Virus record (IMG/VR): IMGVR_UViG_3300022752_000037
Span: 1-64,000 of that record
Source of the DNA: a virus
Reading direction: 5' to 3' (one strand)
DNA length: 64,000 nt
Shown: positions 1-64,000 of the stretch, in pieces
How the letters are laid out: each line of letters begins with the position of its first letter
Numbering within the stretch: the stretch's first letter is position 1
Translations under genes and position numbers: made by a program
The notes under the pieces: generated by a model
What the model saw: the letters and a program-made list of their open reading frames with translations, nothing else
The model's database searches: none
What the model was told of the DNA's origin: nothing

Positions 1-56
1 AAATGGATTGAGAAAACTTGGCAGGAGTGCCAAGAGTCTGCTTGGAAGGAGCAGGT

Positions 57-233
57 ATGAAATCCATATACAAAGGTGCTGAATACTTTGTGATCAGCAC
101 CCTGGGTGACATGATCGAACTGGCACCCACAGCACACGGTGCAGGGTCTTTTATTGTTCATAAGGACTTTGTCATTGAGTGGGATCCCACTGACACAACC
201 TACGAGCAAGAAGCAGGTAGCCGCTACAGATAA
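57..233 (+). CDS. Small early protein, unrecognised
   Basis: Not recognised. The product has 58 residues, is mixed alpha/beta in appearance, and shows no membrane segment or signal peptide. The ATG at 57 is chosen over an in-frame TTG at 18 because AAGGAG lies at 46-51, five bases upstream. It is the first of five plus-strand genes that all carry a GGAGC-type ribosome site. Its own promoter would lie before the window. Early expression is inferred from the sigma70-like promoters of its neighbours. Confidence 0.6.
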   Translation: MKSIYKGAEYFVISTLGDMIELAPTAHGAGSFIVHKDFVIEWDPTDTTYEQEAGSRYR

Positions 234-255
234 AGTGTGGCAAGAACGCAACAGG

Positions 256-284
256 TTGACAAGGCCCGATCTTTTTGCTATTAT
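256..284 (+). promoter_or_regulatory. Early sigma70-like promoter P1
   Basis: TTGACA at 256-261 and TATTAT at 279-284 are separated by 17 bp, near the bacterial sigma70 consensus. The sequence ACAGGTTGACA and an ATCTT in the spacer recur in the promoter at 496-524. Transcription would start near 291, just before the gene at 315. T4-like phages use the unmodified host holoenzyme for early genes, so this is probably an early promoter. Confidence 0.85.
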
Positions 285-314
285 ACGACTATGATGAACA
301 CAACGGAGCACAAG

Positions 315-485
315 ATGGAACAAGGCTTTTTGATAGCAGAGATCATAGACATACTGGACCGTTTGGACCGTTATGACCACGTGTTTGCCGCTAAGATGAT
401 CCAGCAGTATGACCACACGGGCCGCTTGAGCCCTAAGCAGGTCGCAGTCTTGGAGCACATAGTGGCCAAAGCCTGTTTTGCATAA
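315..485 (+). CDS. Small early protein, unrecognised
   Basis: Not recognised. The product has 56 residues, largely helical, beginning MEQGFLIAEI and ending AKACFA. Longer in-frame starts (237, 291, 294) lie within or at the start of the P1 transcript. The ATG at 315 has CGGAG at 304-308, six bases away, so it is preferred. The gene sits between promoters P1 and P2 and could be transcribed alone or read through. Function is unknown. Small host-takeover proteins are typical of this position in T4-like phages, but that is only context. Confidence 0.6.
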   Translation: MEQGFLIAEIIDILDRLDRYDHVFAAKMIQQYDHTGRLSPKQVAVLEHIVAKACFA

Positions 486-495
486 AAGCCACAGG

Positions 496-524
496 TTGAC
501 AGACCACAATCTTCGTGCTATACT
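496..524 (+). promoter_or_regulatory. Early sigma70-like promoter P2
   Basis: TTGACA at 496-501 and TATACT at 519-524 are spaced by exactly 17 bp. The flanks match P1 (ACAGGTTGACA upstream, ATCTT in the spacer, TGC just before the -10 box). The predicted start near 531 gives a short leader to the ATG at 555, with AAGGAG at 543-548. Confidence 0.87.
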
Positions 525-554
525 ACACAGACACTAGCAAACAAGGAGCGTGAA

Positions 555-761
555 ATGGGTTACAAGGTATTGGGCCGCTACGAAGATGTCATGCAGGGAT
601 TCACTGCTCGCAAGGGCTTAGAAGGCCCATTCAATTTTAACGGTCGCATACTCTACTACGATGCAAAAGAGGGTAAGTATTATGACCCGCGCAGTGACTT
701 CTATGTCAGTCATAGCGAATACTTTGAGATTGTGGGTTTTATGTCAGGAGCGAAACAATGA
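555..761 (+). CDS. Small early protein, unrecognised
   Basis: Not recognised. The product has 68 residues and is rich in aromatics (many Tyr and Phe), with a Lys/Asp-rich middle and no membrane segment. AAGGAG at 543-548 supports the ATG at 555. The stop codon overlaps the next start as ATGA (758-761), so the two genes are probably translationally coupled. It is transcribed from P2. Confidence 0.7.
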   Translation: MGYKVLGRYEDVMQGFTARKGLEGPFNFNGRILYYDAKEGKYYDPRSDFYVSHSEYFEIVGFMSGAKQ

Positions 762-970
762 TTGAAATACAAGGTTTGACCAAGAACCAAAGAATTATAG
801 CAGACTTCCTCTACCATCGGTGTGACACTCAACGTGATGTTGAAGCCGTGCTTGAGCACTATGGTAGGGATGCTCGTACAGTCTATGAGCTATTGACTGC
901 GGCTACTCTAGACCAGTATATGGCTACAGATTTGGCTGAAGAACTTATTGACTACATCAAATCTCGATAG
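758..970 (+). CDS. Small early protein, unrecognised
   Basis: Not recognised. The product has 70 residues, predicted all-helical and acidic, and begins MIEIQGLTKNQR. Its ATG overlaps the preceding stop (ATGA), and an AGGAGC ribosome site precedes it. The 3' end of the gene contains the -35 element of the next promoter (948-953), so coding and control sequence overlap. Function is unknown. Confidence 0.7.
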   Translation: MIEIQGLTKNQRIIADFLYHRCDTQRDVEAVLEHYGRDARTVYELLTAATLDQYMATDLAEELIDYIKSR

Positions 971-976
971 TATAAT
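948..976 (+). promoter_or_regulatory. Early sigma70-like promoter P3
   Basis: TTGACT at 948-953 and a perfect TATAAT at 971-976 are separated by 17 bp. The -35 box is inside the upstream gene and its stop codon lies in the spacer. The start would be near 983, followed by CGGAG at 994-998 and the ATG at 1004 of the AAA ATPase gene. Confidence 0.87.
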
Positions 977-1003
977 ACAGACATTAATTACACGGAGCGA
1001 ACG

Positions 1004-1879
1004 ATGACCAAGGCATACAAAGTACTAAGCTTAGACACTGTAAAAGGCAGTGTGGCCACACTGGCACAAGATCCTGTGGTCAAAGACCTACGCAATGAGA
1101 CTGATGAGGACATACTGACTCGTCTGCGCGAACGCTTTGAAATCTTAGACGACATGACTCGTGCTGTAAAGAAAGGCGATGTAAGGGCTATGATTGTCAC
1201 TGGCCCTCCAGGTGTGGGCAAGAGCTACGGTGTGGAAAAGGTATTGAGCAAGCATGACGTTTTTGCCAATGTAGCACAAAATGAAAAGCTTAAGAAGTAT
1301 GAAGTAGTCAAAGGTGCTATGAGTGCTTTGGGTCTCTACTCCAAGCTCTATGAGTTCCGCGCCAAGAAGAACATTCTAGTGTTTGATGACTGCGACAGTG
1401 TGCTCTTAGATGATCTTAGCTTGAACATCTTAAAGGCAGCACTGGACACGTCAAAGAAAAGAACTATACATTGGAACACGGACAGTCGTCTGCTTAAGAA
1501 CGAAGGCGTGCCCAACAAGTTTGACTTTGAAGGTGGTGCAATTTTTATAACCAACATTAAGTTTGACAACGTTAGGTCTAAGAAGCTGCGTGATCACTTG
1601 GAAGCATTGGAGTCACGCTGCCACTACTTGGACTTGACCATTGACACAGAGCGTGAGAAGATGTTGCGTATTAGGCAGGTAGTGCAGGAGTGTGGCATGT
1701 TAGATAGCTATGAGTTTGATGATGTAGCCAAGGACACACTGTTGGACTTTGTAGATGACAACAAGAAGAAGCTGCGCGAGCTTAGTCTAAGGACTGTGCT
1801 TAAAATAGCAGACTTGAAACGTAGCATGCCTAGCAACTGGCGTGCTGTAGCAGAGGTTACGTGTATGCGCCGCTCCTAA
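1004..1879 (+). CDS. AAA-family ATPase
   Basis: A 291-residue P-loop ATPase. Walker A GPPGVGKS is at residues 67-74 and Walker B ILVFDDCD at 124-131. A sensor-1-like FITNIKF is near 185, followed by an arginine-containing ESRCHYLDL that may serve as an arginine finger. This order is that of AAA+ modules. Similar single-domain ATPases occur in marine T4-like phages, but the substrate is not known to me. It is not an evident gp44 clamp-loader subunit: the size fits, but there is no clear clamp-loader signature or gp62 neighbour. It is expressed from its own strong early promoter and ends at the convergent terminator region. Confidence 0.8.
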   Translation: MTKAYKVLSLDTVKGSVATLAQDPVVKDLRNETDEDILTRLRERFEILDDMTRAVKKGDVRAMIVTGPPGVGKSYGVEKVLSKHDVFANVAQNEKLKKYEVVKGAMSALGLYSKLYEFRAKKNILVFDDCDSVLLDDLSLNILKAALDTSKKRTIHWNTDSRLLKNEGVPNKFDFEGGAIFITNIKFDNVRSKKLRDHLEALESRCHYLDLTIDTEREKMLRIRQVVQECGMLDSYEFDDVAKDTLLDFVDDNKKKLRELSLRTVLKIADLKRSMPSNWRAVAEVTCMRRS

Positions 1880-1893
1880 GGCACACAGACTAG

Positions 1894-1962
1894 ATGCAGG
1901 CCGATTCGCTCCCGGCCGTGTATTTAGCAACCTCTGCATATAAAACATCGCAATGATGTTTT
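1894..1962 (+). other. Structured transcript 3' region with repeated hairpin
   Basis: Downstream of the ATPase gene, GGCCG (1899-1903) pairs with CGGCC (1913-1917) around the loop ATTCGCTCC. AAAACATC (1942-1949) pairs perfectly with GATGTTTT (1955-1962). ATGCA (1894-1898) can pair with TGCAT (1935-1939) to enclose the first hairpin. The first hairpin sequence recurs almost exactly in the terminator at 1973-1991. It could be a 3' UTR structure, a small RNA, or the debris of a duplication: both copies can be read as the peptide ADSLPAV in different frames. Confidence 0.5.
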
Positions 1963-1964
1963 GG

Positions 1965-2009
1965 ATCCTCGAGGCCGATTCGCTCCCGGCTGTCGAGGAT
2001 TTTTTTTTT
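1965..2009 (+). terminator. Intrinsic terminator of early plus-strand operon
   Basis: ATCCTCGA (1965-1972) pairs with TCGAGGAT (1993-2000), extended inward by GGCCG/CGGCT with one bulged base, and is followed by a T run at 2000-2009. This is a strong rho-independent terminator at the meeting point of the early plus-strand genes and the minus-strand genes. Confidence 0.9.
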
Positions 2010-2202
2010 CATTACGGTGATGAGATAATTTTAGATAACGGTCCGAGGTGGGTCGGGATATAATTATAATTTTATATTTTTTATAGCGCAACGCTAACGC
2101 CCATAGGTGCAAAATCACCACCATGTGAGAAAAATACCCTACTTTAAAAATTTTCGTGACGCAGATTTTTTTCCATGCAGGACCCTTTCGGGCACGTTAC
2201 TG
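2010..2202. other. Convergent intergenic region, no gene
   Basis: About 190 AT-rich bases between the plus-strand terminator and the end of the minus-strand gene at 2203. Small inverted repeats AGCG/CGCT (near 2085-2095) and CCC/GGG around TTTC (near 2183) are visible, but neither is followed by a convincing T run. I see no supported gene here. Confidence 0.5.
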
Positions 2203-2739
2203 TTATTTTACCATTGACTGATCGTAGTTAATGATTGGAGCAGGTTCTTGTGCGTCAATTCCAGCTAGTCTACGCAGATCTTGAAGACTCTTTCCACTAG
2301 CTAGGTTTTGACCCATGTTATAGCCTTTGACCATTTTTCCCGCATGACCACCTAGACTCTGCACTGCCTGTAGGGGATCGTTCTGACTCAGTGCATGAGC
2401 AACATTAACGCCTTTAGCCAAAGTAGCTACATTTCCACCTACCACACTGGCCACACTGTTTAGAGCCTGTTTATAGTCACCCTGTTCCAGTGCGTCTATA
2501 GCTCGAGCCACTGCTTTTACCATGCGTGTTTGTGGTATGAGATCTGTCACACGATCTATAATGGGATGTTCTTTCATCCAAGTTGTCAGCTTGTTCACTA
2601 GACTCTGTGCTGTTTCTTGTTTGGAATCTATAGTGCCTATAAGCTGTTCAATTTCGTCAATATCTTGTGGTGTGGGTTGGGATTCAGGAGCAGATATTTG
2701 ACTGGGTGGTAGTCTATCGGTAACTTCTCGTATCAGCAT
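2203..2739 (-). CDS. Unrecognised protein, late gene
   Basis: Not recognised. The product has 178 residues: a Pro/Gln-rich N-terminal 30 residues, a helical middle, and a glycine/alanine-rich stretch with a VASVVGGNVATLAKG segment that looks amphipathic rather than clearly transmembrane. The C-terminal part contains LRRLAGI, resembling the RLAGL at the end of the protein encoded at 24659-26227. The late-type box ACTAAATA (2746-2753) lies six bases before the ATG and no Shine-Dalgarno is present. This suggests a late, possibly virion-associated product. Confidence 0.6.
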   Translation of the reverse strand: MLIREVTDRLPPSQISAPESQPTPQDIDEIEQLIGTIDSKQETAQSLVNKLTTWMKEHPIIDRVTDLIPQTRMVKAVARAIDALEQGDYKQALNSVASVVGGNVATLAKGVNVAHALSQNDPLQAVQSLGGHAGKMVKGYNMGQNLASGKSLQDLRRLAGIDAQEPAPIINYDQSMVK

Positions 2740-2745
2740 GATGTA

Positions 2746-2753
2746 TATTTAGT
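2746..2753 (-). promoter_or_regulatory. Late-promoter-like box, leaderless type
   Basis: ACTAAATA on the minus strand, close to the T4 late -10 element TATAAATA, ends six bases before the ATG at 2739. T4 late transcription starts about six bases past this element, so the transcript would begin at the start codon. Confidence 0.45.
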
Positions 2754-3180
2754 CTGCCCACATACTGCGAAAGTCGCCATAGTGTCTTATAGCCGTGTAA
2801 GCAGTTTCAGCCAGAAATTCAAAATGATTTCTCATAGCCTCCAGTACTGGACTAGGCACTGAACTAGTTCTAATAACATAGTCATAGCAGCTCTGTCCCA
2901 AGTCTGTGTAGTAACGTTCCGTTAGGCCTCGACGTTTACCCAGTTCAGGAAATACAGCACGAGTAAACCAACATACATTAGCAAAGGACAAGGCTTGTCC
3001 TACGGTTTGTATTCTCATGTAATGTTCTGCATAGCTAGGTCCAGGTTGCCAATCAGGTTTTTTCAGTCGATCACCAAAGATTTCAGCTTCATATTTCACT
3101 ATGTATTGAGGTATAGCCCATCCATGCAGTTCGTTAGTGTCTGTGAGTAATTGTCTAAAGATTTCGGTATGAGCTCTCAT
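2749..3180 (-). CDS. Unrecognised conserved-looking protein
   Basis: Not recognised. A soluble 143-residue protein, rich in aromatics, with many Tyr and His and no obvious motif. AAAGGAG precedes the ATG at 3180, and the late-like AATAAATA at 3203-3210 overlaps the stop codon of the helicase gene upstream. It lies immediately downstream of gp41 on the same strand. Confidence 0.65.
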   Translation of the reverse strand: MRAHTEIFRQLLTDTNELHGWAIPQYIVKYEAEIFGDRLKKPDWQPGPSYAEHYMRIQTVGQALSFANVCWFTRAVFPELGKRRGLTERYYTDLGQSCYDYVIRTSSVPSPVLEAMRNHFEFLAETAYTAIRHYGDFRSMWAD

Positions 3181-3202
3181 AGATTACTCCTTTATTACAG
3201 TA

Positions 3203-3210
3203 TATTTATT
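3203..3210 (-). promoter_or_regulatory. Late-promoter-like box
   Basis: AATAAATA on the minus strand, one base from the T4 late consensus, lies 22 bases before the ATG at 3180, with AAAGGAG between. It overlaps the TAA of the gp41 gene. Confidence 0.5.
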
Positions 3211-4603
3211 AGGTCATGTTGTTCAGTAGCTGTCTTAATTTTGTGCTTTCAACCTGCGCTGTGCTTCGCACAGTCGTGCCTTCTCTTGGGTCCACAGCAG
3301 CAGTTCTTTGTAGGTTGTTCAGTATGGAGCCAGCACGACTCTGTGTGTTCTCATCTGTCTGTGCATCTTCGCCTGGGTCTGTGATTCTCAATGTATCCAC
3401 GTTGAACTCAAGATCAATCTTCTGTCCCACACCGCTTGAACTACGTGTTTTCATCAGCTGTATTTGGTATCGTCCACGTTCACGCATAGCTCTTGATGTA
3501 AAGATGCCAAAAACGTTGTCCGCAGTCTGTATCTTGCTTAGTCCGCCACTGATATGGCTATGATCAAATTCCACTTCTTCCACTGCGCCGCGATTAAGCT
3601 GACTGGCCGTTACCAGTATGCAGTTCTTTTCCACAGCTAGGTTTCTAAGCTCTTCGCTCACATACTTGTCTTTAACAAACAAATTCTCCGCACTGATTCT
3701 CTTACTGATTGGCATCAATAAGTCCAAGTAGTCTACCAGTAGCACATCTACTCTGCGAGCTAGCTTGATTTCATATTCTTTTAGATAGCTGCGTATGTCA
3801 TTAGCAGTCTTACCCGATGGCATGTATTTGACCTGATAAGTTCCGGACTTCTTACCAATTACTCGTACACGCATTTCAACTTCGTCGATCTGTCGAAAAA
3901 TGTCTCTACTGGCTATTTCAGTAACCATACTGTCCACACGCATACTCACAAGTTCTTCGCTCAGTTCCAATGTAAGATAAACTACATTTAAACCTTGCAG
4001 TGCCCAGTTTACACCGAGATTGGCCAGGAACAAGCTCTTACCCGCACCCGATCCTCCTGCAAAGATGTTCAGTTCTCCCTTGTTCATACCTCCGAACAGT
4101 CTCTTGTCCACAGTAGTCCAGCCTGTGCTAATCTGTCCGTTTTTGTCTTTAATACGCAGTAGCCTAGCACGAGGGTCAGCAAAGTAGTCTGTGCCCATGT
4201 CTTTGGTCAGACCCACTTGTACAGCCTGCTTGACTAGATCTTCCACTGGACCATATTCTCCCTTTTCCAGTAGGTCTGCACTCTTTAGAATAGCACGTTC
4301 TAGACCTTTATGCCTAATGAATGTTTCAAAGTCCTGTAGCAGCCAATCATAGTGTTCTTCTCTCAGTTCGCCAGGGTTTGAAAATTTATTCACTGTGGCT
4401 GCATTAACGATGTCAAAGGTAGGTAGTATGTTATGTTCTACCACATAGTCGTTTATGAACCTAGCTGCTGATTGTAGTCGTCGATCAAACAGTTCCGGAT
4501 CAAAAATGCTTTGGCAGCGTACAAAAGTCTCTGCATCAGTCAGCATCATTTCGATGTATAATTTCTGTATGTCATAGCCGTAGTCTGCGTTTTGTTTTGT
4601 CAT
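3209..4603 (-). CDS. 41: Replicative DNA helicase (T4 gp41, DnaB-type)
   Basis: A 464-residue hexameric 5'-3' helicase of the DnaB/RecA fold that unwinds DNA at the fork together with primase gp61. Residues 1-150 form the helical N-terminal domain. GWTTVDKRLFGG introduces the RecA core, with Walker A GGSGAGKS at 183-190, Walker B VLLVDYLDLL near 290, and a SQLNRG motif. The length is close to T4 gp41 (475). Its ATG overlaps the stop of the carbamoyltransferase gene (ATGA, 4600-4603). Primase is encoded two genes upstream, as expected for a primosome unit. Confidence 0.95.
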   Translation of the reverse strand: MTKQNADYGYDIQKLYIEMMLTDAETFVRCQSIFDPELFDRRLQSAARFINDYVVEHNILPTFDIVNAATVNKFSNPGELREEHYDWLLQDFETFIRHKGLERAILKSADLLEKGEYGPVEDLVKQAVQVGLTKDMGTDYFADPRARLLRIKDKNGQISTGWTTVDKRLFGGMNKGELNIFAGGSGAGKSLFLANLGVNWALQGLNVVYLTLELSEELVSMRVDSMVTEIASRDIFRQIDEVEMRVRVIGKKSGTYQVKYMPSGKTANDIRSYLKEYEIKLARRVDVLLVDYLDLLMPISKRISAENLFVKDKYVSEELRNLAVEKNCILVTASQLNRGAVEEVEFDHSHISGGLSKIQTADNVFGIFTSRAMRERGRYQIQLMKTRSSSGVGQKIDLEFNVDTLRITDPGEDAQTDENTQSRAGSILNNLQRTAAVDPREGTTVRSTAQVESTKLRQLLNNMT

Positions 4604-6054
4604 GTAAAAACCTTTGTGTTGTATTGTTTTTCAAAGCGTCGAGCATCTAGCCTATCATTTACCATAGGTTCTCCTCGAATATTAAGACTAGTATTAAGTA
4701 ACATAGGGCACCCTGTAGTATCATGCCATAATTCCAATAATCGTCTTATACGACTGCCATCCTTGGGCACCGTTTGAACTCGACTAGTTCCGTCAGCATG
4801 GATTATAGCAGGAAACAGTTCGGGATGTCTACACTTACTGGTGAACTGCATATACCTATGATGCTCGGCTCGGCCTCTTATATCAAAATGTTCTTTGGCA
4901 TATTCTTCTAACACCACGGGAGCAAATGGCCTAAACTGTTGTCTTTGTTTTATACCATTAACACGATCTTTAACATCGGGACCTCTTGGGTCGGCCAGTA
5001 GGCTACGATTACCAAATGCTCTAGGTCCATATTCGGCTGCTCCTTGTGCCACTCCACAGATTCGGTGTTGTTGTAAGTATAGAACAATATCTTCAATGGT
5101 GTCTTGTGGTTCTATCGCATAGCCTAAAAACGGTGTAGTCCATGGTATATGCTCTTTGGTCACTGCTAAGACTGATCCTACTGCTGAACCAGCATCACCA
5201 GGGTTAGGCAAGATCCAAACATCGTCAAATAGGCCAAATGCTAGACTATTAGCTGAACAATTAAGGGCGCAGCCGCCCATTAATACAAGATTCGTGCTAT
5301 TAGTAAGATGTTTTCCTAAGTATAAAATATTTTTAAATAGCTCTTCGTAGACACGTTGAGTTCCTGCTGCTATGTCATAGATATCTGCAATACCTAATTC
5401 CGGTGCCCAATCCCTACATCCTCGATGTAAGTTCTGTCGAAAAGTAAAATTTTCAAAACTTTCCACAAAGTCTGATCCGATACGCGGTGCCAATTTTCGA
5501 GCTTGACCATAAGCAGCCATGCCCATTAAAATATATTCTTCTTCATTAGGTTTGAGTCCAATACGTTGCGTCATTGCACTATACCATAGACCTATACTAT
5601 GAGGATATCGTTGGCTGTAAAGTTTTTTAAGCATTCGGCCCTTGGCCTGCCAAATAGTTATAGTTTCAAATTCGCCAATAGCGTCTATGACAATCACACA
5701 GGCTTCTTCAAATTGACTGGTATAGTAACCAGCCGCAGCATGGCTATGATGATGGTAAACTGTTTGATAAGGGCAGGTAATATTATATCGTTTAAGATAA
5801 GGAGCTACTCTATTGTCTTTAAAACCCTGTCCTGCTTGGAATTGCCGTAGTGTTTTAATCCATGGACGTTCATACCAAATAACTTTATCTGGTTCTCCGA
5901 ATTGTTTGGCATGATTAACGAGATCTAAACATAGATCGGGGTCGTTTTTTACTCTACTGAATCTTTCACTGTGACTAGCAAAGACAAGATCATGTTCTTT
6001 AAAAACAGCCAGAGCAGCATCATGGCTGTTAGCACTTATGCCCCAAGTAATCAT
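4600..6054 (-). CDS. Carbamoyltransferase, NodU/CmcH family
   Basis: A 484-residue O-carbamoyltransferase. Enzymes of this family make carbamoyladenylate from carbamoyl phosphate and ATP and carbamoylate a sugar or antibiotic hydroxyl. The N-terminal Kae1-like domain opens with GISANSHDAALAVF. HHHSHAAAGYYTS at about 101-113 holds the metal-binding histidines, and VLMGGCALNCSANS and EYGPRAFGNRSLLADPR are family signatures. The C-terminal domain contains MLLNTSLN. It lies between helicase and primase genes, overlapping its neighbours by four bases on both sides. The phage substrate (modified base, glycan or host metabolite) cannot be read from sequence. Confidence 0.93.
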   Translation of the reverse strand: MITWGISANSHDAALAVFKEHDLVFASHSERFSRVKNDPDLCLDLVNHAKQFGEPDKVIWYERPWIKTLRQFQAGQGFKDNRVAPYLKRYNITCPYQTVYHHHSHAAAGYYTSQFEEACVIVIDAIGEFETITIWQAKGRMLKKLYSQRYPHSIGLWYSAMTQRIGLKPNEEEYILMGMAAYGQARKLAPRIGSDFVESFENFTFRQNLHRGCRDWAPELGIADIYDIAAGTQRVYEELFKNILYLGKHLTNSTNLVLMGGCALNCSANSLAFGLFDDVWILPNPGDAGSAVGSVLAVTKEHIPWTTPFLGYAIEPQDTIEDIVLYLQQHRICGVAQGAAEYGPRAFGNRSLLADPRGPDVKDRVNGIKQRQQFRPFAPVVLEEYAKEHFDIRGRAEHHRYMQFTSKCRHPELFPAIIHADGTSRVQTVPKDGSRIRRLLELWHDTTGCPMLLNTSLNIRGEPMVNDRLDARRFEKQYNTKVFT

Positions 6055-6167
6055 TTATAAATGAAAGGATCCTGTTCCTGTAGTTCTTTTAGTCTACGTT
6101 CAGCTAGTTTGCGTCTTTTATATTGTTTATACGGATAGCTAATCCAATCCCAAAATTTCTTAAACAT
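6051..6167 (-). CDS. Short basic protein between primase and carbamoyltransferase
   Basis: A 38-residue ORF, beginning MFKKFWDWISYPYKQYK and ending DPFIYK. A perfect AAAGGAG lies seven bases before the ATG at 6167, inside the primase 3' end. Its TGA overlaps the carbamoyltransferase start (ATGA at 6051-6054). It has an aromatic/basic N-terminus followed by a strongly charged helix. From memory, similar small proteins occur near replication genes in marine T4-like phages. Function is unknown. Confidence 0.72.
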   Translation of the reverse strand: MFKKFWDWISYPYKQYKRRKLAERRLKELQEQDPFIYK

Positions 6168-7173
6168 TTAAATCTCCTTTCAACCACTGTTTCATATGTA
6201 GTCTTATCTTTAGTTCTGTTCTGTATGTTGACGTTAATATCATATGTAATGTTTTTAATCTTCCGTATTTAACCACTGCTTCATTTATATCTTTACAAAG
6301 TTGCCAATCAGGAAAACTCACTGTCCAATCGTGTTCAATGGCCTGTTTAATAATTTTAGGGCCTTCGTGATCCTTATCTGGAACCACAATGACTTCGCGA
6401 TCTAGTTTTTTTATTAGTTGGATCTGTTGTGGGGATAATTCGCTGCCAAGTATGGCCACACCATCAATGCTAATGGCGTCAAATGGTCCTTCACAGACTA
6501 TGACAAATTTTCGTTGATAGTTTTGATTATCAAGATTAAAAACAAAGCCAGGTTGTTGTTCACTGATATACTTGGGTTTATGATCGTAGATTCGTCTAGC
6601 TGTATATCCTACAATTTGTCCTTGATATCGAAATGGAATAATGATTCTATCTGCATAATTAGGTGACCAATAGAAGTCCCAGTCAAATGGGTCAGCAAAT
6701 CCTCTATTGACTGCGTAGTCAATGATGCTGAGATATTGAGCTCCCAGTTCTTGTTCTATTTCTCCCTGCATAATATCTGTCCAATCTTTTAGAGTCATAG
6801 ATAATTGAGGTAATTCTCTAGAGGAAAATTGTGGAATACTAGTTGTATAGGTATTTTTTTTTAATTCATCTTTTAGTTTAAGACTTTCCAATGAGCATTT
6901 ACTGATCAGATCATCTGACACATTGAGCCAATGTAAGAATTTTTTAAATTTGCTAGTTAGAGGTCTGCCTGGTTGCCAACTTGTTTTAAACTGACAGTTA
7001 AAGCAATGGTAGCTTACACTGTCTGCGTTAAATATAACGCCACCACGTTGTCTAGTATCTTGGCCAGTACCATTATGGTGACAGCACACCGCGTTGAAAC
7101 TGTGCCATCCACTGGGTGTACTTTTATGTCTATAAGGTATATGTTGTCTTACAGTGTCTATGATTAGGCTCAT
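6160..7173 (-). CDS. 61: DNA primase (T4 gp61-like)
   Basis: A 337-residue primase that makes RNA primers for lagging-strand synthesis with gp41. The N-terminal zinc-binding region has CCHH at about 30-33 and CFNC at 57-60. The Toprim part contains FVIVCEGPFDAIS (the catalytic Glu) and IVVPDKDHEG (the DxD-type pair). The length matches T4 gp61 (342). The 3' end overlaps a small gene whose ribosome site lies within this reading frame. Together with gp41 it forms the primosome. Confidence 0.92.
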   Translation of the reverse strand: MSLIIDTVRQHIPYRHKSTPSGWHSFNAVCCHHNGTGQDTRQRGGVIFNADSVSYHCFNCQFKTSWQPGRPLTSKFKKFLHWLNVSDDLISKCSLESLKLKDELKKNTYTTSIPQFSSRELPQLSMTLKDWTDIMQGEIEQELGAQYLSIIDYAVNRGFADPFDWDFYWSPNYADRIIIPFRYQGQIVGYTARRIYDHKPKYISEQQPGFVFNLDNQNYQRKFVIVCEGPFDAISIDGVAILGSELSPQQIQLIKKLDREVIVVPDKDHEGPKIIKQAIEHDWTVSFPDWQLCKDINEAVVKYGRLKTLHMILTSTYRTELKIRLHMKQWLKGDLNV

Positions 7174-7181
7174 AGTACATT

Positions 7182-7988
7182 TTAACGTCTCAAGTTAATT
7201 TTGTCTATCTTTCCATTAGTCAAAGGCGCCAAGACATATTGAACTCTAGCATAGATTGTACGAGTAGAATAGTAAGGGTTACCATAGTTTTTTGTCAGTG
7301 TAGTTGTAGTATTGGCCACATTAAATGTTTCAGCGGTAGTCCAAACTGTTTCATTATGTATAACTGAATCCTGTGTGAACTGTACAGTAATAGTGCCTTC
7401 AAAGTTATTGAAATAAAAATCCAAAATAACATTAGGATTTGACACAAGGTCATTAAGAGGATTTACCAATGCTGCTTCGCTGTAGTAGCGTTTTACAGCA
7501 GGACTCACGCTGTCATCATAGAGATAGTTAAAGGTATCTATTATTAGTTCTTTTTGAGCTACGGGAACACTATCTTCTATTAGGTCGAGATGTCCTCCCA
7601 ATCCAAATTGTGTATCACCATAAAGTGGGCTACGACTGCTATCATTATTCTGTATATACACACTAAATTTTAAGAATTGTGGTTTCAGTTGTTCAAATGC
7701 GCTGGCAGGAATAGACACTGTAGCTAGACCTGGTGTAGAACTATGAGCAGCAGTGGTCAAATAAACTTCTTGATTATGTTGATCCAGTACACTAAACTTA
7801 ATTGTTTTATCACTGACATTGATTCGTTTTTGTTCGTTATTCTTGATGTCCAGTAAAAGATCGTTACGAAATCCTTTATAGACTTTAAATCTTCGTTGAT
7901 ACACGGTCCTATACTCCGTTGAATGTACAGCCAAATCAGTAGTTAATTCAATTCTGTTTGGATATAAATAATTTGAAATTTTTTGCAT
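7182..7988 (-). CDS. Probable virion structural protein
   Basis: A 268-residue, beta-rich protein. The N-terminal part (TVYQRRFKVYKGFRNDL, then KTIKFSVLDQ) resembles the first domain of baseplate upper/receptor-type phage proteins such as BppU. That is a pattern impression, not an established match. A perfect late box TATAAATA (8007-8014) and an AAGG site precede the ATG, which fits a structural role. The gene stands apart from the main tail clusters, between primase and a divergent small gene. Confidence 0.55.
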   Translation of the reverse strand: MQKISNYLYPNRIELTTDLAVHSTEYRTVYQRRFKVYKGFRNDLLLDIKNNEQKRINVSDKTIKFSVLDQHNQEVYLTTAAHSSTPGLATVSIPASAFEQLKPQFLKFSVYIQNNDSSRSPLYGDTQFGLGGHLDLIEDSVPVAQKELIIDTFNYLYDDSVSPAVKRYYSEAALVNPLNDLVSNPNVILDFYFNNFEGTITVQFTQDSVIHNETVWTTAETFNVANTTTTLTKNYGNPYYSTRTIYARVQYVLAPLTNGKIDKINLRR

Positions 7989-8006
7989 TGGTGATTCGCC
8001 TTAAAG

Positions 8007-8014
8007 TATTTATA
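8007..8014 (-). promoter_or_regulatory. T4-type late promoter
   Basis: A perfect TATAAATA on the minus strand, 18 bases before the ATG at 7988, with AAGG in the leader. In T4 this element is recognised by the gp55 sigma factor with gp33 and the sliding clamp. The box touches the start codon of the divergent gene at 8014. Confidence 0.8.
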
Positions 8015-8391
8015 TGGTTAAATTAAGACAAAACATAACAGACCAGCTACCTTTTATATCAGTTTTAAATTATGGAGATGAAGAATACGTTGGTATAATA
8101 ATTAATCAAGATCAATTTGTCACATGTTTTTTTGATCTTTCTATGCTACGTAGTCCCGAAGAAAAAAGTAATCTATTAGAAATAGGTGAGATATGGTGGT
8201 GGGAAAGTAATCGTCAAATACCTATAAGTATATTTTGTCGTAAAGAAGTGGAACCCTTTAAGTATGCCATTAAAACTTTCAATAGTAAAGATGTACGAGT
8301 TATACTAGGACCCACGGTCAATCTTATGAACATGACTCTCAAACGAGTAAAACGTCGTCAAGTTCAATTAATAAGAGCCATAAAAAAGTAA
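8014..8391 (+). CDS. Unrecognised protein, isolated plus-strand gene
   Basis: Not recognised. The product has 125 residues, mostly beta in the first 85 residues (EEYVGIIINQDQFVTCFFDL, EIWWWESNRQIPIS), with a strongly basic C-terminus (LKRVKRRQVQ and RAIKK) that could bind nucleic acid. No convincing Shine-Dalgarno precedes the ATG, and the start is shared with the late box of the divergent gene. It ends exactly where the opposing gene ends (stop codons abut at 8391/8392). Confidence 0.65.
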   Translation: MVKLRQNITDQLPFISVLNYGDEEYVGIIINQDQFVTCFFDLSMLRSPEEKSNLLEIGEIWWWESNRQIPISIFCRKEVEPFKYAIKTFNSKDVRVILGPTVNLMNMTLKRVKRRQVQLIRAIKK

Positions 8392-8967
8392 TTAGTATTC
8401 ATAGCTAATAGATTCGCAGATAAGATTCATTTGAACCACGATAGCTGTAGCATAAGCAACGGCGTGAGATTTTTTAAAGTAGTATTCATCGTTATCGGGT
8501 TTTATCCATACTTCGTTCATCACCGTGGTCCATTCTTTGCCAATCAGATAGCGTTTCGCGGGGCGTATCAGGGCCAAAACTGCCGCTAGTTGGTCTATCG
8601 TTCTTGGCTTCATTTTTCTTAGGATTGAACCATGTCCGTTGACGTGAAATAGCAAGTTGACGAAATCGTCCTGTTCCAGTAAATCCCATAGTGGTTCAGT
8701 CTCCATAAGTTGAATAAGATGTTGTTCATTCTTAACGCCTTTATAGATGTTAACATTGAGAAAATCAATTTTAAAGTATCCTCTTTTCTCTGCCTGTTTA
8801 TAGTCAATATTAGCCAAATTTGTTATAGGGTTATAGGGAATGTCAGTAAAGTAAACACCTGTATTATGTTTTCGCAACGATTCATTATCATTAATACTTG
8901 CTGTGATATGTTTAAAGTGTGCCAATGCCTTCGATCTGTCAGCAAAATCTATGTCAATATCGGGCAT
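8392..8967 (-). CDS. Miniature DNA polymerase III alpha (DnaE)-like protein
   Basis: A 191-residue protein containing, in order, the hallmark blocks of C-family polymerases. These are PDIDIDF at 2-8 (the DnaE block with two catalytic Asp), HNTGVYF at 34-40, FKIDFL at 65-70 (the third catalytic Asp), MKPRTIDQLAAVLALIRPAK at 119-138, and KKSHAVAYA at 165-173 (the NKSHA block). It lacks the PHP domain, most of the fingers and everything after the palm-like core, so it is about one sixth of bacterial DnaE. Whether it polymerises is unknown. Its ATG overlaps the previous stop (TAATG). It could instead be a decoy or accessory protein. Confidence 0.75.
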   Translation of the reverse strand: MPDIDIDFADRSKALAHFKHITASINDNESLRKHNTGVYFTDIPYNPITNLANIDYKQAEKRGYFKIDFLNVNIYKGVKNEQHLIQLMETEPLWDLLEQDDFVNLLFHVNGHGSILRKMKPRTIDQLAAVLALIRPAKRYLIGKEWTTVMNEVWIKPDNDEYYFKKSHAVAYATAIVVQMNLICESISYEY

Positions 8968-9149
8968 TAGTGTTTTACCTCTGAGTGGAATAACATCAAG
9001 GGCAAATGATCTGTTAAAAATTCTGCATAATCATCAGCATCTTCTACAGTGTTAAAACCAGTTAATTTTACGTATAAAGTTTTGTCTGTCTCTGAAAGTA
9101 TAATTTCCATACTTATATTAGCTTCTACAAGATCTGTTGCAACGTTCAT
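8967..9149 (-). CDS. Small acidic protein, unrecognised
   Basis: Not recognised. The product has 60 residues and is acidic, with a beta-beta-alpha look (EIILSETDKTLYVKLTGF, then DADDYAEFLTDHL). It is translationally chained on both sides: its start overlaps the upstream gene (9146-9149) and its stop overlaps the DnaE-like start. The tight coupling to the DnaE-like gene hints at a shared task. Confidence 0.65.
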   Translation of the reverse strand: MNVATDLVEANISMEIILSETDKTLYVKLTGFNTVEDADDYAEFLTDHLPLMLFHSEVKH

Positions 9150-9838
9150 AGATCTGCCTCCTGGACTATACGTCTCACTAGATCCAAATCAAATGTTTGA
9201 GTTTTAAACTTTTTTACCCAAACTGTAGGATCTATAATATTACTTATAGAAGATAGCTGATCATCTCTTAGACTAGATAATAATTCTTTGCCAGTTGGTG
9301 AATTTAGAATAAGCCAAGGACTAACTTTGCCGTCTTTTATATCGTATGAAGCTCGATTACTGCTCACATATCTAAAGTAATGATTCCATAGACTATTATT
9401 ATCCTTAGCCCAGGATTCCATGTGAGTGATGGATCTTTCCAAAGCGGTTTCTACACTTTCTGTATGTATTAAATTTACCACATACTTTTCATATAATTCC
9501 TCTCTGCACCAGTGATCTAATTTAACTCCACTTTTTACTACATAGTCTATAAATTTATTCGGATACAAGGGATTTACATTAGATACAAAGCTACCAAATT
9601 TTACAAAAGCGTTATAGTATTGACTTCGAGCAAATTCATCAAAGGTCTTATTTTCTTTAGAGTTTTGAGTAAGTTGATAAAATCTATTGTAAGTTTGAAA
9701 CCCTGCCACAGTTGCTCTATCGTTTTTAGCATAGTATCTTCTCTTAGTTTCACACATATGAACAGTAAGAGTTTTTTCTTGTGTAAAACTGCTTTTACAA
9801 TATTGACAGGTATATTTGCTCACACTTAAGTTTAACAT
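9146..9838 (-). CDS. Zinc-finger-bearing protein of unknown role
   Basis: A 230-residue protein. The N-terminus has C-x2-C-x12-H-x-C spacing (YTCQYCKSSF...VHMCE, residues about 10-30), a C2H2/C2HC-like zinc finger likely to bind nucleic acid. The rest is helical with many aromatics and no motif I recognise. It overlaps the next gene by four bases. Its position among replication genes suggests DNA metabolism, but that is inference. Confidence 0.7.
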   Translation of the reverse strand: MLNLSVSKYTCQYCKSSFTQEKTLTVHMCETKRRYYAKNDRATVAGFQTYNRFYQLTQNSKENKTFDEFARSQYYNAFVKFGSFVSNVNPLYPNKFIDYVVKSGVKLDHWCREELYEKYVVNLIHTESVETALERSITHMESWAKDNNSLWNHYFRYVSSNRASYDIKDGKVSPWLILNSPTGKELLSSLRDDQLSSISNIIDPTVWVKKFKTQTFDLDLVRRIVQEADL

Positions 9839-9840
9839 AG

Positions 9841-10317
9841 TTAAAATAGTTTAGCAATATCGCTATCACTATATCCATGTTCTTTAGCCAATGATTGTAG
9901 TTCTTTTTTATTTGATAATTTTGCCATAAGTTCAATTTCATCATCTTTATGGCTTGGATAGATTTGAGATAAAAACTTTACTGCCTTTGAGTTAGAAGAA
10001 TCTTTCTTTTTCATACCGATCCATTCGTGATAGAATATTTGTTTAGATTCGTGCCCACACATGGAAAGTAATAGCCACATGAGTTTAGGATGTTTTTGTA
10101 GATCATTCCAGTACTTATTAAAGAATTCGTTCACTGCCAAGACATAGTGCTCTTTAACATCTCTATTAGAGCTCTTTACATTACTTACATATCGATTCAA
10201 TATAAAGAATTCAGATTTTAGTGCCTTACGTTGTTCATCGTTCATGTCGTCCCAAAGATTTTTAACATTGAGATCCACTGCTGCTAATTTTTCTTTCAAT
10301 TCAATTTTATCATTCAT
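9841..10317 (-). CDS. Possible clamp-loader small subunit (gp62-like)
   Basis: A 158-residue, all-helical protein. The stretch FFILNRYVSNV, a conserved-looking NEFFNKYW, then FYHEWIGMKKK and a C-terminal LMAKLSNKKELQSLAKEHGYS resemble small clamp-loader subunits of marine T4-like phages. These partner the gp44 ATPase to load gp45. No gp44 or gp45 lies in this window, so the call rests on pattern only. It overlaps the following gene by four bases. Confidence 0.5.
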   Translation of the reverse strand: MNDKIELKEKLAAVDLNVKNLWDDMNDEQRKALKSEFFILNRYVSNVKSSNRDVKEHYVLAVNEFFNKYWNDLQKHPKLMWLLLSMCGHESKQIFYHEWIGMKKKDSSNSKAVKFLSQIYPSHKDDEIELMAKLSNKKELQSLAKEHGYSDSDIAKLF

Positions 10318-10583
10318 TTTGGGTCATCTTTAGACAGTCTATAGATAAGTTTAACACGATCAATGGCCTTTTGTAAAGCGGGATTGGTTTTCGCAGCCTG
10401 TCTTATTTCATTCCAAAGAACATGATCTTCAAAATCTCTTATTCCGTCGGATATGTGATAAGAACCTTCACCTTCATAGGTATATCCAATTAATTTTCTT
10501 TCTGAGGAATTAAATTCACGAGCGTAGACTTCACTACCGTTACGCTCGTAGACATAAGTGGCATCAGGTTTAAGTGTTCCCAT
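10314..10583 (-). CDS. Small protein, unrecognised
   Basis: Not recognised. An 89-residue protein, beta-rich at first (YVYERNGSEVYAREF), then helical and basic. It overlaps its downstream neighbour by four bases and abuts the upstream methyltransferase by one base, so it belongs to the same operon. Confidence 0.65.
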   Translation of the reverse strand: MGTLKPDATYVYERNGSEVYAREFNSSERKLIGYTYEGEGSYHISDGIRDFEDHVLWNEIRQAAKTNPALQKAIDRVKLIYRLSKDDPK

Positions 10584-11134
10584 TATTTTTCAATTATTAC
10601 GATATATTTTGTTATTAATAATTCTGGACCTTTTTTAGGTTGAGTAGTATATTCCTTTACTTCGTCACGGACAATTTTAAAATTCAATTCTTTTAATTTT
10701 TTACGCCACCATTCGGGAGATTCTATAATAAGATGAGCATTTCTTCCATCTGATAATCCTTTTTTTGCAGGGTGACATGCTATTAAATGATACATGCATT
10801 TCGTTGTTCTATTATGAAGATCTATTAATGTCTTATCCAACAAATGAGGTTCAATATGTTCTAAAACATCTGATGAATAGATTAAATCCACAGAGTTTGG
10901 TAAGCTATTAAATCCCTCTCTGCCAGGATCATATCCATGGCAATCTATGTCCGGATATTTAGATTTAACTGCCGCCAAAGTTAGACCTTTACCACAACCA
11001 AAATCTAAAAGAGATTTTATATAATATTTTTCTATACAATTTATTACTTCGGCAGGAATTTTAGAACTAATTCCGAAGGATTTTTTTTCATGGAGTGTTC
11101 TGAGTTCTTTAACATATTCTTGAGAAATATTCAT
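10583..11134 (-). CDS. Class I SAM-dependent methyltransferase
   Basis: A 183-residue Rossmann-fold methyltransferase. Motif I is LLDFGCGKGLTL (about 39-50), followed by HGYDPG for the acidic post-motif and DLIYSSDVLEHIEP for motif IV. The form is that of the small-molecule/lipid Methyltransf_11/23 families rather than a DNA methylase, because no DPPY or similar target motif is present. It is followed by an oxygenase, a second methyltransferase-like protein and a cupin, so it may act on a small molecule or glycan. Confidence 0.85.
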   Translation of the reverse strand: MNISQEYVKELRTLHEKKSFGISSKIPAEVINCIEKYYIKSLLDFGCGKGLTLAAVKSKYPDIDCHGYDPGREGFNSLPNSVDLIYSSDVLEHIEPHLLDKTLIDLHNRTTKCMYHLIACHPAKKGLSDGRNAHLIIESPEWWRKKLKELNFKIVRDEVKEYTTQPKKGPELLITKYIVIIEK

Positions 11135-11137
11135 TTT

Positions 11138-11875
11138 TTATACCTTGAACAATTTTTTATCTTGATGTGCATCTATATTAACGTATCTTCTATAAGTAGA
11201 AGCACCAAGTCTTGGTGTAACACCGTGTAGTGTATCTTTAGTGTTTAAAAACAATACCATAGAATTTTCAGCATAGGGGATAGTTTTAGCAACTTCTACT
11301 TGTGATATATTAACTTCTCTTGTGCCTTCATAAAAATCTGGATTTTTCACCGTTGATTTAAATATTTGAAAATCTCCACCTTTAGAATTATCATTGGAAT
11401 ATCGCATATATAATAATCCGGCAAACAATTCTCTGGTATTATCTAAATGTGCTGTTCTAACAGTTTCTGATTGTTGCCCATTTAATACAAATTGTACTTC
11501 CATTTGAATTTTATTTTTTTCTCCGCTGTGTCTTAGTGTGACTTTTGAAGATTTAAATTCGTCAATACTATCTTTATAGTATTTTTCTAATGCAGGTTCA
11601 AATAACGATAGAACTCTATCTTTATAAATTTGACCAGAGTGAAACTCAATAAATTCTTTCCATAAAGGAGTTATAGAACCTTCTATAAATTCATGAGGAC
11701 AATATCTACGAGCTTGAAAAAATATTTTTCCGTCTTCTAATATATATTTTTCTGGATATTCGGAAACAAGCTGATTATAAATTCCAATCGGCAATACATT
11801 CTTAACATGAAAATAAGGACAGGGGTCTAATACTAAATCGTCTACAGTTATTGTTTGGGTTACATCTAAATTCAT
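11138..11875 (-). CDS. 2OG-Fe(II) oxygenase
   Basis: A 245-residue non-heme iron dioxygenase. The double-stranded beta-helix carries the facial triad H143-x-D145 (TAHLDNTRE) and H217 (TLHGVTP), with R229/R230 placed to bind 2-oxoglutarate. GGDFQIF and SMVLFLN are typical strand sequences between them. The substrate is unknown. It overlaps the upstream methyltransferase-like gene by four bases. It is one of four such oxygenases in the window, and they are too divergent to be recent duplicates. Confidence 0.85.
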   Translation of the reverse strand: MNLDVTQTITVDDLVLDPCPYFHVKNVLPIGIYNQLVSEYPEKYILEDGKIFFQARRYCPHEFIEGSITPLWKEFIEFHSGQIYKDRVLSLFEPALEKYYKDSIDEFKSSKVTLRHSGEKNKIQMEVQFVLNGQQSETVRTAHLDNTRELFAGLLYMRYSNDNSKGGDFQIFKSTVKNPDFYEGTREVNISQVEVAKTIPYAENSMVLFLNTKDTLHGVTPRLGASTYRRYVNIDAHQDKKLFKV

Positions 11876-12600
11876 TTATACTTCTCAGAAATATTTTCAT
11901 CAGAAATGTTATCACCACCATACAAAAATTGAATCGGGATTTCAAAATTAAAATTGTTATTCTTTTTCAAAATTGCCGCAATCATCGGATCGCTTTCCCA
12001 AGAATCTAAGTTAAAACTATGTCTATATCCCTTATTCCTTGAAAGATTTTTTGGATCAAGTTTTTCTAAATTAACAGTATCACTAGTACCTATCCACAAT
12101 TCAATAAGATCATAATTATTTTGATTTGCTAAACATGGAAATAGATTTGGATTATAATTAAAAAATCCATGATCAACCCATCTATAGAAAGGTAACACAT
12201 GAATCATGTATCCTCCAACTTTACATAAATTATGTGAATTTTTAAATACCATATATTGGTTAAAAATATGTTCCCCAGTACCATTATTTGTTACAAGATC
12301 ATATTGTTCTTTAAAATTATATTCTTTAACAATGTCTAAGTTTAAATCCATTGCTATAGCATCTCTTTCAGTATTAACATCTATAGCAATATATTTTGAA
12401 AATCCCAAACTCAAATAAAAATCTTTAGTGCTACTTAATTCTTTTGGTTGAGATATACCAAGTTTTGAATATATTTCACTTCTAGATTTTGAATTTTTCA
12501 GTGTTTGATTACCTAGCTCGCAGACTGTAGCATCTTTATTTTTTAAAATGTCATTCGTAACTTCACTAACTGCTTTTGTTATTAAATTACTATACCCCAT
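11872..12600 (-). CDS. SAM-methyltransferase-like protein
   Basis: A 242-residue, probable Rossmann-fold methyltransferase of the small-molecule type. TVCELGNQ (about 35-42) occupies the motif I position but lacks the usual GxGxG. KYIAIDVN follows as the post-I acidic strand, and YDLVTNNGTGEHIF as motif IV. VGGYMIHVLPFY matches the late strands. It could have lost activity or use a variant SAM site. It is part of the methyltransferase/oxygenase/cupin group. Confidence 0.65.
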   Translation of the reverse strand: MGYSNLITKAVSEVTNDILKNKDATVCELGNQTLKNSKSRSEIYSKLGISQPKELSSTKDFYLSLGFSKYIAIDVNTERDAIAMDLNLDIVKEYNFKEQYDLVTNNGTGEHIFNQYMVFKNSHNLCKVGGYMIHVLPFYRWVDHGFFNYNPNLFPCLANQNNYDLIELWIGTSDTVNLEKLDPKNLSRNKGYRHSFNLDSWESDPMIAAILKKNNNFNFEIPIQFLYGGDNISDENISEKYK

Positions 12601-12603
12601 AAA

Positions 12604-12951
12604 CTATCCTTTATTGAATCCAACTGTCTCTCGTTCTATATCATCGTGATCAAACTGAGCCCAGTATAGCTCAAATGCTGTAGTGTCTAATAAAGCCTCG
12701 AACTGATGATATTCACCAGGTGCCACTTTTGTATATTGTCCTTCTCTTACAATGGTCTCGTCAACTAGATCGTAATTATTTTTCCAAACACGTATTAGTA
12801 AACATCCTCGCTCAACAAAAAAACCATTCCATTTGTGTTTGTGTTTGTGTTTACTACAGACACCACCCTTTTTAATTTCGATGCGATGAAATTCTAGTAC
12901 TCCATTAGCTTCTATTAATTCAGTTTTGCCCCATACTTTTCCGGCTATCAT
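12604..12951 (-). CDS. Cupin-domain protein
   Basis: A 115-residue single cupin. Motif 1 is the histidine-rich KHKHKHKWNGFFVERG (about 33-48). Motif 2 is PGEYHQFEAL (about 78-87), with a metal-binding His. The family includes sugar isomerases, epimerases and small dioxygenases. The form resembles mannose-6-phosphate isomerase-type cupins. The start overlaps the upstream gene by four bases. The substrate is unknown, though proximity to methyltransferases suggests sugar or small-molecule modification. Confidence 0.8.
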   Translation of the reverse strand: MIAGKVWGKTELIEANGVLEFHRIEIKKGGVCSKHKHKHKWNGFFVERGCLLIRVWKNNYDLVDETIVREGQYTKVAPGEYHQFEALLDTTAFELYWAQFDHDDIERETVGFNKG

Positions 12952-13454
12952 AATATTTTACTCAGATTAATTAGTTCGTTTTGTCTACTTATCTCTTTTA
13001 CAAAGTAAGAACATAATGGCTGCTCGTTGTTATCTAATGGTACAGCCAATAATTGATTATTTTTCATTTTTGGAAAATACCATTTGACATCATTATAAAA
13101 ATTTACTATTTCTATGCGATAAAATTCAATTTTAAAACTAGTTAAGGGATTAAAGCAAAAAGCTTCAAACCCTCTATCATTGAGACTGGTCAAGGGTAAT
13201 ATTTCTATATCACAGGCACTGGAACTATCTCCTACTGCTATACACCAGTCTATGGGCATCATGACTTCACTATTTCCGATTTTAAGAACCATGGCCGGAC
13301 TATTAAAACTTTCCAGAAAGATCAAGGGCATAAAAAAGAAATCTGGATTAGCTATATCGCTATTATCCAATACAGCGAATCTCATATCATCTTCTATTTC
13401 ATTTGGAAGATCATTAAGATCGAAAGGTGTGTTATTTAAGGTAAGAATCTGCAT
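12948..13454 (-). CDS. Unrecognised protein next to UvsW
   Basis: Not recognised. A 168-residue acidic, beta-rich protein, with PLIFLESFNSPAMVLKIGN and KWYFPKMKNNQLLAVPLD. It sits two bases after the uvsW stop and overlaps the cupin start, so it is co-transcribed with both. No catalytic motif is visible. Confidence 0.65.
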   Translation of the reverse strand: MQILTLNNTPFDLNDLPNEIEDDMRFAVLDNSDIANPDFFFMPLIFLESFNSPAMVLKIGNSEVMMPIDWCIAVGDSSSACDIEILPLTSLNDRGFEAFCFNPLTSFKIEFYRIEIVNFYNDVKWYFPKMKNNQLLAVPLDNNEQPLCSYFVKEISRQNELINLSKIL

Positions 13455-13456
13455 AA

Positions 13457-14926
13457 TTAGTTCCAGTTGTTTTTTTCTTGTGTAAAAGGATATCTTGCTT
13501 CCTTATAGAATTTCTTTCTATGTGTGAGATGTTTTTTAGCAAATTTACAGGTACTGGTAATGTCCCAGATTTGTACGAAGTCTTTGTCTTCAGCTCGTCT
13601 AATGCCTCGCCCAATACTTTGTATAACCCTAACAAAGCTTTTTCCGGGCTCCAAAAGAACCAAATTAAAAATACGAGGGATATTAATACCCACAGCGGCC
13701 ACACCATAAGTCGCCACAATAATCTTGTTATTAGCAATCGCCACTTCATCGTATTCTTCTTTTCTATCCTTAGTTTTTACTTCGCCTGATATAAAAACAC
13801 TATCTTTTACGTTATCGATTAGGAATTTGCCTGTGTCTATTCTATTGACCAATATTAAAGTATTCCCGCTTTGACTAATTATTTCAATTAATTTACCAAT
13901 ATAGGTCATCCTATCTTTATTAGTGACAAGATATTTGAGTTCTTCTGCATAACTTTTAAATTCCGGTAAATCTACTAACTGTATAATATTAACATGACAG
14001 TTACTTAGTACTCCTGTTTCTTGTAATTCATAAGCTGTCACTCTATGAATTACAGGACCTATACTAGCAAAGATAGCTTGATTCTCATAATCTTCTTTAG
14101 GAATAGTTCCTGTGAGTCCCCATCGAATAACTGCATTGCATAAGTTTTGAGTCAGTAAATTTTTTAATACGGCCGCTTTGGCCATATGAACTTCATCTAC
14201 GATAACTGTGATAACACCGTCTAAAAATTCTGCCAATGTTACTATGTCTGCTTCATGTTCTTTGCTTTTTTTATCTAATATATTAAGACTTTGCCAAGTA
14301 CAGATTGTATGTGTTCGACCCAATTCTTTACGGTCCCCATAGTATACACCAACATCTAATCCTACATTTATAAAATCTTCTTCTGTTTGTTCAACCAAGC
14401 TTTTATTAGGAACTATGGTAATAGTTCTTCCGTAGGATTCACAAATTTTACTCAGTGTAGCAGTAGTGATAGTTTTTCCAAATCCTGTGGCAATTTCCTG
14501 TAAACATTGTGGATTTTCTAAAAATTTATTGATAACTTCTACTTGGTCTGTTCTTAATCGAATAGGTTGTCCTTCGAATCGATGTCCTTTAGGCCAAGTT
14601 CTTTCTCCCCAAAAATCTTCTGTAACAGGAGAAAATTTTAAATTTATTGTAGTTCTGTGATCATCAATTTCTTCTACATCTACATTACATTTTTCAAGAA
14701 CTTCTAATATTTTAGGCAGATGATGTAGATATCCATTACCACCTAATCCAAACAAGCTGATGGTTCCATCCCATCGACCTAATTTGTATGCTGGTCGATA
14801 TCGTGCAGTCGGATCTGTATATTTAAATGTATTACTGAGCTTTCGTCTTATTTCAACAGGAAGCCCTTCTAACTTAAGATTTACTTCATCTTTAATGATT
14901 AATTTACATGTCGGCATGTTTTTCAT
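13457..14926 (-). CDS. uvsW: RNA-DNA/branch-migration helicase UvsW
   Basis: A 489-residue superfamily 2 helicase. T4 UvsW unwinds R-loops and branched recombination intermediates and helps the switch from origin- to recombination-dependent replication. The N-terminal double-stranded DNA-recognition-like domain (YKLGRWDGTISLF) is followed by RTDQVEVI (Q-motif-like), Walker A ATGFGKT at 146-152, a DEVH box (VIVDEVHMAK), the WGLTGT motif and QSIGRGIRR (motif VI). An internal ATG at 14917 is an alternative start. It overlaps the upstream gene by 23 bases. Confidence 0.94.
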   Translation of the reverse strand: MKNMPTCKLIIKDEVNLKLEGLPVEIRRKLSNTFKYTDPTARYRPAYKLGRWDGTISLFGLGGNGYLHHLPKILEVLEKCNVDVEEIDDHRTTINLKFSPVTEDFWGERTWPKGHRFEGQPIRLRTDQVEVINKFLENPQCLQEIATGFGKTITTATLSKICESYGRTITIVPNKSLVEQTEEDFINVGLDVGVYYGDRKELGRTHTICTWQSLNILDKKSKEHEADIVTLAEFLDGVITVIVDEVHMAKAAVLKNLLTQNLCNAVIRWGLTGTIPKEDYENQAIFASIGPVIHRVTAYELQETGVLSNCHVNIIQLVDLPEFKSYAEELKYLVTNKDRMTYIGKLIEIISQSGNTLILVNRIDTGKFLIDNVKDSVFISGEVKTKDRKEEYDEVAIANNKIIVATYGVAAVGINIPRIFNLVLLEPGKSFVRVIQSIGRGIRRAEDKDFVQIWDITSTCKFAKKHLTHRKKFYKEARYPFTQEKNNWN

Positions 14927-16076
14927 TTCTATTCACGATTAATGGTTCAACATCAGTATAATAAATTGTTAAGTCTGCTGTGTTGGCCCAAACACTAGTT
15001 TTAGTATTAGCAAAACTATTAGTAAAGCTAATTACAGTTTTAGGTAACCATCCTGAATTAATTAAAAATTTCGGTAGTTTTGTATGATTAAGTATAACAG
15101 AATCTGCTGTGCTAGTCAAGTATTGATTTAATTTATGTTCACTAATATATAAATTAAATTCGTTTCCAGTATCAGTGTCAAGCCGAAAATAAACATTAGT
15201 AGTTTTTTTAAATTTTGATAGATTTTCGTAAATTTCTTTCAAAAATTCTAATGAGTTCAATGAGTTATTAGAGTCGATGATAAACAATATAGGAAATCTT
15301 TTTAATTCATATATCGATGATATTAGATTTTCTAAATCTTGTTGTTTTCTATCAATCCAAATTCTAGTACCAGATCTATTAGCTATAATTTCTGTCAAAT
15401 TTTTAGGATTTTTTTCTAAATCTATATGAATTCCATACCGTGCTCTTCTATCTCTTAAAAAGGTGTAGTTATTAATATTATCTTTACCAATATCTTCCGT
15501 TATAAAACTACCGACATGATCTATAAAGTTAAATTTTTCTAAATAAAAGTCTTTGTTATCTAAAATTTTTTGAATTTCTTCGTAAAAATTGTATAAATTT
15601 TCTTGAATTTCAAATCCTAATGACTTACAAGTTTTAAGAGTTACTGCAAGATTAATTTCTTTAAGAGGAATAGAAATTAAACTATTATTAAGTTGCTTAT
15701 ATTCTATATTATTTTTATTAAATGTTTGCTCCAGTTGATTTTTTATTCGTTTATTCCATGAGAATTCAATGTAAAAAGAATAGATATCATTTTCCTTGGT
15801 ATATACTTTTTTATAAGTTTCAATAATTCGAAAGGGTTTTGACCATGTAGGAGAATCAAGTTGATTGTTTAGATTTTCTATATAGTTTGATAGCAGTTGA
15901 GAGTTTTCTTTAAAAATTTTAATTAAAAGTTTTCCTTGATTTTCAGTTATAAAATTTTTTGTATTAATTTTATTATAAAGATTAGTCATGATACTTTTAT
16001 TAGACGGGCTAATCTTAAGAGTTTTAAAAGTATCTGTATTTTGACCGATATGAAGTAAAATTTGATCTATATTCAT
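14904..16076 (-). CDS. Unrecognised protein upstream of UvsW
   Basis: Not recognised. A soluble 390-residue protein, rich in Asn, Lys and Ile. Alternating helices and strands such as FPILFIIDSNNSLNSLEFLKEI suggest an alpha/beta fold like an inactive P-loop or Toprim module. No Walker A is visible. It overlaps uvsW by 23 bases, which suggests coupled translation and a role in the same pathway (inference). Its codon use is more AT-rich than its neighbours. Confidence 0.6.
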   Translation of the reverse strand: MNIDQILLHIGQNTDTFKTLKISPSNKSIMTNLYNKINTKNFITENQGKLLIKIFKENSQLLSNYIENLNNQLDSPTWSKPFRIIETYKKVYTKENDIYSFYIEFSWNKRIKNQLEQTFNKNNIEYKQLNNSLISIPLKEINLAVTLKTCKSLGFEIQENLYNFYEEIQKILDNKDFYLEKFNFIDHVGSFITEDIGKDNINNYTFLRDRRARYGIHIDLEKNPKNLTEIIANRSGTRIWIDRKQQDLENLISSIYELKRFPILFIIDSNNSLNSLEFLKEIYENLSKFKKTTNVYFRLDTDTGNEFNLYISEHKLNQYLTSTADSVILNHTKLPKFLINSGWLPKTVISFTNSFANTKTSVWANTADLTIYYTDVEPLIVNRNEKHADM

Positions 16077-16097
16077 ATAAGTAGTATAAAGGTAAAT

Positions 16098-16952
16098 TCA
16101 CAAGAAGTCAAGCATTTTAGCCAAGGGTGTACCGTTTTTAATTTCATGCTCTAACCATTCACAATGAGTCATGGCTATTAGCCATTGTGATCTATCAGGT
16201 AAAATTGGATTTTCGATAAGTTCTAAATTTTTATTACTAATTGGATAGGCCAAACTATCATTTTCTGTAAAAACGGGAATTCCTGCTATTGCTGCCTGTA
16301 TTCCGGTATTGCTACTAGGGTTTATTACAATCCAAGCATTTTTAAAATCATCTTCATGATTAAAATCGTCATATGTTCCATCGATCTTCGTAGGTATTTT
16401 TATATCAATATCTAATTTGGGTAAAAAGTTTACCCAATTATAATCTCTTGGGTGTGGTCTGAATATAATTTTACGTGTAGAATACTTTCTAATAGACTTT
16501 ATTAAGTCAGTTAACCAAATTATAGGATCGGGTCGATTAACCCACTGTTCACTTTTGCTGTGTTGACCGCAAATTAGAATATTTTTACCATTTATTTTAC
16601 GAGGAAGCAATTTAATTCCTAATTTTTCTGGTCTGTTTGAGTCATAATCAGTTTCTTTATAAAATTTTCCTAAATTGTTTATGTGATTTAAGCCTATACG
16701 CCAAGTTGTTCCTCTAATCAAACCCCCTACTTCTAAAATTATCAGTTTTTTTCCTAGTTTTTTTGCCAAATTCCAAATTTCTTGATTAGGCTTCATTCGT
16801 CCTTGCCATAAAACCGACCATATTACAAAAATATCAGCATCTGTGCTATTTTCGATCACCGAAAAACCTAATTTTTCTGCTCCTTGCTTAAAAGCTTGAA
16901 AAACCGGCCCACTGTTTAATGATCCGTATTGAGTAAAAATAGATATTTTCAT
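16098..16952 (-). CDS. GT-B-like glycan transferase domain protein
   Basis: A 284-residue protein with the late half of a GT-B/capsular-polysaccharide transferase fold. It has KIIFRPHPRDYNW (about 165-178) and WIVINPSSNTGIQAAIAGIPVF (about 207-228), the pattern of Kdo/capsule transferases and CDP-glycerol polymerases. A C-terminal HCEWLEHEIKNG recurs in two more proteins of this cluster. No membrane segment is present, so it is cytosolic. It is divergent from the plus-strand GT-A gene. It probably acts in glycan assembly or glycosylation; donor and acceptor are unknown. Confidence 0.72.
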   Translation of the reverse strand: MKISIFTQYGSLNSGPVFQAFKQGAEKLGFSVIENSTDADIFVIWSVLWQGRMKPNQEIWNLAKKLGKKLIILEVGGLIRGTTWRIGLNHINNLGKFYKETDYDSNRPEKLGIKLLPRKINGKNILICGQHSKSEQWVNRPDPIIWLTDLIKSIRKYSTRKIIFRPHPRDYNWVNFLPKLDIDIKIPTKIDGTYDDFNHEDDFKNAWIVINPSSNTGIQAAIAGIPVFTENDSLAYPISNKNLELIENPILPDRSQWLIAMTHCEWLEHEIKNGTPLAKMLDFL

Positions 16953-16988
16953 AAGATATATAATAATATACTATTTAACAGGAAATTT

Positions 16989-17831
16989 ATGACCAATTAT
17001 GCGGTAGTAAGCACCTTCAACCAACAAGGTTATGATCAATATGCTCAAAAATTTATAAAAACTTATATTGAAACATGGCCGCAACAAGTTACACTATATG
17101 CGTATGCTGAAAATTGTCGAGTTTTTGAAAATTCATCAAATCTTGTGGTAGTTGATCTTGAATCAGAGTGTCCGGATCTGGTAAACTTTAAAAATAAGTG
17201 GAAAGATGTACCTAAGGCCAATGGAGACATCAGTCAAGATCCTATACGACGATTAAGAAAAGACTATTTCAAGAGTTTTAAGTGGGATGCAGTAAGATTT
17301 AGTCATAAAGTTTATAGTATTTTTCATTGTGCTCAAAATTCAGACATAGATATATTAATTTGGATGGATGCCGACATGATTTGTCATAGTTTGTTAACAT
17401 ATTCTCAATTGACTAATTTAATACCCAATGATAAGGACATATGTTACTTAGGAAGAGAGGGAAAATTTCCAGAATGTGGCCTATATAGTCTTAATTTACG
17501 GTCTGAAATAGTGAAAAATTTCCTAAAAGAATTTCAACGAGTCTATGATCACGCAGAACAAGGAATTTTCCTCATGGATGAGTGGCATGATAGTTTTGTA
17601 TTTGAAGAAATAAGGAAAAAATTTCCTAATTTAAATCTTTTAAACTGGAGTCATGATTTAGGAGACATAAGACCACATAAAGGTAACAGTATAGGCGAAG
17701 GACATCCTCTTATTAACAGTGCCTGGGGAGCGTTTCTTGATCATTTAAAAGGAGATCGTAAGGTTGAAGGTAAAAGTCGCCAAATGGATCTAAAAGTCAC
17801 TAGAAACGAATCTTATTGGTCTAATTTTTAG
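16989..17831 (+). CDS. GT-A-type glycosyltransferase
   Basis: A 280-residue glycosyltransferase with a single GT-A domain. LIWMDADM (about 124-130) carries the metal-binding DxD. CYLGREGKFPECGLYSLNLRS and a late LLNWSHDLGDIRPHKG resemble GT8/capsular transferases. The ATG at 16989 is preferred over an upstream codon because AGGAA precedes it. A weak TTGAGT (16929-16934) and TAAGAT (16952-16957) pair with 17-bp spacing lies upstream. It is the only plus-strand gene in the glycan cluster and overlaps its convergent neighbour by 11 bases. Confidence 0.8.
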   Translation: MTNYAVVSTFNQQGYDQYAQKFIKTYIETWPQQVTLYAYAENCRVFENSSNLVVVDLESECPDLVNFKNKWKDVPKANGDISQDPIRRLRKDYFKSFKWDAVRFSHKVYSIFHCAQNSDIDILIWMDADMICHSLLTYSQLTNLIPNDKDICYLGREGKFPECGLYSLNLRSEIVKNFLKEFQRVYDHAEQGIFLMDEWHDSFVFEEIRKKFPNLNLLNWSHDLGDIRPHKGNSIGEGHPLINSAWGAFLDHLKGDRKVEGKSRQMDLKVTRNESYWSNF

Positions 17832-18735
17832 CCCATTTTTTCATGTGTTTCCAAACTGCTCCTGATTTCATATCTTTAAAATTCCAATGACACTGGGCCA
17901 AGTCTAAAATCCATTGAGATCGGTCAAATTCACTATGATTGTTGATAAAATCTAATTTATGATGACTAACATTAGCCGCAGGACTTCTATCCGGATCTAA
18001 AACAAAGGTAGGCACTCCTTCTATAGCACTAGCCACAGCTGGACTCGAGTTATAGTTGATAAGACAGTTGGCATTGAGTAAATCATCAAGGAGATTTTGA
18101 CCGTTACTCACAGAAATATTCTTTTTTACAAACATTTGAGCGATACCAGCACTTTGTTTATCTCCAGGATGTGGTCTAATTACTATTTTTCTATCAGTAA
18201 GGCTGACTATCTTAGAAATTGTGCTTTCTAACCAAGATCTAACACCTAACCCTCTCATACTCCATCCTCCTTCTCTTTGTAAGCAGATTAGAATATATTT
18301 TCCCTGGTTTAATTTCCAAGGTTTAAGGTCAAAATTCATATTTGAACGAATTTTAATCCAATTTTCTGAAGTTGAGTTTTGGTTACAGTATTCGCCTGTA
18401 TTAGGAAATACACCATCGTAGCTAAACCTAAAAAATTTAGTTTTTAATTCTCTATAAAGGAAAAGATTACTATCTATTATAATAGTTCTTTTATTATTTT
18501 GTTTCTGGTAATCTAAAACATCTTGCCTTAGACGTAAATGTGGTAAATTTTTACTCTGCTCATGAACGTACCCTTGTAGAATAGCCACATCGCAGTCTTC
18601 TAGTGTGTAAGATTCAGATAGTATGCCCTCGTCGCCTTCACTACAAACTCCTGCAATGAAATCCTTAAGCATTTGAGGTTTTTCGGGTTTTGAATTGGAA
18701 GCAGGTATACCTTTAAGGTATGCTATGACTTTCAT
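17821..18735 (-). CDS. GT-B-like glycan transferase domain protein
   Basis: A 304-residue paralogue of the protein encoded at 16098-16952. Shared blocks are KIVIRPHPGDKQ, NCLINYNSSPAVASAIEGVPTF and the C-terminal DRSQWILDLAQCHWNFKDMKSG. It begins MKVIAYLKGIPA. The ATG at 18735 is preferred because GGAG lies about eight bases before it; an upstream in-frame start would lengthen the overlap with the next gene. It probably handles a surface or virion glycan. No membrane segment. Confidence 0.72.
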   Translation of the reverse strand: MKVIAYLKGIPASNSKPEKPQMLKDFIAGVCSEGDEGILSESYTLEDCDVAILQGYVHEQSKNLPHLRLRQDVLDYQKQNNKRTIIIDSNLFLYRELKTKFFRFSYDGVFPNTGEYCNQNSTSENWIKIRSNMNFDLKPWKLNQGKYILICLQREGGWSMRGLGVRSWLESTISKIVSLTDRKIVIRPHPGDKQSAGIAQMFVKKNISVSNGQNLLDDLLNANCLINYNSSPAVASAIEGVPTFVLDPDRSPAANVSHHKLDFINNHSEFDRSQWILDLAQCHWNFKDMKSGAVWKHMKKWAKN

Positions 18736-20350
18736 TGACTGTTCTCCAAGCATAACCATTTTTAAGTTCTTCCACAGTAAATTGACAATAGCTTAAATGT
18801 GCCATAAATGCCATAACTTCATCTTTGCTTGGATAATAAGGGCTATCTATTTCCTCTAAATTTTGTTTAGTAACGCAAGCAGCAGCATTGGGACCTGTAG
18901 TAAAGGCTGGTTTCCCATACATTATTGCTTCTGTAGCCGCAATGCTATTAAAAGTTACTAAACAATGAACATCGTCAGCTAAGGCTTGTTCAATAGTGTT
19001 AATTGTTGTTCTTTCCGAGCGTGTACCTTTAAGCCTAAGTTCTATGGGTCTGCTGGTATACCTTTTAATTTTTTCTACGGTTTCTGTGACCCAAACATCC
19101 AAGTCTTGATCAAATAATTTCATAACTTTTTCACTTGGTGGGCAAATTAAAATTTTCGAACCTGTAGTAAATTTTTTAAACTTATAACCAATTTTGCTTA
19201 ATCTATCAAAGGGTCTTTCTACTATAGGCCCAAGATGCTGTAAACTATTTTTAGTCAATCTATGGTATTCTTTTAGTTTTACATGATTACCAAAGTATCC
19301 AGTATCTATGGCATAAAATGTTCTACCTGTTTTCCAGCAGTGATGTATGGCTTTTCTACTACTTCCTCCTAGTCCTCTAATAATTAATGGAGAATCTTTG
19401 CTCTCTTCTTTATCCCAAGTTGATAGATAACCATTACAAGATAATGCCAAGCACTCCAATATTCCATCAAACAAACGATTTTTAGATATAACTTCTGATT
19501 CTATGGCAGCGACCTTATTCCCCATTAAATTCTCCATTTTTTTAATTACGTCGTCTTTATTTAATGAATAGTAATTATTATAGGGATCAATAATAAAGTT
19601 GATTAGGTCATTAAATAATTCTTCAACAGACTCAGGTAAATGATTTAAAGTAGGATTATTTTTTTCTATAATTTTTTTAATTTCTAAAGATGACTTCTCT
19701 CTTTCCCATAGAGCACCATATTCGCAATTTACATAGTTGTCAAACCAAGGTCCTCCTTCAGTATAATGTAGAGCCTTAGGTTTTCCATCAGTGGGTTCTT
19801 TATACCAGTTAACTAACCAATTCCATTCGTGATGTATTTCTCCTATGTCACTGTCATCTAACCATGTAAAACGATGTAAAAAGGATCCTAATTCAGTGTT
19901 AACAACTTCTAAAGTTAAGTTTTGATTTTTGATGTGGCCGCAATTCCATAAAACTAAAGAACTCCAGTTTTTTCTTGGATAAGGTAATTGTTGTTTACCG
20001 TCCATTTTTAATCCTTCTTTGGGTTGATAATTATGTTTAACAACCATAACGGCATAGTTTGGATCGGCTAATTTAAAAAGTTCTTCTATATCATCTAAAA
20101 ATAAAAAGTCGCAGTCTACAAATAAAGCCCAACCTTGATAATTCATTAGATAAGGAACTAAGAATCGTGTAAACGTAAATTCTGTAGAAGATAAAGTATC
20201 TCGTTCTCTCCTGTATATTTTTTCTTGTTTTAGCTTGTGCTGTTTTAAAGGAATAACTTCTACTTCAGCATTGGTATGTTTTAAAATACTGTGCTTACAT
20301 ACTTGATAGGCTATATCTTCTCTTGAATCCCATCCAACAAATATTTTCAT
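18713..20350 (-). CDS. Fusion: GT-A glycosyltransferase plus GT-B-like domain
   Basis: A 545-residue, two-part protein. Residues 1-230 form a GT8-like GT-A domain (MKIFVGWDSREDIAYQV, ALFVDCDFLF with DxD at 79-81, HHEWNWLVNWY). Residues about 290-545 form a GT-B-like capsule-transferase half with IELRLKGTR, CLVTFNSIAATEAIMYGKPAF and a C-terminal YCQFTVEELKNGYAW that matches the two neighbouring paralogues. The fusion could couple two successive sugar transfers. It overlaps the nucleotidyltransferase fusion gene upstream by four bases. Confidence 0.8.
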   Translation of the reverse strand: MKIFVGWDSREDIAYQVCKHSILKHTNAEVEVIPLKQHKLKQEKIYRRERDTLSSTEFTFTRFLVPYLMNYQGWALFVDCDFLFLDDIEELFKLADPNYAVMVVKHNYQPKEGLKMDGKQQLPYPRKNWSSLVLWNCGHIKNQNLTLEVVNTELGSFLHRFTWLDDSDIGEIHHEWNWLVNWYKEPTDGKPKALHYTEGGPWFDNYVNCEYGALWEREKSSLEIKKIIEKNNPTLNHLPESVEELFNDLINFIIDPYNNYYSLNKDDVIKKMENLMGNKVAAIESEVISKNRLFDGILECLALSCNGYLSTWDKEESKDSPLIIRGLGGSSRKAIHHCWKTGRTFYAIDTGYFGNHVKLKEYHRLTKNSLQHLGPIVERPFDRLSKIGYKFKKFTTGSKILICPPSEKVMKLFDQDLDVWVTETVEKIKRYTSRPIELRLKGTRSERTTINTIEQALADDVHCLVTFNSIAATEAIMYGKPAFTTGPNAAACVTKQNLEEIDSPYYPSKDEVMAFMAHLSYCQFTVEELKNGYAWRTVNESHSIP

Positions 20351-21096
20351 CGTCGTTCAATGTCCTCTTCTACACATTGCTCACCGAATTGTATTTCTAA
20401 AATATGACAAGGTTCATCTGTATCATTACTGCACTGATGCCATACTTCACGACCGATGATATAAGTTTCATTAGATTTTTTGTGTATAGTATTTTGAATC
20501 TTATTAAATTCAGTTAATATAGCACATTGACCTTTTAGAATAAACCAATGTTCATTTCTATGAAAGTGTCGTTGAAAAGACAGACTTGAATGAGGATTAA
20601 TGACTAATTCTTTTACTTTGTATCCGGGTTCAGATCTTATCACACCATACCAGCCCCATGGCCTGTCTGTTCGATTTATAGTCCAATTATCCAATATCCA
20701 ACTGCTCGAGTTTAGTTTTTCTTCTCCGCCTACTCCAAAGACAAATTCAACATCATCAAACACCATTTCTGGACAGTTACTTTTATTACGGTCGCCGCCG
20801 TTAGCAAATATTAATTGGTGTTTTTTAGGATACATCTGCTTGACCGTTTCTATAGCTTTTATAGAAGTATTATCGTCATCTTTAAAGGTAATAACCTGAT
20901 CAACCATTTTCAAACTGTTTATAAGTTCTGTTCGTTCCCAACAGGCAAGAAATGGTCTACCTTTTTTCCTACTAAGCCATGCATCGCTGTTGACGCCGAC
21001 TATGAGTTTATCCCCTAATTTTTTTGCTTCTTTAAAATAGTTTAAATGACCTGAGTGTAAGGGGTCAAACCCTCCAGTAACTAATACGATTCTCAT
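20347..21096 (-). CDS. Fusion: sugar-type cytidylyltransferase plus cupin
   Basis: A 249-residue protein. Residues 1-125 form a nucleotidyltransferase of the HldE/TagD type: VTGGFDPLHSGHLNYF holds the HxGH nucleotide-binding motif at 14-17. Residues about 140-249 form a cupin like the mannose-6-phosphate isomerase part of ManC: RPWGWYGVIRS, NPHSSLSFQRHFHRNEHWFILKG, and a late IGREVWHQCSND. It probably makes an activated sugar or polyol for the transferases that follow. It overlaps the next gene by four bases. Confidence 0.85.
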   Translation of the reverse strand: MRIVLVTGGFDPLHSGHLNYFKEAKKLGDKLIVGVNSDAWLSRKKGRPFLACWERTELINSLKMVDQVITFKDDDNTSIKAIETVKQMYPKKHQLIFANGGDRNKSNCPEMVFDDVEFVFGVGGEEKLNSSSWILDNWTINRTDRPWGWYGVIRSEPGYKVKELVINPHSSLSFQRHFHRNEHWFILKGQCAILTEFNKIQNTIHKKSNETYIIGREVWHQCSNDTDEPCHILEIQFGEQCVEEDIERR

Positions 21097-21104
21097 GGCT
21101 GTAT

Positions 21105-21560
21105 TTACAATGAAGCGTCCTCCATACCGGCAACTCTGAGTTTAACGATATTGGTAATCATCCATTGTTTTTGATCAAGTGCCTTGGTAACACCCAACCA
21201 TTTATTACGTATAAGAGCGAAGTCATTGATAATTTTTTCGAAATCAACAACATCATCTTCGCCTTCTACGTATTTTTCACAGTCTCTACTACTTAGAGCA
21301 CGTTGATAATTTTCAAGATACTTACGAAAATATTGGCTTTTCAGTCGACGAAGTTCAATATTTAGATATTCAAGAATAGCTTCAATTTCTTGTAACTGTC
21401 CATACCGATGTTCCACAATACCGGGCATATTTGCCGCGGCTTTTTCTATATTACCCGTTATACGGCTGTCTACTTTTGCTGCCTGTAATTCAGCTTCATA
21501 GTATTCGACGGCATCAGGAATATGACTGATATCCTTGGATATCTTTGTATACCAGTTCAT
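21105..21560 (-). CDS. uvsY: UvsY-like recombination mediator
   Basis: A 151-residue, all-helical protein. In T4, UvsY (137 residues) loads UvsX onto gp32-covered single-stranded DNA. The pattern of a long coiled middle (IEAILEYLNIELRRLKSQYFRKY), then KYVEGEDDV and a C-terminal KALDQKQWMITNIVKLR, resembles UvsY of marine T4-like phages. The setting agrees: it lies two genes downstream of uvsX and is chained by overlaps. Identification is by pattern and position only. Confidence 0.7.
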   Translation of the reverse strand: MNWYTKISKDISHIPDAVEYYEAELQAAKVDSRITGNIEKAAANMPGIVEHRYGQLQEIEAILEYLNIELRRLKSQYFRKYLENYQRALSSRDCEKYVEGEDDVVDFEKIINDFALIRNKWLGVTKALDQKQWMITNIVKLRVAGMEDASL

Positions 21561-21805
21561 TCGTCGTCTTCGTAGTTCCAGTTATCTTCTTCGTAATCTT
21601 CAATTTCTTCATCTACTTGATCTAAGTAGTATTCTATGGCTGTGTCTAAGTCGTCGTCAATGCCAGTGGCAGACTCCATTACCTTATCTGAGATACCATG
21701 ATCGGCAAGTAGATCAACATATCGTTCTGCAACAGCTTCGATATTTTTCTTATCTACATATTCTTTAAACAGCATCCAGATATCGGCAATTTGATTCTCA
21801 TTCAT
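21557..21805 (-). CDS. Small very acidic protein between uvsX and uvsY-like gene
   Basis: Not recognised. An 82-residue protein with an extremely acidic tail (VDEEIEDYEEDNWNYEDDE). It overlaps uvsX by eight bases and the uvsY-like gene by four, so all three are coupled. A DNA-mimic-like tail is possible, but there is no direct evidence. Confidence 0.7.
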   Translation of the reverse strand: MNENQIADIWMLFKEYVDKKNIEAVAERYVDLLADHGISDKVMESATGIDDDLDTAIEYYLDQVDEEIEDYEEDNWNYEDDE

Positions 21806-22856
21806 TTTCTACAGGCTCCTCAGGTTGTTCAACAATAGTTTTCTTATGGTTGTGATAATCATTCATTATCATAAGTAATTTATCATCTTTCCACTCTTTT
21901 CTATAGTGTAAGTGTTCTTGACCACTACTGTCAACAAACTTGAGTCTGTTTCCTTGTTGAACTAATAGGCCTTCTTTTTCAAAAAGATCCACTAATCCAC
22001 TAAAAATATTCATACCTGTCTTATAGGGAATTTCTACTTCCATTGTTTCAAAAGGTTTAGCGTAACGAGTCTTCATTACCTTACAGGCGGCACGAATACC
22101 ATGCACCTGACTGGTCTTGTTGCCGTCTGCATCCGTTTTAAGTTTTAGTTTACGCATAGCTACCACAATACTTGATGCATAGATAAAACCTTGACCACCA
22201 CTGATCTTATCGTCTGGATCAAACATATCCTGACTGGCATAGGTATGATTTGTAGCAACTAATCCTACATTATGACTGCCAAACATATTAACACAGTTAC
22301 GAACAAGTGCCGTCAATGCTTTGGGCTTACGACCCATATCACCTTTTAAGTCACCTGCTTCGAACTGATTAACATCTGTAGGTGTCAATAACATTCCAAG
22401 ACTATCAATAACAAATAATACTTTAGGACGAGTTTCTTCAGGCATAGCCTTGAACTCTTTCATAAACTCGTTGATCGTTTTAGCTACGTCATCAATCATA
22501 GCCATGTTGAGTTTGAGTAGTTTTGACTCGTCTGTGTTAACACCAAGTCTATCTAACCAATCCTTATCTAAGGCATTTTCGCTGTCAACGAGGACCACAT
22601 AGATACCTTGTTCTTGTGCGTGTTTGATAACGTTACCTGAGCAGATATAACTTTTACCTGCTCCACTTTCGCCGGCAAACACTGTGACCTTGCCTAATGG
22701 GATACCTTTGTGAAAGTCTCCACTGATAAGATAGTTTAAGGCATAGTTGCCTGTGCTAACCCAGTCTGTAGGATCATTAAACCCAACACCTAATCCTTCA
22801 ATACTCTTAGTAAGAGTTTTTCTAAATTTGCTTAAATCAAAAGGTTTTGTTGCCAT
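21798..22856 (-). CDS. uvsX: RecA-like recombinase UvsX
   Basis: A 352-residue strand-exchange ATPase that forms filaments on single-stranded DNA. Walker A GESGAGKS is at 62-69, Walker B VLFVIDSLGML near 145-155, and the segment GDMGRKPKALTALVRN corresponds to the L1 region. ISGGQGFIYASSIVVAM follows. The length is near T4 UvsX (391, somewhat longer). GGAG lies six bases before the ATG. It works with gp32 and UvsY, both encoded within 3 kb. Confidence 0.95.
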   Translation of the reverse strand: MATKPFDLSKFRKTLTKSIEGLGVGFNDPTDWVSTGNYALNYLISGDFHKGIPLGKVTVFAGESGAGKSYICSGNVIKHAQEQGIYVVLVDSENALDKDWLDRLGVNTDESKLLKLNMAMIDDVAKTINEFMKEFKAMPEETRPKVLFVIDSLGMLLTPTDVNQFEAGDLKGDMGRKPKALTALVRNCVNMFGSHNVGLVATNHTYASQDMFDPDDKISGGQGFIYASSIVVAMRKLKLKTDADGNKTSQVHGIRAACKVMKTRYAKPFETMEVEIPYKTGMNIFSGLVDLFEKEGLLVQQGNRLKFVDSSGQEHLHYRKEWKDDKLLMIMNDYHNHKKTIVEQPEEPVENE

Positions 22857-22885
22857 TCATATCTCCAATTATTAATTTGCCTATC

Positions 22886-23488
22886 CTATTTAAATTTTGG
22901 TCCGCTTATCCATCCAACAAGACTATACCTTATTCCTGAAGTTACTGGTGTAACCTCATGTAACGCCCAAGAAGGGAAAAATAATACGGTTCCTCTTTGT
23001 TTTTTAAGAATATCAGGACATTCAGAAAAATGTAACAATAGCTCTCCTCCTGTGTATGAAGCAGGATCAGACAATTGTACTGTAAAACTAAGTTTTCTTA
23101 TAGTAAAACCTGAATGAAACATATCAATATGTTTTTTATAACATCCTTGATTAGCAGAATCATATTCAGTAAGTTGTAAACAATCAATTTGACTTAATTC
23201 AAAATCAAAAAACTTTTTGTTAGTGAAATTTATAGCATCAGCTAATTTTTCAAAAATCCAACCAGAACGATCATCTGCTAATATAAATCCTGTGCGACTA
23301 CGTCTGTAATCGTTATCTACATTATTGACATTGTTAATAGTAGCATCTATCATTTCTACATGCTTAGATAAATTTAAATTGATTATTTCTTCACATTCTG
23401 CCTCGTCAAAAACATTGTCAATATAAGCCCAAGGTTCTGTACCTTTTTTATAATTCAGATACCAGGAAGTATACTTAGGCGTGTTCAT
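22886..23488 (-). CDS. 2OG-Fe(II) oxygenase, prolyl-hydroxylase-like
   Basis: A 200-residue dioxygenase resembling prolyl 4-hydroxylase. Iron ligands are H120-x-D122 (KKHIDMF) and H177 (ALHEVTPV), with R187 for 2-oxoglutarate (GIRYSL). LSFTVQLSDP and GGELLLHF are the expected strands. The ATG at 23488 with GGAG ahead is chosen over an upstream start lying in the structured leader. It sits between gp32 and uvsX. T4-like marine phages often carry such genes, substrate unknown. Confidence 0.87.
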   Translation of the reverse strand: MNTPKYTSWYLNYKKGTEPWAYIDNVFDEAECEEIINLNLSKHVEMIDATINNVNNVDNDYRRSRTGFILADDRSGWIFEKLADAINFTNKKFFDFELSQIDCLQLTEYDSANQGCYKKHIDMFHSGFTIRKLSFTVQLSDPASYTGGELLLHFSECPDILKKQRGTVLFFPSWALHEVTPVTSGIRYSLVGWISGPKFK

Positions 23489-23506
23489 TTTTATTCTCCA
23501 AGATGG

Positions 23507-23545
23507 GGACTCGAGCGTAAGAACCATGCCTCAGAGGCCCGAGCC
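23507..23545 (-). other. Small two-part hairpin between gp32 and oxygenase genes
   Basis: GG-CTCG (23507-23513, one bulge) pairs with CGAGCC (23540-23545), and inside it GCCTC (23528-23532) pairs with GAGGC (23534-23538). It lies in the 64-base gap after the gp32 stop, ahead of the GGAG of the oxygenase. There is no T run, so it is not a simple terminator. A processing site or translational control element is possible. Confidence 0.4.
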
Positions 23546-23552
23546 ATACTAC

Positions 23553-24527
23553 TTATTGTTTGTTGCGATTTTTGATCATTGCTAAAATATCAGCTGCTTT
23601 ACTACCGGCTGCTGCTGAAATTTTTTCTTCAGTTTTAGCCGGAGCTTCTACTTTGGCCGGAGCACTTGGCTCATCGTCATACTCATCATCTGCTACTACC
23701 GGTTTAGCACTACGGTTAGCAGGATCACCTGTAGCAGAACTCATGCCTGCTGGTTTGAAGTATTGTCCCCAACGGTCCATGTCAAATGCGTCACCGTCTA
23801 CACTTGCTTCAAACATTTCTTTGATAACTTTGACTTCTACTTCGCCTGGTTTTTTAGGCAAATAATCTTTGAGATTGAATAATCCATATTTGCTAATGGC
23901 TTCATTCTCTGTGTCGCTTAAAGGACGACTGCGACGGCTCCATTTGCTGGTGCTATAATCAGCATATCCACCTTTACTACCTTTGATTAGTTTGAAGTCA
24001 ACACCATTTATTGTGTCAGTGGGCAAGTCATCCATTTCTGGATCAAGCAATGCACCGCGAATAAGTTGGAAGATTTGGGGTCCAATGATAAACCTACGAA
24101 TTGGATTTTCTGGATGACTATCTTCTTTTAAGCCATCTTCTACTACAAAGCCTTGGAAAATATAACTACGCTTTTTCCAATATTTACGACCCATATCTTC
24201 GAGGCTCGGATCTTTGAACCACCCACGAACTTCACTGAGGATTGGGCAAGTTTCGCCATACATTTCCATACAAGGAACATTTACTACTACTGGCTTATTA
24301 TCAGTTGAACCTTTTACACCACCAAAAGGCAACTTGATCATGGTTCGTTCTACCCAGAAAAATGTGTTATCGGAATCTCCGTCAGGAAGAAAACGGACTG
24401 TTGATTCACTACCTTCCTTTAAGTTCCAGAACGGATAAATTGAATTATCGCCGCCTGTACGCTCGCCGCCTGTTGAACGAGCTTCTTGTTCTTTTAATTT
24501 TGCGCGAATTTCTGCTAAAGATGCCAT
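23553..24527 (-). CDS. 32: Single-stranded DNA-binding protein gp32
   Basis: A 324-residue protein. The N-terminus MASLAEIRAKLKEQEAR resembles the self-association domain. The core contains YPFWNLKEGSESTVRFLPDGD and the Cys-containing VPCMEMYGETCPIL near the zinc-binding area of the family. It ends in an Ala/Lys/Glu-rich linker and KAADILAMIKNR, serving as the C-terminal interaction tail. AGGAG precedes the ATG at 24527; upstream in-frame codons lie in the hairpin-rich leader. The gene has its own promoter (24603-24631) and a structured leader. Confidence 0.93.
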   Translation of the reverse strand: MASLAEIRAKLKEQEARSTGGERTGGDNSIYPFWNLKEGSESTVRFLPDGDSDNTFFWVERTMIKLPFGGVKGSTDNKPVVVNVPCMEMYGETCPILSEVRGWFKDPSLEDMGRKYWKKRSYIFQGFVVEDGLKEDSHPENPIRRFIIGPQIFQLIRGALLDPEMDDLPTDTINGVDFKLIKGSKGGYADYSTSKWSRRSRPLSDTENEAISKYGLFNLKDYLPKKPGEVEVKVIKEMFEASVDGDAFDMDRWGQYFKPAGMSSATGDPANRSAKPVVADDEYDDEPSAPAKVEAPAKTEEKISAAAGSKAADILAMIKNRNKQ

Positions 24528-24566
24528 AATGTTTCTCCTATTGTTAGCCTCTATATTTTGCCTATA

Positions 24567-24588
24567 TTGTTTAACACCTGTTAAACAA
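24567..24588 (-). promoter_or_regulatory. Inverted repeat in gp32 leader
   Basis: A perfect 10-bp inverted repeat, TTGTTTAACA/TGTTAAACAA with a two-base centre, lies about 40 bases before the gp32 start. In T4, gp32 represses its own mRNA by binding a pseudoknot and unstructured leader. An equivalent here is plausible but unproven. The right arm abuts the terminator at 24588. Confidence 0.5.
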
Positions 24589-24617
24589 AAAACGCATATA
24601 AAATTATATGCGTTTTT
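24588..24617. terminator. Bidirectional intrinsic terminator before gp32
   Basis: A 14-bp perfect stem AAAAACGCATATAA/TTATATGCGTTTTT with a tiny AA centre and T runs on both strands. It ends the minus-strand operon of 24659-26227 before gp32. The same stem contains the TATAAT of the gp32 promoter. Confidence 0.85.
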
Positions 24618-24631
24618 ATTTATCATTGCAA
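24603..24631 (-). promoter_or_regulatory. Sigma70-like promoter of gp32 within the terminator
   Basis: On the minus strand TTGCAA (24626-24631) and TATAAT (24603-24608) are 17 bp apart. The -10 box is part of the terminator stem. A transcript starting near 24596 keeps only one arm of the stem and would escape termination. A late-like GATAAATA (24617-24624) lies in the same spacer. Confidence 0.65.
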
Positions 24632-24658
24632 CCTCAAAGATTGCCTAAACGTGATTTA

Positions 24659-26227
24659 TTATGCCAAACCAGCAAGACGCATGATTCTCTTAGATTCGAA
24701 CACTTGTCCAAGTTCTGCTATCACCTTTTCAGCCAACTGTCCAGCACCTTCGCCGAATTCTTTTTCTACAGCAATCTTAACACCTTCTTCTCCCTTAGGA
24801 AACTGTCCAGTATTTTCGTCGAACATACTACGAATAAATTCCACTATTTCGCCGTTGCTCTTGCCTTCTGTAAAGAACTCATCAGCATCAAGACCAATCA
24901 TGGCTGCTGCTTCACCAAGTGTCATATCCTTGCCTGCAATATTAATAACTGTTTCTTTTTTGGCTCCGGCTTTTTTAGCCTTTTCCATTGCTGCCTTGGC
25001 AAGATGTTTGGCTTGACTATGCCCACCGTGTTCTGCACCATCACCAGCAGGTTTCTTTTTCTTAGGAGGATCTGGTTCGAATGGTGGATCATTTTCGTCA
25101 TAGTCTTTTTCTGATTCTGTTACTGCTAAAGAGTTCATAAAAGATTCAAAATCATTTATTTCTTTCATCTCATTTTCTATCTCTGTAACTGGATCTTGTA
25201 CTATTAGGTCGTTAATTAAATCTTCAGCAGTTACTTCTTTTACTGGATTAATATTTTCTCCTACAAGTTTATAGATATAAGGGAATACATTTTTAAGCTC
25301 TTCATTGAAACTACGAACAGTTAATCTATCAATCCAGTCATTAACAACATCTTCTGGGATGTCAAACTTTTCTTGTTCAGTAAAACTTTCAGCAAATGAT
25401 TCATAATATCCACGACTTTGTAGGTTATGTATTTCTTTTTTAACTTCCTGTATACGCTCTAATACACGACTATTGATAGGACCCATCGCTTCATTGACCA
25501 TTTCATTGCGTTCTACATAGCCTTTGAACATACGCAGTTTGTTCAATTCTTCACTAAGACCAATAATATGTTGTCCAATGCTATCATAGCTTGTGCCACC
25601 GTGTGCTACATGCATGGCTAAGGCTCTTGCTCCATTCAGATGCTTATAAGGATAACGGAAACGTTCTCCTTCACTGCTTTCTACAAAGATGCTTTCGATA
25701 TGCATTGAACGTCCTGCTGGTGCGTTGTAGTTAACTGGTTTACTATGCTTTACAATTAATTTTGCCTCGCCCATTTCTTGAAAACTGGTTCTCGAGGTCC
25801 CCCATAATTTACTTTCACTCATTGCGCCATCTCCGCGATTATTGGCTAGATATAGTTGTTGCCTTTGATCCAGATTCGATTTCGTAATATCACGAACATT
25901 ATAGTCCATCATATTACGGCTAGCAAAGTCGCTTAAACTTTCTAAAAATCTAAACCATTGATGCTTAACTAAACTTGGTTGATTTGCTACTATATCTTGA
26001 CTATACATGACTACTAACCCATCACTTTCTCCGTCTGGATTATCGTCTATGCTAATATTAATATTGCCTAAGTTTATATTATTTTTAACGTAATTAAATT
26101 CAAAAAATCTGGCATCTTTAGGGCGATCTGTAGGATCTTCATCCTTATCTCGCAGTTTTATACTTGGGAACTGTGTTCTAAGTTTACCAAAAAGTTCTAC
26201 TGCCACATTTTCGAGGTTTTTTTCCAT
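24659..26227 (-). CDS. Large unrecognised late protein downstream of terminase
   Basis: A 522-residue protein. Globular N-terminal ~350 residues, then an acidic-to-basic hinge (DENDPPFEPDPPKKKKP), an Ala/Lys helix, a short folded segment, and the C-terminus SKRIMRLAGLA. No enzyme motif is visible. The ATG at 26227 is chosen; a TTG start would overlap the terminase stop. The late-like GATAAATA (26233-26240) lies five bases before the ATG with no Shine-Dalgarno. Expression and position suggest a virion or prohead component, function unknown. Confidence 0.6.
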   Translation of the reverse strand: MEKNLENVAVELFGKLRTQFPSIKLRDKDEDPTDRPKDARFFEFNYVKNNINLGNINISIDDNPDGESDGLVVMYSQDIVANQPSLVKHQWFRFLESLSDFASRNMMDYNVRDITKSNLDQRQQLYLANNRGDGAMSESKLWGTSRTSFQEMGEAKLIVKHSKPVNYNAPAGRSMHIESIFVESSEGERFRYPYKHLNGARALAMHVAHGGTSYDSIGQHIIGLSEELNKLRMFKGYVERNEMVNEAMGPINSRVLERIQEVKKEIHNLQSRGYYESFAESFTEQEKFDIPEDVVNDWIDRLTVRSFNEELKNVFPYIYKLVGENINPVKEVTAEDLINDLIVQDPVTEIENEMKEINDFESFMNSLAVTESEKDYDENDPPFEPDPPKKKKPAGDGAEHGGHSQAKHLAKAAMEKAKKAGAKKETVINIAGKDMTLGEAAAMIGLDADEFFTEGKSNGEIVEFIRSMFDENTGQFPKGEEGVKIAVEKEFGEGAGQLAEKVIAELGQVFESKRIMRLAGLA

Positions 26228-26232
26228 AACTA

Positions 26233-26240
26233 TATTTATC
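26233..26240 (-). promoter_or_regulatory. Late-promoter-like box, leaderless type
   Basis: GATAAATA on the minus strand ends five bases before the ATG at 26227 and overlaps the stop of the terminase gene. The sequence GATAAATATAGT followed by ATG also occurs at 31479-31491. Confidence 0.5.
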
Positions 26241-27831
26241 AAAGGGTAGATGAAATGAATATTGGCATAGGTGGTTCAAAGTCTTCCTCTTCAAATCCTT
26301 CATTTGTAGTGTAGGCATCAAAAACCCTGTTGTCCCAGTCTGCTAATACTTGGCTCATACGGACCACTAGCAGGCAGGCTGCTACCAAGTCATCATGTTC
26401 TTCCAATTTACCTTTAAAAGTTATTCCGCTAGCTATAAAGTTTTTTAGTTCACTTATTAAGGGTTTACTATTAACTTTCATCTTGTTTGACTCTATCAAA
26501 TATTTTAACCTAGCACAGGCACTAATTTTAGTCTTGTGTGTTGTATTAAATCCTTTACGAAACTTACGAACATGTCCTTTACGAATAGGTTCACTAACAA
26601 AAAGCCCAGGAAAGCTTTCTTCTCCTAAATCCCGTATACAAATAAGTCCGGCCTCACCTATATTGTTATTTTCAATACTCCAATAGATATTATTAGCATT
26701 ATCTTCTCCTATACACTCTAAAATGTATTTTAGAATATCTTTCATTATTTTAACTTGTTGACTTATTGGAGTTAAATTGTGTTGCCATTCTCCTACTTGA
26801 GTAAAACTAGGAAGTTCGAAAATTTCAATAGCAGCATTATTACCGCCTGTTCCAAGACTTGGATCAAGTGCCACAGCGTAGATAGAATCTTTGTTGGGTT
26901 TTTTATACCAACGTATCTGTCCTACATTAAAAATAGGAGCAGAACCTTCCATACCAGCAAGATGAATACTGTTAATTAATGTTTCATCGTAGACTAAAAA
27001 TTCGCAGTTATATTCACGACGAAATCTTTCCTCTCCAATACGACCTCGTTCTTCTGTGGCCCATGCTTCATCTCTATCCGGATGTTCATCCCAGTTACAA
27101 GTAAATGGATAAAAACCGTTAGCTCCAACTTCTCGTTCGTTCCCAAATTCATCAAACTTTTTGTTTGCTTCCTTCCATATACTGGCAAAGGTATCCTCGT
27201 CACTGTTGGGTGTGCTGGTTATTATACACTTACCACCAGTTGCTAATGTGGGGCTTATAGAAGTCCAAAACTCAGCCGCTATATTAGGTGGCACAAAGGC
27301 AAACTCATCACAATACAATAAGGAAATACTCATACCACGACCTGTGTTTTCTGTTGTGGTTGTGCTGACTATACGACTATTATTATCAAATTCTATACTG
27401 CCTTTGTTATAGTTTGTGACACCGCATCGAATATGATCAGGACATAATTCATAAGCATATCTAATACGCTGCATGATTTCTTGAGAACCAGTGTATTTGT
27501 GTGCTGAAATCAATATGGTTTGATCAGGATGAAACATAGCATACCACAACAAATATCCAGCGGCACAGGTAGTTTTACCCATTTGGCGAGGTAACAGATT
27601 TACGTTGAATCTATGATAATGATAAGCATCTAATAATCTTGTTTGATAATCATAAGGCTCGAATAACAATTTACCTTTTACTGGATGTTGTATATAAAAA
27701 AAGTTATCGCAAAAAAAATGATAACCGTTATCGGCACTACATTTTAACAAATCATTGACTTGCTCTTCTGTATATTTTACTTGCTTGTGTGCCTTTTTAA
27801 TTAGCACACCATCTAAACTTTTTCCTGCCAT
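26239..27831 (-). CDS. 17: Terminase large subunit gp17
   Basis: A 530-residue DNA-packaging ATPase and nuclease. The N-terminal ATPase has adenine-binding YDYQTRLLDAY, Walker A PRQMGKTT at 81-88, Walker B LLYCDEFAF near 171-179, and the coupling motif CIITSTPNS. The C-terminal RNase H-like nuclease begins near VALDPSLGTGG with the first acidic residue and ends with the HDDLVAACLL motif. The length is slightly below T4 gp17 (610). It pumps DNA into the prohead through the gp20 portal, whose gene is outside the window. Confidence 0.96.
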   Translation of the reverse strand: MAGKSLDGVLIKKAHKQVKYTEEQVNDLLKCSADNGYHFFCDNFFYIQHPVKGKLLFEPYDYQTRLLDAYHYHRFNVNLLPRQMGKTTCAAGYLLWYAMFHPDQTILISAHKYTGSQEIMQRIRYAYELCPDHIRCGVTNYNKGSIEFDNNSRIVSTTTTENTGRGMSISLLYCDEFAFVPPNIAAEFWTSISPTLATGGKCIITSTPNSDEDTFASIWKEANKKFDEFGNEREVGANGFYPFTCNWDEHPDRDEAWATEERGRIGEERFRREYNCEFLVYDETLINSIHLAGMEGSAPIFNVGQIRWYKKPNKDSIYAVALDPSLGTGGNNAAIEIFELPSFTQVGEWQHNLTPISQQVKIMKDILKYILECIGEDNANNIYWSIENNNIGEAGLICIRDLGEESFPGLFVSEPIRKGHVRKFRKGFNTTHKTKISACARLKYLIESNKMKVNSKPLISELKNFIASGITFKGKLEEHDDLVAACLLVVRMSQVLADWDNRVFDAYTTNEGFEEEDFEPPMPIFISSTL

Positions 27832-27844
27832 AATATTATTTAAA

Positions 27845-27872
27845 GAAAAAAATAGGCTCTATGAGCCTATTT
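27845..27872 (-). terminator. Intrinsic terminator before terminase gene
   Basis: On the minus strand AAATAGGCTC (27863-27872) pairs with GAGCCTATTT (27850-27859) around a three-base loop and runs into further Ts at 27845-27849. It ends the operon that includes 27889-28488. Confidence 0.87.
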
Positions 27873-27888
27873 GAAAGTTTGAATAGCT

Positions 27889-28488
27889 TTATTTCATCGA
27901 GCTGTAAAGTTTTTCTAATGTCTCTCTAATCCTAGCTACAGCCATAGGATTATCACCTGGTTGTGTGGCTGGGTATGCTCCGTGTGGACGATGTAGATCG
28001 TCACCTGCCATAGGCAATGGCATGTTGGTTTCTTGTGGTTCGTTGGCATACTCATCCACAGGTTGATCGTCACCAATTACCAGTGTTTTTTTAGCCATGT
28101 CCATACCCGGTTCTTCATGATCGTGATCTGTGTGGTCCATATTGCCTATCATCTTACCAAGGTCGTCTTCGCCACCGTGTTCACCTTCAATGTTCTTAAG
28201 AATATCAATAAGATCTCGTATGCCGCCAGCACCACTACCGCTCATATTAACATTCATGCTCACATTGTCTTGTTGAGCTGGAGATGAGCTAGAAGCCATG
28301 TCGGGACCGCATTCATTAGCTAAAGAGTCTTCTCTCTTAATGTCTCCTGTACCTTTGCCGTTAATTTTAATTTCCTGACCTTTTGGAGTATTTTGAACAG
28401 CTTGTCCATAGGCATTACCTTCGTTAGGTTCTTCAACTACAGGCTTATCCAACTCTCTCATTCTGTTATATAATTCTTGAAAATTCAT
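27889..28488 (-). CDS. Unrecognised low-complexity acidic protein
   Basis: Not recognised. A 199-residue protein with little predicted fold: Asp/Glu/Gly/Met/His-rich (GNMDHTDHDHEEPGMDM), short helices at each end (FQELYNRMREL and ARIRETLEKLYSSM). This composition is like prohead core or scaffold-associated proteins. It lies between a candidate capsid-targeted protein and a terminator, upstream of terminase. A histidine/aspartate cluster could bind metal. Confidence 0.55.
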   Translation of the reverse strand: MNFQELYNRMRELDKPVVEEPNEGNAYGQAVQNTPKGQEIKINGKGTGDIKREDSLANECGPDMASSSSPAQQDNVSMNVNMSGSGAGGIRDLIDILKNIEGEHGGEDDLGKMIGNMDHTDHDHEEPGMDMAKKTLVIGDDQPVDEYANEPQETNMPLPMAGDDLHRPHGAYPATQPGDNPMAVARIRETLEKLYSSMK

Positions 28489-28497
28489 TTTATTTCC

Positions 28498-29103
28498 TTA
28501 TTTACTGCTATATGCTTTAAGGGCACTCCGAGCAGGTCCTGGTTTAACCATTTCATTAGCTTTTTCTTTATGAATCTTTTTTGCTAATATTTGGTCGTTT
28601 ACACCTTTATATTGTTGTGGCTCATTATTCTTACGTGTTTTAGCTAGTTCTTTTAGAAATTTACTGATATGTTTTTCGCCTACTAAATCTTGATGATTCT
28701 CTTTAGGGTAATCACACTGGCCAATAAGAGCCTTACCTGATTTTGTTTCTTGATTTTCTTCCACCTGTGCAGCTTCTTCTTCTCGTAGACTACGAACTCT
28801 GATATGGCTTGCTGAGATTCCTGTATGCTCCGATATATAACCACTTAGAACTGTACTAGTAGTAGGATATTTTAAATCAACATCAAATACACTTACTTCT
28901 AAATTTTTTAAGTCTGCAAAGTCAGGAAGGTGCTCTTGAATAGGCACTGTTTTACTTTTACTAAACTTCGAACATTCATATTTTTTAAGACAAGTTTCCA
29001 TTACATCATCAAAGTTATCAGGCAAATCGCCAGCGACCTTGAGTTTGAAACTATAGATTTTTTCTTCTTGACTTTCCGTTAAGTATTCTTTAAAAGATTT
29101 CAT
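28498..29103 (-). CDS. Candidate internal head protein with capsid-targeting-like N-terminus
   Basis: A 201-residue protein. It begins MKSFKEYLTESQ, which resembles the N-terminal capsid targeting sequence of T4 internal proteins. LTE matches the (L/I)-x-E cleavage rule of the prohead protease gp21. The remainder is mixed, with a KNLEVSVFDVDLKYP stretch and a basic C-terminus (KKIHKEKANEMVKPGPARSAL). It may be packaged in the head. Late-like AATAAATA lies further upstream, near 29124-29131. Inference from sequence pattern only. Confidence 0.55.
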   Translation of the reverse strand: MKSFKEYLTESQEEKIYSFKLKVAGDLPDNFDDVMETCLKKYECSKFSKSKTVPIQEHLPDFADLKNLEVSVFDVDLKYPTTSTVLSGYISEHTGISASHIRVRSLREEEAAQVEENQETKSGKALIGQCDYPKENHQDLVGEKHISKFLKELAKTRKNNEPQQYKGVNDQILAKKIHKEKANEMVKPGPARSALKAYSSK

Positions 29104-29124
29104 ACCTTAATCCTATTATATTAT

Positions 29125-29595
29125 TTATTTTAAATTCTTAAGTTTTTCAATTAGGCTGTTACGATCACTGACAATCATACCTGTTCCACTAACATCTATG
29201 CTATCGTTGGTAGTTTCTTTGTCTAATTTTTCTTTTTTTATCTGTAATTCAATCATTTTAAGTTTTTTATCTATCTTTGCAGCTTTAGCATCTATAGCAT
29301 TTTTAAGCATAGCACTAGCTACTTCAAAAACACGCCCGCTATATCGTGCTTCTACATTCATTCCTAAATCCATTAAATCATCAAAAGCATCAGTGGCACG
29401 TTGAGCGAGGCTATCGAATTCACCATCGCTCATATCTCCAAGGCCCTTAACTTGTGGTAGTGCAGCAGAGATTTTATCAAACTCGCCTATATCTCTAAGC
29501 AAGGGCTGATTAGCCTGTTTTATTTCTTCTCGCTCGGCTTTTTTAATAGTTTTTTTAGTTTCAGGTAAGTTAAGTATTTCTTCAAGTTTTTTCAT
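29125..29595 (-). CDS. 16: Probable terminase small subunit (gp16-like)
   Basis: A 156-residue, helical protein. The central FDDLMDLGMNVEARYSGRVFEVASAMLKNAIDAK, here in outline only, matches the layout of T4 gp16: a helical pair with a conserved R-x-F/Y-E-V turn. A long Lys-rich coiled coil follows (KMIELQIKKEKLDKE). T4 gp16 has 164 residues. It lies next to gp4 and in the same operon direction as gp17, which supports the call. It may recognise DNA ends and stimulate gp17. Confidence 0.58.
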   Translation of the reverse strand: MKKLEEILNLPETKKTIKKAEREEIKQANQPLLRDIGEFDKISAALPQVKGLGDMSDGEFDSLAQRATDAFDDLMDLGMNVEARYSGRVFEVASAMLKNAIDAKAAKIDKKLKMIELQIKKEKLDKETTNDSIDVSGTGMIVSDRNSLIEKLKNLK

Positions 29596-29603
29596 ACAAA
29601 TAC

Positions 29604-30035
29604 TTATCTATTGGTAAACAAATCATTTTCGGTTAAGATTCGAAATTTGATTCCTTGTTTACCGCACCATTCATAGGCCGCACGCCATTTATATTGATTC
29701 TTAGCATATTGAATTTGATTATGCTTACTACGTCCTACATTTTCTTTAAGTGTCTGGCTAGCAGGCTTAACTTCTATAAGCTCTGTATTCATTTTATTAT
29801 TTTTATCTATATATTGTATAAAGAAATCTGGTACATATATTGTTTGTCGTCCAGTAAAGGGATCTTTGTAGGAAATTTTAATTGCTTCACTAGCCCATTT
29901 CATAATATTAGGGTTTGTATCACAAAAACGCATAAAACTCCATTCCCAACTACTTCGATATGTAGGTTGACGATTGCCTACATACTTCTCCGGGTTCATT
30001 ACATTATATTTTCCCTGTGCATAGTTTCGTGTCAT
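29604..30035 (-). CDS. 4: Head completion protein gp4
   Basis: A 143-residue protein of the gp4/gp50 head-completion family, which seals filled heads before tail joining and has a TnsA-like endonuclease fold. RSSWEWSFMRFCDTNPNIMKWASE is the typical opening, then VPDFFIQY and ELIEVKPASQT give the D...E-x-K residues. The length is near T4 gp4 (150). The start overlaps the upstream gene by four bases. Confidence 0.93.
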   Translation of the reverse strand: MTRNYAQGKYNVMNPEKYVGNRQPTYRSSWEWSFMRFCDTNPNIMKWASEAIKISYKDPFTGRQTIYVPDFFIQYIDKNNKMNTELIEVKPASQTLKENVGRSKHNQIQYAKNQYKWRAAYEWCGKQGIKFRILTENDLFTNR

Positions 30036-30406
30036 TGACGAATATTTCTACTTTCATAATTTTCTATTATTAAAGGATCTTTAAATCCTAGACTACTAGT
30101 TTTTTCTCTATATGCATTAAGGATTTCGGCTACTACATTACTTAATTGTAAATCTGTTAACCCCTTAAGCGTTTCTAGAATTTTAAAAATATTGATATTT
30201 TCAATTCTACTTTGAGTTAAAAGTACAATGGATACACTTTTTGCGGCTAATTCGTCGAACCCACGATTAATAAAATATCCTACTACAGCATCTATCTGTT
30301 CTGCTGGAAAAGTAATTTCATGAAGAAAATATCTATCAAAAAATTTTTTTACTTTTATATCTTTTTGGGTTTCTGTATTTAAAGGTAAGTTTTGTTTGTC
30401 AATCAT
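30032..30406 (-). CDS. Unrecognised protein of the head/tail operon
   Basis: A 124-residue, mostly helical protein (FFDRYFLHEITFPAEQ, FDELAAKSVSIVLLTQ, LSNVVAEILNAYREK). It is chained to both neighbours by four-base overlaps, between the tail-tube-like protein and gp4, so it is probably a small virion or assembly component. Function is not recognised. Confidence 0.65.
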   Translation of the reverse strand: MIDKQNLPLNTETQKDIKVKKFFDRYFLHEITFPAEQIDAVVGYFINRGFDELAAKSVSIVLLTQSRIENINIFKILETLKGLTDLQLSNVVAEILNAYREKTSSLGFKDPLIIENYESRNIRQ

Positions 30407-31479
30407 GGCCCACCTGGTTCATTGTTTCCTGAGTAAGGAGTTGTTTTAGTTACATTGGAGTTTTGGTTTGTAGGGATAGGGAATACCGTATTCCCTATAC
30501 TTCCAGGACCTGCTCTAGCAACAGTTTGTAATCCACGAATAGCTATATTTGTTAATTCTTGTTTTACGCCTGTAGTAGTTAAAGCTTTAGCATTTTGATA
30601 AGTGTTTATTGTTTGTATAGCTGTAGTTATAAAATTAGCAGGACTTTCGAAAGCTTTACCAGAAGCAACGTTACCAAATACACTGCTAACACCTGCTAAA
30701 ACACCACCAGTTCCGAATACGCTAGCAGATCCACCCCCGCTAATTGTAAGTGGACTTGGAACATGATCGTAGTGAGATGATGCAAATCCTGGAGGATTAC
30801 CTTTTGAAACTGAACCATAATCGTATGTTACTGCTTCATAAGCAACAGTCATAGAATTTTGACTTGGACTTGTATCGGCATAATTCATTGTATCGTGATT
30901 GAATGCGGTAATTACTGGATTAATTAACTTTGCCATACTCCAGTATTTTCTAGCCATAAGGTAAATGCTTATATGATTAAAAAATGGTACAGTACTTCCA
31001 TTATCAAATCCGAAAGGAGAACGTATATGGCCTGCACCTAACATAGCAGTTCTATTATAATTCCCATTGATCTTTGCTGCTTCATTGTCTGCAAAATAAT
31101 AACTATAATAATTTTCCCAGAACATTCTTACTACATTAAAATTATCTTCGTGAAATGTTATAGTCACAGGTTGATAATCTATTTTTACTTGGACAACTTT
31201 TCTACGATTATATTGATTTAAAGACTCTGTTTGAATATTAAATTTAGGCATTTCAGCAGTTTTTACTAGCATGTTAAATTCTTCTTGATGCCTGTTATTA
31301 AAATTTAAACTTTTTAATGCTTTAAGATTTATACTAAAGCTAACATGATATTGAAATTTAAATTTAGGTGCTAAACGAATATCATCATCATCGAACAATC
31401 GTGCAGCATGACGAAAATCACTTACAATACCCTTAGGGTTAGTCAAGGATTTTAGGTAATTATTAATTTTTGATGTCAT
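30403..31479 (-). CDS. Tail-tube-related baseplate protein (gp48/gp54-like)
   Basis: A 358-residue protein. The first ~200 residues have a tail-tube-like arrangement: FQYHVSFSINL, EMPKFNIQTESLNQYNRRKVVQVKIDY, then ITFHEDNFNVVRMFWENYYSYYF and a late SMTVAYEAVTYDYG. The C-terminal part is Gly/Ser/Ala-rich. In T4, gp48 and gp54 are the tube-like baseplate proteins that nucleate gp19. Which of the two this represents is not clear. A late-like GATAAATA ends four bases before the ATG. Confidence 0.65.
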   Translation of the reverse strand: MTSKINNYLKSLTNPKGIVSDFRHAARLFDDDDIRLAPKFKFQYHVSFSINLKALKSLNFNNRHQEEFNMLVKTAEMPKFNIQTESLNQYNRRKVVQVKIDYQPVTITFHEDNFNVVRMFWENYYSYYFADNEAAKINGNYNRTAMLGAGHIRSPFGFDNGSTVPFFNHISIYLMARKYWSMAKLINPVITAFNHDTMNYADTSPSQNSMTVAYEAVTYDYGSVSKGNPPGFASSHYDHVPSPLTISGGGSASVFGTGGVLAGVSSVFGNVASGKAFESPANFITTAIQTINTYQNAKALTTTGVKQELTNIAIRGLQTVARAGPGSIGNTVFPIPTNQNSNVTKTTPYSGNNEPGGP

Positions 31480-31483
31480 ACTA

Positions 31484-31491
31484 TATTTATC
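31484..31491 (-). promoter_or_regulatory. Late-promoter-like box, leaderless type
   Basis: GATAAATA on the minus strand, four bases before the ATG at 31479. No Shine-Dalgarno lies between. It sits just downstream of the terminator that follows gp19. Confidence 0.5.
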
Positions 31492-31523
31492 AGCATTATA
31501 ATATGCGTAGTTTATAAGAGTTT

Positions 31524-31552
31524 AAAAAAAAGCACCGTTTCCGGTGCTTTTA
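31524..31552 (-). terminator. Intrinsic terminator after tail tube gene
   Basis: AAAAGCACCG and CGGTGCTTTT pair around a four-base loop and are followed on the minus strand by a run of Ts. It ends the gp18-gp19 transcript before the next late promoter. Confidence 0.9.
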
Positions 31553-31564
31553 ATTTTAGGATTA

Positions 31565-32203
31565 TTAACCTAGACCAGCTGAACCGGTAGCGAATTCTCC
31601 TATTGTACGAGCTACAACTTGTCCAACACCCTGAGCAATTGGGAACTGAGTACAGTTATCCATTTGTATGGTTAAAGCTATTGTAGCTGGAGCACTGTCA
31701 GAGTAGGCAAGATTTTGATAATTTGCCTGTTGAATGTAGCAACCGACTATATCCCATGTTTCTAAGACAAATCCGGATCCATCAATACCGTTTTGACCAT
31801 CAAGTATTTCGATTAGCATTTGAAACTTATAATTACTTGCAGCAGCAGCACTACTTTGTTCTAAAAAGTCAAACTGTTTCTGAAGTTGGGCCCCTACTGC
31901 TTTGCTAATGTTTCCATTAGCATCGTCTCGTAGATTTAATGTCATCGGGTTCCATGTGTGTTTTCCTGCATAATTAACTTTACTGTTATAAACGTCTATA
32001 ACCTGATTAACAAATTGTACTGTGGGTCTGGTAACATCAATTACCTGTTTTGTTAATTCATTTAAACCATTTCCACCTGTTCCAAACGAAATAAAGCTAA
32101 CTCTAAAGCGATATTTCAGCTTAGGCATTAGCATACCTTGAGAAGTAGCACTTTGATTAGATGCTAATGGAACTGTGAATTTTGAAAGTGAAGCAATTGC
32201 CAT
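31565..32203 (-). CDS. 19: Tail tube protein gp19
   Basis: A 212-residue inner tail tube subunit. It contains PKLKYRFRVSFISFG, QVIDVTRPTVQFVNQVIDVYNSK and HTWNPMTLNLRDD, then a helix (QLQKQFDFLEQ) and WDIVGCYIQQANYQNLAYSDS, the gp19 family order. T4 gp19 has 163 residues. It follows gp18 directly, with AGGAG before the ATG, and is closed by a terminator, so sheath and tube are co-transcribed. Confidence 0.94.
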   Translation of the reverse strand: MAIASLSKFTVPLASNQSATSQGMLMPKLKYRFRVSFISFGTGGNGLNELTKQVIDVTRPTVQFVNQVIDVYNSKVNYAGKHTWNPMTLNLRDDANGNISKAVGAQLQKQFDFLEQSSAAAASNYKFQMLIEILDGQNGIDGSGFVLETWDIVGCYIQQANYQNLAYSDSAPATIALTIQMDNCTQFPIAQGVGQVVARTIGEFATGSAGLG

Positions 32204-32218
32204 TTATATTCTCCTAAA

Positions 32219-35200
32219 TTAGCCTAAGCTCGCAATTTCACCTGTGTTCTTAATACGTAATGGAATGTAGATAAATTCTACAGCCTTTACAGGCTCGATA
32301 GCTACATCTAACCATAGCTCATTACGATCAATTCTACTTGGTGTGTTATTAGATTCGTCACAAACAACAATATAATCATATATTGCTCGTTGACTTACAA
32401 GTTCTACAAGTAAAGATTCTGCTGCTGCTTTTAATTGATCTCTTGTAATCTTATCGTTTGGTTCGAAAATATAAGGTTTAGCTAATATACTTAATTGTCT
32501 ACGTAGGTATACAATTAATCTGGCTACATTAACGCGGTCAAGAGCACTATTTCCTCTAGCTCTTGTTTTTTGTCCATAGCATACTAAACCAGTTCCTGTA
32601 AGGAATGTAATAGGATTAATCTTTTGTTCATACAATGTATCTCTACGACCTGTGTTAAGAGCTACACTTCTAAACTCACCTTCACCTGTTACATATCCAA
32701 CTGCTGTAGCATTTGTAATACCACCACGACGCACACCTGCTGGAGCAAACCATGGATAAGAAACTTGATCGCTTAGAGCAATTGTTCTTAGCATCATGTG
32801 ACTTGGTGGGACAACAACGTTGTTACCGAAGTTGTCGCTAGTAAAGCCCCACGGATAATACATAGCTACGTATTCATCAAACGTAGTAGCACCGATATCA
32901 TTATCTTCTACAGCGACTAATTCGTTACTACTCCATCTTAGTAAGCTAGTACCATCAGATGGTAGTCTAGCTGGACTATCTCCTACTACAAAACCTGTTA
33001 ATGCACGATCGTAGTTTAGTGTAACCAATTCGCCTATTAGCTCAGGATACCCTGGGCAAGCTAATAAATTAAACACACGACGCTCTTCGTCTCTAAGATC
33101 CTCGTTACTATTAACTGCTGCTTGGAGTGCTGTTACAACAACTTTTCTTTGGGCTTTACGTCCGAAACTACCTGATCCACTATCCTGATTTCCACTGATT
33201 GTAACCCAACGATGTGGATAATATGTTCCCATTGGACTGTTGTCACGTGGATTATCTTCTGATGGATTAATATAATCACGCTTGAATTGTTTTACATTAA
33301 ATCCACTACGACGTAAATTCCATAATAACATTCCTTTTGGATACAACGCAGGGTCCGGAGCATCTGGGTCTAAAAAGTCGCTTACAAGCAAGTCTGTAAT
33401 ACTACTTGCTTCTGCTCCTGCGTTTGATCCTACATCTGTCCAACGAACATCGGCAAATAATACACCTTCTTCTGTTGTTTGATCACTAGTATCACGCTTG
33501 ACCCAACGCTTCACAACTGGAACATTTGTTAAGTTAGCATTATAGACATAAATTTGTGGAAAGTTTTCTAGATCACTAGTATCGACCCAAATGTCACCGT
33601 TAACTAATGATGTTACACCGTCACCTTGGGTTTCAGGTGCGCTTGCAGCCGCAATCGGACCATTAACACCTGAGTAAACATTTTTGTAACCTTTCCAAGT
33701 TGTTCCATTATGTACCATGATGTCTACTTCATCAATAATACTACTGTACCAAATCTGTCCATCATCAGGGATACGCTCAGGAGCTGTTCCAGAAGCAGCA
33801 TATGCTAGTGGTTCCCAATTACTCGCGATAAATTCATTTGTAGCATCTGGAGCATCGTGCAAGAAACGAGTTTTTCCTGAATTAATTGCACCTGGTTCAT
33901 AATCAAACACTGCAAAAATTAAAGGTAAAGGACTGGTTCCTGAACCGTTATCAAAACGCATTTCACCACCATTTAGATGCTTAATTACTAAACGATTTTG
34001 TGAATCTACTTCTGCTTGAACAAATTGAAATGCTGCATTATTAATTGCCGCCGCCAAAGTGTCTGCATCTAATGGAGCTTCTGTTGAATCGTCATTTACT
34101 GTTGTAGCTGCTGTAAATGTAATTGTTTTAATGGTTCCTAATGTCCCATCTAATAAACTTTCACGCATTTGAAAACTATATGATGTTCCGTCTGTGAAAG
34201 TATTTGCTAGAATAGGATTACTAGTTATAACTGTTTCTCCAACAGTTCCACGTTTCCATATTTTAAAATTTACAATTGCAGGACTGGCTTCAGTATGATT
34301 TGTTTGAGCATATAGTGCTCCGGTTAATAAATTCTTTCCGCCTCCAGTAGGATCCAAACCATAAATTGCCGAATGACCATTACTATATACTGGGCATCCT
34401 ACACGTTCCCATGCTAAAGTACCGCTATTAAAACGTTGGACATAGATATTTGCACCATTATTAGGTGTGGTAGTTTTTATCCATACACTGCCGGATGGTT
34501 TTGGAGTGGCGTCACTTGACTTCCATTCTGGAACCTGAGTATGAGGACTAACTTGTAATGCTAGACCTCCTGTTGCCCAGTTTGTTGAACCTACAGGCAC
34601 CCATCCAGTCCCTGCTTTTTTATAGTATAAACCATGTTCATAAACATCACCGTGAACAGTTGTTAATGTTGAAGTTGCTGGATCTGTATCTACAGAAACT
34701 ATTGCATAGTCTCCGAATGAACCTACTGCTGCTTTTGGAGCACCTGTAGTGATATCAACTTTACTTACTTCTGTAATAACTATGGGTGTTTTGCTTACAA
34801 ATTTTTGTCCTCCTGCTGTAATAGCAGAAGAATCCCATTCAAATATCCCAAATTTTGTAATACCTGTATGGAACCAATGTGTACCTCCTATTGGAGTACT
34901 AGCTGGTTCTGTAGCAGAGGGCTGTAATTGATTTAAATCAATATCTGCTCTTACTACATAAGCTCTATTACTTACTCCTAAAAAGCTATAGGCTGCTTGT
35001 AATCCATATTCATTTAACTCGCCAGCATGAACTGGATTTCCACTGATATCTGTCTGAAATACTGGATCTCCAAAATAATCAGCAAGGTCACGTTGACTGG
35101 TTAATAGATAAATTTGTCCGGCATTAGCTTTTAGAGTTCCTAGTGCTAAACCTGATCCGGATCCGTTAGTTTTGTTCTCAGCCGAGGCAACCACAATTAA

Positions 35201-35281
35201 AGGAACTGTGCCAGGTTCGGCTGGTGTATAAAATGACTCGTCAATAACTTTGACTTCTACGCCTGGTGAACTTAATGCCAT
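32219..35281 (-). CDS. 18: Tail sheath protein gp18
   Basis: A 1020-residue contractile sheath protein. The N-terminus MALSSPGVEVKVIDESFYT is the family opening. The C-terminal part, with WFAPAGVRRGGITNA, LYEQKINPITFLTGTGLVCYGQKT and RLIVYLRRQLSILAKPY, is the conserved sheath core. It is about 360 residues longer than T4 gp18 (659); the extra length lies between about residues 90 and 640 and contains W-x-N-G-type beta segments that may decorate the sheath surface. The ATG at 35281 has AGGAG and follows a perfect late promoter. Confidence 0.95.
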   Translation of the reverse strand: MALSSPGVEVKVIDESFYTPAEPGTVPLIVVASAENKTNGSGSGLALGTLKANAGQIYLLTSQRDLADYFGDPVFQTDISGNPVHAGELNEYGLQAAYSFLGVSNRAYVVRADIDLNQLQPSATEPASTPIGGTHWFHTGITKFGIFEWDSSAITAGGQKFVSKTPIVITEVSKVDITTGAPKAAVGSFGDYAIVSVDTDPATSTLTTVHGDVYEHGLYYKKAGTGWVPVGSTNWATGGLALQVSPHTQVPEWKSSDATPKPSGSVWIKTTTPNNGANIYVQRFNSGTLAWERVGCPVYSNGHSAIYGLDPTGGGKNLLTGALYAQTNHTEASPAIVNFKIWKRGTVGETVITSNPILANTFTDGTSYSFQMRESLLDGTLGTIKTITFTAATTVNDDSTEAPLDADTLAAAINNAAFQFVQAEVDSQNRLVIKHLNGGEMRFDNGSGTSPLPLIFAVFDYEPGAINSGKTRFLHDAPDATNEFIASNWEPLAYAASGTAPERIPDDGQIWYSSIIDEVDIMVHNGTTWKGYKNVYSGVNGPIAAASAPETQGDGVTSLVNGDIWVDTSDLENFPQIYVYNANLTNVPVVKRWVKRDTSDQTTEEGVLFADVRWTDVGSNAGAEASSITDLLVSDFLDPDAPDPALYPKGMLLWNLRRSGFNVKQFKRDYINPSEDNPRDNSPMGTYYPHRWVTISGNQDSGSGSFGRKAQRKVVVTALQAAVNSNEDLRDEERRVFNLLACPGYPELIGELVTLNYDRALTGFVVGDSPARLPSDGTSLLRWSSNELVAVEDNDIGATTFDEYVAMYYPWGFTSDNFGNNVVVPPSHMMLRTIALSDQVSYPWFAPAGVRRGGITNATAVGYVTGEGEFRSVALNTGRRDTLYEQKINPITFLTGTGLVCYGQKTRARGNSALDRVNVARLIVYLRRQLSILAKPYIFEPNDKITRDQLKAAAESLLVELVSQRAIYDYIVVCDESNNTPSRIDRNELWLDVAIEPVKAVEFIYIPLRIKNTGEIASLG

Positions 35282-35313
35282 CTTGGATTCTCCTAAGGTT
35301 TCTGTTCTAATAT

Positions 35314-35321
35314 TATTTATA
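35314..35321 (-). promoter_or_regulatory. T4-type late promoter of gp18
   Basis: A perfect TATAAATA on the minus strand, 32 bases before the gp18 ATG, with AGGAG in the leader. A 10-bp inverted repeat, TCCTAAGGTT (35291-35300) and AACCTTAGGA (35348-35357), flanks it and covers the gp18 ribosome site. Confidence 0.87.
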
Positions 35322-35376
35322 GTATTCCTGCAAAAATAATCAGTTATAACCTTAGGAAAAGGTACAAAAAAGGGCA

Positions 35377-35384
35377 ACTAAATA
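35377..35384 (+). promoter_or_regulatory. Late-promoter-like box, leaderless type
   Basis: ACTAAATA seven bases before the ATG at 35392 of the HNH gene, with no Shine-Dalgarno. It faces away from the gp18 promoter. Confidence 0.4.
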
Positions 35385-35391
35385 GTAAATT

Positions 35392-35730
35392 ATGCGTCCG
35401 TTATGTTTGTGTAAACTAAGACCTGCCGCCATTAATTATAAAAAAAATGGTAAAATTTATTATAGAAAAAAATGTGAAACATGCTTACGCTATGGAGGCG
35501 TAAGCAAAGGAGATCCGAAATGGTACCAAGAAGGATACAGAATAAAATTAATCTGTGATAAATGCGGTTATAAAAGTAAACATAAAGAACAATTTGATGT
35601 TTATCATATAGACGGAAACTTAAACAATAACCGGTTCGCTAATTTAAAGACAGTATGTGCGAATTGTCAACGTGTTCTGCATATTGAGCATCATATTTGG
35701 AGGCGAGGTGATCCTCAACCAGATTTTTAA
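35392..35730 (+). CDS. HNH endonuclease
   Basis: A 112-residue HNH nuclease. Two zinc-binding pairs are visible: CLC (5-7) with CETC (28-31), and CDKC (55-58) with CANC (89-92). The catalytic region FDVYHIDGNLNNNRFANLK (about 68-86) has the HNH pattern of His and two Asn. Similar HNH genes occur near structural genes in T4-like phages and may be homing endonucleases. It overlaps the convergent gp1 gene by 92 bases. Confidence 0.87.
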   Translation: MRPLCLCKLRPAAINYKKNGKIYYRKKCETCLRYGGVSKGDPKWYQEGYRIKLICDKCGYKSKHKEQFDVYHIDGNLNNNRFANLKTVCANCQRVLHIEHHIWRRGDPQPDF

Positions 35731-36337
35731 GTTGGCCGAACAATGTGTCCATGCTGCCGTTATTATCTATAATATAGTCTATGTCTCCACCGACCCAGCT
35801 TGTTTCACTAGAGTGGATATTTAATTCTGACATTCGTTGTTTACTAATTGCCCAACTCATGTTGGTAGGGCCTTTATTCATGTTAACAGCATCATCATAC
35901 CAGTCAGGATCTGGACCACGACGAACTCTTACTACTAGACCTTTGGCATTGTGTATAGCTTGAATTTCGTTAGGAAATCTTACATCACTGATAACAATGT
36001 TATCTTTAGTTTTTCTCAGTTTATTTTCTAGACTAGCAATCCAGATATCATCGTGAAACCCTTGACGACATACTTCAGTGCCCCAATATTGTAAAACCCA
36101 ACGTGGAGTAATTTGTCTGCCTAACCGATTTGACCACCAAAAATCTACTTGATCACGCCAAGCACGACTTTCTGCTGTGCGTCCTTCTAATAGGGTTCTA
36201 TCCCAGCCAAACACTGCTGCTACAGCATCTTTTAAGGTATTGGCGAAACTGTCCCGCCTGAATTCATGAAAATTAACAAGGTAATCTGCTGCGGTATCTT
36301 TGCCAGATCCTATAAATCCAACGAAGCCAATGATCAT
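35639..36337 (-). CDS. 1: Deoxynucleoside monophosphate kinase gp1
   Basis: A 232-residue dNMP kinase that phosphorylates dTMP, dGMP and modified dCMP for phage DNA synthesis. P-loop GFIGSGKDTAADYL at 7-20. TPRWVLQYWGTEVCR resembles the family's substrate-binding helix, and IVISDVRFPNE a Walker B-like strand. T4 gp1 has 241 residues. The last ~30 residues are encoded antisense to the HNH gene and look non-conserved. The start codon is inside an 8-bp hairpin (36336-36359) with the ribosome site in its loop. Confidence 0.93.
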   Translation of the reverse strand: MIIGFVGFIGSGKDTAADYLVNFHEFRRDSFANTLKDAVAAVFGWDRTLLEGRTAESRAWRDQVDFWWSNRLGRQITPRWVLQYWGTEVCRQGFHDDIWIASLENKLRKTKDNIVISDVRFPNEIQAIHNAKGLVVRVRRGPDPDWYDDAVNMNKGPTNMSWAISKQRMSELNIHSSETSWVGGDIDYIIDNNGSMDTLFGQLKNLVEDHLASKYDAQYAEHVDNSHILSLN

Positions 36338-36359
36338 AGTATCTCCTTAGTGATACTAT
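36336..36359 (-). promoter_or_regulatory. Start-codon hairpin of gp1
   Basis: ATAGTATC (5' arm, 36352-36359) pairs perfectly with GATACTAT (36336-36343), leaving the eight-base loop ACTAAGGA. The loop holds the Shine-Dalgarno core and the 3' arm includes the first two bases of the ATG. This could restrain translation until melted, or present the site to the ribosome. Confidence 0.6.
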
Positions 36360-36391
36360 ATTTTATAAAATTTATTCTACATTGTCAAGAA

Positions 36392-36748
36392 TTATACACC
36401 ATATTTGTTAGGTTTTGGCTTGGCTACTATACTCTGTTTATTTACTGATTTTAATTCTTGACTTGGGCCTTTTCCAACTATAGTTTTTCCTTTAATGCCT
36501 TGGTTTTTCTGTGCTTGGTTAACTATATCTTCTTCACCTTTACTGTACATCCAAACAGCAGGAACATCTTTAGCCGGCCCTTCTTTAGCTACTGGTTTAT
36601 CAGGAGCTCCTGCCATGGCTATACCAAATCTATACATTCCATAATATTGATCTATATCTCCGTACTGTTTAGCATGAGATCCAGATTGTTTGATATTTTT
36701 ACCTAGTTTTTTTTCTGCTTTTTCAATTAATATATCTCTAACTTTCAT
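36392..36748 (-). CDS. Unrecognised basic protein with processed-looking N-terminus
   Basis: Not recognised. A 118-residue protein rich in Lys, Gly and Gln with little predicted structure. It begins MKVRDILIEKAEKK, and ILIE fits the (L/I)-x-E type of prohead protease site, as in the protein at 28498-29103. Co-oriented with gp13 upstream, three bases apart, so it is probably a structural-operon member. Confidence 0.5.
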   Translation of the reverse strand: MKVRDILIEKAEKKLGKNIKQSGSHAKQYGDIDQYYGMYRFGIAMAGAPDKPVAKEGPAKDVPAVWMYSKGEEDIVNQAQKNQGIKGKTIVGKGPSQELKSVNKQSIVAKPKPNKYGV

Positions 36749-36751
36749 AAG

Positions 36752-37513
36752 TTAACCTATCACAAAAGTATATCCTGTGCCACCAGGTATCAAATCAAAT
36801 AATTCTTTTTCAAGCCTCTCAATATCAGCTAATCCTTGTGTTTTAAGATCACCCCCGTTAAGTTGACTACCTCCTTGGGGTCCAGCAATAGTAGCAAATT
36901 TGCTTCTTGCTTCTCCAAGTATAATTTTACAATTAGCCAAGGTATAATCTAAAATCCACTGGCGTGCATATAGATCGTTTAAAAGGACAAAATCGGGCCT
37001 AAAATTCTGTACTCTAAGCATTAGTGTTTCACCCTCTGTGAATGGACGTTGTAAAACTCTAAAAGTTCTGCTATATTGAATCCATTGAAATTCGATATAA
37101 CTTCCAAAGATTTTACCTATCATTTCTTGGTAACTAGCAAACATATAGTAAGTTGCTATGCCGCCTAACATTGTACTGTTTAAAAGATAGGTGTTAGTAT
37201 AAGCTAGATTGAATGGTTCGAAATTAGTGCCTGTTCCACCACCAGTTCTGCTTCCTAATGTTCTACGAAAACAACTTTGTACATTGATAATTTCATCGCT
37301 AAGTTTATAATCATTTTTATCTTTTTCTAAAGTCAAAAAGCAATAACTTTCTTCTACACTATTACTACTGCGTTGTCTAAATTTAGCTAGGGTACGATTA
37401 AGTGCTGTTTCATAATGTGTAGGGTCTAGTTCGACATCGATCATACCGTCGCCTAGCATTGTTCTGCAATAATCGTAAACTTTTTGACGTTCTTCTTGCG
37501 GATTATCGTTCAT
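36752..37513 (-). CDS. 13: Neck protein gp13
   Basis: A 253-residue head-tail connector of the gp13 type. The N-terminus KVYDYCRTMLGDGMIDVELD, followed by a helix (YETALNRTLAKFRQRS) and SYCFLTLEKDKNDYKLSDEI, is the usual opening. The middle, SYIEFQWIQYSRTFRVLQRP, and the ending LANCKIILGEARSKF also fit. The ATG at 37513 with GGAG six bases before it is preferred over one at 37525. It is divergent from gp14. Confidence 0.85.
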   Translation of the reverse strand: MNDNPQEERQKVYDYCRTMLGDGMIDVELDPTHYETALNRTLAKFRQRSSNSVEESYCFLTLEKDKNDYKLSDEIINVQSCFRRTLGSRTGGGTGTNFEPFNLAYTNTYLLNSTMLGGIATYYMFASYQEMIGKIFGSYIEFQWIQYSRTFRVLQRPFTEGETLMLRVQNFRPDFVLLNDLYARQWILDYTLANCKIILGEARSKFATIAGPQGGSQLNGGDLKTQGLADIERLEKELFDLIPGGTGYTFVIG

Positions 37514-37535
37514 ACATTTCTCCATTAATATTTAC

Positions 37536-37543
37536 CATAAATA
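37536..37543 (+). promoter_or_regulatory. Late-promoter-like box of gp14, leaderless type
   Basis: CATAAATA, one base from the T4 late consensus, ends seven bases before the gp14 ATG at 37551. No Shine-Dalgarno is present. It drives the plus-strand neck/tail island. Confidence 0.6.
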
Positions 37544-37550
37544 TATTACT

Positions 37551-38852
37551 ATGCCACGTTTATCATTATACCGTCCTGAAAAGGGTAACGATTACAAATT
37601 TTTAGACAGAAACATTAGTGAAATGTTTCAAATAGGTGGAACCGATTTATACTTTCACAAGTATATTGGACCCCTCAACACTCCAGAAGGCGAATCTACT
37701 CCTGAAAGACCTCACTATGCCAGTCAAAGTGAAACCAACATACAGGATTTACTTTTTTTAGAAAATCGAGATAGAAAGTATGATTCTAGTATATATACAT
37801 TACGTGGAATTTATAATGTAGCAGATATAGATTTTAATTTAAGTCAGTTTGGATTATGGTTAGATAATGATACTTTAACCTTAACTGTTCACATTAACGA
37901 TACAGTAAAATTAATAGGACGTAAACCTTTAAGTGGTGATGTAATTGAGTTACCACATCTACGTGATGAATTTGCTTTAAACAATTTTGATACTGCTCTT
38001 CCTAGATTCTATGTCATTGAAGATGTAGGGCGTGCTAGCGAAGGATTTAGTAGAACTTGGTATCCTCATTTATATCGTTTAAAATTAAAAAAAATCACAG
38101 ACAGTCAACAATATGCTGATATATTAAAAACGCCCACAGATAAAGATGCTAATTTTGTTGGAGATTATAGCGAAACAACTACATATCAACCTGGAGAGAT
38201 AGTTAGATTTCAAGGAGGGTTGTATACTGTATTATCTATAATTACTGGAACCGAACCACCGGATACAACATATTATATGCCCTATGTAGAAACCACCATT
38301 AGAGATATTTTGAGTACTCAAAATAAAGCATTAGAAATCAATGATGCTATAATTTCAGAAGCAGAAGAAAACACTCCAAAAAGTGGCTATGAAACTAGAC
38401 AATTTTTTACATTAGCTGCTAATGAAGAAGGAAAGCCTGCTTTAATTACAGCTGATGATACTTTACCGCCTCCTGATGCAAGTTCTACAACTATGGATGC
38501 TAGCAGAATTATGGAGCGTCCTATTAGAACTGGTTATGCAGGATATATGTTAGGAGATGGAGTACCAGATAATGGAGTACAATTTGGGTTTGGTGGGAGC
38601 TTCCCCCAGGGTGCGATAGAAGGAGATTATTTCTTACGTACTGACTATGTGCCTAATAGACTATTTCGTTATACCGGAAATCGTTGGCTAAAACGTGAGG
38701 ATAATGTACGACATACATTAACAAATACTGATACTAGAAAAACTCGTAAAACTAGCTTTATTAATAATACAAATGTTGATAATATAGGCGGTACAAATAT
38801 TGAAGAACGTCAACCAATTAGTAAGGCCCTTAAACCTAAGGCAGATTTATAA
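37551..38852 (+). CDS. 14: Neck protein gp14
   Basis: A 433-residue neck protein. The beta-rich first ~190 residues (EMFQIGGTDLYFHKYIGP, LWLDNDTLTLTVHIND, GDVIELPHLRDEFALNNFDTALPRF, YPHLYRLKLKKI) match gp14 of T4-like phages, where T4 gp14 has 256 residues. The C-terminal addition has a YQPGEIVRFQGGLYTVL module and a basic tail. With gp13 and gp15 it joins head and tail. The ATG overlaps nothing upstream and the stop overlaps the gp15 start by one base. Confidence 0.87.
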   Translation: MPRLSLYRPEKGNDYKFLDRNISEMFQIGGTDLYFHKYIGPLNTPEGESTPERPHYASQSETNIQDLLFLENRDRKYDSSIYTLRGIYNVADIDFNLSQFGLWLDNDTLTLTVHINDTVKLIGRKPLSGDVIELPHLRDEFALNNFDTALPRFYVIEDVGRASEGFSRTWYPHLYRLKLKKITDSQQYADILKTPTDKDANFVGDYSETTTYQPGEIVRFQGGLYTVLSIITGTEPPDTTYYMPYVETTIRDILSTQNKALEINDAIISEAEENTPKSGYETRQFFTLAANEEGKPALITADDTLPPPDASSTTMDASRIMERPIRTGYAGYMLGDGVPDNGVQFGFGGSFPQGAIEGDYFLRTDYVPNRLFRYTGNRWLKREDNVRHTLTNTDTRKTRKTSFINNTNVDNIGGTNIEERQPISKALKPKADL

Positions 38853-40501
38853 TGCAATTTTTTTATGATGGTCAAATAAGACGCTACCTTACTCAAATAA
38901 TGAGATTATTAAGTAATTTTGTTGTTAGGCATAGCGACGGAACTCTAGTTAGGATTCCAGTGATGTACGGGGATCCTGATAGACAAGCTGCGAATATAAT
39001 AAATCAAAATAGTGAAAATACTATTCCTAGCGTGCCCAGAATAGCTGTATATATCACTGAATATGACTTAAATCGTAATAGAATTCAAGAACCTACTTTT
39101 ATAAGTAAAATTCACCTAAGAGAACGAGCTATAGAAGTAGATGAAGATGGTAACGAGTATTATACCAGTGCTCAAGGTAGACAAGTAACAGTTGAACGTA
39201 TGATGCCTACTCCTTTTGATCTTACTGTTAAGGTAGATATTTGGAGCTCTAATACAGAACAAAAGTTACAAATTTTAGAGCAAATCCTGGTTTTATTTAA
39301 TCCTAGTTTGGAAATTCAAACCACAGACAATTTTATAGACTGGACCAGTTTAAGTGTAGTAGAACTAGAAGATGTTAATTTTAGTAGTAGATCTGTACCT
39401 ACAGGAACTAATAGTTCAATAGATATAGCCAGCATTACTTTAAAAACGCCTACATGGTTAAGTCCACCTGTAAAAGTTAAAAAGCTGGGTGTAGTAACTA
39501 GTGTTATTAGTAATTTATACACGGGAATAGATCCAGGAATTGGAGATTATCTTGAGGGATTTGGTATAGATCCCGCTGCCTATGAAAGAAGTCCTGTAAA
39601 TTTTGAATTTACTCAATACAATACTGTAGGAAATTTTGAAATAGAAGTTACTAATAATACTATACGTATGTTTGGAGTAGAAAAAGGCGAAGACGACAAT
39701 TTACCGTGGGATCAACTTCTTATGCAATTTCCCGGAACTTTTCGTAATGGGCTGAGTAAATTATTTTTATTACAAAAAGATCAGTCTGTAATTATAGGAA
39801 CTCTAAGTCGTAATCCGTTAGATCCTACTTTATTGAGTGTTACTTGGGATGTAGACAGTTATCATAGTAATAATTACATAGATGAAAACGGAAATATAGA
39901 AAACATTGATACAGATTATGATCCTAATACTGGTAGAGGAACATTTGATGCAGTAATTAATCCACAAACATTTAATCCTAAAAGACCAAATGGCGAACCT
40001 ATAGATCAACCGATTGCTGTAGGAGTAAGATACCTTTTAGTAGAAAATTGCGGAGGAGGTCTACGAGAAACATTTTTAATGCCTCGAGCATCTAAGTACA
40101 TCAATACCGGAGAAATTTTTTCCAATATAAACCATAGTCAACTAGTAATAAATGGCATAGTTGTTTCTCATATTATTCAAAATTCTAATGGTAAGTGTCA
40201 AATAAAAACTAACACAACAATTACAAAAAATAGTATTGTTACTTATGTTTTAAATTATAACGAGGATGGTCCGGACGCTTGGAAAAATTTAGATGGATCT
40301 GATACTATAGCTTTCACCAATGATATCATTATGTGGAGTGGCACAGAATGGAAAATAATATTCGATGCTCAAACAAGAGTAGATGATTTGATCTATCAGA
40401 CTAATTATTTTACAGGGACTCAATACAAATGGAATGGAATTAATTGGGTTAAAAGTTTCGAGGGCGATTATGGTAGAGGAAGTTGGAGAATACAGCTCTA
40501 A
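38852..40501 (+). CDS. 15: Proximal tail sheath stabiliser gp15
   Basis: A 549-residue protein. In T4, gp15 caps the sheath and binds the neck. The N-terminus FFYDGQIRRYLTQIMRLLSNF and then VRIPVMYGDPDRQA, PRIAVYITEYDL, MPTPFDLTVKVDIWS and ASITLKTPTWLSPP match it. T4 gp15 is 272 residues; the C-terminal ~300 residues here are an extra extension with a W-x-N-G-x-x-W ending. It follows gp14 directly and overlaps the Nudix gene. Confidence 0.9.
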   Translation: MQFFYDGQIRRYLTQIMRLLSNFVVRHSDGTLVRIPVMYGDPDRQAANIINQNSENTIPSVPRIAVYITEYDLNRNRIQEPTFISKIHLRERAIEVDEDGNEYYTSAQGRQVTVERMMPTPFDLTVKVDIWSSNTEQKLQILEQILVLFNPSLEIQTTDNFIDWTSLSVVELEDVNFSSRSVPTGTNSSIDIASITLKTPTWLSPPVKVKKLGVVTSVISNLYTGIDPGIGDYLEGFGIDPAAYERSPVNFEFTQYNTVGNFEIEVTNNTIRMFGVEKGEDDNLPWDQLLMQFPGTFRNGLSKLFLLQKDQSVIIGTLSRNPLDPTLLSVTWDVDSYHSNNYIDENGNIENIDTDYDPNTGRGTFDAVINPQTFNPKRPNGEPIDQPIAVGVRYLLVENCGGGLRETFLMPRASKYINTGEIFSNINHSQLVINGIVVSHIIQNSNGKCQIKTNTTITKNSIVTYVLNYNEDGPDAWKNLDGSDTIAFTNDIIMWSGTEWKIIFDAQTRVDDLIYQTNYFTGTQYKWNGINWVKSFEGDYGRGSWRIQL

Positions 40502-40931
40502 TAAAGAAATTAGATGTTCAGGAGCAATGATTTGCTCTAAAAAAACAAAACGTGTAATACTTTTACAAAAAGCCAATGGTAAACATAACGGATTTTGGGG
40601 ACTAGTTGGTGGTACAAACATTGGTGTTGAAACAGTTTGGCAGGGGTTATGTAGAGAAATAGAAGAGGAAGTAGGATTTTTACCTGAATTTTTAAAAATT
40701 ATTCCTTTAGAAAAATTTGTAAGTAACGATCACTTATTTCACTTTAATACATTTTTTTGTATTGTTGAAGAAGAGTTTATTCCTAGCTTAAGTAAGGAAC
40801 ATAAAGCATGGGGATGGTTTAATTTGAAATCTCTACCTAAGCCTATTCATAAAGCGTTAGACTTAAGTCTTAGGAATAAATTTTTAGAAAATAAAATTAG
40901 TACAATAATTGAACTCATCGAGATAATGTAA
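40470..40931 (+). CDS. Nudix hydrolase
   Basis: A 153-residue hydrolase of nucleoside diphosphate-linked substrates. The Nudix box is complete, G48-x5-E54-x7-R62-E63-x2-E66-E67-x-G69 (ending REIEEEVGF). The ATG at 40470 is preferred, with GAGGG at 40459-40463; a start at 40434 is possible. It overlaps the gp15 3' end out of frame and its stop overlaps the next start (TAATG). Late position implies late expression, unusual for a nucleotide-pool enzyme. T4 nudE acts on ADP-ribose and Ap4A-like compounds. Substrate here is unknown. Confidence 0.88.
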   Translation: MVEEVGEYSSNKEIRCSGAMICSKKTKRVILLQKANGKHNGFWGLVGGTNIGVETVWQGLCREIEEEVGFLPEFLKIIPLEKFVSNDHLFHFNTFFCIVEEEFIPSLSKEHKAWGWFNLKSLPKPIHKALDLSLRNKFLENKISTIIELIEIM

Positions 40932-41200
40932 TGCTTAGTTTAGAACATAGTGAAGATTTTAAAAAAGATTTTATGAAATTTAAAACAGAAATTGATAACT
41001 TAGATGATTTATTTCTTAAAGAAAAGTTAACAAATTTACTTAACTCCTTATTAGAATCAGTAAGGAAAATTGATGAACTTCATAAGGAATCTATATTCGA
41101 TAAGGCTCCTCTTTCAAGTAAAGTAAGTAGAGAAACGATTATTAAGATTAGATCTGAATTAGTAGAGCAGCTATTAATGGCCCAGTCCAGGTATAATTAA
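40931..41200 (+). CDS. Small helical protein, unrecognised
   Basis: Not recognised. An 89-residue protein, helical throughout with leucine-rich heptads (LTNLLNSLLESVRKIDELHKE). Coupled to the Nudix gene by a TAATG overlap. It ends 27 bases inside the opposing oxygenase gene. Confidence 0.65.
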   Translation: MLSLEHSEDFKKDFMKFKTEIDNLDDLFLKEKLTNLLNSLLESVRKIDELHKESIFDKAPLSSKVSRETIIKIRSELVEQLLMAQSRYN

Positions 41201-41794
41201 TTCTGTGCTACCTTCTCTGTTTCCTAACCACCCTATAGGAAAAGTATTAAAACTTAAACTAATTCTTGCATGTTCATGTTGAACAAGATCTACTTCATGG
41301 AATAAAGAAGAAGGAAAAATTAACAATTCTCCAGTTTTTACGGGGACCCACCATGACATAGAGTTATAGATATTCCATTCATTAGGAGTAACTAAAATGT
41401 CTCGTAAACCTTGATAATTGTGAAAAAAGATTCTATCTTCGCCTTCAACTGCGTTGATATAAAATACACCGCTATATAAAGAATTCCAATGTTTATGTTG
41501 ATGATGAGACTGTCCTTTTTTAGTTATATTGATCCAACTTTGAGTAATTTCTAAATGAACTTCGTTCTTTGGATTTATAATTGCTTGAAAATATTCATCT
41601 AAACTTTTTTTAAAAAAATTATTTAAACTTTGTAAAGCTGAATTTTTTAGAATATAATTGTCTGTTGTAAAAAAATTGGTTCGATTCTCTTTAAATTGAG
41701 CCTGATTCATTACAAAATCAAGCTCAAATGTTGTTAATGGTCTATCTAATATAAATTTACCTAGAGGTATAGGGAATAAGTTTAAAATTTCCAT
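41174..41794 (-). CDS. 2OG-Fe(II) oxygenase-like protein
   Basis: A 206-residue protein resembling the putative 2OG oxygenase family TIGR02466. A histidine-rich SHHQHKHWNSLYSGVFYIN (about 97-114) provides the first iron ligands, FHEVDLVQHEHARISLSFN (about 165-183) the distal His and Arg. The acidic ligand of a classical HxD is not evident, the site reading HxH. It sits between the plus-strand gp14-gp15 island and the tail-fibre operon, convergent with the small gene before it. Substrate unknown. Confidence 0.75.
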   Translation of the reverse strand: MEILNLFPIPLGKFILDRPLTTFELDFVMNQAQFKENRTNFFTTDNYILKNSALQSLNNFFKKSLDEYFQAIINPKNEVHLEITQSWINITKKGQSHHQHKHWNSLYSGVFYINAVEGEDRIFFHNYQGLRDILVTPNEWNIYNSMSWWVPVKTGELLIFPSSLFHEVDLVQHEHARISLSFNTFPIGWLGNREGSTELIIPGLGH

Positions 41795-41801
41795 CCATTA
41801 T

Positions 41802-44800
41802 TTACGCTTGTGCTTCACCCCATCGTAAATTTATACTGGCATTATATCCTGTACCACCTGTCAAGTAAGCATTTATTGCTAATACATCAGGGCCGTTTGG
41901 AAAAGTACCACGTCCACCTATAGTAGTATTTGTCAACTCGTTCAATTTGGACAGATCCAATGAGCTGGATCCACCGGGAGCAGCAATTAATGAAAAAATT
42001 GTTTGTCCTGGAAGTGCAGCACTGGCAGCAGTAAAGGTTATATTTGTACCTATGTTCACGTTCCCAGTAAGAGCTTGATTTATTAGAATCCTTGTTACAC
42101 CTGCAAATGGATTATTATCTGCTTTAGACTGTACAAGTGCTCCTCCTGCAATATTACTGCCACTAACTGTTTGTCCAACTACTACTCCGCTCACGGTGTT
42201 GGTTGAAAAATATAAATCAATATTTCCTCTTTGTCTATTAAAATTTGTAGTTGCTGCTGTTATAACAGTGGTTCCTGTGGTCCATGCCACAGTTCCTCCA
42301 CTAGCAATTTGGGCAAAGCTTGGTTGTCCTCCAAGTGCAGACGAATTCAAACTTGTCCAAGTTATATCAACAGGATTAGTAGGATAATTTTGAGGATTCA
42401 AGATTCCTTCAAGAACCATAGATCCTACTGCTCCAGATGTACCACCTGTAATTTCAACACCTTGTAAAAGTAACTGTGCTCGATTTATTAATTCTCTCTC
42501 ACCTAAGTCACCAATGACGCTGTTACTAACACTTGGAGCAAGTCGGATTAAAAATACTGTTTTCTTAGTTGTTGTTAGACTAACTTCAGCTGCTTGATAA
42601 TTAAAAATAAATCCTCTATCGTCATCAAAATTTCCATCTATAAGATAGGCACTACCCCAGTGACTTATAATAGGACTTGCTGTACAACTTATCAATACAA
42701 CACCTGACTTCGCTGCATGAGTAGAATTAGGACCTGCTTTATAGCTTCTTGCACTTCCTGCTGCGAAATTTGTATAGGTTGCACTTCTTGTAATTCCAGT
42801 TAGATTATTTCCAGACTTGCCACTAAATGATATTAGCTCATTATCAATGTAAACTACTCCTGAATTAGGAAATCTTGATGCATCCTCTAACGGTATAGTA
42901 GTAGATAAAAGGTTCATAGAACTAGCTAATCTTCCGTTAGAACCTTCATTTAAAACTTCATATCGTACAGGAAGGTTACCGGTTCTCATATATGCTTCGT
43001 TGTTAAGGTTGTTGCCCTTAAGTCTATGACAAAATAGATAATCTCCAGTCGAACCTCGTAACATCCAGTCAATAAATCCTGCTCCGTACCAACTAAATTG
43101 TATTCCAATCATCTGCATTTTAGTCGGATCAATATGATATCCACTAGGGCCGTTTCCATCACAAGTATCAATATTCCATTCACTCTGCGGAATAATAATG
43201 TCTATAACTTTAGCTATTTTTACTCCGCTAACTAAATTTACACCTCTAAAATCAGGACTTACTGTCATGCTTGTTTGTCCGCTGATACTTGTTACTACGT
43301 GAGTCATTCCCCTAAGAACTATACGATCCCCTGCACTTAATTGATCTTGGAATCGAGTATTATTTCCAATAACAGCATTACTGTTAGCTGCTATTGTAAT
43401 AGTTCCGCTTAATTGAAAAGTACTGCTTCTTCTGCCTACTGCCATTTCTCGGCCGTCGTATTGCCAAAAAATTCCATTTTGGTCGTCAAAGATTCCTGAT
43501 CTAACAACAGCACCCGACCAATATTTCATAGCAGCATAGCAAGGACTTCCTATGTCAGCACTAGTAGATCCTAAAGGTAAGTCTGCTTCTACAGTAAAAG
43601 CTCTTTCATCAATAATATTAGTAACAACATATTCACCATCATAACCAATAGTAGTTATACCTTCAATAACAACAGTAGATCCTACCTGTAATCCATGATC
43701 CATATCATCAGTAACAACCGTAATAGTCGATCCTGCACTAACTCCAGAAGCTATTGCACTCCGTATATCAAAACTTGGAGCAAATAAAGCTCCAGTGTTA
43801 TACATAGCTCCTTTTCCTGATTGGTATCGAATATATTTTTTACTTTGACGTATAGCTTGAGCTCCATGTTGAGCTCCACCTGTGCTTAATTGAACTCCTC
43901 CATCAAAAGGTCTATGAGTAAAATAAGCATCAGGTCTAGCATATATCAATCCTGTGATTCCTGAAGTTTGCACACTTCCAGTTCCTCTAGCTGTCCATCT
44001 TATTTGTGTCAAACTAGGAACTTCTATAACAGAGAATGGACCAGCAGCTAGAGCATGATTAGTTCCTACACTTGTTATAGATACTAATATATTTGCTCCA
44101 GGAACTAAACCGTGAGCAGAAGCAAAATCTGCTTGAAGTGTAGCGATAGCACTAAAACTTACACTACTAGCGACTCCCATACTGGCTGTAGTAGCTGCGG
44201 TTATACTTATTGCCGAGTAGACTGGTATTATGTTTCCCCTTACTGCTGTTCCTGAGCTAATAGTTAATCCATAAGCACCACCTTGTCCATAAGCACCACC
44301 TGGTAAGTAATTAGTTGTTGCGTCAATATAAAGTGCTAGATTGTTTGTTGGAGTGGTGCCTCCAAGATCTGCTCCATTAACAGTAAATCTATTACCTACA
44401 TTATATCCAGATCCTGCATAGTAAGGAATAGCTGTATAGGAGCCTCCGTTACGCTGTACAGATAATAATATTCCAGTTCCAATTGTTTCACTATTCGTTC
44501 CTGAAACATTCTGATATGTTCCTTCTGTTAAAGTGGTATGTGCTCCTCTTGCTGTAGTTACTTTTGTAACTGTGCCACTTGATACAGTATTGATATTAAT
44601 ATAAAGATCATCGTCTGGAGTCACTCCTCCTAGACTTGTACCTAAAATTTTAATTGTGTCTCCCTGTTGATACCCTGTACCTGCTTGTTGAATAGCAGGT
44701 AAAGTTCCACTACCTGTTACTGCTATACTAGCTTGATTAGTATATGTTCCATTAGCGGCTGAAACATTGTATGGGTTAACTATAGCGGTAGTAACAGCTC

Positions 44801-46733
44801 CTCCTGTTACTCCTGTGATAGAAATTCTACAATCATTAGTTCCGTTTACTCCTCCTAATAGGCTACCTAACACTTTAACTACATCACCGGAGGCATATCC
44901 TGTTCCTCCTGCGGTTACACTATCTATAGTGTAAGTTCCTCCGTTACCTGTTATTGTAAATCTTGCACCTGATCCAGTAGGAACATTAGATGCTCCTAAT
45001 GTATATACTCCAGCTGCTCCTACACTAATGTTAAATCTAGCATTGGTCCCTGTGCCTATTACTGAAACAGGACTTATAAAATAATCTTCTACATCTCCTT
45101 TAAATGCTGCTCCAATTTGATCTTGTAGAGTCGCTTGGTCTCCTGTTAAACTAGTAATAGCATTTTGTGTACCTGAATTGTTTAAAACCATATTAGAACT
45201 GAGACCTGTTACATCTGCAAAATAAATTATTGTGTCGGAAGAGATAGTACTAAATTTTACTCTGTAGTCTCCAACTTTTCCACCAGTTCCGAATACACCA
45301 GCTGTTTGAGCCCCTGACGGTATAGATGGGTGGCTTACCGGAGCTCCTATTGACGGAGCGGTTCCTGTGAAATTAATAACTGTAGATCCAGAAGGAACAA
45401 TATATGAAGTTGAGAAAGTTCCTGAGCTTCCGTTACTTGAGACGCTGATTGTGGGGTTAGCTAATTCTGACCCAGTATAAAAAGCAGCCTTTCTCAATTG
45501 AACATTTGAACCGCCGATTACTTCATTTTGACTTAAACCTACTTTTGCCTTAGCATAAAAAGTAAAGCTGGATGTAGTAGGAACAGTATTAACTAAAAAT
45601 GTACCTTCGGCTCTATTAAAACCTACCACTGTTGAATTAAGAGCCCTAATTGTAAAAGGGTCACCTATAACCAATCCGTGGGAAGATTGTGAGGTAACTG
45701 TAATTAAACTTGATCCTATACCGCCACCGCTACTACTGGCATCAGTAGTAATTGAAGTTATAGGTATATCAGTGCCTAAAACTTCATAAGTAGTAGGATA
45801 CCCTCTAGCCACCGCTATAGCCTGCCATTTTGTAGGTTGTAATCCATATTCAAAGTCTGCGTCTATCATAGCCTGAGGTTGGGATATTCTCATTCGTTCA
45901 ATAGCATCAGTTCCAAAATCATAAGGGCGAACTCTAATCTCTGATGTTTCAACAAAGATTTGAAATTTATGTGTACTAAGCATTGAGCTTGTACTGTAAT
46001 TCATAAAGATGGTTGTTACACCGTTATTAATCTGTATAGCATTAGGGAATTTATCACTATTTCCTGCGAAAAATTCTACCTCGCCGCCTTTGGTAGGATC
46101 TGTAAAATTAAAGACTACAGTATTTGTGGTTGAATTTGTTATCAGTAAAATTTCATTAAGCAACCACTTTCCAATAATTTCTATACGTCCCGGACCGCCA
46201 ATTTCCGCAGGTATAGAACTTAGCCCGTTTGTTATAACTGTGGTTATCAGACTGGATACTAGGGTTATGACATCATCTGATAAGGATTCAGCAGTCTTAG
46301 TCAAATCAATGACTTGGTCTACTGCTGTTTGATAAGCTGTGGCAGGTAAATTTTTAAAAATATAATTATTGATCAGATCACGAGCAAATTGATAACTGCG
46401 AATTTCAGGTAATCTTGTTCCATCAATAACCGGAACATTACCATTCCAATAGCCTTTAGCTGCTTTTCGTGTAGCTACATTTCCTCCATACTTTAAATCA
46501 AAAATCCAAGCATCTAACACATACCCGCTATCTCTCAGACATAAATCGGTATCATAAACATAGCCAACAAATTCAGCATCATTAGCTGCTATACGAGCAT
46601 TAATATAGCCTATTATTTCACGTTGAATAAATTCTTTATTAAGTTGTAAAAGAGCTAGAGCATTAGGGTAAACATATGATGTCCAACCAGGTCCCGGAGT
46701 AAATCTATAATTTTTAATCAGTTTCTTACCCAT
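41802..46733 (-). CDS. Very large virion structural protein, probable fibre
   Basis: A 1643-residue protein. Residues 1-150 form a distinct domain (MGKKLIKNYRFTPGPGWTSYV, RKAAKGYWNGNVPVIDG). The rest is Gly/Thr/Ser-rich beta repeat. Units like YTIDSVTAGGTGYASGDVVKVLG recur several times between about residues 550 and 850. Later parts read like trimeric-fibre or baseplate-surface domains. The gene heads the minus-strand fibre region. In marine T4-like phages equally long proteins at such sites are virion components; exact role unknown. Confidence 0.75.
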   Translation of the reverse strand: MGKKLIKNYRFTPGPGWTSYVYPNALALLQLNKEFIQREIIGYINARIAANDAEFVGYVYDTDLCLRDSGYVLDAWIFDLKYGGNVATRKAAKGYWNGNVPVIDGTRLPEIRSYQFARDLINNYIFKNLPATAYQTAVDQVIDLTKTAESLSDDVITLVSSLITTVITNGLSSIPAEIGGPGRIEIIGKWLLNEILLITNSTTNTVVFNFTDPTKGGEVEFFAGNSDKFPNAIQINNGVTTIFMNYSTSSMLSTHKFQIFVETSEIRVRPYDFGTDAIERMRISQPQAMIDADFEYGLQPTKWQAIAVARGYPTTYEVLGTDIPITSITTDASSSGGGIGSSLITVTSQSSHGLVIGDPFTIRALNSTVVGFNRAEGTFLVNTVPTTSSFTFYAKAKVGLSQNEVIGGSNVQLRKAAFYTGSELANPTISVSSNGSSGTFSTSYIVPSGSTVINFTGTAPSIGAPVSHPSIPSGAQTAGVFGTGGKVGDYRVKFSTISSDTIIYFADVTGLSSNMVLNNSGTQNAITSLTGDQATLQDQIGAAFKGDVEDYFISPVSVIGTGTNARFNISVGAAGVYTLGASNVPTGSGARFTITGNGGTYTIDSVTAGGTGYASGDVVKVLGSLLGGVNGTNDCRISITGVTGGAVTTAIVNPYNVSAANGTYTNQASIAVTGSGTLPAIQQAGTGYQQGDTIKILGTSLGGVTPDDDLYININTVSSGTVTKVTTARGAHTTLTEGTYQNVSGTNSETIGTGILLSVQRNGGSYTAIPYYAGSGYNVGNRFTVNGADLGGTTPTNNLALYIDATTNYLPGGAYGQGGAYGLTISSGTAVRGNIIPVYSAISITAATTASMGVASSVSFSAIATLQADFASAHGLVPGANILVSITSVGTNHALAAGPFSVIEVPSLTQIRWTARGTGSVQTSGITGLIYARPDAYFTHRPFDGGVQLSTGGAQHGAQAIRQSKKYIRYQSGKGAMYNTGALFAPSFDIRSAIASGVSAGSTITVVTDDMDHGLQVGSTVVIEGITTIGYDGEYVVTNIIDERAFTVEADLPLGSTSADIGSPCYAAMKYWSGAVVRSGIFDDQNGIFWQYDGREMAVGRRSSTFQLSGTITIAANSNAVIGNNTRFQDQLSAGDRIVLRGMTHVVTSISGQTSMTVSPDFRGVNLVSGVKIAKVIDIIIPQSEWNIDTCDGNGPSGYHIDPTKMQMIGIQFSWYGAGFIDWMLRGSTGDYLFCHRLKGNNLNNEAYMRTGNLPVRYEVLNEGSNGRLASSMNLLSTTIPLEDASRFPNSGVVYIDNELISFSGKSGNNLTGITRSATYTNFAAGSARSYKAGPNSTHAAKSGVVLISCTASPIISHWGSAYLIDGNFDDDRGFIFNYQAAEVSLTTTKKTVFLIRLAPSVSNSVIGDLGERELINRAQLLLQGVEITGGTSGAVGSMVLEGILNPQNYPTNPVDITWTSLNSSALGGQPSFAQIASGGTVAWTTGTTVITAATTNFNRQRGNIDLYFSTNTVSGVVVGQTVSGSNIAGGALVQSKADNNPFAGVTRILINQALTGNVNIGTNITFTAASAALPGQTIFSLIAAPGGSSSLDLSKLNELTNTTIGGRGTFPNGPDVLAINAYLTGGTGYNASINLRWGEAQA

Positions 46734-46741
46734 ATTATTCC

Positions 46742-47680
46742 TTATATACCAAACACAACAGCCAATGCTAGACTTGTATTATCTACATAGTTTTTATTAG
46801 TTAATTGATTAGCACTAACTACACTACTACTAGAATATATTTCTCCTGCTACATTAATATCTCCCGAAACTCCGACCCCGCCAGCTACAATCAAAGCCCC
46901 TGTCATACTAGAACTAGATGCTGTAGAATTAGTAATATTAACTGGTATGGCAAAATTTCCTGTGCTTGTTGAACTAGCAGAAATTTGTATTTCTCCGTTA
47001 ACTATCTGGTAGGTTATATTATTACCAGGTTTAAGTGTGAATTGACTTAGTTCTGTACCGCTAGCATTAAGATTTACCTTAACTCTACCATTACTCAATG
47101 AACTCGCTGTATTTGTTAATGTAGGTAAACTACTATTGATTGTTAATTTTTGATTTGTTACACTAAGAGAAATATTCGTTCCTGCTTCGATTTCTACGTC
47201 ATAATCTGTATTATTAGCATTTAGTCTTAATGTTTTACTATTAACACTTGTATTAACAAGATTAAACGTAGCGGCACCACCACCACCCTCCCCTGCTATA
47301 TCAACTCCGTTAACCCATTTTGATCCATTATATTTTAAAACTTGTCCATTGAGCGGTGATGTAACCTGTACGTCAGTTAGTGAAATTAGAGTCGAGGATC
47401 CACCGCCCCCTCCTCCGCTACTACTTATAGTAATTGTATCTGTAGTGTTATCTGTAGTAAGAGTAATTCCTGTACCAGCAGCTAATGTAAGAGTATCATT
47501 AGGCTGTTCCGCTACTATAGAAGCTTGTCCGTTTATAGCTATAGTTCTAAAAGTATCTTGACTCACTGTCGGTGGGGTCGCAGATTTTATGTCCCAAGTA
47601 GATCCAGTCCAAATCCAAGTTGTTGTATCTACTGTGATTTCCTGATTAATAGTAGGAATATTAGGAAAATTTATTGCCAT
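46742..47680 (-). CDS. Tail-fibre protein
   Basis: A 312-residue protein. It opens MAINFPNIPTINQEITV and TTWIWTGSTWDIKS, an N-terminal attachment-like module also seen in the gene at 49465-50478. The middle has fibre-type strands, LTDVQVTSPLNGQVLKYNG, and a TGALIVAGGVGVSGDINVAG repeat typical of phage tail fibres, ending in NYVDNTS. Late-like box with the palindromic leader at 47687-47707. Confidence 0.8.
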   Translation of the reverse strand: MAINFPNIPTINQEITVDTTTWIWTGSTWDIKSATPPTVSQDTFRTIAINGQASIVAEQPNDTLTLAAGTGITLTTDNTTDTITISSSGGGGGGSSTLISLTDVQVTSPLNGQVLKYNGSKWVNGVDIAGEGGGGAATFNLVNTSVNSKTLRLNANNTDYDVEIEAGTNISLSVTNQKLTINSSLPTLTNTASSLSNGRVKVNLNASGTELSQFTLKPGNNITYQIVNGEIQISASSTSTGNFAIPVNITNSTASSSSMTGALIVAGGVGVSGDINVAGEIYSSSSVVSANQLTNKNYVDNTSLALAVVFGI

Positions 47681-47686
47681 TGTTAC

Positions 47687-47707
47687 CTCTTAATAAGAGT
47701 ATTTATT
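47687..47707 (-). promoter_or_regulatory. Late box plus palindromic leader
   Basis: On the minus strand AATAAATA (47700-47707) is followed at once by CTCTTATTAAGAG, a perfect palindrome containing the ribosome site. The same 21 bases recur at 53627-53647 before another fibre gene. Confidence 0.55.
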
Positions 47708-47729
47708 GAAAAAATTATCCATATTATCA

Positions 47730-49472
47730 CTATGAAGTGAACCTGATAACTCCTGTTCCGCTAATAAATGTAGAAATTTTATAAGCTCCTGAAGTCTGTG
47801 TAGAAATATTAAGATTTCCGGATATAGTTGTTATAGTAAGTGTATTAGGATATCTAACTTTAACAACACCTGATCCGCCTGCTCCAGCAAATGCATTATA
47901 ATGTGCTCCACCGCCACCGCCACCACCTCCAGTATTAGCAGTTCCTGCTACATTATTTCTTCCACCGCCACCAATACCTCCTGAACTATTTGCTGCACCA
48001 CGATCTGTTCTGCTATTTCCGCCACCTCCACCACCGTAGTAATTGCCATCTATAGGCCATTGTACACCATCTCCACCGTTACCTCCTACTGAACTGCCTC
48101 CACCGCCACCATTGGATCCAGCTCCAGCACCACCACCTCCACCACCGTTATAAGGTCCACCACCTCCACCATTTCCAGCTGTAAATGCTCCATATCTTGT
48201 TAACACGCCAGTGCTTTTACCTGTACTCGTTCCTGCTATGTCTGGTCCGGTGGCATTGTCTCCTCCACATCCTCCTCCAGGATTAGTGGCATTACCTCCT
48301 CGTTTACCAGGACTTGAAGTGTCATATAATGTATTTGATCCACCTCTACCTCCCCCGTTTACTGTTTCAGAGGCAAATATGCTATTTTGGCCTGTACCAT
48401 TCACTGCTCCTCCTTCACCTATAGTCACAGAATAGTTTGTCGCTGATACTAAAGATAGTGTACCGTAGGCAACTTCGCCTGCTCCGCCACCGCCACCGAG
48501 ATCTGCTCCGCCACCGCCACCGCCACCTACTACTAAAACATCTGCGGAAAAGTTTATTGTAGTAGAAACAGATAAACTAAATGTACCCGAACCCGAAGTA
48601 AATGTCACTATTTTAAATCCTCCTATAGATGATTCGGTATAGACCAAACTCGGAGATGCGGTAACTCCGTATGTTAAAGGAATTCGTAAAATAGCCACAC
48701 CAGATCCGCCATTCGAGCCCACAGCATCTCTGGCACCTCCACCACCTCCACCACCAGTGTTTGCTTGTCCTGGAGTCGATGTCTGTTGTATACCGCCAGA
48801 ATTACAAGCAGCTCCTCGGCCACCACCTCCTGTGCCGGCTGTACCTGCCACCATACCTCCACCGTCATACTGTGCGCCACCGCCACCGCCACCACTATAG
48901 TATACTGGGGATCCTGTTATAGACACTTCGTAACCGATTCCTCCGTTTCCTCCTCGACTTACTCCTCCGCTTATGGATCCATTAGAACCTGCCCCGCCTG
49001 CACCACCACCTCCTGCACCAGCTCCTGTGGCGTCACAGTTACCTCCTCCAAAACCTGTTCCTGCTGTTCCTCCGTCATAACCTTGGCCTGGAGTGCCTGT
49101 TCCTCCTGATCCATTAGAACCGCATACTGACCAGCCACCACCTCCACCAGATCCTCCATTTCCTGCACCTCCACCAGATCCTCCGTTACCGCCACCGATG
49201 GCAGTTCTGTTAACGAAAGCTCCTATTATTGAGGAGCTACCTGATGAAGCACCTCCATAAACACCTCCAAGTCCAATGGAAAGTGAATAGTTTGCTAAAA
49301 TCGCAAAAGCTTGGTTTATTTGATAAATGACTCCACCGCCACCGCCACCACCTGATTTTGTTCCAAAACCACCACCGGCACCACCACCGCCAACTAATAG
49401 GAAATCTCCACGTATTATAGCTCTATCTACGGACAATAATGCACGAGACTTAAATCGAGATAGTTTAGCCAT
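47730..49472 (-). CDS. Glycine-rich adhesin-like tail fibre protein
   Basis: A 580-residue protein with two tandem copies of a glycine-rich domain. Each starts with a beta strand before the run (DFLLVGGGGAGGG, DVLVVGGGGGGGA) and ends with a GVAILRIPLTYG or GVVKVRYPNTL strand, then a fibre-like segment. Gly-rich clusters of this type form polyglycine helices in T-even receptor-binding adhesins such as gp38. It likely binds the host surface. The start overlaps the previous gene by eight bases. Confidence 0.75.
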   Translation of the reverse strand: MAKLSRFKSRALLSVDRAIIRGDFLLVGGGGAGGGFGTKSGGGGGGGVIYQINQAFAILANYSLSIGLGGVYGGASSGSSSIIGAFVNRTAIGGGNGGSGGGAGNGGSGGGGGWSVCGSNGSGGTGTPGQGYDGGTAGTGFGGGNCDATGAGAGGGGAGGAGSNGSISGGVSRGGNGGIGYEVSITGSPVYYSGGGGGGAQYDGGGMVAGTAGTGGGGRGAACNSGGIQQTSTPGQANTGGGGGGGARDAVGSNGGSGVAILRIPLTYGVTASPSLVYTESSIGGFKIVTFTSGSGTFSLSVSTTINFSADVLVVGGGGGGGADLGGGGGAGEVAYGTLSLVSATNYSVTIGEGGAVNGTGQNSIFASETVNGGGRGGSNTLYDTSSPGKRGGNATNPGGGCGGDNATGPDIAGTSTGKSTGVLTRYGAFTAGNGGGGGPYNGGGGGGAGAGSNGGGGGSSVGGNGGDGVQWPIDGNYYGGGGGGNSRTDRGAANSSGGIGGGGRNNVAGTANTGGGGGGGGAHYNAFAGAGGSGVVKVRYPNTLTITTISGNLNISTQTSGAYKISTFISGTGVIRFTS

Positions 49473-50478
49473 ACGACGATATATTTCCTAACAGTACAAA
49501 AGCTGAACTCTTGTAGTACATTAAGAAACTTATGATATCTTTTTTACTAGCAGAAGGAACAGAATTAGCCCATTGTACTGCTGTTGCCGTTGAATTTATG
49601 GTAACTGTATTAGGATAATATGCAGTACTGCCTTGATTTACTATAATGTTAAATGATATAACACTATTTTCTATAGTTGGTACATTTATAAAATTTGCCT
49701 GCCAGTTACTGCTACGACCACTGGTATAAAATAAAAGTCCTGCATTATAATTGTACGTATTTTGAACACCTAAATCTAAGAAATTTTCGAAACTTGGATT
49801 TATTATGTTTATAGTACCGGTCATAACAGCATGAGCACCGCATACATACTTGTAAGGTCCTATGATATCAGGAGGAATATTCCAATATAATATACCCGAA
49901 GTTTTTGATTGAGCATTCGATCCTGTAGATATGACATCATTAGATCCTACGTGAACTAAACCGGTATTATAATTTGCAGAAGCAGAAGTCTGAATTACAA
50001 AAGGATGTCCGGGGGCGTTTAGATAAAAAGCCACTGTAGTTCCTGCTGTGAATGTTAAGGTCGGATTGTCTCCAGAATATGAACTAAAAGTGTAGGCTAT
50101 AGCAGCATTATTTCCCACATCTAATTTAGTTACAGCAGGGTAAACCACTGGTTTCACTATAGATGCTATTCCACCACTATCCACTGTTAAAGTAATATTG
50201 TCTGGTTTGATACCTCCTAATACAGAAGTTGTAGCTATAGGAATTTCGTCATTAGGAGAAAATGTAAATTCTCCTGTAGCACCATTATATGTTAAACTTG
50301 ATTGAGGAGCAGAACTAGCTGTTAATACACTAAGATCCGATAAAGAAATGCCACCACCACCACCGCCTCCCGATGATGAAGATAAAATTCTCCAATATTC
50401 TCCGTTCCAAATCCAAGAAGTAGAATTATATGTATAAATGTCGTCTAGTACGGGTGATGATGGGAAGCTAAAAGGCAT
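49465..50478 (-). CDS. Tail-fibre protein with cupredoxin domain
   Basis: A 337-residue protein. Residues 1-30 form an attachment-like module (FPSSPVLDDIYTYNSTSWIW). A Gly run follows, then a fibre link. Residues about 110-228 form a cupredoxin fold with the ligand set H158 (APGHPFVIQTS), C213, H216 and M219 (YKYVCGAHAVMTGTI), that of a type-1 copper site. The C-terminus is another beta domain. A late-like AATAAATA ends seven bases before the ATG. Copper binding is inferred from residues. Confidence 0.75.
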   Translation of the reverse strand: MPFSFPSSPVLDDIYTYNSTSWIWNGEYWRILSSSSGGGGGGGISLSDLSVLTASSAPQSSLTYNGATGEFTFSPNDEIPIATTSVLGGIKPDNITLTVDSGGIASIVKPVVYPAVTKLDVGNNAAIAYTFSSYSGDNPTLTFTAGTTVAFYLNAPGHPFVIQTSASANYNTGLVHVGSNDVISTGSNAQSKTSGILYWNIPPDIIGPYKYVCGAHAVMTGTINIINPSFENFLDLGVQNTYNYNAGLLFYTSGRSSNWQANFINVPTIENSVISFNIIVNQGSTAYYPNTVTINSTATAVQWANSVPSASKKDIISFLMYYKSSAFVLLGNISSYG

Positions 50479-50485
50479 AATCTAA

Positions 50486-50493
50486 TATTTATT
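50486..50493 (-). promoter_or_regulatory. Late-promoter-like box, leaderless type
   Basis: AATAAATA on the minus strand overlaps the TAA of the upstream gene and ends seven bases before the ATG at 50478. No Shine-Dalgarno follows it. Confidence 0.5.
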
Positions 50494-50971
50494 CGCTAGG
50501 ATCAAGTGGCCACTGCACGTTCCACGGGAATCCTTCTTGTAGACTAACATCTCTCAGTGCTTGCCTATAATTTTTATATTCTAATTTCTTTTCTTCAGAA
50601 AGCGGACTATCGGGCAGTTGAGACCAATCTGTCATATATAATCGACCATCTCGTAATCTTCTAATAGATTCTTCCTGTTCTTTATCTTCAGCTAGGCATT
50701 CTTCAGGTGTTTTATCTACAACTTCCCAGTTTTGAAACCAAATTCCATTGTAGGGATTTAGTCGAGGAGTTCCTTCAACTATTTTTTTATACCGTTCAAC
50801 AGATGGTTGTTGACTGAATTCATAGATCCCATAACCTAAGGACTGAACCAAAGCAGGGGTAATTATTTGATTAAAATTAAAATCAGGAAATAAGTATTCC
50901 ATGTTTTCTTGGACTAAAGGATATCCCACTGCTAGTTCATTTTCTAACTTTATAAACATTGTCATTGTCAA
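50489..50971 (-). CDS. Tail-fibre-assembly-like protein
   Basis: A 160-residue, soluble protein. The end, RRLRDGRLYMTDWSQLPDSPL, YKNYRQALRDVSL and FPWNVQWPLDPSE, matches the pattern found in phage tail fibre assembly proteins and at the C-terminus of many fibre-linked proteins. It lies between two fibre genes. The start is uncertain: a TTG at 50971 has AGGA well placed, and ATGs follow at 50965 and 50959. Confidence 0.72.
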   Translation of the reverse strand: MTMTMFIKLENELAVGYPLVQENMEYLFPDFNFNQIITPALVQSLGYGIYEFSQQPSVERYKKIVEGTPRLNPYNGIWFQNWEVVDKTPEECLAEDKEQEESIRRLRDGRLYMTDWSQLPDSPLSEEKKLEYKNYRQALRDVSLQEGFPWNVQWPLDPSE

Positions 50972-51864
50972 ATATTTCCTGTGTTATTTGAAGGAAAGCT
51001 ACGATTCGGTCCCCAGATGATTCTTAACCCTCCCGCAGCAGATTGACCGGAACTTTCGCCGGCATAGGCAGCAGACGTAGAACCTCCAGCGCCGCCGCCA
51101 TACGCTCCGCCACTACCTCCTACAGCAGAATTAAATCCATTGGTGGCCTGTGTACCATTCCCTCCGCCACTGCCTCCTCCTCCACCAGCTCCTGTTCTTG
51201 TTGCGGCAGCGGCACCATCAGCTCCTTGTCCAAGTAATCCAGTACCTCCTCCTCCTCCTCCAGAGTAGTAACTAGTGTAACCTGCCATTGTAGATCCTCC
51301 ACCTCCAGCGCCGCCGGATCCAGCTGTTACTGCATCTCGATCTGATTCACCGTTTCCACCGTTTCCGGAGTATCCACCTGCTCCACCTCCCGCAGAAGCG
51401 CTAAAGTTTCCACCGCCGCCTCCACCTTTTCCTCCCGATCCACCCCCGTCTCCTGCGTATCCACCACCAATTCCGCCAAATTTTTCACCGTACGGCGCCC
51501 CACCTCCTCCTCCTCTTACCGTGGTGGTGTTAATAAAATAACTGTCTGCTCCAGCTGACAAGGTTGCCCAACGTGATCCTCCAGAACCTCCGCCGCCTAT
51601 GATTACAAGATAGCCAGTCCCAGGAACTACTGGGATATTATTTTTCCATCCTAATCCACCACCACCACCAGCACCTTGGTTAAAACCATTGTAGCCAAAT
51701 CCTGCTACAGATCCACCACCACCACCAATAGCTACAACATGCACTTTAGTTACACCCGCAGGTGCAGTAAATGTATAAGTACCTGGAGTTGTATACTGTA
51801 CTTGTCCTGTAGGACCGCCTTCAATAGAATACGATCCAAGAGCTAGTCCTAATTTTCCGCCCAT
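50968..51864 (-). CDS. Glycine-rich adhesin-like protein
   Basis: A 298-residue protein. YTFTAPAGVTKVHVVAIGGG is the usual strand before a glycine-rich domain, and the remainder is nearly all Gly-rich turns with Ser, Ala and Tyr, ending in a GLRIIWGPNRSFP strand. It resembles the domains at 47730-49472, so both are candidate receptor-binding tips. The ATG at 51864 forms TAATG with the upstream stop, with AGGAAT ahead; a TTG at 51894 is less likely. Confidence 0.75.
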   Translation of the reverse strand: MGGKLGLALGSYSIEGGPTGQVQYTTPGTYTFTAPAGVTKVHVVAIGGGGGSVAGFGYNGFNQGAGGGGGLGWKNNIPVVPGTGYLVIIGGGGSGGSRWATLSAGADSYFINTTTVRGGGGGAPYGEKFGGIGGGYAGDGGGSGGKGGGGGGNFSASAGGGAGGYSGNGGNGESDRDAVTAGSGGAGGGGSTMAGYTSYYSGGGGGGTGLLGQGADGAAAATRTGAGGGGGSGGGNGTQATNGFNSAVGGSGGAYGGGAGGSTSAAYAGESSGQSAAGGLRIIWGPNRSFPSNNTGNI

Positions 51865-53618
51865 TAAGTAATTCCTATTCCTGTAATATACCAAATATCT
51901 TGTGCAACCTTTAGTAACGTAGCTAGCCCATTTGCTGCCATAGTCCTGTTACCGGTAGTAGTTGTATTGGCTAATTTTAGAGTTACTCCTGTACCTTGAA
52001 TTATTGTAAAAGATGACCCGCTGCTAACAATAGAAATAACAGTGCCTATTGGAAATGGTACGCTAGCATTTGGCGGCACAGTGATGTTAGATGCTAGATA
52101 TAAATGTTTTCCATTATCAGAAGCAATGAGAGTTCCGGTAGCATTTGAGCTTTGAGGCATATTTCTAAAACCTATTTCGTAGGCATTTGTACCATCTGAA
52201 ATAGTGCTAGAGTTAGAAATAGCTACTCCAGTTAAACTACCATTTGTTATTGTTGGTGTATCAATAGTTGGAGTATTAATTGTTGGGGTTGTTAAGGTCT
52301 TGTTTGTCAGTGTCTCAGTACCGGCAGTACTGACAAAATTAGCATTGCTACAAGCTGTATTAAATTCTGCTAATGTTCCTGTAAGAGTATTATTTGATAA
52401 ATTAATTGATTTATTTGTTAATCCTTGACTTCCATCTGTAATAACTATGTTATTCACATTACCTGTAAATGCATTTGTAACAGATATAATACCATTTGTT
52501 ATACTAATTGTTGTACCATCTATTTTTACGCCGCCTAACTGGGAAGTGCTAGCTGTGGGTAATGTGTAAGTAGGGCTACTAGGCTGTATCCATTCCGACC
52601 CTGTATATATTACGAAATTACCAGATCCACTGTCTAACCATGCAGATCCTATACTAGGACTAGATGGAGTATTATCACTTACAGTAATTGTTCCTCCTAT
52701 TTCTCCTTGAACTGCGCTTATTATTCCATTGCTAATAGTTATTGTAGTTCCGTCTACTATAACTCCGCCTTTTTGAGTTGTACTAGCTGTGGCCAATGAT
52801 ATAGTGCCACTACTATTATTTAATCCACTCGAAGCTACATTAGGTACAATAACTCCGCCTCTGGTTGAACTTGTAGCAGCAGGCAGTGTATATTGAGTAG
52901 GAATATCTGAAGCTAGTGGAACAGGAGTCCATTGTCCGCTGTGAGCAAAATAAATCCGACCTTCATTATGACAATGTGCTATCATTCCATGCCATGTACT
53001 AGCACTAACTTCTGATTCTAATTGTGCTAAACTGTTCCAATGAAATCTTATTTTATTCTTTTGAGCAGTAACTTGTATTCGTCCATCTACTTTAAATTCA
53101 CCGCTACTACCAGTTCCTGACCATGTTACCTGACTCTGATCACTAACTGTGTCTCCTGGAAGAGCATAATAGGCAAAGCGTCCTTCTTGCAGAGTAGGAC
53201 TAACTGTTCCACTTCCTGCTCCACCGCCTGTGCCGCCAGTAGTCCATGGAACATGACTTGGTTGAATCCATTGATAGCTATTACCATCGTAATAATAAAC
53301 ATAAAGTTTACCATTTGTAGTGTTAAGCCATATGGCTCCTGATTCTAAATCTTCTGTAGGTGCTGTATCAGAAACCGTTATACTTGCACTGCCTGTACCA
53401 CCACCTGCATCTTCTAACTTGGCTAAAAATGCTGCTGTACTTACATTGCTTAGATCATCATGGGCAAGGGCGAATCCTCCCTTGGTAGTTCCATCCATTA
53501 TGTTTAGAGTTTTTTTGGTAGTATTATACCAAATTACTCCGCTTTCAGATAAACGACGTTCAATGTCATCATCGTCTTTGCCTCGTACTCGTAGATACCT
53601 TAAAGGTAAAACTGCCAT
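51864..53618 (-). CDS. Tail-fibre protein with repeats
   Basis: A 584-residue fibre protein. The N-terminus MAVLPLRYLRVRGKDDDD, then WYNTTKKTLNIMDGTT, is typical of the short or side tail fibre-like proteins of marine phages. Three repeats similar to TASTSQLGGVKIDGTTISI occur in the middle and a TLTTPTINTPTIDTPTITNG stretch precedes the tip. It carries the late box and palindromic leader at 53627-53647. It heads the fibre subcluster. Confidence 0.8.
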   Translation of the reverse strand: MAVLPLRYLRVRGKDDDDIERRLSESGVIWYNTTKKTLNIMDGTTKGGFALAHDDLSNVSTAAFLAKLEDAGGGTGSASITVSDTAPTEDLESGAIWLNTTNGKLYVYYYDGNSYQWIQPSHVPWTTGGTGGGAGSGTVSPTLQEGRFAYYALPGDTVSDQSQVTWSGTGSSGEFKVDGRIQVTAQKNKIRFHWNSLAQLESEVSASTWHGMIAHCHNEGRIYFAHSGQWTPVPLASDIPTQYTLPAATSSTRGGVIVPNVASSGLNNSSGTISLATASTTQKGGVIVDGTTITISNGIISAVQGEIGGTITVSDNTPSSPSIGSAWLDSGSGNFVIYTGSEWIQPSSPTYTLPTASTSQLGGVKIDGTTISITNGIISVTNAFTGNVNNIVITDGSQGLTNKSINLSNNTLTGTLAEFNTACSNANFVSTAGTETLTNKTLTTPTINTPTIDTPTITNGSLTGVAISNSSTISDGTNAYEIGFRNMPQSSNATGTLIASDNGKHLYLASNITVPPNASVPFPIGTVISIVSSGSSFTIIQGTGVTLKLANTTTTGNRTMAANGLATLLKVAQDIWYITGIGIT

Positions 53619-53626
53619 AAAATACT

Positions 53627-53647
53627 CTCTTAATAAGAGTATTTATT
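53627..53647 (-). promoter_or_regulatory. Late box plus palindromic leader
   Basis: AATAAATA (53640-53647, minus strand) followed by the palindrome CTCTTATTAAGAG, identical over 21 bases to 47687-47707. Confidence 0.55.
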
Positions 53648-53652
53648 TGTTT

Positions 53653-54318
53653 TTAAACTACTTTTGCTTGCCCATTATAGGTCAGTTGACCAGCAGCTGG
53701 ATCATCGTAATAAAAATCAGGATTTCCATTAAAATCAACATTTAAAGTCCTACGTAATCCATCTCCTTGAGGATACACACCATGAGGAATCCAGCTTGGA
53801 AAAATTACTAAACTGCCTCTTCCTGGTACAAAATGCATAGTTCGTGTGCGTGGAATACTTAGGCTTGAATAGCTATCTGAATGAAATACAAAGTAAATTT
53901 GCCCCTCGGGATCATTAGGTTTGTCCGGAACATTGAGATATAACACACTGCTTATATTATTTGGTCCATGATCGTGTAGAGTATGATAGCTTCCCTTTTC
54001 TCCTGTTACCATCCATGCTGAATAAGCATGTATTTTTTTCCAATTATCAGGCATTTTTCCATGATGAATTAACTGTCGTTGAACCATGTTTTCTAAATAT
54101 ACTTTTAGTTTGGGCCATAACTTGGGTTCTGTAATTGTAGACCCAGGTAACCATCGTGGAGGAATTATATAATTTTGTACTGATCCTATACCTTTAGCAC
54201 TAGTGTACATATTAAAATTTGTTGTATCAACCTGTTGGGCCAACTCATCATAAAAATGTAAATCTTCAACAAAATCTATGATAACCCAGTTTAATCCTTC
54301 TTGAATTAATTGACTCAT
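53653..54318 (-). CDS. 2OG-Fe(II) oxygenase-like protein
   Basis: A 221-residue oxygenase. The iron-site region is TLHDHGPNNISSVLYLN (about 114-130, H115 and H117) with the distal H179 (SWIPHGVYP) and R189/R190 (LRRTLNV). The acidic residue of the usual HxD is D116 or absent, so the exact triad is unsure. It overlaps the halogenase-like gene by one base, so they are co-translated and may act in one pathway. Confidence 0.75.
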   Translation of the reverse strand: MSQLIQEGLNWVIIDFVEDLHFYDELAQQVDTTNFNMYTSAKGIGSVQNYIIPPRWLPGSTITEPKLWPKLKVYLENMVQRQLIHHGKMPDNWKKIHAYSAWMVTGEKGSYHTLHDHGPNNISSVLYLNVPDKPNDPEGQIYFVFHSDSYSSLSIPRTRTMHFVPGRGSLVIFPSWIPHGVYPQGDGLRRTLNVDFNGNPDFYYDDPAAGQLTYNGQAKVV

Positions 54319-55787
54319 TATGACTCCGGGTTATCTATTATCCACTGTAATGCTGTTCTGTGATCTACTAATTTTTCGTTTTCAGGTAAATTTATAAGAT
54401 TGTGTAGATTAAATTTTATGCTTTCAATAATGTGATCAGGCTGCTCATTTAAATCTTTGAGAGCTACTTCTTTATCTATTAGACCTAATCCATGCATAAC
54501 TAAAATCCAATTAGCTTCCTTAAATAACACTTGTCTATTAGAAAAATCACTTATACTGGGCATTTTTAATTTATACAGTTCTAATTTTTCTTCTAATCCT
54601 GGAGTAAGCAAAATGTCTCCTACAGATTTCCAAAAATCTGTATCATTTCTACGACTTATATAATGAAGTTGGACAAAATCAAAAATATTTTCTACTATAT
54701 CTTTTGAATTTTCATTAAACACATTTTCGCAATAAGTTCTGTTAGGAACATAACTGTTTAACAATCTACCTAACAATAACGCTTGTTGAATACTTGTTCC
54801 GATACTACTTGCTTCTAATGGTTCTACAAAACTTGAACTTAATCCTATAGCTACACAATTTTTTGTCCAGCTTTTTTCCAAGTATCCTGCATCAAATTTT
54901 ATTTTCTTTGCAACATTGATACTGGTTCCATACAGTCTTTCTACTTCAGTTTGAGCTTGATCAAAGTTGATAAAACTGTCGTTAAAAACATAACCGTTAC
55001 CGTGTCTATCTTGAGTAGGAATTCTCCATAACCATCCTGCATTCATTGCTCTACTTATAGTATAACTGGCTATTTGTTCCGTTCTTTCTGTAGGAAAAGC
55101 TATGGCACTATTCATGGGTAAATATTTTCCATAACTAATCCATTTTACTGCTAATGCTTTTTCCATTATAAATCGATGAAAACCAGTGCTATCAACATAA
55201 AAGTCGTATAAAAGTTCTTGATCTTCCGTAGTTTTAAGACTGTGAACAAATCCTTGTTGGTTTAAATTTACTGTTTTAATCTCTGCTTTTACTATATTAA
55301 TATTTCTTTTTTCACATAGTCTATGAAGATAATCATTTAATTTAAATGTGTTAAAATGAAACTGATTAATTCCCCAATAAGGTTGTCTATGTAAACTTTG
55401 TTCTATATAACTATGTGTCAGTCCGTTTTCAGCTGCCCCGTTGGCAATAAGATAGCTGTAGATAAATTTACTTCCTGTCTGACTTTCTATATTAAAACTA
55501 CTGCTTACGTTTTGAATATAGTGTTTTCCGTCTCCTTGCCAATTAATAAAATTAATTCCGTATTTAAAAGTAGCATCAGTTTCTTTAACAAGTTCATGAA
55601 GTTTAATATCACAGTGAACCATGAACTGAGCCCAATGTTCAGTGCTGCCTTCACCTACTCCTACTATACCGATCTTATCTGACTCTACTAGGTCAATTTT
55701 TAATTTGGGGTAATCCTTTCGTAGAACAAGAGCTGTAATAAGCCCTGCTGTTCCTCCTCCTACAATGGCCAAGTTATTAATTTGCAT
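54318..55787 (-). CDS. Flavin-dependent halogenase-like protein
   Basis: A 489-residue member of the tryptophan halogenase family. NLAIVGGGTAGLITALVL is the FAD-binding GxGxxG, and GVGEGSTEHWAQF the second FAD motif. K75 (ATFKYGINF) corresponds to the lysine that carries the halogenating species in PrnA. GWLWRIP (251-257) is the GWxWxIP motif, and VEPLEASSIG (321-330) the acidic active-site strand. A cyanophage member, VirX1, iodinates many substrates. Here it is followed by a 2OG oxygenase and preceded by a methyltransferase remnant. Confidence 0.9.
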   Translation of the reverse strand: MQINNLAIVGGGTAGLITALVLRKDYPKLKIDLVESDKIGIVGVGEGSTEHWAQFMVHCDIKLHELVKETDATFKYGINFINWQGDGKHYIQNVSSSFNIESQTGSKFIYSYLIANGAAENGLTHSYIEQSLHRQPYWGINQFHFNTFKLNDYLHRLCEKRNINIVKAEIKTVNLNQQGFVHSLKTTEDQELLYDFYVDSTGFHRFIMEKALAVKWISYGKYLPMNSAIAFPTERTEQIASYTISRAMNAGWLWRIPTQDRHGNGYVFNDSFINFDQAQTEVERLYGTSINVAKKIKFDAGYLEKSWTKNCVAIGLSSSFVEPLEASSIGTSIQQALLLGRLLNSYVPNRTYCENVFNENSKDIVENIFDFVQLHYISRRNDTDFWKSVGDILLTPGLEEKLELYKLKMPSISDFSNRQVLFKEANWILVMHGLGLIDKEVALKDLNEQPDHIIESIKFNLHNLINLPENEKLVDHRTALQWIIDNPES

Positions 55788-56232
55788 ATTCTATCTCATC
55801 TGGTGCAGGTAATTCACAAGTGTGTATGGTTTGATAGGTTAAATATAAACTGTTTATGTAATCAAACATTAAATTGAGATGCCATTCTAATCCTTGTTTT
55901 TTCCAAGGAGTTTTCCAATGATTTTTAATCAAACCAGGCACATCATATTTTTGCTCTACGATTATAACTGTGGAAGATATTAATCTTAAATTTTTAATAA
56001 GATCTACAGGATCGTCAATTTCTTCTAAAATTTCATTTAAGATCACATAATCAAATTTCATATCTGATTTATAAGTAAACTTATTGTCCTGATATAAATC
56101 ATCCATATTCACACATACATAGATATCCGCATCTTGTTCTATAAGTTTACTATGATCTTTAATAGATAAAATTTTTTTACTTTTTTTTATTTTATCTGCT
56201 AAAATTTCATCAATTGTAAGAAATTCTGACAT
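55777..56232 (-). CDS. Truncated methyltransferase-like protein
   Basis: A 151-residue protein. FDYVILNEILEEIDDPVDLIKN (about 80-101) matches the motif IV and post-motif region of small-molecule methyltransferases, then STVIIVEQKYD. The N-terminal SAM-binding motif I is not recognisable, so it is either degenerate or an accessory protein. It starts exactly one base from the large fusion gene and overlaps the halogenase start by 11 bases. Confidence 0.6.
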   Translation of the reverse strand: MSEFLTIDEILADKIKKSKKILSIKDHSKLIEQDADIYVCVNMDDLYQDNKFTYKSDMKFDYVILNEILEEIDDPVDLIKNLRLISSTVIIVEQKYDVPGLIKNHWKTPWKKQGLEWHLNLMFDYINSLYLTYQTIHTCELPAPDEIEYAN

Positions 56233-57882
56233 TTAGATTCCTTTTTTCCTAACCACATTAATATAAAGTCCATTCCACCAATTAACGTCAGACTCTACAT
56301 CATTTAATATTTTTCTCTCATATATCAAGTCGTAATCTGTTTTAGCCCAAGCATCTTGAGCACCATCTACTATACCTTCCCAATTAGCATCATCTAAAAT
56401 TACTATGGCTGTATCGGCAAAACAAGATGAAAAATATCTTAATGCATTAGAAGTAGATTCTTTACTGTGATCTCCGTCGTAAAAAAATAAATCAATTTTT
56501 TCCAATTCGGCACGATTGACAGATAAAAAATCACAATCGAATACTTTTACAGAATTATTTCCTTTATATTTTTTAATATTTTCGATAAATTCTTTTTTAT
56601 TATTGTCGGGTAATCCATCACGTTTTTCAGCTTGTATGTTAGTTGACCAATTGTCAACAGCATAGGCAGTCAAGCAATTATCTTTTAAAACTGAACATAT
56701 TGTAGCACCTAAGAAACTACCAACTTCTAAGTATACTTTACTGTGTTTTCCTAAATAATTTAATAACTTTTGTACTCTATTACTAGTAAGTCCTGGCAAA
56801 TTTATATCTAGATCAAGATTTACGCTTTCTACAATACTGTTTACTGCTAATTTAATTTTAGCATCTACTTCTTGATTCTTTTTTGCCGCCCAAATTTTAT
56901 CACAATAATGACAGTCCCAACACTCAAATTTACATGTTCGAATTTTTTCGCGCCAAACATTAATAGGTTTTTCAACTAGGTTAGTTTCTTGTATAAAATC
57001 TTCAAAAGTATCAAACAATATTTCTTTATTATTGGCATATCGTTTGATTATAGTGCATGTTTCGTGTAATCGAGAAATGCTTTCTCTTCCATGCATTTTA
57101 AAAACATCTATTCCAAGATTGTTTATAAAATCATCCCAGTCTTCTTTCCAAGGAGGTAAGTCTGCTGCTTTGAGCGGAGAACTAGGATCTATATTATCCC
57201 ATTTGGCACAACTTACACGACTAATAGGATCGTTAAAATATTGAGGACCAGTTGAACGAGTATTATTGAATTCATAATGCTCCTCCATATAAGCACATCC
57301 ACCCATACAGCCTTCATTGGCCAATAAGGCTATTTTGACCTTGCTATATTCCTTGGCTTTTTTAATTTCTAACAACTTTTGTCTATCTCTCATAAGATTT
57401 CGATCTATGTTAATATAGTGAAATCCTGCATTAGCTTGTTCTACTACCTCACGCGGTTCAGTAGTTTTTCGTAAAATTGTATTTTTAATCAGCAATTCAG
57501 GAAATTCTTTTTGAATTTGCTTGGTAGCTAACCAATGAATATGTGGTATAGTAGCACTTTTTACACCAGCTTGATATAAAGGTTTAAAGTTTTTTATCCA
57601 CAAATCTAAATTTTGTTGTGTAGGTCTAACTTGAAGGTTATTGAAAGTAGCACTTATGGTAATTCCAGTTTGATGTTGAATATAAAGTGCTGCTTCTATC
57701 GCAGTCATAGCATCCTGTTCTTGTAAGAAAACGTCACCCATGGCATCTTGGCCGAAAGGAGCAATACGACTTGTAAAGTACACGTCATAGACATAATTCT
57801 TGTAGTGCGAAAGAAAGTCTACAAAATTATAAAATTCTTTTTCGTTTAATTTAGGATTTAATGGTACTGAAAAAATTTTCAT
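56233..57882 (-). CDS. Fusion: U32-like TIM-barrel Fe-S protein plus methyltransferase
   Basis: A 549-residue fusion. Residues 1-335 resemble the U32 peptidase/UbiU-like TIM barrel that often holds an Fe-S cluster (HIHWLATKQIQKEFP, GIDVFKMHGRESIS). Cysteines at 192, 196, 225, 317, 321, 324 and 327 could bind one or more clusters. Residues about 365-549 are a class I methyltransferase: VYLEVGSFLGATI (383-395) is motif I, and YAVDNWS plus FFYDGDHSKES follow. The substrate is unknown. Confidence 0.72.
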   Translation of the reverse strand: MKIFSVPLNPKLNEKEFYNFVDFLSHYKNYVYDVYFTSRIAPFGQDAMGDVFLQEQDAMTAIEAALYIQHQTGITISATFNNLQVRPTQQNLDLWIKNFKPLYQAGVKSATIPHIHWLATKQIQKEFPELLIKNTILRKTTEPREVVEQANAGFHYINIDRNLMRDRQKLLEIKKAKEYSKVKIALLANEGCMGGCAYMEEHYEFNNTRSTGPQYFNDPISRVSCAKWDNIDPSSPLKAADLPPWKEDWDDFINNLGIDVFKMHGRESISRLHETCTIIKRYANNKEILFDTFEDFIQETNLVEKPINVWREKIRTCKFECWDCHYCDKIWAAKKNQEVDAKIKLAVNSIVESVNLDLDINLPGLTSNRVQKLLNYLGKHSKVYLEVGSFLGATICSVLKDNCLTAYAVDNWSTNIQAEKRDGLPDNNKKEFIENIKKYKGNNSVKVFDCDFLSVNRAELEKIDLFFYDGDHSKESTSNALRYFSSCFADTAIVILDDANWEGIVDGAQDAWAKTDYDLIYERKILNDVESDVNWWNGLYINVVRKKGI

Positions 57883-58577
57883 TAATCAATTTGTTCACTG
57901 GATGTTTTATGTTGACTTGCCAACAATTTATCAATTGTACTAATTTTTTTAGTGTTTGTCAACTCCAATTTTACATCTTCGTCCATATATCCTATTGCTT
58001 TGTTCAAACTATTGGTATAAGACAGTCCTAATCTTATAACTTCTTGTTGATCTTCTATAGGCATCATAGAAATACTATCAAGATTTCCTTGACCTATTCG
58101 TCCTAAAGCCAGCATATCTAAAGCAGCCTGTTTGCCCATTCTTAGAATCCAATATTCTCTTTCTTTTTCTTCATTGTGTCCTTTATAACTTTCTAATGAT
58201 TCTTTGTCAGGAACAAGTTCTTTGATTAGGTTACAAAACATATCTAACTCTTCCTCACAGATACGTAATTTTTTTTCGTAAACACTATTATCATATTGAT
58301 ATTGATCTAAGTCAATCAAAAGTAATTCCTGTTTTAAAGGATTGGGTTCTGCTGCTATTTCTTCTATTTTTAATTTTATCAAAATATCATTTCTTTTTAG
58401 ATTACGTTCCATTTGTTTCTTAGCAGCTATTCTTGTCTCAATTTCTAATACAGCCTGTTTTACACGCCTATAATCTGTTACATGACTGTTAACTACAAAA
58501 TATCTGCTTTGAAAGTCACTCATAGACCAATTGCCGTATGATTCGGCCAAGGATAATATATCATCATTCGTCAGCAT
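57882..58577 (-). CDS. Coiled-coil protein, unrecognised
   Basis: Not recognised. A 231-residue, helical protein with a long Glu/Lys/Arg/Leu segment (about 40-130) that looks like a coiled coil. It overlaps the fusion gene by one base and stands one base from the next upstream gene. It could be a fibre chaperone or assembly factor, but no motif shows this. Confidence 0.55.
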   Translation of the reverse strand: MLTNDDILSLAESYGNWSMSDFQSRYFVVNSHVTDYRRVKQAVLEIETRIAAKKQMERNLKRNDILIKLKIEEIAAEPNPLKQELLLIDLDQYQYDNSVYEKKLRICEEELDMFCNLIKELVPDKESLESYKGHNEEKEREYWILRMGKQAALDMLALGRIGQGNLDSISMMPIEDQQEVIRLGLSYTNSLNKAIGYMDEDVKLELTNTKKISTIDKLLASQHKTSSEQID

Positions 58578-58578
58578 A

Positions 58579-59127
58579 TTAAAATTTTACTCCCCAGATT
58601 GGTGGATTAATACGTCTATTTTCTGAATCAATAAGGCCTGCTTCGCGAGCCAAAGGCCACGGAACTTCTCGTCCAAAATATTTTTCTAAAAACCAGCATA
58701 CCTGTTTTATTGTGGTACAGGCGTCCAGTTCTGCTACAATAGAAATTTCATTACTACGATCTTGTCTACTATCAAATTCTTCTTTTATTCTAAGCTTAGT
58801 GATTTTTTTCATCAGACTAGTTGTAATAGATTCAATCTCTGGGGTCTTATAGACCTTAGTTTTTCTTTTTCCTTGAGCTAGACTTTCCGGATCGGGTTCG
58901 AGTCCTTCCACGTCGCTGTAGGCACTACGGTACTCTCTACATTCGTCATAGAATAAAGATCCTATGTTATATTCTTCTTCTGTAAGAGCAGTATGATAAT
59001 ATATACGATAGCCAGTATATGAAGGATCTTTAATATTAATTAAAGCGAATCCATCGTGACTACTTTTAAAATCTAAAATATCAGTCGATGGAATTTCTTT
59101 CGTAAATTTCACTGCATAAAAGCTCAT
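58579..59127 (-). CDS. Unrecognised protein of the fibre region
   Basis: Not recognised. A 182-residue mixed protein with a beta N-terminus (FYAVKFTKEIPSTD) and a helical, basic middle. AAAGGAGG lies six bases before the ATG, next to a hairpin at 59138-59159. Its place after four fibre paralogues suggests a fibre-related role, not demonstrated. Confidence 0.55.
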   Translation of the reverse strand: MSFYAVKFTKEIPSTDILDFKSSHDGFALINIKDPSYTGYRIYYHTALTEEEYNIGSLFYDECREYRSAYSDVEGLEPDPESLAQGKRKTKVYKTPEIESITTSLMKKITKLRIKEEFDSRQDRSNEISIVAELDACTTIKQVCWFLEKYFGREVPWPLAREAGLIDSENRRINPPIWGVKF

Positions 59128-59137
59128 AAAAGCCTCC

Positions 59138-59159
59138 TTTAGACTATTTACTGTCTAAA
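59138..59159 (-). promoter_or_regulatory. Hairpin in leader containing late-like box
   Basis: TTTAGAC and GTCTAAA pair around the loop AGTAAATA, the arm running into AAAGGAGG of the gene at 58579-59127. The loop resembles a late -10 element. It may serve as promoter, translational control or weak terminator of 59178-60884. Confidence 0.4.
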
Positions 59160-59177
59160 AGAGACGTTTAGATTATT

Positions 59178-60884
59178 TTAGAATCCGCCTAAAATCTGAG
59201 CACTGGCACTGGCCATGGCTGCTGAACTCATGCCGCCGTGCCCTTTAGGTTCTGTAGTTGAACTCATTCTAGTAAATGTAGAAGTAGCATGAGTAATTTT
59301 CCAAGTATTATTATTTTGTGCACCATTATAATTTCCAAGACAATATCCCCAATCTTGTCCTGTTTGAAAATTCTCTTCACCGCAGTTATCAGGTGTTGAT
59401 AAATTAGTGGCTAAATTAGTTCCAGTTGTATCATCTATACGCCAAATGCTAGTTGTAGTATTACCTCCGTTTTTAACATAGGCATACCCTTCTTTGGTTT
59501 TTAGTGCCTTGCCCCAACCGTCAGTACCAACAGTAAGACCAGCAGCAGTCCAAGTTTCATTACTAAATTGTATCTTATGATTACGACCACCCGCACTGTG
59601 TTTGACCCAGCCGTAGTCTTTACCATACCAAGCACAGACAAAATTTCCAGCAGTACCAGCTTGACCTCCTGAACCTGAAGAAAACATCACACCTGTGACC
59701 AAATTATGTTTATCAATATTAGCAGCTTCACCCACTATCCATGCCAATGTGAGATTACCATTCAGTATAACACCTGAATCATCAGAGCTGCTCTTGGTGT
59801 TCCAGTTTGTGGCATCTGATCTTCTTCCTGATTCAGTGGACATATCAATGCTTAGTGTAGTGCTGCTACCACCCATGCCACCGGCGTTGTAGATCCAAGC
59901 ATGATAGTCACTCATTCCGCCATCTATATAGGCAGCAGAAGTATCCATGATATCACCCAAATTAGTGGTAACATCTGTATAATGTACAGTTCGATTTACA
60001 TTACGCCATGGACTTGAATTTTGATATCCTCCGCTAACATATCCTCTGGTATATATAGTTCTATATTTAAAAGCATAATCCCTGCCGTCTTTGGTAATTT
60101 GCCATGTAAAATTACGATAGGCTCTACCATCAGAAGGTAATCCTTGTTGGCTAATTGCCACTTGGAAGCTATAAGTAGCTGCTTCATTACCGATACTCGA
60201 ACCTGTTATGACACCTGTATCTCTATTAATAGTCACATTACCTGGTAAGGCACCGTCTGTAATTTCAAAAATAGTACCACTTGCCTGTATTGTTGTGCTA
60301 TAGGTTAGACCAGAACCTAATATAACAGGTGTTAAAGCACCGGCTGCGGTAATAAATGTAGGTGGTTCAGAGTAGGCAGGAATATACTCTTCTACTATTA
60401 TATGTCCTGGAACATCCCTACCATCACCGCCTCCATCCCAGTATTGTGTGTGATATAAATGAGCATTGTGATTGCCTTCAGCATATGCACGACTTTGTAA
60501 GCCTGCCCTTGCCATTACGCCAGCTCCCCAGCTGGGTATTTCCCATTCTATACTGTTATGATTTTCCACATGATGGCCAGATCTACTAAATCTACCATAT
60601 TCATTATCATCTAAGTAAAACTTATAATGAGTAATCATGTGTTGACTTGGGCCGTATTGTCTTGTATGAATATTAAAAGTAAATCTTATACGACTATCGC
60701 CTCTTACAGGTCTAAAATAAACATATCCTCCTGCAATCCAGTTGTATGTATTATTATTTCTCCACCAACCCACACGATGAGTATAACTAACACGTTGTAA
60801 TACTCTACGTTGTAGTTGTTTAACTGGGATAGTCAAAAGGCCTGATTCATTTTGTAGTTCTTTAATAACGGCAGCACTGGTCAT
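59178..60884 (-). CDS. Tail-fibre paralogue with Ig-like and long C-terminal part
   Basis: A 568-residue member of a family of four tandem paralogues. Residues about 35-165 are the shared module (WIAGGYVYFRPVRGDSRIRF, WEIPSWGAG, AGLQSRAYAEGNHNAHLY). A putative Ig-type domain (ILGSGLTYSTTIQAS, INRDTGVITGS) follows, then a unique Gly/Thr-rich 250-residue tip ending in SAQILGGF. Co-transcribed with its relatives, so these are presumably alternative or combined fibre tips. Confidence 0.7.
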   Translation of the reverse strand: MTSAAVIKELQNESGLLTIPVKQLQRRVLQRVSYTHRVGWWRNNNTYNWIAGGYVYFRPVRGDSRIRFTFNIHTRQYGPSQHMITHYKFYLDDNEYGRFSRSGHHVENHNSIEWEIPSWGAGVMARAGLQSRAYAEGNHNAHLYHTQYWDGGGDGRDVPGHIIVEEYIPAYSEPPTFITAAGALTPVILGSGLTYSTTIQASGTIFEITDGALPGNVTINRDTGVITGSSIGNEAATYSFQVAISQQGLPSDGRAYRNFTWQITKDGRDYAFKYRTIYTRGYVSGGYQNSSPWRNVNRTVHYTDVTTNLGDIMDTSAAYIDGGMSDYHAWIYNAGGMGGSSTTLSIDMSTESGRRSDATNWNTKSSSDDSGVILNGNLTLAWIVGEAANIDKHNLVTGVMFSSGSGGQAGTAGNFVCAWYGKDYGWVKHSAGGRNHKIQFSNETWTAAGLTVGTDGWGKALKTKEGYAYVKNGGNTTTSIWRIDDTTGTNLATNLSTPDNCGEENFQTGQDWGYCLGNYNGAQNNNTWKITHATSTFTRMSSTTEPKGHGGMSSAAMASASAQILGGF

Positions 60885-61727
60885 TTAGTCAAAAATCCTT
60901 ACAAATCCGCTGGCACCTGTAACAGTAGTGGCGGAATAAAACATAAGATCAGGAGCAGTATAGGGAACAGTAAATGTAAACAAACTGGAAGTATTTCCAC
61001 TGACTCCTGTGGTAAATGATGCACCTGTAACTGATCCTGTTCTAAACTGCCAAGGTAGTGCTGCTCCTGCATTATTAATAAAATTATAAGTGCCGCCTCT
61101 TACTAATCTCAATCCAGGATTTATTTCATTGGGATCAACATCCCATCCTGAAATTCTATACGTATTGCTTACATTAGTAAGAATATATGTGGCATCTGCC
61201 AAACCTGGTAGCCATTCTTCTGCTGTTACCCAGCTTTGTTGAGGTCTAAAACTACCACCTCCATTCCACCAGTAACTGGCATTTGTGGCTATGTAATGGC
61301 TACCCGAGGCATAATTACGCATGAGTAGGCCCATTGTTGCAGCTTCGCCTTTGCCGTAGCTAGGAATCCACCATTCATGGCTGAACCCGTCTTCCATGTG
61401 ATCCCCACTTCGACAATATCTAGCGTATTCTCTATTACCCCAACGACCTTCGGCATAAAATATCCAATGACTAATTTCATGTGCATTTCCACCGTTAGGG
61501 TAAGTCACAGGCATTTTTAAAATATATCTAATATAGCTTTGATCATATACAGGTGTTATACCTATGGTACTGCCTGGAATTTGATAATAAGTATTACCTG
61601 GATTCCATGTACCAAATTTAAAAACCAGTTGAGTTCTTTGAATAAGACGTTTTTTCATGAACTCAACATCTACACGAACAGTACCGGTACTGTTCTGTAT
61701 TTGATCAACTAATAAAATTCCCGTCAT
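60885..61727 (-). CDS. Fibre paralogue with degenerate cupredoxin-like domain
   Basis: A 280-residue protein. The shared module occupies residues about 30-170 (WIFYAEGRWGNREYARYCRSG, WIPSYGKGEAATMGLLMRNYASGSHY). The C-terminal ~100 residues look like a cupredoxin-type beta sandwich. The His of GHPF and the C, H and M of intact copies are replaced (ALPWQFRTGS, LMFYSATTVTGASGF), so copper binding is lost if the fold is right. Start and stop abut the neighbours. Confidence 0.62.
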   Translation of the reverse strand: MTGILLVDQIQNSTGTVRVDVEFMKKRLIQRTQLVFKFGTWNPGNTYYQIPGSTIGITPVYDQSYIRYILKMPVTYPNGGNAHEISHWIFYAEGRWGNREYARYCRSGDHMEDGFSHEWWIPSYGKGEAATMGLLMRNYASGSHYIATNASYWWNGGGSFRPQQSWVTAEEWLPGLADATYILTNVSNTYRISGWDVDPNEINPGLRLVRGGTYNFINNAGAALPWQFRTGSVTGASFTTGVSGNTSSLFTFTVPYTAPDLMFYSATTVTGASGFVRIFD

Positions 61728-61730
61728 TAT

Positions 61731-62060
61731 TTAGACGCTTGGTTTAGGAAATTGTGTTTTAATTTGTTCTCTTCGTGCCTGTAATGCTTGAGCAGTTTCT
61801 GGACGATTTTCCACAACCATCTCCCATAGTGCCACAATCATATCATCCTTACTGGGATAATTTCCTGGCACCGCACGTTTTTGTTGAACACGACGTATGG
61901 CCACATCATCTTTAATCTGCTCCCATAGAGCAGCCAATTCTTCTGCACTGGGCTGTGGACTATCTTCTAACCAAGTTATATCTTCATATCTCGGACCACG
62001 TACACCGTATTGTCTACCAGCATAAAATCTATGCATAACTTCGCCGTAATCTATATCCAT
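61731..62060 (-). CDS. Small tail-assembly-like protein
   Basis: A 109-residue protein, starting MDIDYGEVMHRFYAGRQYG. The remainder, KRAVPGNYPSKDDMIVALWEM, resembles the YP-x-x-x-D-x-x-x-ALW stretch at the C-terminus of phage fibre-associated proteins. It has GGGAGA before the ATG and sits between two fibre paralogues. Function is not established; a chaperone or connector is possible. Confidence 0.6.
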   Translation of the reverse strand: MDIDYGEVMHRFYAGRQYGVRGPRYEDITWLEDSPQPSAEELAALWEQIKDDVAIRRVQQKRAVPGNYPSKDDMIVALWEMVVENRPETAQALQARREQIKTQFPKPSV

Positions 62061-62098
62061 GTAAAATCTCCCTATACCTTATTTAAGTAATTATAGTT

Positions 62099-63178
62099 TT
62101 AACCTCTTATTTGTACATTCGCATGAGTAATGTACATAGCTTCGTCTGTTTGAGCTGTATCAGCACCGAAATAATGAGTAAACACTGCCGATGCAGCAGT
62201 ATGATTTATCCAGCCCGTGTCTACAATAAAATAGCCATTTTGCTGGCTATTACCTCCCCATGGACTGTAACTATATTGTTGATTAAGCACAAAAGTCACT
62301 CTTTCACATAGGTTAACACTAATGCTGCCCGTATTATTATATACTTTAGTGAAAGTAAGATACCTCACTCCATCCACGTTGAGATAATTTGTTTCTCCAT
62401 CGAGGCTATCTACACAGTGCCAATAGAATGTATATCTTATTTGACTGTGTGTAGGAAGGTTAGGCACAGTTAAAATATAGTTCGTAGTAGGTGTATACCC
62501 ATGACCTGTTCCTTGACCAAATCCAGCAAAGTTAGTCATAGTATATGTAGTACTTGGAGTCCAATAACTTAAAGTAGCAGTAGGATTAAGAACTTCATTT
62601 AACACAGTGCTGGTAAAGTCAAATACAGGTTCCGGATCTTGTATACCACCAGGTTTCCAACTTGCAGGTTGATCAGTATTTTCATATTCTTCTATGATAA
62701 GTTGTCCATAGCAGTTTTGAGCTGCTCGACCTGTACCGTTCCAATAGTAAGTTGTATACAATCTGCATTCATGATTGTCGTTAGCATAGGATCTAATTTG
62801 ATATCCGATACGTCCTTGACTAGTCCCCCAACTTGGTACGTCATACTTCATAACATTGCCATCTTCTATGTGAACTCCACTTTGACTGTGTCGGTAATAA
62901 AGAATATTATTGACATAAAACTGCCAATGACTGATAACATGAGAGGCATTAGACCAAGCATGTGGAACACGCCAAATATAGCTAATTCTACTGTCTGTGC
63001 GTCTCGGTGTGAAATCTACATAACTACCTGGAGCCCATGTGTAGCTGTTATCGGGGTTCCATTCTCCAGCTATATAATTAAAAATATACTGTTGTATAAC
63101 ACGTTTAGTTAGTTCTATTGTTGGTAGAATTAGTGTGCCGTCTGGATGGTTGATTGATGTGGTTCGTAGTGTTCCCAT
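62099..63178 (-). CDS. Fibre paralogue with extra beta domain
   Basis: A 359-residue protein. The shared module lies at about 25-155 (APGSYVDFTPRRTDSRISY, HWQFYVNNILYYRHSQSGVH, YDVPSWGTSQGRIGYQIRSY, TYYWNGTGRAAQN). The last ~170 residues are a different beta domain with AATLSYWTPST-like strands and a Cys-bearing middle. The ATG at 63178 forms TAATG with the previous stop, paralleling its relatives. Confidence 0.72.
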   Translation of the reverse strand: MGTLRTTSINHPDGTLILPTIELTKRVIQQYIFNYIAGEWNPDNSYTWAPGSYVDFTPRRTDSRISYIWRVPHAWSNASHVISHWQFYVNNILYYRHSQSGVHIEDGNVMKYDVPSWGTSQGRIGYQIRSYANDNHECRLYTTYYWNGTGRAAQNCYGQLIIEEYENTDQPASWKPGGIQDPEPVFDFTSTVLNEVLNPTATLSYWTPSTTYTMTNFAGFGQGTGHGYTPTTNYILTVPNLPTHSQIRYTFYWHCVDSLDGETNYLNVDGVRYLTFTKVYNNTGSISVNLCERVTFVLNQQYSYSPWGGNSQQNGYFIVDTGWINHTAASAVFTHYFGADTAQTDEAMYITHANVQIRG

Positions 63179-63681
63179 TATTGCATCCATTCCTCAACCC
63201 AGAGTGTACCTATAGCTATTTGTGCTGATCTTCCAGTTCCATTCCAGTAATAAGTTGTGTATAACCTAAATTCATTATTATCTTCCGCATAGCTACGTGT
63301 CTTAAGACCTATTCTTGCTGAGAACGTTCCCCAACTGGGCACTTCAAAATCATAGGTTGGAGCTCCTTCATAATGTGTTCTACTTGTTCCATAGCTATAA
63401 AATAATACGTTATTGGCATAAAATTCCCAGTGTTGTATAGCGTGACTGGCGGCTACCCATGCCAATGGTTTTCTTAAACGATATCTAATTCTACTGTCTG
63501 CACGCCTCGGTGTGAAATCTACATAGCCCCCTGGAAGCCAGTTATAGTCATTATTAGGATTCCATTCGCCTTCTCGCCAATCTTTTCTATATTGTTGAAT
63601 AATTCGATTTTGTAGTTCACGTCCTAGAACCTTAACTCCATTATCATTTGTACGTATCTGATCTAAATTTACCGAACCCAT
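63178..63681 (-). CDS. Minimal fibre paralogue
   Basis: A 167-residue protein consisting only of the shared module: WLPGGYVDFTPRRADSRIRY, HWEFYANNVLFYSYGTSRTH, EVPSWGTFSARIGLKTRSYAED, TYYWNGTGRSAQIA. It is the simplest copy and probably shows the domain limits. Its Trp- and Tyr-rich beta pattern is that of virion surface proteins. It follows directly on the cupredoxin gene at the window end. Confidence 0.75.
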   Translation of the reverse strand: MGSVNLDQIRTNDNGVKVLGRELQNRIIQQYRKDWREGEWNPNNDYNWLPGGYVDFTPRRADSRIRYRLRKPLAWVAASHAIQHWEFYANNVLFYSYGTSRTHYEGAPTYDFEVPSWGTFSARIGLKTRSYAEDNNEFRLYTTYYWNGTGRSAQIAIGTLWVEEWMQ

Positions 63682-63682
63682 A

Positions 63683-64000
63683 TTATGTTGGCCTTGCTGA
63701 AATTATAATTTGTCCTGACATAGCTCCATGAAGTTGACAGATATAGTAATATGTGCCAGCTGTCACGCCTGTAGTATTCCATGTCACTGTACCTAGTTCT
63801 GTACCATTACCAGTAATTGTTCCTTGTGTAACTCCGTTGCCAGTACCAGTTGTAGCGCTAGTCTTAATCCAAAAAGGATGCCCAGTTGCAGCGATATTGA
63901 ATTTTAAAATATCTCCAACCGTGGCATAGATAGTTAAATCCTCACCGGTGACCTCGCCTTGTAATTGATAGGATGTTGAACCGTTATTAGTAACCCAAAA
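63683..64000 (-). CDS. Partial cupredoxin-domain virion protein
   Basis: The 3' end of a minus-strand gene running out of the window, at least 105 residues with no start visible. The domain has GHPFWIKTSA (His at 63878-63880) and YYYICQLHGAMSGQIII (Cys 63737-63739, His 63728-63730, Met 63719-63721), the ligand set of a type-1 copper site. The same pattern occurs in the gene at 49465-50478. A fibre-like sequence (TNNGSTSYQLQGEVTG) precedes it. The domain is probably the C-terminal tip of a fibre. Confidence 0.75.
   Translation of the reverse strand, partial: FWVTNNGSTSYQLQGEVTGEDLTIYATVGDILKFNIAATGHPFWIKTSATTGTGNGVTQGTITGNGTELGTVTWNTTGVTAGTYYYICQLHGAMSGQIIISARPT

Follow-up and report, generated by a model that had tools for sequence, protein, structure and literature searches.

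A DnaE-like protein of large T4-like phages as the probable catalytic half of a split, minimal C-family DNA polymerase

The polymerase-half locus and its neighbors

The window, a stretch of 64,000 nucleotides taken from the viral record IMGVR_UViG_3300022752_000037 (95,263 bases in all), carries at 8392..8967 on the minus strand a gene for a 191-aa protein which is probably the C-terminal half, with the residues that bind Mg2+ and template, of a Pol III alpha that is both split and minimal. Length and strand agree with a first-pass annotation made from the letters of the window alone; its proposal that the product is a DnaE-like C-family protein is borne out by a family match to phrog_11778, an AlphaFold2 model and the fold matches of that model in the PDB. 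The phrog_11778 match ("DNA polymerase") extends over the full length of the protein (E = 2.3e-70) and is accompanied by weaker matches to the large phage C-family polymerases phrog_405 and phrog_12219, while the Pfam Pol III fingers domain gave E = 0.003, which is below the cut-off. When the protein was used in tblastn, 103 phage records matched at E <= 0.01, with at least 80% of its length covered in 90, among them RaK2, 121Q and other Asteriusvirus, PA5oct/Paride, Atu_ph07, Phosso, XacN1, SCTP-2 and Munch; IMG/VR adds over 550 stretches that encode relatives. Similarity of this degree goes well past what chance would give, and length is conserved among the homologues (188-221 aa). In Atu_ph07, the RefSeq start of the homologue (NC_042013 gp074, 8073-8567) is placed 81 bases after the conserved one (7992) and is probably mis-called; as annotated, gp074 lacks the catalytic DxDxD motif.

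Directly upstream, a 60-aa ORF (8967..9149, minus strand) overlaps both of its neighbors, sharing TAATG with the polymerase half and ATGA with the gene of a 230-aa zinc-finger protein (9146..9838, minus strand; phrog_11058, E = 1.7e-63), in which C11, C14, H27 and C29 form a C2HC motif. The coupling of the polymerase gene to these two genes, noticed in the first pass, thus holds in the window, with stop/start overlaps at 8967 and 9146-9149. The fate of the two genes in other phages is quite different. The 60-aa gene has no informative Pfam match and is sporadic (51/157 relatives), and it was rejected as part of the system for that reason. The phrog_11058 gene lies upstream of the C half in 145 of the 148 relatives with room for it, its Cys and His residues are conserved in about 155 of 160 proteins, and we regard it as a candidate partner, or third subunit, of the polymerase. 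Alishewanella phage Slickus01 has what is likely a divergent version of it, of 206 aa, with a weak match (E = 0.04).

On the other side lies a convergent gene for a 125-aa protein (8014..8391, plus strand; phrog_11637), which ends against the stop codon of the polymerase half. This arrangement recurs in 146 of 150 relatives with room, the gene running up to or into the 3' end of the polymerase half; it is unusual as a single opposite-strand gene within a co-directional replication block. To that block belong a gp61-like TOPRIM DNA primase (6160..7173, minus strand; Pfam Toprim_2, 6e-8; phrog_47, 2e-42), found near the C half in 124/129 relatives, and a DnaB/gp41-like replicative helicase (3209..4603, minus strand; Pfam DnaB_C, 8e-20; phrog_19, 6e-69), as well as a UvsW-like helicase, UvsX and terminase. 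Between primase and helicase stands a nodulation-type carbamoyltransferase gene (4600-6054, minus strand; Carbam_trans_N/C, phrog_1601), which is near the same place in just 56 of 115 relatives. The C-half block of 121Q and RaK2 likewise includes UvsX and UvsW, together with a DnaQ-like or putative exonuclease. Stenotrophomonas phage CM1 and Xanthomonas phage XacN1 have the C half outside its usual context, with no recognizable phrog_11058 or primase gene adjoining it; in XacN1, a gene for a DnaQ-like epsilon subunit lies about 2.3 kb downstream.

A C-family metal site in a much reduced protein

All five motif blocks named in the first-pass annotation were found in the ORF, collinear with DnaE. 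In order along the protein, they are PDIDIDF (8944..8964), the HNTGV block (8854..8868), which is the counterpart of E. coli HAGGV at 511, the KIDFL block (8758..8772), the IRPAK block (8554..8568) of the fingers core, equivalent to E. coli FRPGP at 638, and the KKSHAVAYA helix (8449..8475), equivalent to E. coli NKSHSAAYA, all on the minus strand. Residues were numbered against E. coli DnaE as read from the K-12 genome, in which the three Asp of PDFDVDF are, in order, D401, D403 and D405, followed by K553-F-D555 and by H760 within NKSHSAAYA. The earlier statement that all three catalytic aspartates are retained was correct, as was the pairing of D68 with D555. The pairing of D5 and D7 with D401 and D403 was rejected, being off by one Asp in DxDxD relative to E. 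coli DnaE and to the published numbering (PMC3919608): the equivalents are D3 and D5, with D7 corresponding to D405 and, in the KIDFL block, K66 to K553. D401, D403 and D555 are absolutely conserved across the C family, and the D405 position is Asp in DnaE and Asn in PolC (PMC3919608), so the Asp at this position makes the phage protein DnaE-like rather than PolC-like.

Conservation was assessed in an alignment of the window protein with 169 homologues (170 sequences, 140 distinct). Twelve positions are identical in 170/170 C halves: the aspartates D3, D5, D7 and D68, which thus do not vary in any homologue, together with H34, G37, P44, K66, R135, P136, K138 and H168. The C half therefore contains the DxDxD and KxD metal site as well as a shortened fingers region.

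The extent of the reduction is evident from motif spacing. From DxDxD to HxxGV there are 31 residues in the C half compared with 110 in E. coli, where this stretch holds the thumb; the approximately 79 residues absent before the HNTGV block are presumed to span the DnaE thumb, with the boundary placed according to the E. coli structure. From IRP to KSH, within the fingers, there are 33 residues compared with 121, and the segment holding E. coli R709/R710 is lost. With the thumb and this fingers segment gone, classical processive synthesis is doubtful. Spacing was used in place of a global hhalign alignment of the joined halves to DnaE (the second half is described below), in which the N half and DxDxD were aligned well and the last block was misaligned because of the deletions. 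Searches of the 191-aa protein gave no Pfam matches for PHP, thumb, (HhH)2, the clamp-binding motif or OB; the loss of PHP, most of the fingers and the C-terminal domains, as first proposed, is borne out by these searches, the motif spacing and the size of the protein. Also absent from the 191 residues is GRGS (GRGSS), the motif with which C-family enzymes hold the incoming nucleotide; in relatives it is on a separate N half.

The fold itself was predicted with high confidence. AlphaFold2, run on the C half with 89 family members, gave a pLDDT of 93.7 and a pTM of 0.84, and in Foldseek PDB matches 1-15 of this model were all Pol III alpha or C-family chains, with Thermus PolIII alpha best (E = 3e-4) and M. 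tuberculosis and E. coli DnaE among the 15. The prediction thus supports the palm (Pol beta-like) fold on which the first reading had staked its case. The global fit is moderate (TM-scores by query 0.37-0.54, rmsd mostly 6-11 Å), as expected where whole domains have been deleted, and sequence-profile matches to PDB entries are weak and split into blocks.

The complementary half of the palm

A search with PF07733 revealed a second small ORF in 11 of 11 complete GenBank phages tested. Its products (phrog_11127, 161-183 aa) carry an invariant G-x-G-R-G-S, in which the motif residues R137, G138 and S139 are the same in 94/94 sequences. This N half maps to residues 321-392 of E. coli DnaE, most members ending at EFLR or EFLK (E. 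coli residue ~392), and the C half resumes with DxDxD at 401. The cut falls immediately ahead of PDIDIDF, the C half beginning exactly at the M of SM/PDIDIDF, where the phrog_11127 protein stops. An AlphaFold model of one N half had a pLDDT of 91.3, and its 12 best PDB matches were all C-family. By their motif content, their ends and their fold matches, the N and C halves complement each other as parts of a single palm that is cut at one loop.

With a profile built for the N half, a match was found in 8/8 IMG/VR records of at least 223 kb that have the C half, and sometimes in smaller fragments that have it. Both halves are thus present in all 19 records tested that are complete phages or at least 223 kb long (11 GenBank and 8 IMG/VR), and both are near-invariant at active-site positions. 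Counted by genus, GenBank matches to the N half and to the C half are nearly the same in number, at 34/34 for Escherichia, 11/11 for Pseudomonas, 10/11 for Klebsiella, 8/8 each for Salmonella and Erwinia, and 3/3 for Xanthomonas. The two genes are far apart in the genome: among 170 C-half and 94 N-half sequences, neither half was found in the locus of the other, and no natural fusion was seen among these ORFs, none being longer than about 221 aa. Pairwise distances of N and C halves are correlated (r = 0.86), but those of any two genes of such phages might be, and the correlation is given no weight here. In 121Q, RaK2, Atu_ph07 and Paride, a few genes separate the N half from the gp44 clamp loader, and in Phosso it is close to an AAA-ATPase gene.

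These phages also encode a family-B polymerase. PolB (PF00136) was detected in 18 of 19 records, the exception being the window's own, so that coexistence of the two polymerase types, implied when the first-pass annotation set its protein beside the B-family enzyme of T4-like phages, holds in all 18 relatives. One IMG/VR record of 561,116 bases has both polymerase halves and the family-B polymerase on a single phage contig.

In the 95-kb record of the window, neither PF07733 nor the N-half profile gave a match, and PolB (PF00136) was not found. This record is collinear with the first ~100 kb of a 270-kb relative (C half 77% identical) in which PolB is located at 165 kb and the N half at 191 kb, both past the stretch covered by the window's record. 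Their absence is expected of such a fragment, which is most likely why the partner is lacking, and the presence of the N and C pair in the window's own phage is inferred from its relatives.

A probable two-subunit polymerase

Taken together, these results make it probable that the window protein supplies the catalytic C-terminal half of a DnaE-type DNA polymerase of the C family that is split and minimal, with two subunits and a role in short synthesis at the fork. As judged from sequences and models, it is very likely the Mg2+-binding half of a thumb-less enzyme that exists beside a T4-like family-B replicase. The two proteins would dock so that GRGS, holding the dNTP phosphates, and the Asp triad, holding two Mg2+, make up one palm active site in trans, yielding a polymerase of about 360 residues without thumb, PHP or clamp motif. 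With less assurance, the pair may be proposed to synthesize DNA at the phage fork in short stretches or distributively, extending primers before hand-off, filling gaps or taking part in repair, and to work alongside the T4-like primase-helicase and clamp loader, with bulk synthesis left to the family-B enzyme. In Bacillus subtilis, DnaE extends primers for PolC, and the primer-extension role is likened to this division of labor by analogy only. The fullest version of the proposal, a palm site completed in trans and lacking a thumb, in a dedicated primer-extending or gap-filling enzyme placed between primase and family-B replicase and possibly having the zinc-finger protein as third subunit, is tentative, with slightly less than an even chance of being right.

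The strongest competing account keeps the two subunits and changes the substrate: a DnaE core re-purposed as a nucleotidyltransferase that acts on something other than primed DNA, as in template-independent end addition, action on RNA or tRNA, or nucleotide signaling. Little DNA-binding surface would be left once thumb, PHP, HhH, OB and clamp motif are gone and the fingers shortened, and a PolB replicase is already at hand in these phages; however, the residues of template and fingers (IRPxK, KxH..Y) show no more variation than the metal ligands, and both genes are located among replication genes, which makes this account unlikely.

Less probable still is that the 191-aa protein adds nucleotides alone, as a stand-alone minimal polymerase or terminal-transferase-like enzyme. 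All of the metal-binding residues are there, in a confidently predicted fold, but the split runs inside the palm and leaves half of the active site missing. The complete mini-enzyme envisaged in the first pass is not upheld, since in every complete relative checked the GRGS half of the palm is a separate product, and the active unit is for this reason likely to be a two-subunit enzyme. The decoy for host clamp or tau that was suggested at the same stage, widened here to any regulator without catalysis that binds these or phage replisome proteins, fares worse and appears very improbable: the protein is extremely reduced, and small proteins are common as phage host-takeover factors, but the DnaE regions that bind clamp and tau are absent, and an Asp triad and Lys invariant in 170/170, with GRGS in 94/94, point to catalysis. 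A decaying fragment of a captured host dnaE, to which truncation relative to DnaE and the description of the phage CBB N half as 'truncated' (PMC5259590) might lead, has next to no likelihood, being already contradicted by length, synteny and catalytic residues conserved across very divergent phages.

The split polymerase thus preferred resembles three sets of known systems to different degrees. Bacterial DnaE has in common with it the equivalents of D401, D403, D405, D555 and K553 and the IRP and KSHxxAYA blocks of the fingers. The E. coli enzyme, however, is one polypeptide of 1160 aa, whereas the phage version consists of two proteins of about 170-190 aa each, with the fingers largely deleted and PHP, thumb, (HhH)2, clamp motif, OB and C-terminal domain gone. 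Single-chain phage C-family polymerases (phrog_405, 1190 aa; phrog_12219, 823 aa; the DnaE-like protein of Streptomyces phage) share palm and fingers, phrog_405 matching both halves weakly and the other two matching one or both, but they are unsplit, larger and from other phage groups. The third is the minimal Pol III alpha that Iyer et al. 2021 (PMC7824862) described by computation as split in group 2.2 jumbo phages; they arrived at the same proposal and suggested that it may help to copy one strand or act in repair. From that system (phrog_11778 C half, phrog_11127 N half), nothing essential differs here: the Mg2+ and template residues are on the C half and the other Pol III domains are absent, and in the relatives the NTP-binding N half is on a distant gene and PolB is in the genome, both of them missing from the window's 95-kb fragment. 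We take the CBB paper (PMC5259590) and the Atu_ph07 paper to have noted earlier what appears to be the N half. A literature search, with most subscription journals outside its reach, found no experimental or biochemical study of the split polymerase.

The kind has therefore been in print since 2021 as a genome-based prediction, and what is added here is confirmation along with sharper detail that can be tested, namely the exact split point, the residue numbering, the invariance counts and the neighbor statistics. The split polymerase is widespread in giant phages. Should an active enzyme form from its halves, the C family would have in it an exceptionally small polymerase in which, unusually, a single active site is divided between two genomically distant gene products. 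The case is relevant to the question of how much of Pol III alpha catalysis needs, to the claim that the split form models an ancestral one (PMC7824862), and to why large T4-like phages retain two unrelated polymerases.
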